Part shown: positions 1-32,091 of the stretch, one piece after another
Layout: the number at the start of each line of letters is the position of its first letter
Position numbering within the stretch: position 1 is the stretch's first letter
DNA from: Ignavibacteriota bacterium
GTDB lineage: Bacteria; Bacteroidota; Ignavibacteria; UBA10030
Length of the DNA stretch: 32,091 nucleotides
NCBI GenBank assembly: GCA_003142475.1
Contig: PLMK01000006.1
Coordinates: 77,667-109,757, forward strand
Direction: 5' to 3'
Position numbers and translations under genes: made by a program
Notes under the pieces: generated by a model
Database searches by the model: none
The model's input: only the letters and a program-made list of their open reading frames with translations
Told to the model about the DNA's origin: nothing

Positions 1-2076
1 CATCATGTCGCATATGCTGATATAGAGCGTCTTATCAAATTTACTTCCAATGGGAACGACACCATTGTTGTTGAAATGTTTTCTGCGCTTCTTCCATCTG
101 ACGATGTAATTATTCGCAGCACGCGCACCGTGACCGATCTCGAGAACACTCCTTTTTCTCTCTCGATCGTCACAAATGATCAGTTGGTTAATAATTCCTT
201 TATCACTGTATCCGATGCAATGAGTCGCGAGCCGGGCATTGCTCTTGTGCGCGATGGAATGTGGGAAACGATGGTTTCGATTCGCGGAATGACACGGTAT
301 AATATTGTCATGATGATCGATAATACGCGTATAGAGACAGCAAACGATCATGCGGCAGCGTTATCGCTGTTGAATCCATTTGATATTGACCGTATTGAGA
401 TTGTTAAGGGCGGTAGTTCTGCTCTTGCAGGCACAGGCGCATTTGGCGGCGTTGTTAATATTATGACAAAAAGTCCTTCATTTAGCAATGTGCCATATGT
501 TACTGGTGAATCGATCGTGCGGTTTGAATCCGTGAATAATTCGCATGCGGAGTATCTTGCTTTGGAAGGTGGATCGGATAATTATCGATTCCGCACGAGT
601 GGAATGTTTCGTAAAGCGGACAATTATAGCGCGCCTACTGGAACAGTTCCTAATTCGTATTTTGGCGATTGGGATTTTTCGGCAGATGCTGGTATGAAAT
701 TATTTAGCACGCATTCTTTGGATTTTGTCTATCAGCGTTCGCAAACAGACGATGCAGGAATTCCAGGTGGTTCATCGTTATTCCCAGCGACGGCTATCGT
801 AAAATATTCGCTTGCCCGGAGGGAATTATTCAAAGCAGAATATACTATTCCCACGATCAGTGAATCGGTTTCTTCATTGGTGATACGTGCGTCGCGACAA
901 GACATAGAACGTGATGTCAACTTGATAGCGAGCCCCAGACTTACAAAAACACCGCATGCGGATCATAACACCGAAACCGTGCAGATGGAAGCAACTATTA
1001 TCCCGATCGAAGCTCATTACTTAACCATAGGTACCGAAGTATGGCAGCGTTCAATATCCAGTGGGAGGGAAACATACAAACTTGGGAATGATACTATTCT
1101 TGAAGAAGTGCCGCTACCAAATTCTTCGTTTACAAGCACCGGAATTTATGCTCAGGATGAATGGAAAATTATTCCTCAGTATACAACATTGGTGATGGGT
1201 GGCAGGTATGATGGTATTCGAGTACACAATGATGTAACGTACGATACACTATGGCTTAAGTATGGAGGTCAACTTGTCACACCGTCCCAAAGAACTGTTT
1301 TGTGGCCGGAAAATACTTCAAACACGAAAAGCTGGAGTGTCAATGCAGGTGTTCAACAAAACGTTCTAAAATGTTTAGACGCTTCGTTTTTATTCTCCAC
1401 AGCTTTTCGGACGCCAGCATTGGAAGAGCTGTATGCTTATTTATCCAATACAACACCTCCTCATGTCGGTAACCCAAATTTGCAGCCGGAGAAAAGCATA
1501 TCACTTGACTGCGGTATTCATATTCATCTTCAAAATATTGCGTTGAAAGCTGATGTCTATTATAACACATATCAGAATCTTGTAGGAGATACACTTGGCA
1601 CATTTGAGAATTCTCCAGCATATGTAAAAGCCAATATCGGTAAGGCGCGTATTTATGGATATGAACTGTCATTGGAAATAGAACCGCTTATTGCGCTTAA
1701 AATTCATTCTTCTCTTTCATACACACGCGGGGAAGATACAAAAAATAAATCGAATCTCGGACAAATAGTGCCACTTCATGCCAATCTTGCAATGGATTAT
1801 TTAATTCAAAAAGTTGGAAACGTCCATGCTGACTGTGAAATTGTCGACGATAAAACAAACCTCGCAAAAAATGAAATGTCATTAGGCGGCTATACACTCT
1901 TTAATGTCGGTTTTTCAACCGCATCCCTTGAAGGGTTGGGCATATGTTTTAAATTGTCGGCAGGAATACAAAACATTTTTGACCGTGCATATGTAAACTT
2001 TCTTTCGACACTCCGCGGCAATTTGAATAATGAACCGGGAAGAAATATCTATATATCAGTTTCGGCAAATTGGTAA
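1..2076 (+). CDS. TonB-dependent outer-membrane receptor (5' end outside window)
   Basis: This is an outer-membrane beta-barrel receptor that would import a ligand such as a siderophore, metal complex or oligosaccharide using energy from TonB. The reading frame is open from base 1, and the codons before the first ATG (position 76) read like the end of a carboxypeptidase-regulatory-like domain followed by a short linker, so the true start lies upstream and ATG 76 is internal. The plug domain follows: ITVSDAMSREPGI, then SIRGM, then DRIEIVKGGSSALAGTGAFGGVVNI. The long barrel has alternating aromatic strands (FRTPALEELYAY, the NPNLQPEKS motif) and ends GRNIYISVSANW, with the terminal aromatic residue expected of a Bam substrate. 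About 691 residues are visible. No SusD partner, TonB or ABC transporter lies downstream, so the ligand cannot be assigned. Confidence 0.93.
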   Translation, partial: HHVAYADIERLIKFTSNGNDTIVVEMFSALLPSDDVIIRSTRTVTDLENTPFSLSIVTNDQLVNNSFITVSDAMSREPGIALVRDGMWETMVSIRGMTRYNIVMMIDNTRIETANDHAAALSLLNPFDIDRIEIVKGGSSALAGTGAFGGVVNIMTKSPSFSNVPYVTGESIVRFESVNNSHAEYLALEGGSDNYRFRTSGMFRKADNYSAPTGTVPNSYFGDWDFSADAGMKLFSTHSLDFVYQRSQTDDAGIPGGSSLFPATAIVKYSLARRELFKAEYTIPTISESVSSLVIRASRQDIERDVNLIASPRLTKTPHADHNTETVQMEATIIPIEAHYLTIGTEVWQRSISSGRETYKLGNDTILEEVPLPNSSFTSTGIYAQDEWKIIPQYTTLVMGGRYDGIRVHNDVTYDTLWLKYGGQLVTPSQRTVLWPENTSNTKSWSVNAGVQQNVLKCLDASFLFSTAFRTPALEELYAYLSNTTPPHVGNPNLQPEKSISLDCGIHIHLQNIALKADVYYNTYQNLVGDTLGTFENSPAYVKANIGKARIYGYELSLEIEPLIALKIHSSLSYTRGEDTKNKSNLGQIVPLHANLAMDYLIQKVGNVHADCEIVDDKTNLAKNEMSLGGYTLFNVGFSTASLEGLGICFKLSAGIQNIFDRAYVNFLSTLRGNLNNEPGRNIYISVSANW

Positions 2077-2163
2077 ATTGAAAGAACAATATATTTGGAT
2101 GCTGCGCACGCTCGCTTCAACGGAACATTCTCTTTTCGTTAAAGATGCTTGGATTTTCTTTTG

Positions 2164-2191
2164 TTGCACGAATTGGATTATAAATTATTTT
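2164..2191 (+). promoter_or_regulatory. Possible sigma-70 promoter for the DMT permease
   Basis: TTGCAC (2164-2169) and TATTTT (2186-2191) are separated by 16 bp, in the gap between the TonB receptor stop and the permease start. The match is weaker than the TATATT promoters elsewhere in the window. The 163-bp gap has no convincing gene. Confidence 0.3.
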
Positions 2192-2239
2192 CTTTCCGTA
2201 ACTGTTGCTTTATGATGAATTCTCAAAAGGATCAATAGA

Positions 2240-3121
2240 ATGTTCTGGTTCACGTTGGCATCTTGTTCTGCACTACTCTCGGCGACGGCGGCTGTAATTC
2301 AAAAGAAAGTTTTATTTCGGCTAAACGCTTTAGAATTTTCATTCCTTGTTTCTGTAATCATTCTAATTTTTTCATCATTCATACCGTTCACAATGGATGT
2401 TACTTCTATCGCTCCATCACTATTAATGATTATCGTCGGTAAAAGTATTCTTGGTGGAGCCGCATTTCTTTTTGTTATGATGTCTTTAGAGCATAATCAG
2501 ATTAGTACCGCTTTGCCGATTCTTGGTATGACACCAGCGGTAACAGCTATTGCTGCTCTGTTAATCCTTGGAGAATCACTTGGCAATTGGGAATGGCTAG
2601 GAATTGGAATGATGATGGCGGGAACATATGTTTTAGAAAAGCGTCCAGCACAAAAAATCTTTCAGACATTCAAAGAAACTCTACGTTCAAAGAATCATTA
2701 TTATATGTACGGTGCGCTCGGTTTGTTTGCGGTCTCGTCTGTCTTTGACAAACTTCTTGTAAGCGGATATAAAACCGATCCCCTTATAGTTCTCTTTTAC
2801 CAGCACATTGTCTATTGTTTAATGTTCGGTTCTCTTTTGTTAATACGCAGACAGTCTTTTCAGGCGGCAGTACAAAAAGGAATGCCGCAACTTCCGTTCA
2901 TTATCACAGTAGCATTGTTAACTATTGCATATCGCTTTACTCAACTTGAGGCGACGAAATTTGCACCGGTAGCTTTAGTATTAGCTGTAAAACGCACTTC
3001 CATTCTCTATGCATCATTTTTTGGTGGTAAAATATTTTCTGAAGAGCGGCTTGCACAAAAACTTATTGGCGGAGCGCTTATTGTTGGCGCTGGGTTTATT
3101 ATTCTTAGAAATGCTGGATAG
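2240..3121 (+). CDS. EamA/DMT-superfamily permease
   Basis: This 293-residue integral membrane protein of the drug/metabolite transporter superfamily probably exports or imports a small metabolite; the substrate cannot be read from sequence. It shows the usual ten hydrophobic segments in two homologous EamA halves. The first half ends with ALPILGMTPAVTAIAALLILGE followed by a helix ending GTYVLEKRP; the second ends with APVALVLAVKRTSILYASFFGGKIFSEE and GGALIVGAGFIIL. The repeated pattern of a Pro- or Lys-containing helix, then a GE or EE turn, then a final helix is typical of the family. An AAAGGA ribosome site lies about 9 nt before ATG 2240. The gene stands alone between the TonB receptor and the convergent CDF transporter. 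Confidence 0.88.
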   Translation: MFWFTLASCSALLSATAAVIQKKVLFRLNALEFSFLVSVIILIFSSFIPFTMDVTSIAPSLLMIIVGKSILGGAAFLFVMMSLEHNQISTALPILGMTPAVTAIAALLILGESLGNWEWLGIGMMMAGTYVLEKRPAQKIFQTFKETLRSKNHYYMYGALGLFAVSSVFDKLLVSGYKTDPLIVLFYQHIVYCLMFGSLLLIRRQSFQAAVQKGMPQLPFIITVALLTIAYRFTQLEATKFAPVALVLAVKRTSILYASFFGGKIFSEERLAQKLIGGALIVGAGFIILRNAG

Positions 3122-3165
3122 ATTTTATCATTTTACTTGTTCAAAAGGTCCATCGACTTAAATAC

Positions 3166-4542
3166 TTATTTTGGTTCTGCGTGAATTATAATTCTTCGCA
3201 GCTGCTTAAAGTGCCGGAAGAGCACTGCCTCCACATCTGAAATAATCTGATGCACTTCATCGAGGGTTTTCGTTTTTTCAATTTGGCATGTAAGCGTAGC
3301 ATTGTACTGATGCCCTTCCTTCAGCAAGGTTAAATCTTTGCAGGCAAAAATATCGTTATGCCGTTGTGTAACTTCAATAATTTCATTAGACAGATTTATC
3401 TCGGCGTCTGTTACGTTTGTAAGAATACGTTCGGATGGGTGATATTCTTCCATGTGAATCGTTACTTTTCCGATGGATTGAAGTGCGGTCTGAATTTGCC
3501 GTTCAATTTCGGATGTCATTTCATGCGCCTCGGTAAAACTTTTTCCCTCCGCATATTCCACGTCAAAATCGATAAAATATTTTCCGCCTGTAAGTTGTAC
3601 TTCGATATTGTGTGGTGCGCGCAATCCTTTATCCATTACAATCATCCGAATTTTGTCGATAATGGTTTCATCCTTCGCCTCGAACGGTTCCGAATGCACT
3701 ACAACATCAGCGTTGGGATGGATATGATGCACCGCCCGTTCGATATTGTCCATTATTGTATGAGCACTTTGAAATGGGATTGTCCTTCGAATAGCAACAA
3801 CTGTATCTACAAACATATGCGCGCCGGAAGTACGGATGCGTACCTTGCGCAATTCTTCTACGCCTTCCACTGATTTAATAGCGCTTTCCACTTCTTTCGT
3901 TAAACTATGCGGCACGCGGTCCATCAGGGCATCAATAGTGCGGCGTCCCAGCCGGTAGCTTACAAACAGCACTAGTAGCGCTACGCCGATGGCGGCAACT
4001 GCATCAAACTCCGGATATCCAAGCCATACAAAAAATAATCCGCCGATAACCGTAAGAGACGACCACACATCGCTGGAAAAATGCAGCGCGTCTGCCTCGA
4101 GTGCTTGACTATTGTGTTTCCTTGCAACTCGATATAAAGCACGTGATCGGCTCATGTCAATCAGAATTGCAACACCCATCACAATAAAGCTCCAAATATT
4201 TGTTTCGACGTGGTGTGTATGAGCAAGCAGGCGGCCAACGCCTTCCCAAACAATCCATGCACACGTAAGGATAAGGAGAAGTGTTTCTACGAACGCAGAA
4301 ATATTTTCTAATTTCCCATGTCCATATGGATGGTCTTCGTCGGCGGGTCGGTCAGCAAACGTAACAGCGAACATTGTAATGATAGCTGCGAGAAGATCAA
4401 GACCAGAGTGTGCAGCTTCGGAAAGAATGCCAAGACTGTTCGTCCATAATCCAATGCCAAGTTTGAAACTTGTTAAGAACACTGCCGCAAGCACCGAGGT
4501 CAGTGCTATTAGTTTTTTTTCTTTGCTGGCTGCGAGTGTCAT
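3166..4542 (-). CDS. Cation diffusion facilitator (CDF) transporter with three tandem C-terminal domains
   Basis: This inner-membrane cation/H+ antiporter probably exports Zn2+ or a related divalent metal. Residues 1 to about 205 form the six-helix transport domain. The metal-site motifs are HSGLD in TM2 and HFSSD in TM5, both H-x3-D, a pattern usually linked to Zn2+ in ZnT-like members. The loop DEDHPYGHGKLE is the family signature. At 458 residues it is about 150 longer than FieF/YiiP. The extra length is two further copies of the cytoplasmic ferredoxin-like dimerisation domain: about 210-290 (ends VVVHSEP), 293-370 (ends VTIHMEEYHP) and 378-458 (ends IIIHAEPK). Each copy repeats the same helix-strand pattern. 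It is transcribed divergently from the metallophosphoesterase and converges on the permease. The family is certain; the metal is inferred. Confidence 0.92.
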   Translation of the reverse strand: MTLAASKEKKLIALTSVLAAVFLTSFKLGIGLWTNSLGILSEAAHSGLDLLAAIITMFAVTFADRPADEDHPYGHGKLENISAFVETLLLILTCAWIVWEGVGRLLAHTHHVETNIWSFIVMGVAILIDMSRSRALYRVARKHNSQALEADALHFSSDVWSSLTVIGGLFFVWLGYPEFDAVAAIGVALLVLFVSYRLGRRTIDALMDRVPHSLTKEVESAIKSVEGVEELRKVRIRTSGAHMFVDTVVAIRRTIPFQSAHTIMDNIERAVHHIHPNADVVVHSEPFEAKDETIIDKIRMIVMDKGLRAPHNIEVQLTGGKYFIDFDVEYAEGKSFTEAHEMTSEIERQIQTALQSIGKVTIHMEEYHPSERILTNVTDAEINLSNEIIEVTQRHNDIFACKDLTLLKEGHQYNATLTCQIEKTKTLDEVHQIISDVEAVLFRHFKQLRRIIIHAEPK

Positions 4543-4568
4543 AAATAATTGTGTTTTTATTACCGCTC

Positions 4569-4597
4569 AATATACAGAGCGTTTGGAAAGAGTGCAA
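4569..4597 (-). promoter_or_regulatory. Promoter of the CDF transporter
   Basis: On the minus strand, -35 TTGCAC (4597-4592), a 17-bp spacer and -10 TATATT (4574-4569) lie 27 bp before the CDF start codon. The -35 hexamer is only 6 bp from the -35 of the divergent promoter at 4604-4632. Confidence 0.6.
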
Positions 4598-4603
4598 CGA
4601 GCA

Positions 4604-4632
4604 TTGCAAAGAGCAGAGAGTATGCCTATATT
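4604..4632 (+). promoter_or_regulatory. Promoter of the metallophosphoesterase
   Basis: -35 TTGCAA (4604-4609), a 17-bp spacer and -10 TATATT (4627-4632). Transcription would start near 4639, leaving a leader of about 120 nt before ATG 4759. The leader contains two small inverted repeats (GTTGG/CCAAC near 4640-4650 and GGTTTT/AAAACC near 4701-4713). Confidence 0.55.
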
Positions 4633-4758
4633 CACAATAGTTGGCCCAACGAACAAATGCCTGCCTATAAGACGGCGGCTAAGAGTAGTGGAAGCTGTTA
4701 GGTTTTGAAAACCAAGAGAACATACTGAAGAAACAGGAAAACAATATCCCAATAAATT

Positions 4759-5460
4759 ATGCGCGTCGCTATCATTTCTGATATTCATTCTAATCTTGAA
4801 GCACTAACGAAAGCTATAGAGGTCATCGATCGACAATCTGTCGATGAGATTATTTGTCTCGGCGATATCGTCGGGTACGGCGCAAATCCTAATGAATGCA
4901 TAGAACTCGTTCGCCAACGGTGCAGCGCCATCATCAAAGGCAATCATGAAGATGCCGTTGAAAATATTTCTCTGATAGAATACTTTACCGACGATGCGCG
5001 CAGTGCAGTATTTTGGACACGAAAGCGTCTGACGGAAAAGAATTTTGATTTTCTTCTTACACTTCCCCTTACACACAAATCTGGCGATCTTCTCTTTGTG
5101 CATGCATCACCATGTAATCCGATAGAATGGCATTATATCGTTGATAACTCCGATGCATCTGATGCATTCTGCTGTTTTTCAGAATCTCTCTGCTTCATTG
5201 GTCACACGCATATGCCCACGATCTTTTCAACCAATGGCCGCGCTTCCGCGATTACAAAAGACGAACGTTATCTAGTCAACGTGGGAAGTATTGGTCAACC
5301 ACGCGATCGAAACATAGAGTTAAGTTTCGGCCTGCTTGACACCGATACATGGAAATATGAAAACATTCGAGCCACGTATGATGTTGAGACAACAGTAAAG
5401 AAAATTTTAAATACCGACTTACCTGCAAGATTGGGACAACGACTATTGATGGGAGTGTAA
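4759..5460 (+). CDS. Calcineurin-like metallophosphoesterase
   Basis: This 233-residue soluble phosphodiesterase or phosphatase belongs to the YfcE/MJ0936-like branch of the binuclear metallophosphoesterases. The metal-binding and catalytic motifs are complete and in order: D8-x-H10 (SDIHSN), GD36 (CLGDIVGYG), GN62H63E, H115 (FVHASP) and GH149TH151. VGSIGQPRD near the C-terminus is also typical of this branch. The natural substrate is unknown; relatives are mostly tested on model phosphodiesters. It has a long leader from the divergent promoter region and no obvious close ribosome site (AGGAAAA lies about 20 nt upstream). It converges on the sigma-factor gene, with 42 bp between the stops, so it is probably monocistronic. 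Confidence 0.9.
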   Translation: MRVAIISDIHSNLEALTKAIEVIDRQSVDEIICLGDIVGYGANPNECIELVRQRCSAIIKGNHEDAVENISLIEYFTDDARSAVFWTRKRLTEKNFDFLLTLPLTHKSGDLLFVHASPCNPIEWHYIVDNSDASDAFCCFSESLCFIGHTHMPTIFSTNGRASAITKDERYLVNVGSIGQPRDRNIELSFGLLDTDTWKYENIRATYDVETTVKKILNTDLPARLGQRLLMGV

Positions 5461-5502
5461 CGAACAACAGATAGGCAGAAGCTGTGAGAAGGGAACGGCA
5501 GT

Positions 5503-6129
5503 CTAATTCGATATTTCATCTGTGATTATACCACGTTCTTTAGCATAATCATGGAGCTTTTCTTCAAGCATTTTTCTACCCCGATGGAGACGTGAGCGGA
5601 CGGTACCGATCGGGCAATTCAAAAAATCTGAAATTTCCTCATATGTCAATTGTTCAATATCACATAAAATTACTACCGTGCGAAAATCTTCTGGTAAAGA
5701 TTGTAGTGCACTGGTAACTTCGTCACTCAACATATTGCTGTACATTCTTTTCTGCAGATCGTTGGAGTCGGTACTGTCGTCGCGAATTGAATCATAAAAA
5801 TTTTCGACATCGTCGTAATCAACCATTCCTGGCTCGCGCGTTTCTTTGCGATAACGGTTGATATAGGAATTTTTCATAATGCGGAAGAGCCACGCGCGAA
5901 TATTTGTTCCCTTCTCGTATTTATCCCAAAAGCGAAATGCTTTCATAAACGTTTCCTGCAGAAGATCTTTCGCGTCATCTGCATCTCCGGTAGTACGCAA
6001 TGCAAAGTTGAACAAGATATCCTTGTGCGGAAATGCCTCCGCTTCGAATTCCGTTTGCTGCTTGCGGAGGGCTTTTGAAACGGTCGAGTCTGTCTTTATA
6101 TTTGCTTCCTTGTGAGCCATACAGTTCAC
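5503..6129 (-). CDS. ECF-type RNA polymerase sigma factor
   Basis: This sigma-70-family factor of the extracytoplasmic-function group directs RNA polymerase to a dedicated set of promoters. Region 2 lies at about residues 40-98 (DAKDLLQETFMKAFRFWDKY, then NIRAWLFRIMKNSYINRYRK). Region 4 lies at about 130-195 (ALQSLPEDFRTVVILCDIEQ, then LTYEEISDFLNCPIGTVRSR with a helix-turn-helix). The overall form resembles SigR/ECF12-like factors. The first start is GTG 6129, overlapping the stop of the upstream M14 gene as GTGA; ATG 6120, three codons later, is the alternative, and neither has a strong ribosome site. No anti-sigma factor (zinc-binding or membrane) lies beside it, which is unusual for this type. 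It is coexpressed with the carboxypeptidase by translational coupling. Confidence 0.93.
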   Translation of the reverse strand: MNCMAHKEANIKTDSTVSKALRKQQTEFEAEAFPHKDILFNFALRTTGDADDAKDLLQETFMKAFRFWDKYEKGTNIRAWLFRIMKNSYINRYRKETREPGMVDYDDVENFYDSIRDDSTDSNDLQKRMYSNMLSDEVTSALQSLPEDFRTVVILCDIEQLTYEEISDFLNCPIGTVRSRLHRGRKMLEEKLHDYAKERGIITDEISN

Positions 6130-7322
6130 ACTTGCTTAAAGAGTAGCGGTAACTCGTCTGCAGAAAATGAATGATCCAATTTGATTCGATTCGCATCAAG
6201 CTCGGCTCTCTTTGCATCTACATCTTCCTCTAACGCTGTGAAAGTGGTAAGGTCGCCAATCTCTACGATTGTAGCAATCTGTTCTAGCGAATCTGTTGAG
6301 TCATTCCTTCGTATCTCAAAATTGATACCGACATCAACTCGGATAGGAGCGACTTGATTGTTCGTTCGTAGTACTGCATTCCGGATAATATGATCACATC
6401 CTAATTTCATATTGAATGGAATTTGTTCATAAACTTCGATGTCTGCTTGTGCACTTTCACCCGTGGCAATTACATACAGCGTTGTCAGCAATGCAACGCA
6501 GTTCAATTTACGTATGAAAAATTTATTGGGATCGCCCTTCCATCCGCCGGACTCTACCAACACTGTACTTGTGCCCCACTTTTGAATATTATCGCCAAAC
6601 GCGCGCGGTTCAAATGTATCGTCCCATTTTGCCAAGTGACCGGGAATGAATAAATTCAAAATTTGTGCAAATGTCGAAGCAACTTTTTTGGCTTTCACTC
6701 TTATCGGATTATCTGTGCGTGATTCGTCTATAGAAGGAGCAAGGAGAGCAATTGCAGTAATTTCTTTTGTGGTACCAACTGTCAACCGTGCATCTTGATC
6801 GTGAAGATTAAATCCGTATTCCGGCTGATACTTGCTGCATGTTTCTTTCAGAATTCTCGCTTCTGGAGTTTCTAGTGCTAGTGCATCACGATTCAGGTCA
6901 ATGAGTTGAGCTGTTCTGCGTGTGAAACGCTCGGCCCCGTCGGGGTTTAGCATCGGAATCACAAGCAATGTCAATTTCTCTTTTATGGTTTTCGTAACCG
7001 TGTGCTCTGGATGCTTAGTCAAGAAGTTAAATATATCTACAAGCGCCATAGTTGCTGTTGGTTCATCTCCGTGCATCTGCGACCAGAGCACTACTTTCGT
7101 CGATCCATTTCCTATTGTGTAAAGTGAGATTGTTCTGCCTTCACCCGATGTCCCTAATGGCAGTTTAGTGAATAAGTCTTGCTCCTTAAACGATCGAAAC
7201 CATTTCAGCATATTTGCGTGTGTAATGCGGCAAGAAGTAATTTCCGCCGCTTTAAAAGAATCATACAAATCAAACATTTCGCGCGCAATATTCTGTGTTA
7301 CCGATTGAATAGATGTTGCCAT
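6126..7322 (-). CDS. M14-family zinc carboxypeptidase
   Basis: This 398-residue zinc metallopeptidase would release C-terminal residues from peptides or cell-wall peptides, or act as a related amidohydrolase. The family signature is complete: H84-x2-E87 (SQMHGDEPT), the third zinc ligand H174 (FNLHDQD), substrate-binding N144-R145 (DLNRDA), and catalytic E257 (TVLVESGGW). NPDGAERF between them is characteristic. There is no signal peptide, so it appears cytoplasmic. The domain ends near residue 290; the remaining 110 residues (IPFNMKLGCDHIIRNAVL onward) look like a beta-rich C-terminal domain I do not recognise. The stop overlaps the start of the sigma-factor gene. ATG 7322 is preceded by GGAAAA about 13 nt upstream. 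Confidence 0.88.
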   Translation of the reverse strand: MATSIQSVTQNIAREMFDLYDSFKAAEITSCRITHANMLKWFRSFKEQDLFTKLPLGTSGEGRTISLYTIGNGSTKVVLWSQMHGDEPTATMALVDIFNFLTKHPEHTVTKTIKEKLTLLVIPMLNPDGAERFTRRTAQLIDLNRDALALETPEARILKETCSKYQPEYGFNLHDQDARLTVGTTKEITAIALLAPSIDESRTDNPIRVKAKKVASTFAQILNLFIPGHLAKWDDTFEPRAFGDNIQKWGTSTVLVESGGWKGDPNKFFIRKLNCVALLTTLYVIATGESAQADIEVYEQIPFNMKLGCDHIIRNAVLRTNNQVAPIRVDVGINFEIRRNDSTDSLEQIATIVEIGDLTTFTALEEDVDAKRAELDANRIKLDHSFSADELPLLFKQV

Positions 7323-7685
7323 GTTGGGGAACTTTTTTCCAATTGTTAGTTAATTCCATATTTCTCTTAGTTACAAGATAGCGCATTCTTCTATTCTTTG
7401 CACCGATTTTTTATTTTCTTTTAACTAAGAAAATGAACTCCTAAAATAAAAGGGAAAAAGCGTAGTACTCTTTGGTCAGTAAAGAAACGATAATTATGTA
7501 TGGTTAAAAGAGTTGCTCGATACTCTATATATATTACCGATAAGTATTGTGCTTCCATATTTCAGGTATTGCTATTGCTTTCGGCAATGGTTAATTTCTT
7601 CAAAGAAGAATTATTTCTTTATCCTCATAGTGACTTTGACGCTGAAATTGTTTTTCTTTTTCTGTTATAAAAAAAGGAACACATA
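7323..7685. other. AT-rich divergent intergenic region without a gene
   Basis: 363 bp between the divergent M14 and phosphofructokinase genes. No reading frame has recognisable protein content. It contains an inverted repeat TTCTTC-AAA-GAAGAA (7596-7610), a smaller one TTGC/GCAA around 7575-7587, and a TTGACG without a well-placed -10. Both promoters should lie here, but I cannot place either with confidence. Confidence 0.5.
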
Positions 7686-8795
7686 ATGAAACGTCACACG
7701 ATCAAACGTATAGCTGTTAATACCGGCGGCGGCGATGCACCGGGTTTGAATGCAGTCATCCGTGCAGTGGTTGTTTCTGCCGTTAATCGCGGATGGGAAT
7801 GTTACGGCATACGTGATGGATATAACGGACTACTGGAGCCGAAAAATTACCCCGATGGTGGATTAATTTCGCTCCCGAGATCGAAAGTACGCGGTATTAC
7901 GCATCTCGGCGGAACGATTCTTGGCACCACCAATAAAGGGAATCCGCTGAAATGGCCGGTGAAAGGCAAGGACGGTAAACTGCATGAGGTTGATCGTACC
8001 GATGAACTTATAAAGGTGTTTCAGAAAAACAAAATTGATGCACTCATTGCTGTAGGTGGTGATGGTTCACTCGGTATAGCAAATGTTCTTTCGCAAAAAG
8101 GATTGCGTGTGATCGGCGTTCCAAAGACTATCGATAATGATTTGGATAAGACAGTAATTACATTTGGGTTTGACACAGCAGTCTCGTTTGCGACAGCTTG
8201 CATTGACCGGTTGCATACGACCGCGGAATCGCACCAGCGAGTAATGGTTGTGGAAGTAATGGGCCGCTACGCAGGATGGATTGCTCTCGAGTCTGGTGTT
8301 TCAGGTACTGCAGATGTGATTCTCATTCCAGAAATTCCATATGATATTCACAAAATTGCAAATAAAATTGAAGACCGTTGGAAGAACGGAGCGCATTTTG
8401 CTATCGTTGTAGTAGCAGAAGGAGCCAAACCGAAAGGTGGAACAGTTTCCGTTATCTCAAAAGAAATAGGTCGGGCTGAAAAACTTGGTGGTGCGGGCGA
8501 GGATGTGGCAAAAAAAATTCAAGATATCACTGGAAAAGAAACGCGTTGTGTGGTGCTCGGACATTTGCTGCGCGGGGGAACCCCGACAACTTTTGACCGG
8601 CTCATTTCACTTCGTTTTGGTGCGGCGGCAGTGCGCGCGCTCGCTGAAGGACAGAACGGCGTGATGGTTGCGCTTGATCCACCTTCAGTACGCTATGTAC
8701 CACTTGCCGATGCAACAAACCGTATGAAATGTGTTCCTGTTGATTGTGATATAGTTCTGACGGCTCGTGATTTGGGGATTAGTTTTGGAGATTAG
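7686..8795 (+). CDS. pfkA: 6-phosphofructokinase
   Basis: This enzyme phosphorylates fructose 6-phosphate to fructose 1,6-bisphosphate, the committed step of glycolysis. Motifs are GGGDAPGLN (14-22), GGDGS (124-128) and PKTIDND (146-152, catalytic Asp150), followed by MGRYAGW and IPEIPYD. At 369 residues it is somewhat longer than the 320-residue E. coli PfkA, with an insertion near residues 84-102, as in the group-III enzymes of actinobacteria and relatives. The two donor-determining positions are mixed. Gly127 in GGDGS is the ATP-type residue (PPi enzymes have Asp), while Lys147 in PKTIDND is the residue seen in PPi enzymes and in group-III ATP enzymes. ATP is therefore the better guess, but PPi is not excluded. 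AAAGGAA lies 8-9 nt before ATG 7686. Confidence 0.93.
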   Translation: MKRHTIKRIAVNTGGGDAPGLNAVIRAVVVSAVNRGWECYGIRDGYNGLLEPKNYPDGGLISLPRSKVRGITHLGGTILGTTNKGNPLKWPVKGKDGKLHEVDRTDELIKVFQKNKIDALIAVGGDGSLGIANVLSQKGLRVIGVPKTIDNDLDKTVITFGFDTAVSFATACIDRLHTTAESHQRVMVVEVMGRYAGWIALESGVSGTADVILIPEIPYDIHKIANKIEDRWKNGAHFAIVVVAEGAKPKGGTVSVISKEIGRAEKLGGAGEDVAKKIQDITGKETRCVVLGHLLRGGTPTTFDRLISLRFGAAAVRALAEGQNGVMVALDPPSVRYVPLADATNRMKCVPVDCDIVLTARDLGISFGD

Positions 8796-8873
8796 TTGAA
8801 TTATTGAAAACATGTTCCATCGTACAAATTTTTCAAACGCGACATTTAACGATAAACAATTGGAAAATATACT

Positions 8874-10844
8874 ATGACTACATCGAAGGAATACACAGAG
8901 ACCGAACGTCAGCAAGTTGAAAAAGCACTTCAAGAGTCTGATGGGCGTTATCGATTGCTTGCCGAAAATATGCGAGATGTGATCTGGACGATGAATCTGG
9001 ATGGACACTTTACATATGTAAGTCCGTCTGTTTTTCAATTAAGAGGTTATACGGCAGAAGAAGTAATGCAACAATCCATCCAAGAAGCATTTACTCCAGA
9101 CTCAACAGTTCGGGTTTTAGGTGGCATCCAAGTTTTATTATCGCAGGATGAAACACAGGATATTCATACAACTTGGGAAGTGCAGCAACCATGCAAAGAT
9201 GGAAGTACAGTATGGACTGAAGTAAGTGTAGACGTTATCCGCGATAAACAAGAATCTGCGCAAGCAATTCTTGGAGTAAGCCGCGACATAACCAAGCGTA
9301 AAATTGCTGAAGAAAAAATTGATGAACAAGCTCATCTGTTAGATGTTGCTCTTGATCCAATTATTCTACGAGATATGAATGATGCACTTATTTTTTGGAA
9401 TAAAGCAGCAGAAAACTTGTATGGCTGGACATTCGAAGAGGCAAAGGTATTGAAGATTAACCAATTTATTGCAGAAATAGATCAGCTCAAATACGAACGC
9501 GGAGTAAAAGAATTTCTTGAAAAAGAAGAATGCAAAATTGAATTGCATCAAACAACGAAGAATGGCCGCAAAGTTATAACTCTCTCTCGATGGTCTCTTG
9601 TGCGGAATCGGGAGGGCAAACCTTACGGACGCCTTGTGATTGACCGTGATATTACCGAACAAAGAAATTTTGAAACACAGCTTCGTCAGGCACAACGAAT
9701 GGAAAGTCTAGGAAGGTTGGCTGGCGGTCTTGCTCACGATTTGAATAATGCCCTGGCACCTATCCTTATGTCCATCCAAATTTTGAATATGAAAATTACG
9801 GATCCCAATATCAAAAAGCTTATTACATCTCTTGAATCTGGCACCAAACGAGGCAGCGAACTCATCAAGCAAGTATCAACCTTTGCACATGGTACTGAGA
9901 AAGATTTTGCGCCTCAACAATTGCGATATATTATTTCTGAAATAGAATCCATTATCAATGGAACGTTTCCTAAGAATATTCAGTTACGCGTTGGAGTTTC
10001 AAAGGATCTCTCGCTTGTTTTGGGCGATGCAACACAATTGCAGCAGATGCTGATGAATCTCTGTCTCAATGCACGTGATGCCATGCCTGACGGAGGCCGT
10101 CTTACTGTAACCGCCGAAGGTATGTACATGGACGAAAGTTTTGCTCGTATGATACTCGGCGCCCATCCAGGTCATTATGTCGCGCTTACGGTTGCGGATA
10201 CAGGTACAGGTATTCCCATGGAAATTCAAGAAAGGGTTTTTGAACCGTTCTTTACGACAAAAGAAAAAGGCAGAGGTTCCGGACTTGGTCTTTCGACGGT
10301 CTATACAATTGTAAAATCGCACAATAGTTTTATCAAATTATATAGCGAGATTGGTAAAGGAACAGAAATAAAAATCTTTATTCCTGCGACTCAACAGACT
10401 GAGAAAAAAGCTGTCTCCGTTTTAGATGAGGTACCTTCTATGGGTAATGGAGAAAACATTCTCGTCGTTGACGATGAACTATCTGTATTGCAGATTTCTA
10501 AAGAAATTCTCGAAGCGCGCAGCTATCGCGTACTAACGGCTGCAGATGGGGCGGAAGCAACTGCCATTTTTGCAACTGCAGAAAAAGGATCTATCGATCT
10601 CGTAATAACGGACATGAACATGCCATTGATGGATGGATCATCAACCATTAGAGCATTGCGACGGCTCGAACCATCTTTGAAGATAATTGTATCAAGCGGT
10701 TTGTTAACTAATGTGAATTCGGCAGGCGTGGCTGGCCTCGATATTCAAGGATACCTAACAAAACCTTACACAGCCGACCAACTTGTGTCAATGGTGAATA
10801 AGGTTCTCAGAAAAGAATATCATCCGGAATCCGGCAAGGGTTAA
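8874..10844 (+). CDS. PAS-PAS hybrid sensor histidine kinase/response regulator
   Basis: This 656-residue soluble two-component hybrid kinase has two PAS sensor domains (about 24-145 and 146-265, each ending in a DIT..R linker), then HisKA with phosphoacceptor His288 (GGLAHDLNNALAPI). The ATPase domain follows: N box with Asn399 (NLCLNARDAMPDGG), G1 box DTGTGIP (442-448), F box FEPFFTTK and G2 box GSGLGLSTV (468-476). A C-terminal receiver domain carries DD533-534, phosphoacceptor Asp580 (VITDMNMP) and Lys629 (LTKPY). The HDLNN-type H box places it with HisKA kinases that often carry PAS and receiver domains. There are no membrane segments, so it senses a cytoplasmic signal. It follows pfkA by 78 bp. 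No output regulator is adjacent; a separate phosphotransfer partner would be needed. Confidence 0.94.
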   Translation: MTTSKEYTETERQQVEKALQESDGRYRLLAENMRDVIWTMNLDGHFTYVSPSVFQLRGYTAEEVMQQSIQEAFTPDSTVRVLGGIQVLLSQDETQDIHTTWEVQQPCKDGSTVWTEVSVDVIRDKQESAQAILGVSRDITKRKIAEEKIDEQAHLLDVALDPIILRDMNDALIFWNKAAENLYGWTFEEAKVLKINQFIAEIDQLKYERGVKEFLEKEECKIELHQTTKNGRKVITLSRWSLVRNREGKPYGRLVIDRDITEQRNFETQLRQAQRMESLGRLAGGLAHDLNNALAPILMSIQILNMKITDPNIKKLITSLESGTKRGSELIKQVSTFAHGTEKDFAPQQLRYIISEIESIINGTFPKNIQLRVGVSKDLSLVLGDATQLQQMLMNLCLNARDAMPDGGRLTVTAEGMYMDESFARMILGAHPGHYVALTVADTGTGIPMEIQERVFEPFFTTKEKGRGSGLGLSTVYTIVKSHNSFIKLYSEIGKGTEIKIFIPATQQTEKKAVSVLDEVPSMGNGENILVVDDELSVLQISKEILEARSYRVLTAADGAEATAIFATAEKGSIDLVITDMNMPLMDGSSTIRALRRLEPSLKIIVSSGLLTNVNSAGVAGLDIQGYLTKPYTADQLVSMVNKVLRKEYHPESGKG

Positions 10845-10851
10845 TAATATT

Positions 10852-11034
10852 TAAGTTAAAGATTTTTCGCGTATTAGCATGAAACCCACTGCGGGAGAAA
10901 AATCGATCGGATTAGGACTTGCGATTACACACCGCATCGTCGAATCTCATGGTGGTATCATTTGGGTAGATAGTGAAATTGGAAAAGGGTCCACGTTTAC
11001 TTTTTCACTACCGATAATGGAAAAAACGGACTGA
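10852..11034 (+). pseudogene. Remnant of a histidine kinase ATPase domain (C-terminal 60 codons)
   Basis: Directly after the hybrid kinase stop, the frame that opens after the TAA at 10852-10854 reads [20 protein letters not shown] and continues through [20 protein letters not shown] to [11 protein letters not shown], ending with TGA at 11032-11034. This is the F/G2-box end of a HATPase_c domain from a different sensor kinase. The similarity starts before the only ATG (10879) and within about 10 bp of the previous gene's stop. The N box, G1 box, H box and all sensor domains are missing. It is therefore best read as a 5'-deleted kinase gene whose tail survives. The 51-residue product from ATG 10879 could not bind ATP or transfer phosphate. 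Confidence 0.8.
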
Positions 11035-11053
11035 TATCAAGAGGAAACAATAT

Positions 11054-11542
11054 ATGGCAGTAAGAATATTTATCACTGGTGGAACCTTCGATAAAGAATA
11101 TAACGAGCTGGAGGGAAAACTTTTTTTCAAAGATACACATTTGCCAGAGATGCTAAAACTTGGCAGGTGCAAAGTGTCTGTAGATATGCGGACACTTATG
11201 CTCATCGATAGTTTGGAGATGACCGACGCAGATCGTCAGATTATTGTTGAACAAAGTCGGAAGTGCAAAGAAGATCGAATCGTTATCACGCATGGTACAG
11301 ATACCATGGAAGAAACAGCAAGGGTGCTCGGTCAAGCAAGTCTCGAGAAGACCATTGTGCTTACCGGTGCGATGGTGCCGTATAAATTTGGGAGTTCAGA
11401 TGGACTTTTTAATTTGGGCAGCGCCTTAGCCTTTGCACAAACTCTTTCCCCTGGAGTCTATATCGCAATGAACGGCAGATATTTTTCTTGGGATAACGTG
11501 AAGAAAAATAAAAAACTCGGTGAGTTTGAAGAAGTGAGATAG
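11054..11542 (+). CDS. Single-domain asparaginase-like protein
   Basis: This 162-residue protein corresponds only to the N-terminal, catalytic-loop domain of type I/II asparaginases (normally about 330 residues). The residues corresponding to both Thr sites and the Lys appear kept: T11 in TGGTFDKEY, T82-D83 in THGTDTMEET, and a Lys in NVKKNK (150-151) at the place of Lys162 of E. coli AnsB. LTGAMVPYKFGSSDGLFNLG is the usual substrate-loop region. Similar stand-alone domains occur in many bacteria, so this is probably a complete gene, but amidohydrolase activity is unproven. AGAGGAAA precedes ATG 11054 by about 9 nt. A strong terminator follows 28 bp after the stop. Confidence 0.82.
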   Translation: MAVRIFITGGTFDKEYNELEGKLFFKDTHLPEMLKLGRCKVSVDMRTLMLIDSLEMTDADRQIIVEQSRKCKEDRIVITHGTDTMEETARVLGQASLEKTIVLTGAMVPYKFGSSDGLFNLGSALAFAQTLSPGVYIAMNGRYFSWDNVKKNKKLGEFEEVR

Positions 11543-11569
11543 CTTTAAGGTATTTGACTAGTAAACACG

Positions 11570-11599
11570 AAAGCCCATTTAACATACGGGCTTTTTTTT
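11570..11599 (+). terminator. Rho-independent terminator after the asparaginase-like gene
   Basis: The stem AAAGCCC (11570-11576) pairs with GGGCTTT (11588-11594) around an 11-nt loop and runs into a T tract (11592-11599). Orientation and spacing fit termination of the + strand asparaginase-like transcript. Confidence 0.85.
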
Positions 11600-11600
11600 G

Positions 11601-11675
11601 TGGACGCTGTAGGGATCGAACCTACGACCTCCGCCTTGTAAGGGCGGCGCTCTGAACCAGCTGAGCTAAGCGTCC
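11601..11675 (-). tRNA. tRNA-Val (anticodon UAC)
   Basis: A complete 75-nt cloverleaf is readable on the minus strand. The acceptor stem is GGACGCT/AGCGTCC with discriminator A. The D arm is GCTC/GAGC, the anticodon stem CCGCC/GGCGG with loop CTTACAA giving anticodon UAC (valine, reading GUA and wobble), and the T arm GTAGG-TTCGATC-CCTAC. The 3' CCA is not encoded (the genome continues CAAAA), so it must be added by tRNA nucleotidyltransferase. It is a single tRNA, transcribed toward the terminator of the convergent asparaginase-like gene. Confidence 0.97.
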
Positions 11676-11687
11676 ATTTCCTTGAAT

Positions 11688-11716
11688 AATATACGAAATC
11701 GATTCTCACCATTCAA
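11688..11716 (-). promoter_or_regulatory. Promoter of tRNA-Val
   Basis: -35 TTGAAT (11716-11711), a 17-bp spacer and -10 TATATT (11693-11688) on the minus strand. The -10 ends 12 bp before the mature tRNA 5' end, as expected for a tRNA with a very short leader. Confidence 0.68.
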
Positions 11717-11946
11717 TTGTAAAGAAAAATCCGAACGCGTATATGAGTCGATGTTGAATTTCATAAATAATATAGAATTTAAATACAACTCTTTGTGGAA
11801 TTAATGGAAATGTTGCTCAAACAATCTTGCGGTATTTGAATAAAGCAGCACGCTTGTTAATTAACAACTACATGAAATATTATTTAAAATAGTTTACTGC
11901 CGCAATAAATGTCCTGAATGTATATTTGTTAACTGGATATTCTTTC

Positions 11947-12963
11947 TCAATAACTCTCCTCAGTAATCTCAACCTTACCGCGAAAAACATAATGTATGAA
12001 GATTGAGTATGCAAGCACTATTGGGATTCCAATGCTAGCAATGATCAGCATTGTCTGCAATGTCAATGGAGTGGAGGATGAGTTATAGATCGTAAGACTA
12101 TAATGAAGATCGATGGAGGACGGTACAAGCCGTGGATAGAGACTAAGCGCCATCTGGCCCAGCATCGCCGCTATAATCAATGAGGAAACAAAGAATGCGC
12201 GGTTGAATTTTCCAGCCTTTAAAAGAATTGGCAGGTACACAATACATCCTAATAGCACAATGATATAAACGTAGAACATTGGACTGCCTATCGATTTTTC
12301 AAAAAGGAATGGAGACGCAAGCCAAGTCCACAATGTTATGATGACATAGAGTAATACATAATCCATCCAAAGATGCGACGCCCATTTCTGGCAGCGGTTG
12401 CGCAGATCACCATCGGATTTCGCTGCAAGATAAATTGCGCCGTGCATCATAAAAAGTGCCAAACTCAATAAACCGACACCGATGGAATAGGGATTCAGCA
12501 AACCAAGGAATGTACCGAGGTAATTACCATTTGCATCGATGGGTACTCCATGAAGGATATTTCCAATTGCAACTCCAAAGAGAAGGGCTGGAAAAAAACT
12601 TCCGAGTCCGAATGCCCAATCCCATGCACGCCGCCAAGTTGACGAATTAACCTTATTGCGAAACTCGAAGGACACTGCACGGAATATAAGCGCTGCCAAC
12701 AACAGGATCAGTGCAATATAGAAACCGCTGAATACAGTTGCATAGACAACCGGAAATGCTGCAAACAACGCACCCCCGCCAGTGAGCAACCATACCTCAT
12801 TGCCATCCCACACAGGACCGATGGCGTTGAAGTGAATGCGTCGTTCCTTTTCATCGTGTGCGAAGAAAGACAAGATGCCGACTCCAAAATCAAATCCATC
12901 TAAAATGGCATAGCCGATTATTAACACACCTATAAGGTAAAACCAAATTGTGTTCAGATCCAT
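11947..12963 (-). CDS. cydB: Cytochrome bd ubiquinol oxidase subunit II
   Basis: This is the CydB subunit of the high-affinity terminal oxidase that reduces O2 to water with electrons from quinol, in the cytoplasmic membrane. The N-terminus is diagnostic: FYLIGVLIIGYAILDGFDFGVG, then NAIGPVWDGNEVWLLTGGGALFAAFPVVYA. The length, 338 residues, is that of the family, with about eight to nine membrane helices. It starts 12 bp after the cydA stop and is clearly cotranscribed with it. No cydX-like small gene is visible downstream; the 271 bp to the tRNA is AT-rich and without coding content. Confidence 0.96.
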   Translation of the reverse strand: MDLNTIWFYLIGVLIIGYAILDGFDFGVGILSFFAHDEKERRIHFNAIGPVWDGNEVWLLTGGGALFAAFPVVYATVFSGFYIALILLLAALIFRAVSFEFRNKVNSSTWRRAWDWAFGLGSFFPALLFGVAIGNILHGVPIDANGNYLGTFLGLLNPYSIGVGLLSLALFMMHGAIYLAAKSDGDLRNRCQKWASHLWMDYVLLYVIITLWTWLASPFLFEKSIGSPMFYVYIIVLLGCIVYLPILLKAGKFNRAFFVSSLIIAAMLGQMALSLYPRLVPSSIDLHYSLTIYNSSSTPLTLQTMLIIASIGIPIVLAYSIFIHYVFRGKVEITEESY

Positions 12964-12975
12964 AATTATAAACTC

Positions 12976-14295
12976 CTATGCATGCGCCTTTTGCGGTCCG
13001 TGTTTTACTTCTCGGGCTAACAAATAGATATAAAGAATTCCAAGTAGTAAGTAAATGATGCCGAAAAGGATAATAGAGAATAGAATTTCATTTGCTGTCA
13101 CTGTTGTCGAATGTGCATTGGCAGTTTTCAAAAGACCGTAGACAATCCATGGCTGACGTCCGACTTCAGCAGTGATCCATCCAAGTTGACACGCTGCAAG
13201 CGGCAGAGGAATAGACCAGAGGATAATTCTTAACATCCATTTATTTTCCCATAATTTATTTATGCGAATCTGGATGAGTGCCGCCAGCATTACGACAATA
13301 AAAAAAGTCCCAAGCGCAACCATACTGTGGAACGATATAAATGTGAGAAAGAATGGCGGACGGTTCTCTGGAGCAAACTCGTTAAGGCCATTTATCGTTG
13401 CATTTGCATCGCTATATACAAGCCAACTTAGCAATCCTGGAAGTTCCATCTTCATTGCAAGCTCAGGTGGATTGTTTGTCGGAATTCCAAATAGTATTAG
13501 TGGCGCGTGGGATTGTGTTTGTGCGAGCCCTTCAATTGTAGCGAATTTTTCCGGTTGAGTTTGAGCTACCTGCTTTGAATGATAGTCGCCAAATGGAAAG
13601 ACTTCAAGAATTGATACAGTCAGACCGAATGCCACAGCGATTTTCATAGCGCGATTAGCAAGTTCATCTTTTTTATTCTTAAGAAGGAAATACGCTGCTA
13701 TACCTGCAACAAAAAATGCGCCGGTAATTAGCGATGCATCCATAGTATGGAAATACCGAATCAAGGTAGATGGATTAAAAACTGCTTCTGTAAAACTCGT
13801 CATTTCAGCGCGGCCATTACGAAGAACATACCCGGCTGGAGTTTGCTGCCAGGAGTTTGCTACGATGATCCAAAAAGCTGAGATTGTTGCTCCGACTGCG
13901 ACCATTAAGATTGAGAACCAATGAATACCTTTTGACACTTTATTGCGTCCAAAAAGATAGAGACCGAGAAATCCGGATTCAAGAAAGAATGCAAAGATAC
14001 CTTCTGCGGCAAGCGGTGCACCAAAAATATCGCCTACAAATTTTGAATACACAGCCCAATTGGTGCCAAATTGAAACTCCATGACAATACCGGTCGCTAC
14101 ACCAACTGCAAATGTTAATGCGAGCAATTTCCCAAAAAACTTACCCATACGTACATACACTTCGTCTTTCCTGCGCCAGCCAAGTCCTTCCATAATCACT
14201 AAGAGCCATGCGAGTCCAATGGAGATCGGAGGAAAGAGAAAATGAAATCCGATAGTAAACGCAAATTGCAAACGTGCAAGTAAAAGTGCATCCAT
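12976..14295 (-). CDS. cydA: Cytochrome bd ubiquinol oxidase subunit I
   Basis: CydA carries the three haems (b558, b595, d) and the quinol site. The start at 14295 is preferred over the longer frame to 14379: it gives MDALLLARLQFAFTIGFHFL with the axial His18 (E. coli His19) at the right distance, and GGAGAA lies about 7 nt upstream. The 28 upstream codons resemble no CydA. The protein is 439 residues, much shorter than E. coli CydA (522), so it belongs to the forms with a short quinol loop. The signature GRQPWIVYGLL is present, as are FQFGTNWAVYSKFVGDIFGAPLAAEG and FFLESGFLGLYLFG. It is first in the cydAB operon. Confidence 0.95.
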   Translation of the reverse strand: MDALLLARLQFAFTIGFHFLFPPISIGLAWLLVIMEGLGWRRKDEVYVRMGKFFGKLLALTFAVGVATGIVMEFQFGTNWAVYSKFVGDIFGAPLAAEGIFAFFLESGFLGLYLFGRNKVSKGIHWFSILMVAVGATISAFWIIVANSWQQTPAGYVLRNGRAEMTSFTEAVFNPSTLIRYFHTMDASLITGAFFVAGIAAYFLLKNKKDELANRAMKIAVAFGLTVSILEVFPFGDYHSKQVAQTQPEKFATIEGLAQTQSHAPLILFGIPTNNPPELAMKMELPGLLSWLVYSDANATINGLNEFAPENRPPFFLTFISFHSMVALGTFFIVVMLAALIQIRINKLWENKWMLRIILWSIPLPLAACQLGWITAEVGRQPWIVYGLLKTANAHSTTVTANEILFSIILFGIIYLLLGILYIYLLAREVKHGPQKAHA

Positions 14296-14364
14296 AAAAA
14301 ATTCTCCGATATGATCTAGGGAACCAATCACCACATTCAATACGATGTGAGAACCACAAGAGAC

Positions 14365-14392
14365 ATCATGGAAAAACAATGACGTTTGTCAA
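14365..14392 (-). promoter_or_regulatory. Possible cydAB promoter
   Basis: On the minus strand, a consensus -35 TTGACA (14392-14387) is followed after 16 bp by CATGAT (14370-14365). A transcript starting near 14358 would have a leader of about 60 nt before the cydA start at 14295, which also argues against the longer upstream start. The short inverted repeat AGGTT-AGCA-AACCT (14392-14405) overlaps the -35 and could be an operator. Confidence 0.4.
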
Positions 14393-14500
14393 GGTTAGCA
14401 AACCTCAACTAAATCAATTTTTCAAACGTAGAAATAAAGCCGATGATTCCAAGTCATGAAAAAGCTAATATGAAAAAAATTCGGACAAGTTAAAACTCAA

Positions 14501-14872
14501 TTAATTTGAATTGATATCTCTGTGTACAATATCAGGCGAGAAAGCCGGAAGACAAACGGCGATATATTCTGCACCATCTGGGATTGGAGTACTATATTGA
14601 ACCCATTCTCCCTTCGTAATGATGATCGCTTGACCGGCTGCGATGTCAATTATTCCGGTTTTTGTTGTTACCTGCAATCTGCCTCGAAGAACTATTGTGT
14701 ACTCATCAAATTCAGGAGTTTGACCGGGTTCTACCCATCCACCAGGACTTCTCATCCGTGCAATGCTCACAGCTTTTGTACTCGTATTGACCCTGCCGAT
14801 GAATTCTTCAATAACCTTTGGTTTGTTGCCAGCAGCTTTAATGATCGATGGCGACGGAATAAATATTGGCAT
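14501..14872 (-). CDS. Cupin-domain protein
   Basis: This 123-residue single-domain beta-barrel cupin of unknown ligand shows the cupin pattern: a first motif region around GQTPEFDEYTIVLRGRLQV, which keeps the Glu and the G.L core but has E-F-D-E in place of the His-x-His pair, and a second around AAGQAIIITKGEWVQYSTP, lacking the second-motif His. Metal binding is therefore doubtful. SPSIIKAAGNKPKVIEEFIG at the N-terminus and the domain order resemble EutQ-like cupins and small ethanolamine-associated cupins. It lies 45 bp after the K+ channel gene on the same strand and could share its transcript. Confidence 0.82.
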   Translation of the reverse strand: MPIFIPSPSIIKAAGNKPKVIEEFIGRVNTSTKAVSIARMRSPGGWVEPGQTPEFDEYTIVLRGRLQVTTKTGIIDIAAGQAIIITKGEWVQYSTPIPDGAEYIAVCLPAFSPDIVHRDINSN

Positions 14873-14917
14873 AAGACAACCTTTCTACAAATCACAAAGA
14901 GAATGTCAAAGAAATTG

Positions 14918-15919
14918 TCACTTTGATAACTTTGATCGCAGTATTTCAAGTTGCTCCGGGATACCGATGACGATAAGCGTATCACCTGTATTGATGATAG
15001 TGCTTGGTGGAGGATTAAAGATGAAATCCTGTTCGCTTATTCCACGCCGCATAGAAACAAGCACGACACCTGAAGATGCAAGTATATCACAACTTTTTAT
15101 TGGTTTACCACGATAGTTTGTTGTCGAGCCAATCTTCACTTCGTCTACACGCAATGAAGAATTATCGCGCATCATTGAATCTAGAAAAGTTGTAGTATCC
15201 GGACGTATCAATTCCGACGCCATTCGCAAGCCGCCAATATATGGAGCAGACACAGCCGAATTTGCGCCGCTGCGGAAAAATTTTTCTCGTACTTCAATGT
15301 CATCTACTTTTGCCACTATCCGAAGCTTCGGATTCAATCCGCGTGCTGTAATAACAACGAATAAGTTGTCTTTATCTTCCGGCAACGTGCTTACAAGACC
15401 CAAAGCGTGATCTATACCTGCCGAACGAAGAACGTCATCATTTGAAGCATCGCCTTCAATAGTTGGAATGTTTCGATTGATAAGAGTCTGTACTTTTTGG
15501 GGGTCTTTCTCAACGGCTACGACTTTTCGTTTCGTCCTGATAAGTTCTTCCAAAACATAGTGTCCGTTTTTCCCAGCGCCGCAAAGAATATAATGGTGTG
15601 AAATTTTTTTTATGGTACGTTCCATTTTTCGTCTCCTAAGAATTCCGCCTATCCCTCCTTGCACGATGAATTGTGTTAACTCCGAGATGCCGTATAGGAT
15701 GATGCCCATGCCGCCTAAAATCAAGAAAATAGTAAATGTACGCCCAGCTATAGTCAGAGGGTGTATCTCTCCGTAACCAACTGTGGCAAGCGTAATCACC
15801 GACATATACAGTGAATCAAAGAGTGACCAGCCCTCAATGAAATGATAACCCAACGTACCCACAATGAGGATGAGCAGGAGCAAATAAATTATTTGAAGTG
15901 CTTTGCGTGCAGCATTCAT
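14918..15919 (-). CDS. Two-helix potassium channel with RCK/TrkA domains
   Basis: This MthK/Kch-like channel of 333 residues has TM1 (about 8-27), a pore helix and selectivity filter TVGYG (46-50), and TM2 (about 60-85). A cytoplasmic RCK_N domain with nucleotide fold follows (CGAGKNG, 113-119; acidic VEKD at the end of beta-2). The RCK_C domain (about 245-333) runs from SLRVDEVKIG to TGDTLIVIGIPEQL. The filter is canonical, so K+ selectivity is expected; gating is likely by a nucleotide or divalent ion at the RCK ring. It follows the Lon-like gene by 48 bp and precedes the cupin, so a Lon-channel-cupin transcript is plausible. Confidence 0.93.
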   Translation of the reverse strand: MNAARKALQIIYLLLLILIVGTLGYHFIEGWSLFDSLYMSVITLATVGYGEIHPLTIAGRTFTIFLILGGMGIILYGISELTQFIVQGGIGGILRRRKMERTIKKISHHYILCGAGKNGHYVLEELIRTKRKVVAVEKDPQKVQTLINRNIPTIEGDASNDDVLRSAGIDHALGLVSTLPEDKDNLFVVITARGLNPKLRIVAKVDDIEVREKFFRSGANSAVSAPYIGGLRMASELIRPDTTTFLDSMMRDNSSLRVDEVKIGSTTNYRGKPIKSCDILASSGVVLVSMRRGISEQDFIFNPPPSTIINTGDTLIVIGIPEQLEILRSKLSK

Positions 15920-15967
15920 ATAGTGTTAGGAAAATTTCTTTGATGCTCTATTGTTAGAATACGAGAG

Positions 15968-18445
15968 CTAATTCCGGCTTTCAAACGTTTTCCAGTCGTT
16001 AGCATAACGCTGAAGTCTCTCATCGACAAGTGCATTAATAGTGCCGGATTCAAAAGTGTTATTAGATTTCTTCTTTCCTGCTTTCTGTCCGGTAAGAATT
16101 TCTATTCCCTCATCGATGGATTTTACAGCGTAGATTGAAAATTTCTTTTTCTCAACTGCTTCGAATATTTCTCCACGCAACATGAGATCGTCCACGTTTT
16201 GGATTGGAATGATAACACCTTGTTTGCCTGTCAATCCGCGCGCCTTACAGACATCGTAGAATCCTTCAATTTTAAGATTTACTCCGCCAATAGGTTGAAT
16301 TTCACCTTTCTGATTTACTGAACCAGTTACGGCAATGTCTTGGCGAATGGGAACTTCTGAAAGACTGGAAAGGATGGCGTAGATTTCTGTGGATGATGCG
16401 CTGTCGCCATCGATGCCGCCATAAGATTGTTCGAATGTGATACTTGCATCCATTACTAACGGTTTATTTTGCGCAAACATGCTTCGAAAATATCCGCTGA
16501 GAATTGCTACACCCTTGTTGTGCGTTGGTCCGCTCAACTCAGCCTCGCGCTCTATATTGATAATGCCGTTTCGTCCAAGCGATGTGCGTGCTGTGATTCG
16601 CGATGGTTTGCCAAACTCATGTTCGCCAATCTCGTACACCGAGAGTCCATTTACTTGACCGATCTGTTCACCTTCAGTGTCGATCATAATTGTACCGTTA
16701 TGGATCATCTCTTGAATTTTTTCTTCCACTAATTTTACACGATAAATGCGTTCATCTAAAGCTTGTTCCACGTGTTTACCGAGAACGACCTCGGCTTCAG
16801 CTTTTCGTGCCCAGTAACTGGCTTCACGTGCTATATCAGCGATGATATTGAAGCGGGTAGAAATTTTTTGTTGGCGTCCCGCAAGCCGCACACCGAACTC
16901 GATAATTTGTGCGAGAGCAGAAGTGCTGAATGGAAGTAGTTTTTCATCATCGCAAATCATTTTTATAAAGCGTATATATTGAGACACAGTGCCTTTTGTC
17001 TTTGGCATTTCAAAATCAAAGTCCGCACGAATTTTAAAAATCTTTTTGAAATCATCGTCGCGGAAGTATAACAGGTTGTATAGTGCCGCCTCCCCGATCA
17101 TAATCACTTTCACATTAATCTCAATTGGTTCCGGTTTCAAGCTCGCGGCAGAAAATCCAAACAATGGTTCGTACGTTTGAATATCAATCAATCCAGTACG
17201 CAGAGTGCGTTTCAAATCTTGCCAAACACCCGGTTCGATTAATACATCGAGAGCATTAAGAACAAGGTATCCACCGTCAGCCCGCAGAAGAGAGCCGGCC
17301 TTGATTTTTGTAAAATCAGTGCGCCATATACCGCCTTTCTCAACATCGCGTTCTACGATACCAAATATGTTTTTATATTTTGGATTTGTTTCGATGATAA
17401 TCGAGACATGCTTTGATTCCGAATTATCGACTAGTACGTTAACTTGAAACTCTAAAAATCTATCTTCTTCTTTCTCTTCTTCTCCATTTTCTTGCTGTGC
17501 ATCCTGAGTTGGAAAAGCTATCTGTTGTTTACGAAATCGCTCAAGATTATTTCGTATGCTTGTACGTACTTCTTCAAAGTATGTGTGTAATTTGTGCTGT
17601 TCGTATGTCGCTTTTAAAACACCCAAGGCTTCATCAACTGCCGGCATAACAAGTTGTTCTTCTAATTCATTGAGCGATAGCTGTACTTTTTTTTCTATAT
17701 TCCGTAGTTCACGAAAAACAGTTGCCATTTGTTTTTCTAAATCCGTTAGCACATCGCGCATAGTCGCAAATTGTTCCTTGCTGAATTCATTCTTCTGAAC
17801 CAGAGTTTCTATTTGATCTAATCCCATGGGTGTCCCGTTCACTACAGGGACAATATCTGGCCGCGTCGCGTTGCCGGCTTGCACTTGAACAAGATCAAAG
17901 CCTCGTTCTTTCACACGCCGCTCGAAATCCTTCAAAACACTTTTCTGCCGTTCCTGAAAATGCATTATTAAATTCTTGCGCGCTTGCTGATACCGCTGGC
18001 TTTCGTATACAGCAGGCACGTCCCGTAATAATTCCTTGATAAAATTTTCCATATCCTGCTTTAGCCCTCGTCCTTGACCCGAAGGAAGAGAGATGGCAAT
18101 AGGTGCGTCCGGATTTTTAAAATTGTACAAATAGCAGTGGTCCTTCATCTGGCCCGGTTTTTTTTCGAAGTCTTGCAGAAGACGTTTGATAGTAGTCGTA
18201 CGCCCGGTACCAGTGATGCCTGTGACGAAAATATTGTAACCGTCGTGTTCCATCTCTAATCCAATGCGCAATGCACGCAAAGCGCGTTCCTGTCCAATAA
18301 TTTCGCGTGTAGGCTGTATGTCGTTTGTGGATTTTATACCGAGCGATTTTGGGTCGCACTGCCAGCGCAGTTTACGAACTTGCAGCGGTTTATGAATAGG
18401 CGCAGATTTATGATGAGTTGTTTGAATGACGGTTTTCTTTTTCAT
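15968..18445 (-). CDS. Lon-like ATP-dependent protease (LonB/YcbZ type, AAA_32)
   Basis: This 825-residue AAA+ serine protease is of the Lon-related type that lacks the classical Lon N-domain. The P-loop is GITGTGRTT (76-84), with Arg82 in place of the usual Lys, a variant I believe is common in this branch. A long helical insertion (about 130-320) lies inside the ATPase, followed by ADGGYLVLNALDVLIEPG (Walker B region) and a sensor helix. The proteolytic domain has the Ser682/Lys725 dyad (DGDSASSTE and GGVNLKIEGF). QDIAVTGSVNQKGEIQPIGG is typical. No signal peptide or membrane anchor is seen, so it degrades cytoplasmic proteins. It is the first gene of the set leading into the K+ channel. 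Confidence 0.93.
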   Translation of the reverse strand: MKKKTVIQTTHHKSAPIHKPLQVRKLRWQCDPKSLGIKSTNDIQPTREIIGQERALRALRIGLEMEHDGYNIFVTGITGTGRTTTIKRLLQDFEKKPGQMKDHCYLYNFKNPDAPIAISLPSGQGRGLKQDMENFIKELLRDVPAVYESQRYQQARKNLIMHFQERQKSVLKDFERRVKERGFDLVQVQAGNATRPDIVPVVNGTPMGLDQIETLVQKNEFSKEQFATMRDVLTDLEKQMATVFRELRNIEKKVQLSLNELEEQLVMPAVDEALGVLKATYEQHKLHTYFEEVRTSIRNNLERFRKQQIAFPTQDAQQENGEEEKEEDRFLEFQVNVLVDNSESKHVSIIIETNPKYKNIFGIVERDVEKGGIWRTDFTKIKAGSLLRADGGYLVLNALDVLIEPGVWQDLKRTLRTGLIDIQTYEPLFGFSAASLKPEPIEINVKVIMIGEAALYNLLYFRDDDFKKIFKIRADFDFEMPKTKGTVSQYIRFIKMICDDEKLLPFSTSALAQIIEFGVRLAGRQQKISTRFNIIADIAREASYWARKAEAEVVLGKHVEQALDERIYRVKLVEEKIQEMIHNGTIMIDTEGEQIGQVNGLSVYEIGEHEFGKPSRITARTSLGRNGIINIEREAELSGPTHNKGVAILSGYFRSMFAQNKPLVMDASITFEQSYGGIDGDSASSTEIYAILSSLSEVPIRQDIAVTGSVNQKGEIQPIGGVNLKIEGFYDVCKARGLTGKQGVIIPIQNVDDLMLRGEIFEAVEKKKFSIYAVKSIDEGIEILTGQKAGKKKSNNTFESGTINALVDERLQRYANDWKTFESRN

Positions 18446-18486
18446 AGTTCACATATGTTTGTGGTGGCAGGTATTATATTCATTCG

Positions 18487-18515
18487 ATAGTACGGAAAAG
18501 AGGGATAAGTTTCAA
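18487..18515 (-). promoter_or_regulatory. Possible promoter of the Lon-like gene
   Basis: On the minus strand, -35 TTGAAA (18515-18510), a 17-bp spacer and TACTAT (18492-18487). A perfect TATAAT (18478-18473) lies slightly downstream but has no good -35, so the exact promoter is uncertain. Confidence 0.4.
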
Positions 18516-18568
18516 ACACATCATACATGTGAATTTCTCTAGTGGTCATCCTTGGTGCAAGGTAGTAG

Positions 18569-19195
18569 TTAGACCAACTTATTATCTTTGCAATAAACAC
18601 ATACACTATTCATTACACATTCTGCACAATATGGTCCTGTCGGCCTGCACAGTTCCCGGCCGAGATGAGAAAACGACATGCCTGCTGCATTCCAGTACTT
18701 CCTCGGAATAAGTTCCATCAGCGCCTTCTCCATTTTTTCAGGTGTAATTTCTGCGGTGATGCCAAGCCGCGGTACAACACGCAGAACATGCAAGTCGACG
18801 ATGATGCCTTGAGGAACACCCCCTGCTTCGCGAATGATTACGTTTGCTGATTTTCTCCCAATGCCTGGAAGTTCTGTCAACTCTTTTTGAGTGAGCGGTA
18901 TTTTCTTATTGTCACCTAAGGCTTGAGCAATCCGCACAAGCCAGTCTGCTTTTTTCCGAAATCCTCTTACGGATTTGATGAATGGAAATAATTTTTCTGG
19001 ATGCGCCGCCGCAAGATGCTTCATTGATGGAAATTGCTTGAACAGTTCCGGTGCTAGCTTGTTCACTAATGCATCGGTAGTCTGTGCGGAAAGAACTACC
19101 ATGACCACAAGCTGGTAAGTGTTCGCGTAATCCAGCGGATGTTTTTTCTTTCCATACTTCTTAAAAAGTAATTGAAGCTGAGGAAGATAATTCAT
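18569..19195 (-). CDS. nth: Endonuclease III (DNA glycosylase/AP lyase)
   Basis: This base-excision-repair enzyme removes oxidised pyrimidines and cleaves the abasic site. All key features are present. The helix-hairpin-helix LPGIGRKSANVI carries the catalytic Lys115. The Asp is D134 (IVDLHVLRV). The iron-sulfur cluster ligands are C183-x6-C190-x2-C193-x5-C199. The length, 208 residues, matches the family. The N-terminal SAQTTD (36-41) is the usual DNA-binding helix. Its start codon overlaps the stop of the DUF72 gene (ATGA), so the two are translationally coupled. Confidence 0.96.
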   Translation of the reverse strand: MNYLPQLQLLFKKYGKKKHPLDYANTYQLVVMVVLSAQTTDALVNKLAPELFKQFPSMKHLAAAHPEKLFPFIKSVRGFRKKADWLVRIAQALGDNKKIPLTQKELTELPGIGRKSANVIIREAGGVPQGIIVDLHVLRVVPRLGITAEITPEKMEKALMELIPRKYWNAAGMSFSHLGRELCRPTGPYCAECVMNSVCVYCKDNKLV

Positions 19196-20166
19196 GATTT
19201 TTTACGCTTAATATTTTTGATAATGTGACCTGGTGATGGTGCGATATGAGCTGCGGAATTATCAGCGTTGAATTTGTTGCTGTGGATGAACAAAGATTCT
19301 GATTTGAAAGTTGGAGAGAAGAGTTCGTTATTGATAGATGGTGGTTCACAGAATGTTTTTAATTGCGGAAATGTGGAAAGAAGATTGATCGGTGCATTCA
19401 AATGTTTTGATGGATGCAATGCATGTTCAACTTGCTTGCCGTTCACCAGCGAAAATGCCTGACGATCATTGTGAAACACAACGTACGTTGTTTGTGTATT
19501 AAGACGCTTAATTCGTTGAACTAAGTCTTGCAGTTCTTCTTCGCTGTAAGGATACAGGTAGCGGTCATTACTCCTTGGTTTGATCCATTCTGCTTCATTG
19601 CGTCCCATCATTCGGAAGTATGCAACGCCATCCCAAGCCAGAGAATTAAACGGGATGTGGCTCTGCAAACGCGGTAAATCAATATTGGCAAGATTAAAAC
19701 CATTTTCATGACAGAATTTGTAAAACGGTTCTTCACTCCATGATCGATGCCGAAGATCAAGAAGCAGACGGTCTTCGGGGAACGCTGCGCGCAGCTTGAT
19801 CAAGTATGTTAGCCGAGAACTTGACTTGGTGAAGGTAGAAGGAAACTGAATCAACAATCCGCCAAATCTTTTTGTCTCGCGTAATGGATCTAAAAGCCGA
19901 TGAAATGACAGTACATCATTCTTAGTTGCATTAAAGGTATGAGTGAAACCGCGGAAAAGTTTTACTGTGAAGACGAATCGTTCATTTGCTGCTACATCTT
20001 TAACCCATTGTGATGATTGTTCCGACGATAAAGATGAGTTGTAGAAGGTTGCGTTCACTTCTACTAAATCAAAGAACTGGCTATAGTATTCTAACTTGCG
20101 AAATCCTTTCTCGTGTTTTGACGGATAGAATGTTCGATTAAATGATGGCAGTTCCCAACCACCCAT
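19192..20166 (-). CDS. DUF72 (YecE-like) protein
   Basis: This 324-residue protein has the TIM-barrel-like DUF72 fold; its function is not established. Typical landmarks are FYNSSLSSEQSSQWV, FVFTVKLFRGFTH, GGLLIQFPSTF, LLLDLRHRSW and AYFRMMGRNEAEWI. The first ATG (20166) falls inside the conserved start: the upstream in-frame codons read DIFIG and join MGGWELPSF, matching the family's IGTSGW-type N-terminus. The true start is probably earlier, with a non-ATG codon (the frame is open back to TAA near 20241), or the upstream base sequence has a small change. The gene follows the CNNM gene by 109 bp and overlaps nth by ATGA, suggesting a shared transcript with DNA repair. Confidence 0.87.
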   Translation of the reverse strand: MGGWELPSFNRTFYPSKHEKGFRKLEYYSQFFDLVEVNATFYNSSLSSEQSSQWVKDVAANERFVFTVKLFRGFTHTFNATKNDVLSFHRLLDPLRETKRFGGLLIQFPSTFTKSSSRLTYLIKLRAAFPEDRLLLDLRHRSWSEEPFYKFCHENGFNLANIDLPRLQSHIPFNSLAWDGVAYFRMMGRNEAEWIKPRSNDRYLYPYSEEELQDLVQRIKRLNTQTTYVVFHNDRQAFSLVNGKQVEHALHPSKHLNAPINLLSTFPQLKTFCEPPSINNELFSPTFKSESLFIHSNKFNADNSAAHIAPSPGHIIKNIKRKKS

Positions 20167-20275
20167 ACCTATAAAGATATCGTTACCGGATTTATTTTCT
20201 ATTTCTGACTGAGTATTAATTGGTGCCAGGGGATTTGATTAATTCGTCATAGTGGAAATTTTAAAAAATTATTTT

Positions 20276-21598
20276 CTAATGTTCTGTTTCTTCTTCAATA
20301 GATACTGGCAATTTTTTTATTCGGATCGATTCGACAGCGTTATCGACAACCTTTTCTGTTGTGAACTCAATGCCGTTGAGTCGCATCCGTTCGCCTACGG
20401 AGGGAATATGCCCAAGTTGTTCAATCAAAAATCCACCGATTGAACGGATATCTAGAGGCGAAAATTCGATTGAAAAGAGTCGTTCAACATCGTTTGTAGT
20501 GATATTACCGGCCACAATAAATTCATTTTCACTAATCTTAACCACATCAGGTGTTTCTCGATCGAACTCATCTTGAATATTGCCGACAAGTTCTTCCAGC
20601 ACATTCTCCAGTGTGATGATACCCGCTGTGCCACCATATTCATCAGCGAGAATAATCATGTGGGTTTTTTTCTGCAGACTTGTGGTCAGTACTCTTTCGA
20701 GTGAGGCTGTTTCCGGTAAAAATGTAGCATCACGCAGAACAGAACTCAATGTAAAGTCTGGTTGCAGGTGTTTGTTATGTTTGAATATATCTTTTGTATA
20801 AACGATGCCGATAATATTGTCAATGGTATCTTTGAAAACAGGAAAACGAGAAAACTTATTCGTACGCATTATGGCAAGAGTTTCATTGACTGGTACCTGA
20901 ATGGATAGAGCAACAATCTCTCTTCGGGGAACCATCGAATGGCGTGCTTGTTTCTGGTGAAAGTCCATAGCATTGAGTGCGATATTTCGTGTAGTTGCAG
21001 AAACATGTGTATCGTGGGCAAGAATCAGACGGAGTTCTTCTTCTGTATGAGCTAATTCAGAATCCGTTGATGCTTTAATTCCAATGAGTCGAAGCAAGCC
21101 GTTGGAGGAAGAATTGAGTAAAGCGATTATCGGTTTGAACAGGAAGAAAAAAATACGCATCGGTGAAGAAACTAGAAGAATGGTTTCACGGGATTTTTGA
21201 ATGGCAAGTACTTTCGGTGCTTGTTCACCGACGACAATATGGACTGCTGTAATTAACGCGAATGCAGCGACGAATGAGACACCATGAATAATTTCAGGCT
21301 GTGTAATCCCCATCCATTGAAATGCAGGAAGGAGCATTTTTGCGGCAAGCGGTTCGCCAATCCATCCAAGGACCAAGGATGTCATGGTAATTCCCAGTTG
21401 TGTTGCTGAAAGGTACGCTATTGAGTGGAGAAGTATATCGCTGGCAATCTTAGCCTGCCAGTTTCCTTTGATCGCAAGTAGTTCAATTTGCGTGAGGCGC
21501 ACTTTAACAATGGCAAACTCTGCAGCAACAAAAAATCCATTGAGGAAAACAAAGATAAGAATTATTAAAATATCAACGATGTATTGCCCGAACTCCAT
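20276..21598 (-). CDS. CNNM/CorC-type transmembrane protein (DUF21-CBS-CorC_HlyC)
   Basis: This 440-residue membrane protein of the old hemolysin-C/UPF0053 family is now regarded as a Mg2+/Co2+ transport or sensing family. The DUF21 membrane domain (about 1-195) contains EFAIVKVRLTQIE and ATQLGITMTSLVLGWIGEPL. A CBS pair follows (about 205-330; SMVPRREIVAL, FSRFPVF, IIGIVYTKDIFK, MIILADEYGGTAGIITLENV). The CorC_HlyC domain (about 345-430) has FDIRSIGGFL-type features. EELVGNIQDEFD after the CBS pair is the standard junction. It likely affects divalent-cation homeostasis and may bind adenine nucleotide through the CBS pair. It has its own strong promoter and could lead the DUF72-nth transcript. 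Confidence 0.92.
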   Translation of the reverse strand: MEFGQYIVDILIILIFVFLNGFFVAAEFAIVKVRLTQIELLAIKGNWQAKIASDILLHSIAYLSATQLGITMTSLVLGWIGEPLAAKMLLPAFQWMGITQPEIIHGVSFVAAFALITAVHIVVGEQAPKVLAIQKSRETILLVSSPMRIFFFLFKPIIALLNSSSNGLLRLIGIKASTDSELAHTEEELRLILAHDTHVSATTRNIALNAMDFHQKQARHSMVPRREIVALSIQVPVNETLAIMRTNKFSRFPVFKDTIDNIIGIVYTKDIFKHNKHLQPDFTLSSVLRDATFLPETASLERVLTTSLQKKTHMIILADEYGGTAGIITLENVLEELVGNIQDEFDRETPDVVKISENEFIVAGNITTNDVERLFSIEFSPLDIRSIGGFLIEQLGHIPSVGERMRLNGIEFTTEKVVDNAVESIRIKKLPVSIEEETEH

Positions 21599-21623
21599 AA
21601 ATTAACTTTCTATTGTTCAAGTC

Positions 21624-21652
21624 AATATAGCCGATTATGTTTCATGCTTCAA
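21624..21652 (-). promoter_or_regulatory. Promoter of the CNNM/CorC-type gene
   Basis: -35 TTGAAG (21652-21647), a 17-bp spacer and -10 TATATT (21629-21624) on the minus strand, 25 bp before the start codon at 21598. Confidence 0.6.
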
Positions 21653-21714
21653 GGAAGCGGTTGAAGGCGGGAAATTGACAGTACTCCCTTAATGCTAAGC
21701 ATAATACTGCCTCA

Positions 21715-24579
21715 TTACCGGCGTACTTGTTCCGAAATCCAGCTAAGGTACGCTTCGAGGCGCGTAAGGAAGTTGACATATGCAGTTGACCATTCGGTTG
21801 GACTGTCGGGCCTGTTTTTACCAAGCAATTCTTGAAATACACGCGCAACTTCTACGGCAAGTCTCTTTTTACCTTCTTCAATTACAGCTTCGACATCGGA
21901 AGAATAAAACGTACGCAGGTTTCGGATATCTTGTCGAACACGAGCTTCTGGACCTTTGCTTGCAAAGAAAGATAAATCTGTATTCTGACCGCCGGACATT
22001 TCGTAGATCAACAAATTCCATTTTTCCATCACATCGCGAAAATTCTTTTCATCATCGCAGGCATCCAAAGGCAGTTTGCGCATTGCTTCTTCTGTGGAAA
22101 AAGAATTACGGAAGATCAGATCACCCCCGACGAATTGTGATACAAGATTTACATCGGTGCGCCAGCCGAGTACACGCTGTACTGCGATGAAAACTTCTTG
22201 TTCCTTGTCATGTCCGGTATTGATAGCAAGCTTCGTTTCCCATTGCTTTGCCATCTTTTTCATTTGAATTTCAAGCTCGTGATCTACCTTCTCTTTTGGA
22301 TCGCCAATCGATGCCGCCGGAACAACTATCTGTGGTTTATTGCGGTACAACATATAAAGTTCTTCTCGCGATTTCCGATCCAGATCGTCGAATTTCTTAA
22401 CGGCGCTTGCACATGATAATTGCTGTTCATCTGCTTGCGTCTGAAGCAACATCAATAATCGCGTGAAGAGGCGATCTGGGTATAGAGATCTGAAGTGCGA
22501 CATATCTGCAATGATGTACAAGTCGTTGCCGACGCAGGAAAAAACCGTGTTAAAAAGACGTGCAATTTTGTGTTCACCGATCTTTTTATCGTCGATGGAA
22601 CGCATAGTGTAATCCACGCCCGCCATCGTTGTATCAAAAATAATTGCTTCTTTGCGTCGGTTACAAAAACTTTGTGGTGTGCCGACTTCAACATTTTTTA
22701 TCCCTTGCAGCCGCAAATGAAGCTTAGTGTAAAGTGTTGGACCGGTGAACGGGAGAATAATTCCCACATCCAATGCACGTCGATTGGGTCCCATTAACGC
22801 ATGTTTAACACACTCGATTACTTGCTTTGTTTGGAGTTCATTATAAGGCAGAATTTTTTTTCTGCCGGCATATTGTTTACATCGAGATTGGACTTTGCTT
22901 GTGTCAATAAAATAAATTCTACCTTTTGCCTTTGGCGAAGCATGAAGAGTTATTTTTTCATCAAATAAAACCGATGCCATAAACAATGATAATTTTGGAG
23001 TTGTGGCATAGTGTGTCTTCATGAAAATTGACCAGCGTGGATTTCGTTCTGACCAATCAAAAAGCTGATGCAGTTGAGTCGTTTGTGCAACATGTAGAAA
23101 AATATCACGCTGAAGCCAATGCTCGCTTTGCTCATCCGTAGAGACAGATTCGGGTTCCACCTGAAACGGATCGCCCGCAACGATAAATTTCTCTCTCGCT
23201 AGCGTTGATAATGCGGTAAGTGTTGGCAGATTGACGCGTTGAGCTTCATCCACAATAACTAAATCGAACTGCTGATTACGTATGGCGGGATCTATCAATG
23301 CTGCTGAAATACCAGTTGCAATAAAGAGTTTTGATTGCAGCAATGCTTTTTCGTCAACAGAAATAAAATCTTCTACTGCCTTTGTGACTTTATCCAATCC
23401 GCCCAAATCATCAATTCTTTTGCCGATTTCTTTAAATTCTAAAAGCTCCCGAGGTGCAATTGGTGCGCCGAGTTCAATCTTATCGATTTCGTTCGAGATT
23501 GTTTGCTGAATGGAAAGTAATCGTTTGTGGTTCTGTTGATGCCGTGTTAATTGCTCGTTCGCTTGTTCAAGATCACTCTTGGAAAATCCTTTTTTCATCC
23601 GTTCGATGAGCGATGAGTTTTCCAAATCAACAATGATTTGATTGAGCTGCGTAATTTCTTTTGATGTTTGGTCGAGTTGTTTTCGAAGCCCTGCTAACCG
23701 GTCACGTTTCTCCTGTACCCGAAGATAAAAATCCTCATGAAGAATTTGTTTAACCTTAATTTGCCAATAAGTATTTAACAATGCTACGCGTTCTTGGAAC
23801 ACCTTGCGCTTTTCAACTTTCGCAGTTTCAACTTGGTGCTCAAATGAGTACTGTGCAATGGTGTCGAATACATCGGGTGAAGGGAGATCTACACGAGCTG
23901 CAAACTTCGTCATTTTGACGCCAAGTTGTTCGCCGAAACTTGCAGTTTTCAATAGCATGGAGTCGACGTTATCATTAGACGGCGCAACGAAAAGCACCTT
24001 TCGACCAGCTTTTATATAACTGAGTGCAGTGAGTGCTAATACGTGTGTCTTGCCCGAAAGAATTGGACCCCACACCATCGTGACTCTGTTCTGTAAAATC
24101 TTTTTTACGATATCGAGCAATTCAGGCGGCGTGGTCGCAACACCTTTTGTTTCAAAACTAATAATATGGTTGTTTCTTCTATCTGCTGGATTGAAAAGCA
24201 ATTGCGGAATTGGGGATCTTTCATCAATCCTCTGAAGCAAATCAATAATTGGCTTGTGTTCGTCTTCATAATTCCAAGAACATTTCGTTTCTGGTAGAGA
24301 TATGCCGAAATCTTGCGGCAGAGCGACGATGAAAAATTGATTTTCGATAGCAATAATATTACCGGTAACGCTAATAGGTTGTAGCTGCCCAAACGTGAAT
24401 GTAGCATGTTCTGTGGTGCGGAGAAGGATATCTTCGGGAATTTCAAAACGATAGTACGTATATCCTGCAAATGCACCGATGCGTTCACCGCTGAACAGAC
24501 GTATTTCGCGGCGAGTAACTTTGAGCTGCTCAAGTTCTTTCTGAAGCGCTTCGGCTAGTTGTGTGAATAGTTCTTTCAC
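21715..24579 (-). CDS. UPF1-like superfamily-1 P-loop ATPase with degenerate helicase motifs
   Basis: This 954-residue cytoplasmic protein has the architecture of DNA2/NAM7/UPF1-type helicases. Residues 1-110 look like a beta-rich N-domain. Motif I is GPILSGKT (171-178). A long coiled coil (about 245-370) is inserted between the ATPase strands. Motif II is VIVDEAQ (441-447) and motif III AGDPFQ (468-473). The usual QYRMHP motif is THYATTP (522-528), so the Arg is Ala. Motif V, normally SFQG.E, is SFCNRRKE (637-644). Motif VI, normally NVALSRAR, is NTVFSCVG (677-684), so both Arg are lost. ATP binding is expected, but classical helicase activity is doubtful. The last 200 residues contain GGDLIF and a helical tail that I do not recognise. 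It stands alone, divergent from hpnE. Substrate and role are unknown. Confidence 0.8.
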   Translation of the reverse strand: MKELFTQLAEALQKELEQLKVTRREIRLFSGERIGAFAGYTYYRFEIPEDILLRTTEHATFTFGQLQPISVTGNIIAIENQFFIVALPQDFGISLPETKCSWNYEDEHKPIIDLLQRIDERSPIPQLLFNPADRRNNHIISFETKGVATTPPELLDIVKKILQNRVTMVWGPILSGKTHVLALTALSYIKAGRKVLFVAPSNDNVDSMLLKTASFGEQLGVKMTKFAARVDLPSPDVFDTIAQYSFEHQVETAKVEKRKVFQERVALLNTYWQIKVKQILHEDFYLRVQEKRDRLAGLRKQLDQTSKEITQLNQIIVDLENSSLIERMKKGFSKSDLEQANEQLTRHQQNHKRLLSIQQTISNEIDKIELGAPIAPRELLEFKEIGKRIDDLGGLDKVTKAVEDFISVDEKALLQSKLFIATGISAALIDPAIRNQQFDLVIVDEAQRVNLPTLTALSTLAREKFIVAGDPFQVEPESVSTDEQSEHWLQRDIFLHVAQTTQLHQLFDWSERNPRWSIFMKTHYATTPKLSLFMASVLFDEKITLHASPKAKGRIYFIDTSKVQSRCKQYAGRKKILPYNELQTKQVIECVKHALMGPNRRALDVGIILPFTGPTLYTKLHLRLQGIKNVEVGTPQSFCNRRKEAIIFDTTMAGVDYTMRSIDDKKIGEHKIARLFNTVFSCVGNDLYIIADMSHFRSLYPDRLFTRLLMLLQTQADEQQLSCASAVKKFDDLDRKSREELYMLYRNKPQIVVPAASIGDPKEKVDHELEIQMKKMAKQWETKLAINTGHDKEQEVFIAVQRVLGWRTDVNLVSQFVGGDLIFRNSFSTEEAMRKLPLDACDDEKNFRDVMEKWNLLIYEMSGGQNTDLSFFASKGPEARVRQDIRNLRTFYSSDVEAVIEEGKKRLAVEVARVFQELLGKNRPDSPTEWSTAYVNFLTRLEAYLSWISEQVRR

Positions 24580-24621
24580 GTTTGTCTTGAATGCTTCTTT
24601 GGCAAAGATGCTTCACTTTCT

Positions 24622-24653
24622 TAAAGTATAAATTCATCCCTAAAGTATAAGTT
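24622..24653. repeat. 13-bp direct repeat pair in the ATPase/hpnE divergent region
   Basis: TAAAGTATAARTT occurs at 24622-24634 and 24641-24653, 12 of 13 bases identical, spaced 19 bp start to start. Read on the minus strand each copy contains TTATACTTTA. It could be a tandem operator or a duplicated -10-like element for the ATPase gene. Confidence 0.45.
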
Positions 24654-24746
24654 TTGTGAACAAAGTCAAGAAACTTGCACGTGTGTATTCAGGAAAGTTC
24701 ATGGATTTGAACTGATATTTTATTATTCTCATAATGAGAGAAATGT

Positions 24747-26123
24747 ATGTATAAATATGATGCAATAATTATCGGCGGTGGGATAAGTGGATTAAGCGCG
24801 GCAGTAGAATTATCTGCACTTGGCAGTAAGGTTTTATTGCTGGAACAGCACCAGCATTGCGGCGGACGTACACATTCTTTTTTCGATACTGCTACTGGCA
24901 GCACTGTGGATAATGGCCAGCATCTGATGATGGGATGTTACCACGCAACACGCCGATTTCTGCGATTGATCGGCACTGATGATCTTGCTTTACTCCAGCC
25001 GGCGCTTAGGATTGATTTTTTGCATCCATCTCAAAATGCTAATCATCTTTTGTGCGCCCGGTTTCCTGCGCCTTTACACCTGTTGGGTGGATTGCTTGGA
25101 TTCACTGCAATTCCATTCAAAGACCGCTTAAAAATGCTTATGGTGGCAAAGGAATTGATTAACACGTCGCCAGAGAAAGAACTGGAATTAGATCGGCTCA
25201 CCGTAGAAGAATGGCTCACAAAGCTTGGACAGTCTGAAATAAGTAGAAAGTATTTGTGGGATGTCATTACGATTGGAGCACTGAACAATTGTCCACAGGA
25301 TGTTTCGGCGCTTATGTTGTTCCGTGTTTTGTGCGCCGCGTTCCTTGGAAATAGAAAAAATGCAAGTCTGTTAGTTCCGCATGTTGGATTGAGCGAATTA
25401 TTTGTGGATCCGGCGGTGCAATTCATCAAAGCTCATGGTAGTGAAGTTCGCACCGGCATTGGTGTAGAGAGTATGATATTTGAAGGAACATATGTTCAAT
25501 CAATACGAACCTCGGAAGGGAAGGAACTTCAAGCAAAGTCATTCATCAGCGCAATTCCGTGGTATTCATTTGAAGAAATTCTATCGGTAAGTCATCAAAA
25601 TTCGAAACCTGGAGATGACAAAAAAAATGTCATTTCAGACTGCCATCTAAAAGCGGATTTTAAATCTTCATCTATCATCTCTATTCATCTCTGGCTCGAC
25701 AGAGAAGTTACCGATCTCGACTTTGCCGCATTGCTGGAGACTCGTATCCAATGGCTCTTCAATAAAAGTAAATTATTAAATGAGAGAAAAGAAATAACAG
25801 CAGCTCGTCAGTATCTTTCGTTGGTTATCAGTGGTGCGGAGGAATTTATCAATTTGAATAAAAAGCAATTAGTAGAAATTGCGATGGAAGATTTGCGGCG
25901 AGTCCTGCCGCAAGCACGCGGTGCAAAAGTCATTCACTCGTTGGCGATCAAAGAGAAGCGTGCTACGTTTATACCTTCACCGGGACTTGAAGCGCTTCGT
26001 CCCAATGCACGAACAAAATTTGAAAACCTCTTTCTCGCCGGCGACTGGACTGCAACAGGTTATCCTGCCACTATCGAAGGTGCGGTGATAAGCGGAAGAA
26101 GAGCGGCGGAGTTGATTGGATGA
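24747..26123 (+). CDS. hpnE: Hydroxysqualene dehydroxylase-like FAD oxidoreductase
   Basis: HpnE converts hydroxysqualene to squalene, the last step of the bacterial HpnCDE squalene route feeding hopanoids or other triterpenes. At 458 residues it fits the family. The N-terminal FAD fold is IIIGGGISGLSAAVEL, then LEQHQHCGGRTHSF. The diagnostic segment is DNGQHLMMGCYHATRRFLRL. WDVITIGALNNCPQDVSALM and the C-terminal FLAGDWTATGYPATIEGAVI also match HpnE, more closely than phytoene desaturases or protoporphyrinogen oxidase. hpnC, hpnD and squalene cyclase are not in this window, so the end product is inferred. GAGAG lies about 7 nt before ATG 24747, and the palindrome TCTCAT-A-ATGAGA (24727-24739) overlaps that region. 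Confidence 0.87.
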   Translation: MYKYDAIIIGGGISGLSAAVELSALGSKVLLLEQHQHCGGRTHSFFDTATGSTVDNGQHLMMGCYHATRRFLRLIGTDDLALLQPALRIDFLHPSQNANHLLCARFPAPLHLLGGLLGFTAIPFKDRLKMLMVAKELINTSPEKELELDRLTVEEWLTKLGQSEISRKYLWDVITIGALNNCPQDVSALMLFRVLCAAFLGNRKNASLLVPHVGLSELFVDPAVQFIKAHGSEVRTGIGVESMIFEGTYVQSIRTSEGKELQAKSFISAIPWYSFEEILSVSHQNSKPGDDKKNVISDCHLKADFKSSSIISIHLWLDREVTDLDFAALLETRIQWLFNKSKLLNERKEITAARQYLSLVISGAEEFINLNKKQLVEIAMEDLRRVLPQARGAKVIHSLAIKEKRATFIPSPGLEALRPNARTKFENLFLAGDWTATGYPATIEGAVISGRRAAELIG

Positions 26124-26179
26124 TCGCGTACTTATCCATCTCTAGTAGAGAGTACCAGGATGAATGAAAACAATTTATT

Positions 26180-27703
26180 CTACCAATTATATCGTATCGT
26201 ATAGGTAACGACTTTCTCTTCATCCTTCTTTAGCTTCACCGGAAACTTGATCGTTGTCTGATCCACTTTTTCCCACACGGCATTGCTTTTCGTAATGTCC
26301 CACTCATTCCAGCGCCATGGATGTTCATATACCATTACTTCCACGGGTTCGGATTTATGGTTACGCAATTTGATTTCAAATGTCTCATCGACAACGTGTC
26401 CAGGAACGACAACGCGGAAATTTTGCTGAGTGTGTTCGCCAACGATGTCAAAAGCATTGCCGAGATAGAGTTTGATTTCTTCATCTTTCGCCGTGTGGTC
26501 AATTTCATCCTCACCCACAAATTGTTCCTTGCCGTCATCGTCACGTTTATAGACACGCACTTTACCCTTGGGAAGCGCAATACCAAGTCCGGATTTTTCT
26601 TCATTCTTGAAAGTTACGAATACACCAATTTTTTTATTCGATTGCTGGCCGAAACTTCCTTGCTCGCGGTACGAATAATTATTAAACCAGTACCGCCACT
26701 GATTGGATAATCCGTCATAAATGAAAACTTTTTTAGCTGAAACATTTTTTGCTGAAGTAAGTTCGATTTGTTTTGTCTCATTGTTACTGATGTCCGTTTT
26801 TCGTTGAAGAGAATAAAGTTTGTATTCAAAAAGTTCCTTCTGCTGGAATTGCGGAGCCGCCGCGTCTTCTTGTGCAATGGCCAAGGATTTTCTCATAGCA
26901 AAACCGGCTTGTTCTTCTTTAACAAGATTCACGTCGCCTGCAACCAACTTCAGTCCTGCATTTTTAAATGTTGTACCGGAATTATTTGTGATTGTTACCC
27001 AACCAGTTAAATCAATCTGTGCATCATTTGCATCGAGCAGTGCGACATAATTGCAGCTCCATGTCAACTGACTAGCTAAATAACTGATTTCTGTTTTATG
27101 CTCACCTTGTTTGGAATTTATTACGAGCCATTCGAGCTGCGGTTTGAGGATCAACCCTTCCGGTAAAGCTGGAAGGATGAGCCTGCCTGCTGGAGAGATT
27201 TCGATCTTTCCGTTGATCTCTGCGATCATTTGTCCTGACATATAATACGGCGCATTACCGCTATATTGATTATAATTTGGCTGCGGCTGCCAGCCAGTTG
27301 CAAGTAGTTTTCCCTTAATAGAGTACTCTTTTTTAGATTCATTGTCTGTTCTAATAAACTCTACTTCCTTGCCAATATATTTTTCTAATAATTTGGCTTG
27401 ATGAACCAAATCGTACTGATAATTTTGTTCGATCACTTTTACTGCCGACGGATCGGTAAGACTGGAAAAATGAAGGGATGTACCATCAATGGTGGCTGGA
27501 ATATCAGGAATGGTTATGCGATTCAATCCTTTTAATAAATCAATTGTGCGTTCTTCGCGAATGAGCGCAAGATTTTGATTATAGATTGTTAGATCAACCG
27601 ATGTTCGTTCGCTGGCAGATTGTTTTATTTGTGCCGGAGAATTATAACCAATAACGGTCAATAAGCAAAAAATGATGAATAACAAATACACATTCTTATT
27701 CAT
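26180..27703 (-). CDS. DUF4139 secreted protein
   Basis: This 507-residue exported protein of unknown function has an N-terminal Sec signal peptide (1 to about 25, hydrophobic core YLLFIIFCLLTVIGY). The mature part begins with the DUF4140-like segment TSVDLTIYNQNLALIREERT, followed by the DUF4139 beta-rich domain from about residue 195 (LEWLVINSKQGEHKTEISYL, then LTWSCNYVALLDANDAQIDL). The C-terminal part holds GKVRVYKRDDDGKEQFVGED and FPVKLKKDEEKVVTYTIRYNW. Unlike some relatives it lacks a long coiled coil between the halves. An AGGAG ribosome site lies 7 nt before ATG 27703. It follows the PAP2 gene by 95 bp and probably has its own promoter. Confidence 0.88.
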   Translation of the reverse strand: MNKNVYLLFIIFCLLTVIGYNSPAQIKQSASERTSVDLTIYNQNLALIREERTIDLLKGLNRITIPDIPATIDGTSLHFSSLTDPSAVKVIEQNYQYDLVHQAKLLEKYIGKEVEFIRTDNESKKEYSIKGKLLATGWQPQPNYNQYSGNAPYYMSGQMIAEINGKIEISPAGRLILPALPEGLILKPQLEWLVINSKQGEHKTEISYLASQLTWSCNYVALLDANDAQIDLTGWVTITNNSGTTFKNAGLKLVAGDVNLVKEEQAGFAMRKSLAIAQEDAAAPQFQQKELFEYKLYSLQRKTDISNNETKQIELTSAKNVSAKKVFIYDGLSNQWRYWFNNYSYREQGSFGQQSNKKIGVFVTFKNEEKSGLGIALPKGKVRVYKRDDDGKEQFVGEDEIDHTAKDEEIKLYLGNAFDIVGEHTQQNFRVVVPGHVVDETFEIKLRNHKSEPVEVMVYEHPWRWNEWDITKSNAVWEKVDQTTIKFPVKLKKDEEKVVTYTIRYNW

Positions 27704-27746
27704 AGCGGGCTCCTTAATTTGTTATAAATGAAGAGTGCTAAGAGTT

Positions 27747-27775
27747 AATACAGGTAACATATAAAAGGTGAACAA
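27747..27775 (-). promoter_or_regulatory. Possible promoter of the DUF4139 gene
   Basis: On the minus strand, TTGTTC (27775-27770), a 17-bp spacer and TGTATT (27752-27747). Spacing is ideal but the hexamers are weak. Confidence 0.3.
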
Positions 27776-27798
27776 GTTCTATTATCAATTTCATCTAA

Positions 27799-28710
27799 TC
27801 AAGTGGAAGATGCGGCCTTACGTGTTGCTATTTTATCCCACAACTTCATCAAAACAGGTGCAGTGGCAAGAGCAAGAAATGCTACCAGTATTCCAACCAC
27901 TGCGTCCGTTACATAATGATAACGGCAATAGAAGGTAGAGACGTAAAGTGATAATACAATTGGCGATAAAATCCAAAATGATGGACGATGATAGCGGTAC
28001 GCCATAATCCACATGATCGTCGCGGCAGCTGTGTGCGGACTCGGGATCGAACCGCCGGCAAAGTGCAGGTACTTTCGCATGCATTCACCAAGGAATGTCC
28101 AGACCCAACCGTCCAACGGAACAGTATAGAGTTGTTTGATATAATACATCGGGCTTGCAACAGGGAAAAGTATAAATCCGATGTCGCAAAGAATGTTCGT
28201 GAAGCCGAGTGTAAAGAAGTAATCTTCCATGGCTAATTCGCCGCGAAGGTAATAGATGATGCCGCAAAGAACGGGATACATAGGAACGTAGATGACATAA
28301 GAAAACATCAACCATTCAGTAAGCGGTTTCGAAATGAAATCTTCAAGCCACAATGTTGGTTGAACCCCGAATGTCCATTGTTCGAAGTCCAAAACATAAT
28401 CGTCCATCCACCTGCCCTGGATGAGCAGTTGGAATTTATCAACAGCGCCAAACAGATATGCATACGTCAACGTAACTGCCGCAACGCGCAGAAAAAACTT
28501 CCAAAACTTTTTCGTTGCGTGCTCGCTGAATTGGTTGAAGAGAATATACGCAGCAGCGACGGCGATATTTTTGAGAACGAGTATCCACCAGCCGTCGATC
28601 TGATAATAAAAGATAATTGCGAGTACGCTAAAAAAAGCGAGCGCCGCAAGAATCAATCCGTCTGTTGCACGGAACTGGAGTTTGCCGATGGTCAACCGTT
28701 TGTTCGTCAT
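27799..28710 (-). CDS. PAP2-family (inositol-phosphotransferase-like) membrane enzyme
   Basis: This polytopic membrane phosphatase or transferase is of the Aur1/Ipt1-like PAP2 branch. The start at 28710 (MTNKRLTIGKLQF, 303 residues) is chosen over the longer frame to 28866. It lies 7 nt after the CPBP stop with a GAGAAG site just upstream, while the longer form would overlap the CPBP gene by about 150 bp and has no membrane-protein character at its start. Catalytic motifs are PSPHT (motif 2, with His) and CRYHYVTDAVVG (motif 3, Arg, His and Asp). It probably acts on a lipid phosphate or transfers a head group; the substrate is unknown. It is the third gene of the SDR-CPBP-PAP2 operon. Confidence 0.82.
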   Translation of the reverse strand: MTNKRLTIGKLQFRATDGLILAALAFFSVLAIIFYYQIDGWWILVLKNIAVAAAYILFNQFSEHATKKFWKFFLRVAAVTLTYAYLFGAVDKFQLLIQGRWMDDYVLDFEQWTFGVQPTLWLEDFISKPLTEWLMFSYVIYVPMYPVLCGIIYYLRGELAMEDYFFTLGFTNILCDIGFILFPVASPMYYIKQLYTVPLDGWVWTFLGECMRKYLHFAGGSIPSPHTAAATIMWIMAYRYHRPSFWILSPIVLSLYVSTFYCRYHYVTDAVVGILVAFLALATAPVLMKLWDKIATRKAASST

Positions 28711-28717
28711 AGTCTTC

Positions 28718-29440
28718 TCAGCCAAAGCAAATAAAATAATCCAGCGAGATTCCAAGTATCCAGTGTGTTGTGATTGAAGGCCAGATTGATTTTGACCGAT
28801 AGACCATAATTCCCCACACAAGCCCGCCAAGAATAGAACTGTAGATCTCGCTGTCTGGTTTGCCAATATGGACTATGCACGAGAGCGCTACTTGCACAAG
28901 TATTGCACCCCACACGCCGAAGCGGTCAGTCAATCCGAATTGCATAAATCCGCGGAAAAATATTTCCCAGCCGAAGTAAAAAATGAAATAGGCAATAGCG
29001 TGGATTGCAAACATCTGCATCGAGTCACCGGCGCCTTTGTACAAAGGATACTCCGCAATGTATTGCGGATCTTTTGCTGAAGAATAGGAGAGCGCTACCA
29101 TGACAGCTCCCACAACCAGCGCTGCGGGAATCCAGAATTTCCAATCGCCAATTTGTAATCCGTAATCAGTGAGAGATTCTTTAAAAATAAACTTGATAAC
29201 TGCGATGACAACGATACCGAGGAGAAAGAAGGCAGATAAATAATTGTACCACTCCGCTGTCATAGCAACGCTGTTGAAAATTACAAGTTTGTCACTGAGA
29301 TGAGCAAGGTAAAATGATTTTGAACCGTAGTATTTCCACGTTGTAAGAACTAGGGGTGCAAGGAGAAGTATTATTACTGGTTTCTTGTTCTCTTTGGAAA
29401 AAAGTTCTGGAAGCGAAAAGAAGTTCTCAAATCTGTTCAT
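28718..29440 (-). CDS. CPBP-family intramembrane glutamic protease
   Basis: This 240-residue membrane protein of the CPBP (CAAX-protease/bacteriocin-processing) family has about six to eight helices. Motif 1 is GWEIFFRGF (E159, R163): the first Glu of the usual EE-x3-R pair is Trp158. Motif 2 is LSCIVHIGKPDSEIYSS with His191, followed by GGLVWG. Motif 3 has His226 (TTHWILG). The WE-x3-R plus HIGKP..E pattern recalls a recurrent subfamily, so this is probably a lineage feature and not decay, but protease activity should not be assumed. Its start overlaps the stop of the SDR gene (ATGA), and PAP2 begins 7 nt after its stop. It may process or scaffold a membrane-lipid enzyme. Confidence 0.84.
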   Translation of the reverse strand: MNRFENFFSLPELFSKENKKPVIILLLAPLVLTTWKYYGSKSFYLAHLSDKLVIFNSVAMTAEWYNYLSAFFLLGIVVIAVIKFIFKESLTDYGLQIGDWKFWIPAALVVGAVMVALSYSSAKDPQYIAEYPLYKGAGDSMQMFAIHAIAYFIFYFGWEIFFRGFMQFGLTDRFGVWGAILVQVALSCIVHIGKPDSEIYSSILGGLVWGIMVYRSKSIWPSITTHWILGISLDYFICFG

Positions 29441-30456
29441 GATTTATTCTTCCGAAGTTGACGTTGCTGTAAAATCCACTCGTAAGTCAACCGTATGCCT
29501 TCCTTAAGCGGAGTAAAGGTGTAGCCAAGCTCACGTTCGGCTTTGGTGCATGAAAATGCCCAGTCCTGCAAAAATGTTTCTACCCAACCCGTTGTGATTT
29601 GCGGATAGATGCCGAATTTTTCGGCTGCGAATTTCTGGATACTGCCGTAACCAAGTCCCACTTTAGGCGGAAGATTGATCTGGAAATGCTTCTTGCCACT
29701 TACTTCATCCACCAGTTCGTAGAAATGTTTCAGAGATACATTTTCGCCGCCGATAATATATCGCTCGCCGATGCGCCCTTTTTCCATTGCAAGAATATGT
29801 CCACGTACGAGATCATCTACCAAAACATAATTCCCAATATTGACACCGCGGTTGAGAAGAATTGGCACTAAACCGCGGTCATACTGATCAATCATTAAAC
29901 TGACAGAATTTCCTTCCGTCATTTTACCGGGGCCATACACGCGCGTGGGATTTACCATGACGACAGGAAATTCTTCCGCCGCCATTTTAAGTGCTTCTTT
30001 TTCTGCAATGGCCTTTGTCTCTTCATACTCTGTGTAGTATTTCGATGTGATGCGAAGCATTGTTTCGTCGCCGATCACGCCGGGCGTAGTAGGTCCAAAA
30101 GTAACGATGGTTGACGTCCACACAACACGCTGAATGCCGACTTGCCTGGCGGCATCGAATACATTTTGCATACCGAGGACGTTATGATCATGGAATATTT
30201 TTGGATCTCGCGCCCAGTTTTTAGCGTATGCTGCAAGATGAAAAACGTGCGTGCAACCATTCATTCCTGCAATAAGCGATTCGCGGTTCATAATATCGCC
30301 TTGCACTAATTTGATGCGCTCGTGGTTTAATCCGTCGCGATTACTTGCGGCGCGTGTGAGTGCGTGAACCGTGTGTCCCTGATGGACCAGTTCGTTGACA
30401 AGCTTTGTACCGATAAAACCGGTAGAACCGGTAACAAAAATAGTTGTTGGCTTCAT
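29437..30456 (-). CDS. NAD(P)-dependent extended SDR (dihydroflavonol-reductase/HpnA-like)
   Basis: This short-chain dehydrogenase/epimerase has the N-terminal Rossmann motif FVTGSTGFIG, DIMNRESL, VFHLAAYAKNWARDP and an active site with WTST and Y-E-E-T-K, then VNPTRVYGPG. The start at 30456 (MKPTTIFVTG, 339 residues) is preferred: the longer frame to 30594 only translates the hairpin repeat DNA upstream (SLPRTRES, SRFRGND), a well-known false N-terminus. It resembles dihydroflavonol-4-reductase, 3beta-hydroxysteroid dehydrogenase and HpnA-type proteins, so the substrate may be a sterol- or isoprenoid-like lipid or a nucleotide sugar; this is not settled. It heads the operon SDR-CPBP-PAP2 with an ATGA overlap to the next gene. 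Confidence 0.86.
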   Translation of the reverse strand: MKPTTIFVTGSTGFIGTKLVNELVHQGHTVHALTRAASNRDGLNHERIKLVQGDIMNRESLIAGMNGCTHVFHLAAYAKNWARDPKIFHDHNVLGMQNVFDAARQVGIQRVVWTSTIVTFGPTTPGVIGDETMLRITSKYYTEYEETKAIAEKEALKMAAEEFPVVMVNPTRVYGPGKMTEGNSVSLMIDQYDRGLVPILLNRGVNIGNYVLVDDLVRGHILAMEKGRIGERYIIGGENVSLKHFYELVDEVSGKKHFQINLPPKVGLGYGSIQKFAAEKFGIYPQITTGWVETFLQDWAFSCTKAERELGYTFTPLKEGIRLTYEWILQQRQLRKNKS

Positions 30457-30492
30457 TTTCTCTATTGGGTTCAATATCCCAACGCTTGCGTC

Positions 30493-30576
30493 GTCATTCC
30501 CGCGAAAGCGGGAATCCACAACAATAGACTCCCGTGTACGCGGGAGTGACAAAATACCTCGCTGCTTGCGGCGAGG
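30493..30576. repeat. REP/MITE-like element of three 20-nt hairpins
   Basis: Three palindromic units stand in tandem just upstream of the SDR start. ATTCCCGC-GAAA-GCGGGAAT (30496-30515) has a perfect 8-bp stem. ACTCCCGT-GTAC-GCGGGAGT (30528-30547) has 7 Watson-Crick pairs and a U.G pair. CCTCGCTG-CTTG-CGGCGAGG (30557-30576) has 8 pairs including one U.G. The first two are also bounded by a 12-bp inverted repeat (30493-30504 with 30539-30550), so the 58-nt unit can fold as one long stem. This is the dispersed repeat whose translation yields peptides such as PRKREST...SRVRGND in many genomes. Copy number here is one within the window. Confidence 0.75.
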
Positions 30577-30623
30577 ATTGTTTATTGACTTCACCCTACG
30601 CCAAAAAACCGGTGGATAAGTAA

Positions 30624-30644
30624 CCCTCTTCTATAAGAAGAGGG
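30624..30644. repeat. 9-bp hairpin
   Basis: CCCTCTTCT (30624-30632), a 3-nt loop and AGAAGAGGG (30636-30644). No poly-T follows on either strand, so it is not a convincing terminator for the SnoaL-like transcript. Confidence 0.55.
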
Positions 30645-30769
30645 GATTATTTCGTGGTTATCCTAAAATGTTGAATAATTACAACTGTGATTAAGGTAGA
30701 AAAAAAAGGTGCAAGAGACAACGAGGAACTCTAAATTCTACGGTCAATGTATATTATACAATTAGATCT

Positions 30770-30791
30770 AGTCAGGACTTGTGTCTTGACT
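30770..30791. repeat. 9-bp hairpin with tetraloop
   Basis: AGTCAGGAC (30770-30778), loop TTGT, GTCTTGACT (30783-30791), with a single G.T pair. Its size resembles that of the hairpins at 30496-30576. Confidence 0.5.
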
Positions 30792-30838
30792 GTATCGGTA
30801 TTTTAGCGTTGAGTTTTAAGATAGCGCCTGGTTAAGCA

Positions 30839-30858
30839 GTACAAATCTAAATTTGTAC
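30839..30858. repeat. 8-bp hairpin over the stop codon of the SnoaL-like gene
   Basis: GTACAAAT-CTAA-ATTTGTAC is perfectly palindromic. On the minus (coding) strand the loop TTAG holds the TAG stop of the SnoaL-like gene, and the hairpin encodes its last residues VQI. No T tract follows. Confidence 0.5.
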
Positions 30859-31242
30859 ACAATAATCAACTTGTTTAATTATGAGTCCGTGGGCAAATGT
30901 CAGAAATGATGCCACGCGATATTGAACCAAGGATCCTATTTTGAAAGTGCCGATTGTCGCAGAAGCAGTACCTTTCCACTCCAATTCAAGCGCAACGCTG
31001 TTATCTGTGGCAACTAAATTGTGGATTGTCATTTGGCGATCTAGAAATAGCGAGAGAAGCCTGGCGGCAACATTACGTAGAAATGCCTGATTGCCATGTT
31101 GTCCAGAGGGAGTAGAGGGCAGAGGTAATTCGAACCACTCAACATTCTCAGCATAACAGGTATCAACCCATTCGAGAGATCGTTTGTTATAAAGCTCGAT
31201 ACATCTTCGAGCCAATGTTTCTACTTCTTGAGAATTTGTCAT
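30847..31242 (-). CDS. SnoaL/NTF2-like small protein
   Basis: This roughly 131-residue protein has the cone-shaped SnoaL/NTF2-like fold. MTNSQEVETLARRCIELYNK is the N-terminal helix, followed by WVDTCYAENVEWFELP, the usual second helix and first strand of the fold. VALELEWKGTAS and FKIGSLVQYRVASFLTFAHG are the curved-sheet strands, and the ending IIKQVDYCVQI is typical. The family includes isomerases, cyclases and many non-catalytic binding proteins, so no reaction is assigned. ATG 31242 is preferred over TTG 31287, which only adds 15 residues. Neither has a strong ribosome site. It is apparently monocistronic, with hairpin-rich DNA downstream. Confidence 0.75.
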   Translation of the reverse strand: MTNSQEVETLARRCIELYNKRSLEWVDTCYAENVEWFELPLPSTPSGQHGNQAFLRNVAARLLSLFLDRQMTIHNLVATDNSVALELEWKGTASATIGTFKIGSLVQYRVASFLTFAHGLIIKQVDYCVQI

Positions 31243-31397
31243 GCGTATTTCATCCGTTTGCTGGTTAATTGACCGGATCTCCGCCAAAGACGAGATGATA
31301 AGTAGTTCGTTCCGCCTTCCGTAAAAGAATTGGTGGACAAGTCAGCGAGAGATCGGTTAACCAGGTTCTATATTAAGTCTATATAGTGATTACATAA

Positions 31398-31622
31398 TTA
31401 TTTCTTTGTGAGTTTCACTCGTGCAAAGGATTGCAGTTTCCCATTCTCTCCACCATCCATCAGCCAATGCCAAATATTATTACCCCTATCGTACACAAAT
31501 GTTGTGTGGAAAATGCTACCGTCACTACCTTTGAATAAAAATGCAATCTCATCGCCACTCCGTTTTGCATGGCCAATGGCCTGAGCCGCTGGACAGGTGC
31601 AATTGTATTTTACACTATTTGA
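31398..31622 (-). pseudogene. C-terminal remnant of an unrecognised small protein
   Basis: Between the SnoaL-like and T9SS genes, 74 codons on the minus strand encode protein-like sequence ending at TAA 31400-31398. Segments include NCTCPAAQAIGHAKR, DEIAFLFKGSDGSIFHTTFV and NIWHWLMDGGENGKLQSF, finishing FARVKLTKK. There is an in-frame TAA just upstream (31625-31623) and no ATG, GTG or TTG near the beginning; the first GTG is codon 43 and the first ATG is codon 55. The open part starts within 8 bp of the T9SS gene's stop (31617-31615) in another frame, so the 5' half of the gene has been lost at that junction. The Trp- and Gly-rich strand pattern suggests a beta-sandwich or lipocalin-like protein, but I do not recognise the family. 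Confidence 0.65.
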
Positions 31623-32091
31623 TTAGTATAAGTTTTTTTGTTTCGATGAACGAGCCGGCTTGTAACCGATAAAAATAAATTCCACTCGACATATTCGCTG
31701 CATTCCATTGTCGTGAGTAACTTCCTACCGACATTTCTTCCGAGACAATTGTTGCTGCTTCTCTTCCTAATAGATCAAATATTTTTAGTGACACAAACGA
31801 TTTTGATGGAAGAAGAAATGAAATAGTTGTGCTTGGATTAAATGGATTCGGATAGTTTTGATAGAGTTCAAATGTTTTAGGTAAAGTCGAAAAATCAATA
31901 TTCACGGAAGTGGTGACATTCCAGGAGGTCGCATAAGAACCGCCGTAAGCACCCATATCATTCCTTAAGGTGCCCTGTGCGGGGTACAGAGCATAGCCAG
32001 GTTTCTTCGGATCTGCCGGATCGTTGTACTCTTGACTGGGATCCCCCTTGTCAACACACGGTGATGCAGCCTGCAGATGATAATCGTTCCT
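31615..32091 (-). CDS. T9SS-sorted, beta-helix-like surface protein (5' end outside window)
   Basis: This is the C-terminal end of a secreted or surface protein; the frame is open through base 32091, so the ATG at 31956 is internal. The visible 158 codons begin with NDYHLQAASPCVDKGDPS and continue to RNDMGAYGG. This is the closing segment usually seen after right-handed parallel beta-helix (pectate-lyase-like) domains. A linker is followed by the type IX secretion C-terminal signal: ELYQNYPNPFNPSTTISFLL, then FVSLKIFDLLGREAATIVSE, GSYSRQWNAANMSSGIYFYR and the final TKKLILIK. The signal directs export through the T9SS and anchoring or release at the cell surface. The passenger function cannot be read here. 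Confidence 0.9.
   Translation of the reverse strand, partial: RNDYHLQAASPCVDKGDPSQEYNDPADPKKPGYALYPAQGTLRNDMGAYGGSYATSWNVTTSVNIDFSTLPKTFELYQNYPNPFNPSTTISFLLPSKSFVSLKIFDLLGREAATIVSEEMSVGSYSRQWNAANMSSGIYFYRLQAGSFIETKKLILIK

Follow-up and report, generated by a model that had tools for sequence, protein, structure and literature searches.

A probable UPF1-like pseudohelicase retained under purifying selection in one order of Ignavibacteria-type bacteria

Pseudohelicases are already known as a kind, and the documented ones are few. RecC and AddB each operate in association with an active helicase-nuclease. It has been shown that their SF1 fold carries degenerate motifs and has been kept as a binding module for Chi recognition (PMC4824097). 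PriA of Deinococcus radiodurans has lost ATPase and unwinding activity and has kept the binding of DNA and partners (PMC4504706), and Utp25 is retained with a helicase fold and vestigial motifs (PMC9539457). The protein described here resembles UPF1 and IGHMBP2 (SF1B) in that a stalk, a beta-barrel 1B, RecA1, a helical prong 1C and RecA2 follow each other in the same order. On the other hand, it lacks the arginines of motifs IV and VI and the glutamate of motif V, its prong is enlarged and a C-terminal domain has been added. Its likeness to RecC and AddB lies in degenerate helicase-like domains which, as proposed here, are kept for binding; unlike RecC and AddB it has no such operon partner at its loci. 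As in D. radiodurans, the helicase copy of one bacterial lineage has been converted, although PriA is an unrelated helicase of a known pathway that has been tested biochemically, whereas the present protein is known from sequence and a model. Utp25 differs in being of the DEAD-box type and in acting in eukaryotic ribosome assembly. No report of a Upf1-like pseudohelicase or of this family was found in the open-access literature searched.

The window analysed here is a stretch of 32,091 nucleotides of an Ignavibacteriota genome. The gene occupies positions 21715-24579 of the window; its frame begins with GTG at 24579, ends with a stop codon at 21717-21715 and holds 954 codons. The preliminary description had given this frame of 954 residues, which is indeed open throughout and is read from the minus strand, on which all the features of the gene lie. 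An AlphaFold2 model of the protein, made with an alignment of 32 relatives, has a mean pLDDT of 86.7 and a pTM of 0.85, with low confidence at residues 651-660 and 747-790. When residues 1-726 were compared by VIA-align, they matched yeast UPF1 (Z 24.4, rmsd 4.2, 456 aligned), human UPF1 (Z 24.3, rmsd 3.7, 539 aligned) and IGHMBP2 (Z 24.1). Profile search, Foldseek and VIA-align all gave the same UPF1 core, and the family profile picks up UPF1, IGHMBP2 and Sen1 among solved structures; thus the UPF1 likeness proposed earlier was borne out by structure prediction. The Pfam family AAA_11, the RecA1 half, is found in the window protein with 71.9 bits (cut-off 27). AAA_12 (PF13087), the RecA2 half, stays under its cut-off in the window protein and exceeds it in many family members. 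With TIGR00376 (IGHMBP2 family helicase) the window protein scores 61.8 bits, below the curated cut-off of 348.9, which is also missed by the two intact relatives tested (146.9 and 190.6 bits).

The model thus predicts a Upf1-like SF1B fold, with a RecA1-RecA2 core and the insertions of stalk and barrel (1B) and of the prong (1C). Since residues 1-726 superpose on UPF1, the N-terminal 150 residues (24130-24579) are the stalk helix and beta-barrel of subdomain 1B; the VIA alignment begins at model residue 1, which corresponds to UPF1 299, and this region is also matched in the intact relatives described below. The first part of RecA1 (residues 151-234, 23878-24129) carries motifs I and Ia, and the second part (residues 411-500, 23080-23349) carries motifs II and III. 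Between them lie the 176 residues of a helical coiled coil (residues 235-410, 23350-23877). RecA2, which was delimited by the VIA alignment and PF13087 searches, is degenerate and covers residues 501-712 (22444-23079). It is followed by a linker with a low-confidence stretch (residues 713-790, 22210-22443), the least conserved region of the protein, and by an all-helical C-terminal domain (residues 791-954, 21718-22209).

The nearest relatives found are eleven intact proteins of 637-738 residues (L113-L123). They belong to four further families of the phylum and match the family profile with 256-353 bits. They carry GPPGTGKT, DEAS/DEGS/DESS and GDPMQLPP as motifs I to III, and QYRL or QYRM, TFQGREK and motifs of the SRSK, SRAK or TRAK type at the positions of motifs IV, V and VI. 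Together with three more distant helicases they make up 14 intact helicases with 53 invariant columns, among which are the Lys of motif I, the Glu of motif II, the Gln of motif III, the Arg of motif IV, the Glu of motif V and the Arg of motif VI. The eleven share the N-terminal domain, VEVGT, FDTvMsG and ADMxH with the window family and differ from it in having intact canonical motifs, a prong of about 89 residues, no C-terminal domain and different chromosomal neighbours. Because the FDT-M-G, R-D-K-G and ADM-H patterns of the motif V-VI stretch are common to both, the alignment from motif V through VI is secure. The degenerate proteins form one clade with a support of 100/100 against more distant helicases. 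The same clade was recovered with a support of 100 when the eleven intact relatives were included, in a quick version of the tree whose careful search is unfinished and in which long branches were flagged; E-values and trees depend on the genomes sampled. As intact relatives elsewhere in the phylum carry every canonical motif, the family is one clade of converted helicases. No synteny was seen between the intact relatives and the window, so that orthology is judged from the tree. An AsmA/YhdP-like large gene and a GntR-type gene stand beside some of the intact relatives and are not common to all. L113-L123 represent a widespread, intact, compact UPF1-like helicase for which no curated name fitted the member tested (146.9 bits). 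In another intact UPF1-like helicase (L075, 732-3875) the place of the prong is taken by a long coil, and the C-terminal part resembles, by eye, a phospholipase D-type (HKD) nuclease.

The residues expected to couple ATP hydrolysis to movement were followed in 40 family members, which come from two families of one order. In the window protein THYAT (residues 522-526, 23002-23016) stands for QYRL/M of motif IV, SFCNRRK (22651-22671; SFCNRRKE at residues 637-644) for TFQGREK of motif V and NTVFSCVG (22528-22551; SCVG at residues 681-684) for NVAFSRSK of motif VI. Thus R703, E833 and R865 of UPF1 correspond to Ala525, Arg642 and Cys682, and neither of the two gamma-phosphate arginines (motifs IV and VI) is present. 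It was found that none of the 40 members has the motif VI arginine (Cys in 25, Thr in 11, Ser in 3, Leu in 1) and none the motif V glutamate, which is replaced by Arg in 29. Since these losses are common to all members, chance and sequencing error are excluded. The preliminary description, whose quoted motif strings (GPILSGKT, VIVDEAQ, AGDPFQ, THYA, SFCNRRKE, SCVG) are all present, had claimed that both arginines are lost and had proposed fixation across homologues as a check. Fixation holds for motifs V and VI, while an arginine in the QYR context of motif IV survives in a single member, L028. Because L028 keeps QYR and is already without the motif V and VI residues, we infer that the arginine of motif VI and the glutamate of motif V were lost first and the arginine of motif IV later, with the reservation that L028 sits on a long branch. 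SNTN of motif Ia and the His of motif V, at which contacts with nucleic acid would be expected, have likewise been lost.

The two additions to the core are of a different nature. The coiled coil is located between motifs Ia and II, which is the position of subdomain 1C in UPF1, and is an enlarged subdomain 1C, or prong in the nomenclature of PMC5452015, and not a new domain. The coil and the unassigned C-terminal domain noted earlier are both present, the coil having 176 residues and its counterpart in the intact relatives about 89. The C-terminal domain is absent from all eleven intact relatives and was seen in this clade only, that is in two families (8 of the 395 genomes of a phylum-wide sample). 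It had no Pfam match above chance, and a comparison with known folds gave a Foldseek E of at best 0.24 and a VIA Z of at most 6.7, which is in the range for common helical arrangements and is no proof of a new fold. Nothing like it was found in viral contigs, plasmids or phages.

A single copy of the gene was found in 29 of the 32 genomes of the window's family, one of them with a split frame, and in 25 of the 26 that are at least 90% complete. A second family of the order has it in 12 of 22 genomes, and it is missing from all further families sampled in that order. The split copy (L037, G016:C139:601-3340) lies in two frames near residues 198-227, which could be an assembly error, a frameshift or decay. 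Among pairs of members whose synonymous sites are not saturated, dN/dS was 0.07-0.13, which indicates strong purifying selection. The lowest entropy is found in residues 626-712 of RecA2 and in the C-terminal domain, which together hold 41 of the near-invariant columns, and constraint has moved away from the half that contains the ATP site.

Our data indicates that the protein is probably a pseudohelicase, a converted UPF1-like helicase which would have given up its motor function and serve as a static scaffold for binding; we place the probability of this reading at about 0.68. The ancestor would have been an intact SF1B helicase of the UPF1/IGHMBP2 type in one order of Ignavibacteria-type bacteria, in which the prong would have grown into the coiled coil and the helical C-terminal domain would have been gained. 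ATP would no longer be coupled to strand movement, and the working surface of the scaffold could be formed by the motif V-VI face of RecA2 together with the C-terminal domain. Such a scaffold would probably bind nucleic acid, a partner protein or both. Nucleic-acid binding is likely and, because the contact positions in motif Ia and at the His of motif V are eroded, not assured. Pseudohelicases are a kind and not a homology family; their mark is a helicase fold with degenerate catalytic motifs retained under selection, which the protein shows in its predicted structure and its sequence.

The state of the ATP site bears on whether nucleotide could have any role in such a protein. The window protein has kept motif I, the Walker A GPILSGKT (residues 171-178, 24046-24069), motif II VIVDEAQ (residues 441-447, 23239-23259) and motif III AGDPFQ (residues 468-473, 23161-23178). 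The earlier statement that ATP binding has been kept fits these motifs and does not extend to the whole family, as the Lys/Thr of motif I, the Asp-Glu of motif II and the Gln of motif III are intact together in 5 of 40 members, four of them besides the window protein. Motif II has its catalytic Glu in 9 of 40 members (Asp in 29), and motif III its Gln in 23 of 40. In Walker A the Lys (Lys177 of the window protein) and the Thr/Ser are each kept by 36 of 39 members, and the GD of motif III is kept in nearly all members of the window's family. The frequency of the lysine suggests that nucleotide may still matter in most members, where the retained P-loop may hold it as a structural ligand. Three sister species from the genus to which the window belongs (L004-L006) have lost the lysine (SGTT, SSTI) and have also changed the Asp of motif II to His (HEAQ). 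As one subclade has lost it, the P-loop is dispensable. In the second family (L035, L036, L038, L077, L134-L140) these sites have decayed in another way and further, motif III being ADVTEQPP or a similar string and motif I in most cases GERxRGKT.

It is possible, though on balance unlikely, that the protein is a nucleotide-gated switch in which retained ATP binding opens and closes the RecA cleft and no translocation is driven by hydrolysis. The widely kept Walker A and GD residues speak for such a switch, and Arg642 stands at the position of E833 of UPF1, where simulations of the E833K change have shown a basic residue in contact with AMPPNP (PMC6888360). The loss of the arginines gives no argument for it, because R703A and R865A of human UPF1 were reported to be defective in both the binding and the hydrolysis of ATP, and K498A in its binding (PMC6888360). 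Moreover, the Gln of motif III and the Glu of motif II are not fixed, and the gene remains under selection where the Walker A lysine is lost: L004 and L005, the one lysine-less pair that was measurable, gave a dN/dS of 0.12. The regional divergence ratios, examined for extra relaxation of RecA1, are higher in the lysine-less species (0.86-1.73 vs 0.61-1.00) and yet uninformative, since a clade with the lysine intact has ratios just as high (1.27-3.04). The preliminary description had proposed a switch or scaffold and not a helicase; repurposing is the most likely explanation and the scaffold is preferred, whereas a switch working by ATP binding is difficult to reconcile with the lysine-less species.

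Arg642 lies beside the triphosphate; in the 29 of 40 members that have it, it may have assumed a phosphate contact and could partly replace a lost arginine. A more doubtful elaboration is that the finger has migrated, the Glu of motif V becoming Arg642 as the arginines of motifs IV and VI vanished. The protein would then be a nucleotide-locked, non-cycling clamp with its output through the C-terminal domain, and one subclade would later have become nucleotide-free. The lysine-less species still have Arg642, which disfavours a role in ATP binding alone. It is highly improbable that the protein is still an active helicase with arginines supplied by other segments such as Arg642, Arg660 or Lys666. 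Around motifs V-VI, Arg642, Lys643, Arg660 and Lys666 show full or almost full conservation, and the low model confidence at 651-660 makes their placement unsure; on the other hand intact relatives with canonical arginines have Lys643, Arg660 and Lys666 equally, so that these are no replacements, Arg642 is conserved in the window's family and absent from the members of the second, and the motif II glutamate is not conserved. A decaying gene or functionless relic heading for loss can practically be dismissed, for although one copy is split and the gene is missing from a small number of genomes of the window's family, most of them incomplete, the frame is full-length in 39 of 40 members, dN/dS is about 0.1 and the extra domain is conserved.

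The intact relatives, the members with an intact P-loop, the one surviving QYR and the subclade without the Walker A lysine form a natural series. This opens the question in what order a motor was dismantled and for what purpose it is kept, as the lineage has kept the gene for very long despite the loss of residues that link ATP to movement.

A role in defence or in mobile elements was considered and rejected, as PADLOC gave generic matches at the AAA_11 level only (MkoA), no defence-like neighbours were seen among the window genes scanned and neighbours elsewhere are unrelated. Pairing with an intact UPF1-like paralogue was likewise rejected. The genome has no AAA_12 protein over the cut-off, the single weak match being UvrD-like by inspection, and the pseudohelicase is therefore unlike an accessory copy of an intact helicase. 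Close downstream, at 20276-21598 on the minus strand, is a gene for a CNNM/CBS (GldE- and PaeA-like) membrane protein, which follows the pseudohelicase in 15 of 19 loci of the window's family. It is weak evidence for a conserved operon partner, because the gene follows in 0 of 4 loci of the second family and is conserved together with other inherited neighbours. On the other side a divergently transcribed hydroxysqualene dehydroxylase HpnE gene is located at 24747-26123 (420 bits, over cut-off), and the gap of 167 bases between it and the pseudohelicase should contain both promoters. Further away, at 15968-18445, is a gene for a LonB/LonC-type protease (AAA_32, LonC helical domain, Lon_C), which adjoins genes for an Nth-type glycosylase, a DUF72 protein and a K+ channel, all on the strand of the pseudohelicase.

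Follow-up and report, generated by a model that had tools for sequence, protein, structure and literature searches.

The 129-bp stretch at positions 30458–30586 is very probably a tnpA-less mini-element of the IS200/IS605 type ('PATE'), which carries a head-to-head dimer of CGTC REP units in its interior and was moved by a TnpA acting in trans. The window, i.e. the whole stretch of 32,091 nucleotides that was analysed, is part of the 3.58-Mb assembly G000 of an Ignavibacteriota bacterium, here called the host. Full-length IS200/IS605 elements of related genomes have ends homologous to those of this element, and in other genera too the REP dimer directly adjoins the left-end hairpin, with register and orientation unchanged. 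The features of the region are as follows.

29437–30456, minus strand: NAD-dependent epimerase gene (Pfam PF01370, 142 bits; HpnA is the nearest NCBIfam model, but its 261 bits fall short of the cut-off of 368)
30452–30457, plus strand: left flank TTCATT, presumed target site, homologous in position to TTTATT or TTTAAT left of other copies
30458–30586, plus strand: composite mini-element, 129 bp, with IS200/IS605-type ends and a CGTC REP dimer as interior
30458–30493, plus strand: left end (LE), with hairpin TTGGG..CCCAA (30465–30482), guide AATA (30473–30476) and hairpin ACGCTTGCGT (30482–30491)
30492–30518, plus strand: CGTC REP unit 1, formed by hairpin 1, with CGTC tag, 8-bp stem, GAAA loop and CCA tail
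30496–30515: hairpin 1, 8 bp, loop GAAA
30527–30550, minus strand: CGTC REP unit 2, formed by hairpin 2, head-to-head partner of unit 1
30528–30547: hairpin 2, 8 bp including one T.G pair
30553–30586, plus strand: right end (RE), with guide AATA (30553–30556), hairpin 3 and cleavage site TTTATT (30581–30586)
30557–30576: hairpin 3, 8 bp, loop CTTG, one T.G pair
30624–30644, no strand assigned: hairpin 4, 9 bp, loop ATA, outside the element
30687–30735, minus strand: promoter-like block upstream of the epimerase, 90% blastn identity to relative L045
30770–30791: hairpin 5, 9 bp including one G.T pair, found by eye and absent from the program-made hairpin lists
30839–30858: hairpin 6, 8 bp, 4-nt loop
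30770–30858, no strand assigned: hairpins 5 and 6 together, outside the element and without a second copy in the host assembly
30847–31287, minus strand: SnoaL-like ORF, its stop codon inside hairpin 6

The outer frame was recognised from longer matches in relatives, in which homology extends from about 30452 to 30587 on both sides of the REP pair. On its left side are GGG..CCC and ACGCTTGCGT-like hairpins; its right side has the order AATA-hairpin-GATNNTTTATT. REP unit 1 has the layout CGTC-ATTCCCGC-GAAA-GCGGGAAT-CCA, and hairpin 3 of the RE reads CCTCGCTG-CTTG-CGGCGAGG. The LE is homologous to that of the full-length elements L165 and L184 and of other mini-elements, while the RE is identical to the RE of the full-length IS in genome G085 at 28 of 34 positions. 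With 129 bp, the composite is too short to encode a transposase. Its right boundary is exact by homology; the left one is inferred with an uncertainty of ± 2 nt. The window copy departs from the consensus in having TTCATT instead of TTTATT at the left flank (C, not T, at position −4) and a partly decayed LE stem. The TTCATT flank leaves one mismatch to the LE guide AATA, and the RE guide matches its own site. An interpretation of the outer frame as a target duplication around the REP dimer was rejected, since the left and right hairpins differ consistently and full-length ISs carry the same ends.

The first-pass annotation had described six hairpins between 30493 and 30858, and all of them were located at the coordinates given there. 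Its statement that their density is far above that of the rest of the window is borne out: 13 strict hairpins (perfect stem of at least 7 bp, loop of 2–8 nt) occur in the 32-kb window, four of them within these 366 bp, a number reached by none of 1000 dinucleotide shuffles of the segment (mean 0.15, maximum 3). Hairpins 1 and 2 also pair end to end as claimed, with arms of 24 nt (30493–30516 and 30527–30550) that are 79% complementary. Two short hairpins left of hairpin 1, at 30465–30482 and 30482–30491, had gone unmentioned; they are the left end of the element. When the host assembly was searched with 30480–30870, five further matches were found at four other places, all inside 30482–30586, and hairpins 4–6 had no other copy at E ≤ 0.001. 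The idea of six units of one kind was therefore dropped. The proposed REP/MITE-like, multi-copy character holds for hairpins 1–3, which have matches elsewhere in the host and in relatives, and fails for hairpins 4–6, which are single in the host. A landing site that gathered separate palindromes is not what is found, as hairpins 1–3 and the short left hairpins make up a single 129-bp element and no second copy of the remaining hairpins was found in the host assembly at that threshold.

The host genome has a second composite (contig C59, 1411–1563), with an interrupted REP unit 1. At another locus, L099, the two sides of the frame enclose only 26 unrelated nt, and the copies at C70:572 and C37:17926 retain just a piece of the right end. 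CGTC copies are few in the host itself. At L097/L175 (G001) and L003 (G000:C70), a TCCCGC..GCGGGA hairpin seems to interrupt the RE hairpin, which would bring nesting to a third level.

The right hairpin is present in 13 of 61 genomes, host included. Five copies in G059 lie 17 nt past the stop codon of an IS200-type TnpA fragment; these tnpA-bearing copies stop at contig ends. A protein search with the fragment in 98 genomes of the order yielded matches only in G059 and G085. Locus L165 of G085 consists of a left end, an open frame of 152 codons and the right end AATACCCCGCAGCTTGCTGCGGGGATGCTTTATT; L165 and L184 have the full arrangement of an LE ending in ..GGGTCTAATACCCCGAAGTTTGCTTCGG, tnpA and RE AATACCCCGCAGCTTGCTGCGGGGATGCTTTATT. 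This right end is identical to mini-element right ends in G055 and G018. The TnpA of G085 scores 126.6 bits with NF033573 (transpos_IS200, cut-off 55) and 121.4 bits with Pfam Y1_Tnp, and matches the IS608 TnpA 2a6m (1.8e-15). With REP_Tyr_transpos it reaches only 19.6 bits (cut-off 80). Hence the earlier suggestion of a Y1/RAYT-type transposase is upheld as far as the Y1 (HUH) link is concerned, but not for RAYT, as the enzyme encoded between such ends is of the IS200 type. A class-wide TnpA search gave matches in 18 of 391 genomes, and inspection by eye found an LE and/or RE of this kind at 20 of 25 TnpA loci; the ends differ at the distant loci L201, L206, L207 and L208 (27–33% identity), and those of L200 are unclear. 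An IS200-type TnpA was not found in the host at the thresholds used, its Y1 matches being one RAYT and one weak RAYT-like gene. The window copy is therefore probably stranded.

Right boundaries are sharp in G059, G055 and G018. Flanks diverge after TTCATT in the five G059 copies with a 3' portion of tnpA, and after TTTATT in all five G055 copies examined (of six). For the window there is no exact empty site for comparison, the leaders having diverged. In IS608, as described in the relevant parts of PMC5934647 and PMC6006769, the cleavage site base-pairs with a guide that lies 5' of the hairpin foot. Among 44 right ends, a foot (RAT) starting with G goes with TTCATT in 24 of 24 cases and one starting with A goes with TTTATT in 18 of 20, so that 42 of 44 are matched; repeated copies of one element, five from G059 and five from G055, are among them, and the ends do not count as independent. 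The Fisher probability of 1.8e-10 ignores kinship and repeated copies. The 2 × 2 table omits 47 of 91 hairpin matches, most of them left ends, for lack of a nearby T[TC]ATT site. Two right ends in the table are exceptions: L107 combines an A foot with TTCATT, and L115 is an apparent LE-RE fusion. In these sequences, the foot base tracks the cleavage site, in keeping with the IS608 guide rule.

Stem conservation was assessed with 28 right ends chosen by hand from the 44. In this alignment 94% of the cells are paired, and covariation amounts to 0.399 compared to 0.173 after shuffling (0 of 500 shuffles as high; slid controls 0.05–0.10). Pair changes on both sides (4 vs 3.3 shuffled, 187/500) and the number of pair types (12 vs 10.2, 64/500) are unremarkable; they are the measures least inflated by relatedness, and neither stands out.

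Distinct combinations of LE and RE were compiled in 33 rows, of which 12 have tnpA-sized interiors (468–635 nt, some genes broken), seven are near-empty (23–36 nt), 11 contain a CGTC dimer and two contain other hairpin pairs. The remaining row, L125, was mispaired by the script and left unclassed; L173 was counted as abutting despite an LE misplaced by the script. The combination of AATA and TTTATT found at the window's right end occurs in only one of the 12 tnpA-sized elements, the other 11 having GATA or GATC with TTCATT. In the 11 rows of the CGTC group the REP dimer abuts the LE, and the tag starts exactly at the end of the left hairpin (..CG/TCATTCC). A search for this junction pattern gave 14 places, spread over 10 of 391 genomes, and none with the reversed control. 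An LE hairpin precedes it at 13 of the 14 places, the exception being L176. The nine genomes concerned span five families (f1, f2, f3, f5 and f12), the last of them outside the order.

As the junction pattern itself fixes the orientation, orientation was judged on eight composites found via the RE pattern, which does not require CGTC. REP unit 1 lies beside the LE in all eight (L098, L100, L101, L109, L112, L113, L116 and L117), which are two each from four genomes including the window's and hence not fully independent. Two composite copies in G018, compared from the LE to TTTATT, are the same at 129 of 130 positions, and both lie 3' of TTTATT. Their flanks agree at chance level (13/60 and 10/60), which reads as transposition of the whole composite in that genome, with the REP pair inside. 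In G004, L090 and L108 keep both sides of the frame around a different hairpin pair. Together with the 26-nt interior of L099, this comparison supports the conclusion that the outer parts are an element of their own. The interior REP sequence differs among genomes, with CCCGC or CCGGC.

Several variants were observed besides these. The G055 loci L104, L114, L118, L122 and L125 are mini-elements with identical right ends, L125 being shortened, and at least L104, L118 and L122 carry cargo of a second kind, a long hairpin pair of another sequence (GTCATGCTGAAATGC..). L115 (G004:C13, position 1501) belongs to the same IS group and apparently consists of the termini alone, with LE fused to RE. A search of viral contigs with one exact variant of the frame core gave 0 matches, and a literature search for five printed forms of the hairpin core gave none.

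Hairpins 1 and 2 fit the published CGTC-1 description of a CGTC tag, an 8-bp stem with A and T first, a 4-nt loop and a CCA tail. Of 98 genomes of the order, 22 contain the strict unit pattern, at 109 places in total; the reversed control gave no match. The tags are TGTC (76), CGTC (29), AGTC (3) and GGTC (1); that of the window is CGTC and neither GTAG nor GTGG. One stem position is C-G in 65 units, G-C in 43 and mismatched in one (n = 109), in agreement with the earlier remark that shape is kept while sequence diverges. A partner tag [AG]TGAC is possible within 110 nt for 74 of the 109 units, where chance is estimated, without a control, at roughly one in six. Clear IS200/IS605-type ends surround three of the 109 units (the window, L219 and L320). 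Two further units, L306 and L307, have weak ends (LE/RE mismatches 8/7 and 7/10; best of the reversed control 8 and 8). With three clear and two weak cases of 109, such ends were rejected as the general carrier and main route of CGTC REPs. By a rough estimate, well below 0.01 chance landings inside such an element are expected among 109 units, and the nesting is hardly due to chance.

How the dimer came to lie between these ends can be read in a second way. It might have inserted by a route of its own into the left-end palindrome of a mini-element that was already present and empty, a course comparable to that of the SMR-A elements, which are described in PMC3119063 as targeting near-terminal palindromes of Haloquadratum PATEs. 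Near-empty mini-elements of 23–36 nt do exist, one of them in the host (L099), CGTC dimers are common outside such ends, and the interior REP sequence varies by genome. We consider this course possible but rather unlikely: junction and orientation are the same in all eight RE-pattern composites, though only four genomes are represented, and the G018 copies moved as a unit, a later movement with which insertion would still be compatible. A broader proposal, that CGTC REPs, an old superfamily, were in general seeded by TnpA as cargo of IS200/IS605 mini-elements whose outer ends then decayed or were lost to leave 'orphan' CGTC dimers, appears doubtful to us. If it were true, the host copies at C70:572 and C37:17926 would be intermediates.

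Spread of hairpins 1 and 2 as a REPIN driven by a REP-associated tyrosine transposase of the host is very unlikely. The host does have a RAYT gene, L007 (G000:C46, 1381–1899; NF047646, 121.6 bits, cut-off 80), but the hairpins seen by eye on both sides of it are of the GTAG type (GTAGCCG..) and not CGTC REPs, so that it is apparently an ordinary REPtron. A second, diverged Y1_Tnp gene, L008 (G000:C70, 1438–2172), stays below the cut-off of 80 with 50.1 bits and has GCCGATGATG repeats on both sides. A CGTC REP dimer is located about 110 bp upstream of this ORF, on one side only, which is the closest CGTC-Y1 pairing seen in the host and a point in favour of a RAYT. A relaxed form of the hairpin leans the same way at L153 (G043:C16), where identical CGTC-like hairpins (CGTCACCCCGTCGG..CCGACGGGGTAGA) lie in the same orientation at 1281 and 1954, on either side of a Y1 gene. 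The other end of L153 reads GTAG, and the locus is possibly a link between the two REP classes. Against such a link, tblastn with nine Y1 proteins against 106 stretches (147 kb) around strict CGTC units revealed no Y1 gene, and 30 Y1 loci (94 kb, of over 150 places) are without a strict CGTC unit. Considering L008 and these 30 loci, a general tie of CGTC REPs to RAYT genes was rejected. The relevant sections of PMC3733652 report CGTC REPs from five phyla, not associated with transposase genes and without a dedicated one. In the accessible text of PMC12306157 and PMC5896051, the sole mention of CGTC repeats is a reference.

The element sits in the 5' leader of the epimerase gene, where the CAT of the TTCATT flank is the start codon (ATG on the minus strand). 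An intergenic gap (30457–30846) separates this gene from the SnoaL-like ORF. The nearest named relatives of the epimerase are from Ignavibacteriae/Bacteroidetes MAGs (best 86% identity), and in four relatives (L043–L046) the leader upstream of the ATG is free of the element. The conserved block at 30687–30735, with a blastn identity of 83% to L043 over 30687–30739, is the putative epimerase promoter. Around hairpin 4, a 50-nt unit (30614–30663) is closed by GGATAA/TTATCC. Even after subtraction of the element, the leader in the window exceeds those of L043 and L045 by about 50 nt (counted by hand), roughly the size of this unit; a second insertion is possible. That the hairpins are local RNA structures of the epimerase transcript (terminators or leader regulation) and not mobile DNA is most improbable: they do lie within the leader, and 30452–30590 (139 nt) folds with z = −4.8 on either strand (DNA energies, not RNA), but copies with shared ends occur beside unrelated flanks and in other genera, the relatives' epimerase leaders lack the hairpins, and Rfam at gathering thresholds finds only a tRNA elsewhere in the window, so that an RNA family was rejected.

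Movement as a tnpA-less IS200/IS605 mini-element would proceed as follows. A TnpA supplied in trans would bind the LE and RE hairpins on one strand, and the AATA guide found at each hairpin foot would pair with the cleavage site TTTATT. A single-stranded circle would be excised and inserted 3' of a matching site. At the window, this insertion would have taken place just beside the epimerase start codon, with the REP pair riding along.

The PATEs of Haloquadratum walsbyi are one of the closest known systems. As described in the sections of PMC3119063 that concern them, they resemble the composite in having no terminal inverted repeats, in sharing near-terminal palindromes with IS605-type transposons, in being transposase-less by size and in carrying other small repeats nested in their palindromes. 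Terminal-only fusions and core deletions are also described there, comparable to L115. The composite differs from them in its bacterial host and in its CGTC REP dimer, and full-length relatives with a single tnpA-sized interior occur here. QMITE2 of Coxiella burnetii, according to the pertinent part of PMC5896051, is likewise a MITE that contains a REP; unlike the composite, it has a GTAG REP, terminal inverted repeats and flanking direct repeats. PATEs derived from IS605-type transposons, small repeats that target their palindromes (PMC3119063) and a REP inside a MITE (PMC5896051) are thus already in print in the portions cited. A literature search, in the texts available to it, found no report of CGTC REPs inside IS200/IS605 ends.

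With IS608 and ISDra2, as the corresponding passages of PMC5934647 and PMC6006769 present them, the elements share LE and RE hairpins, a cleavage site matched by a guide 5' of the foot, insertion on the 3' side of a short fixed sequence and, in the full-length relatives, a Y1 TnpA. They differ in that the window copy has neither tnpA nor tnpB and that the cleavage site is TTTATT or TTCATT. The co-varying base lies at −4 from the right end, while GAAT/TCAA of IS608 would pair at −3 and −4, a register that is our own reading. The matching of foot and cleavage base (24/24 and 18/20) provides a natural cross-genus test of the IS608 guide rule. Compared to the CGTC-1 REPs, as characterised in the part of PMC3733652 devoted to them, the window units have the same CGTC tag, 8-bp stem starting with AT, 4-nt loop and CCA tail, and form a head-to-head dimer of two different units. 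The CGTC repeats published there are without transposase association, whereas the dimer described here lies inside IS200/IS605-type ends; its repeated, register-exact nesting and the near-identical copies in G018 provide a definite carrier for some of the copies, a minority at least.
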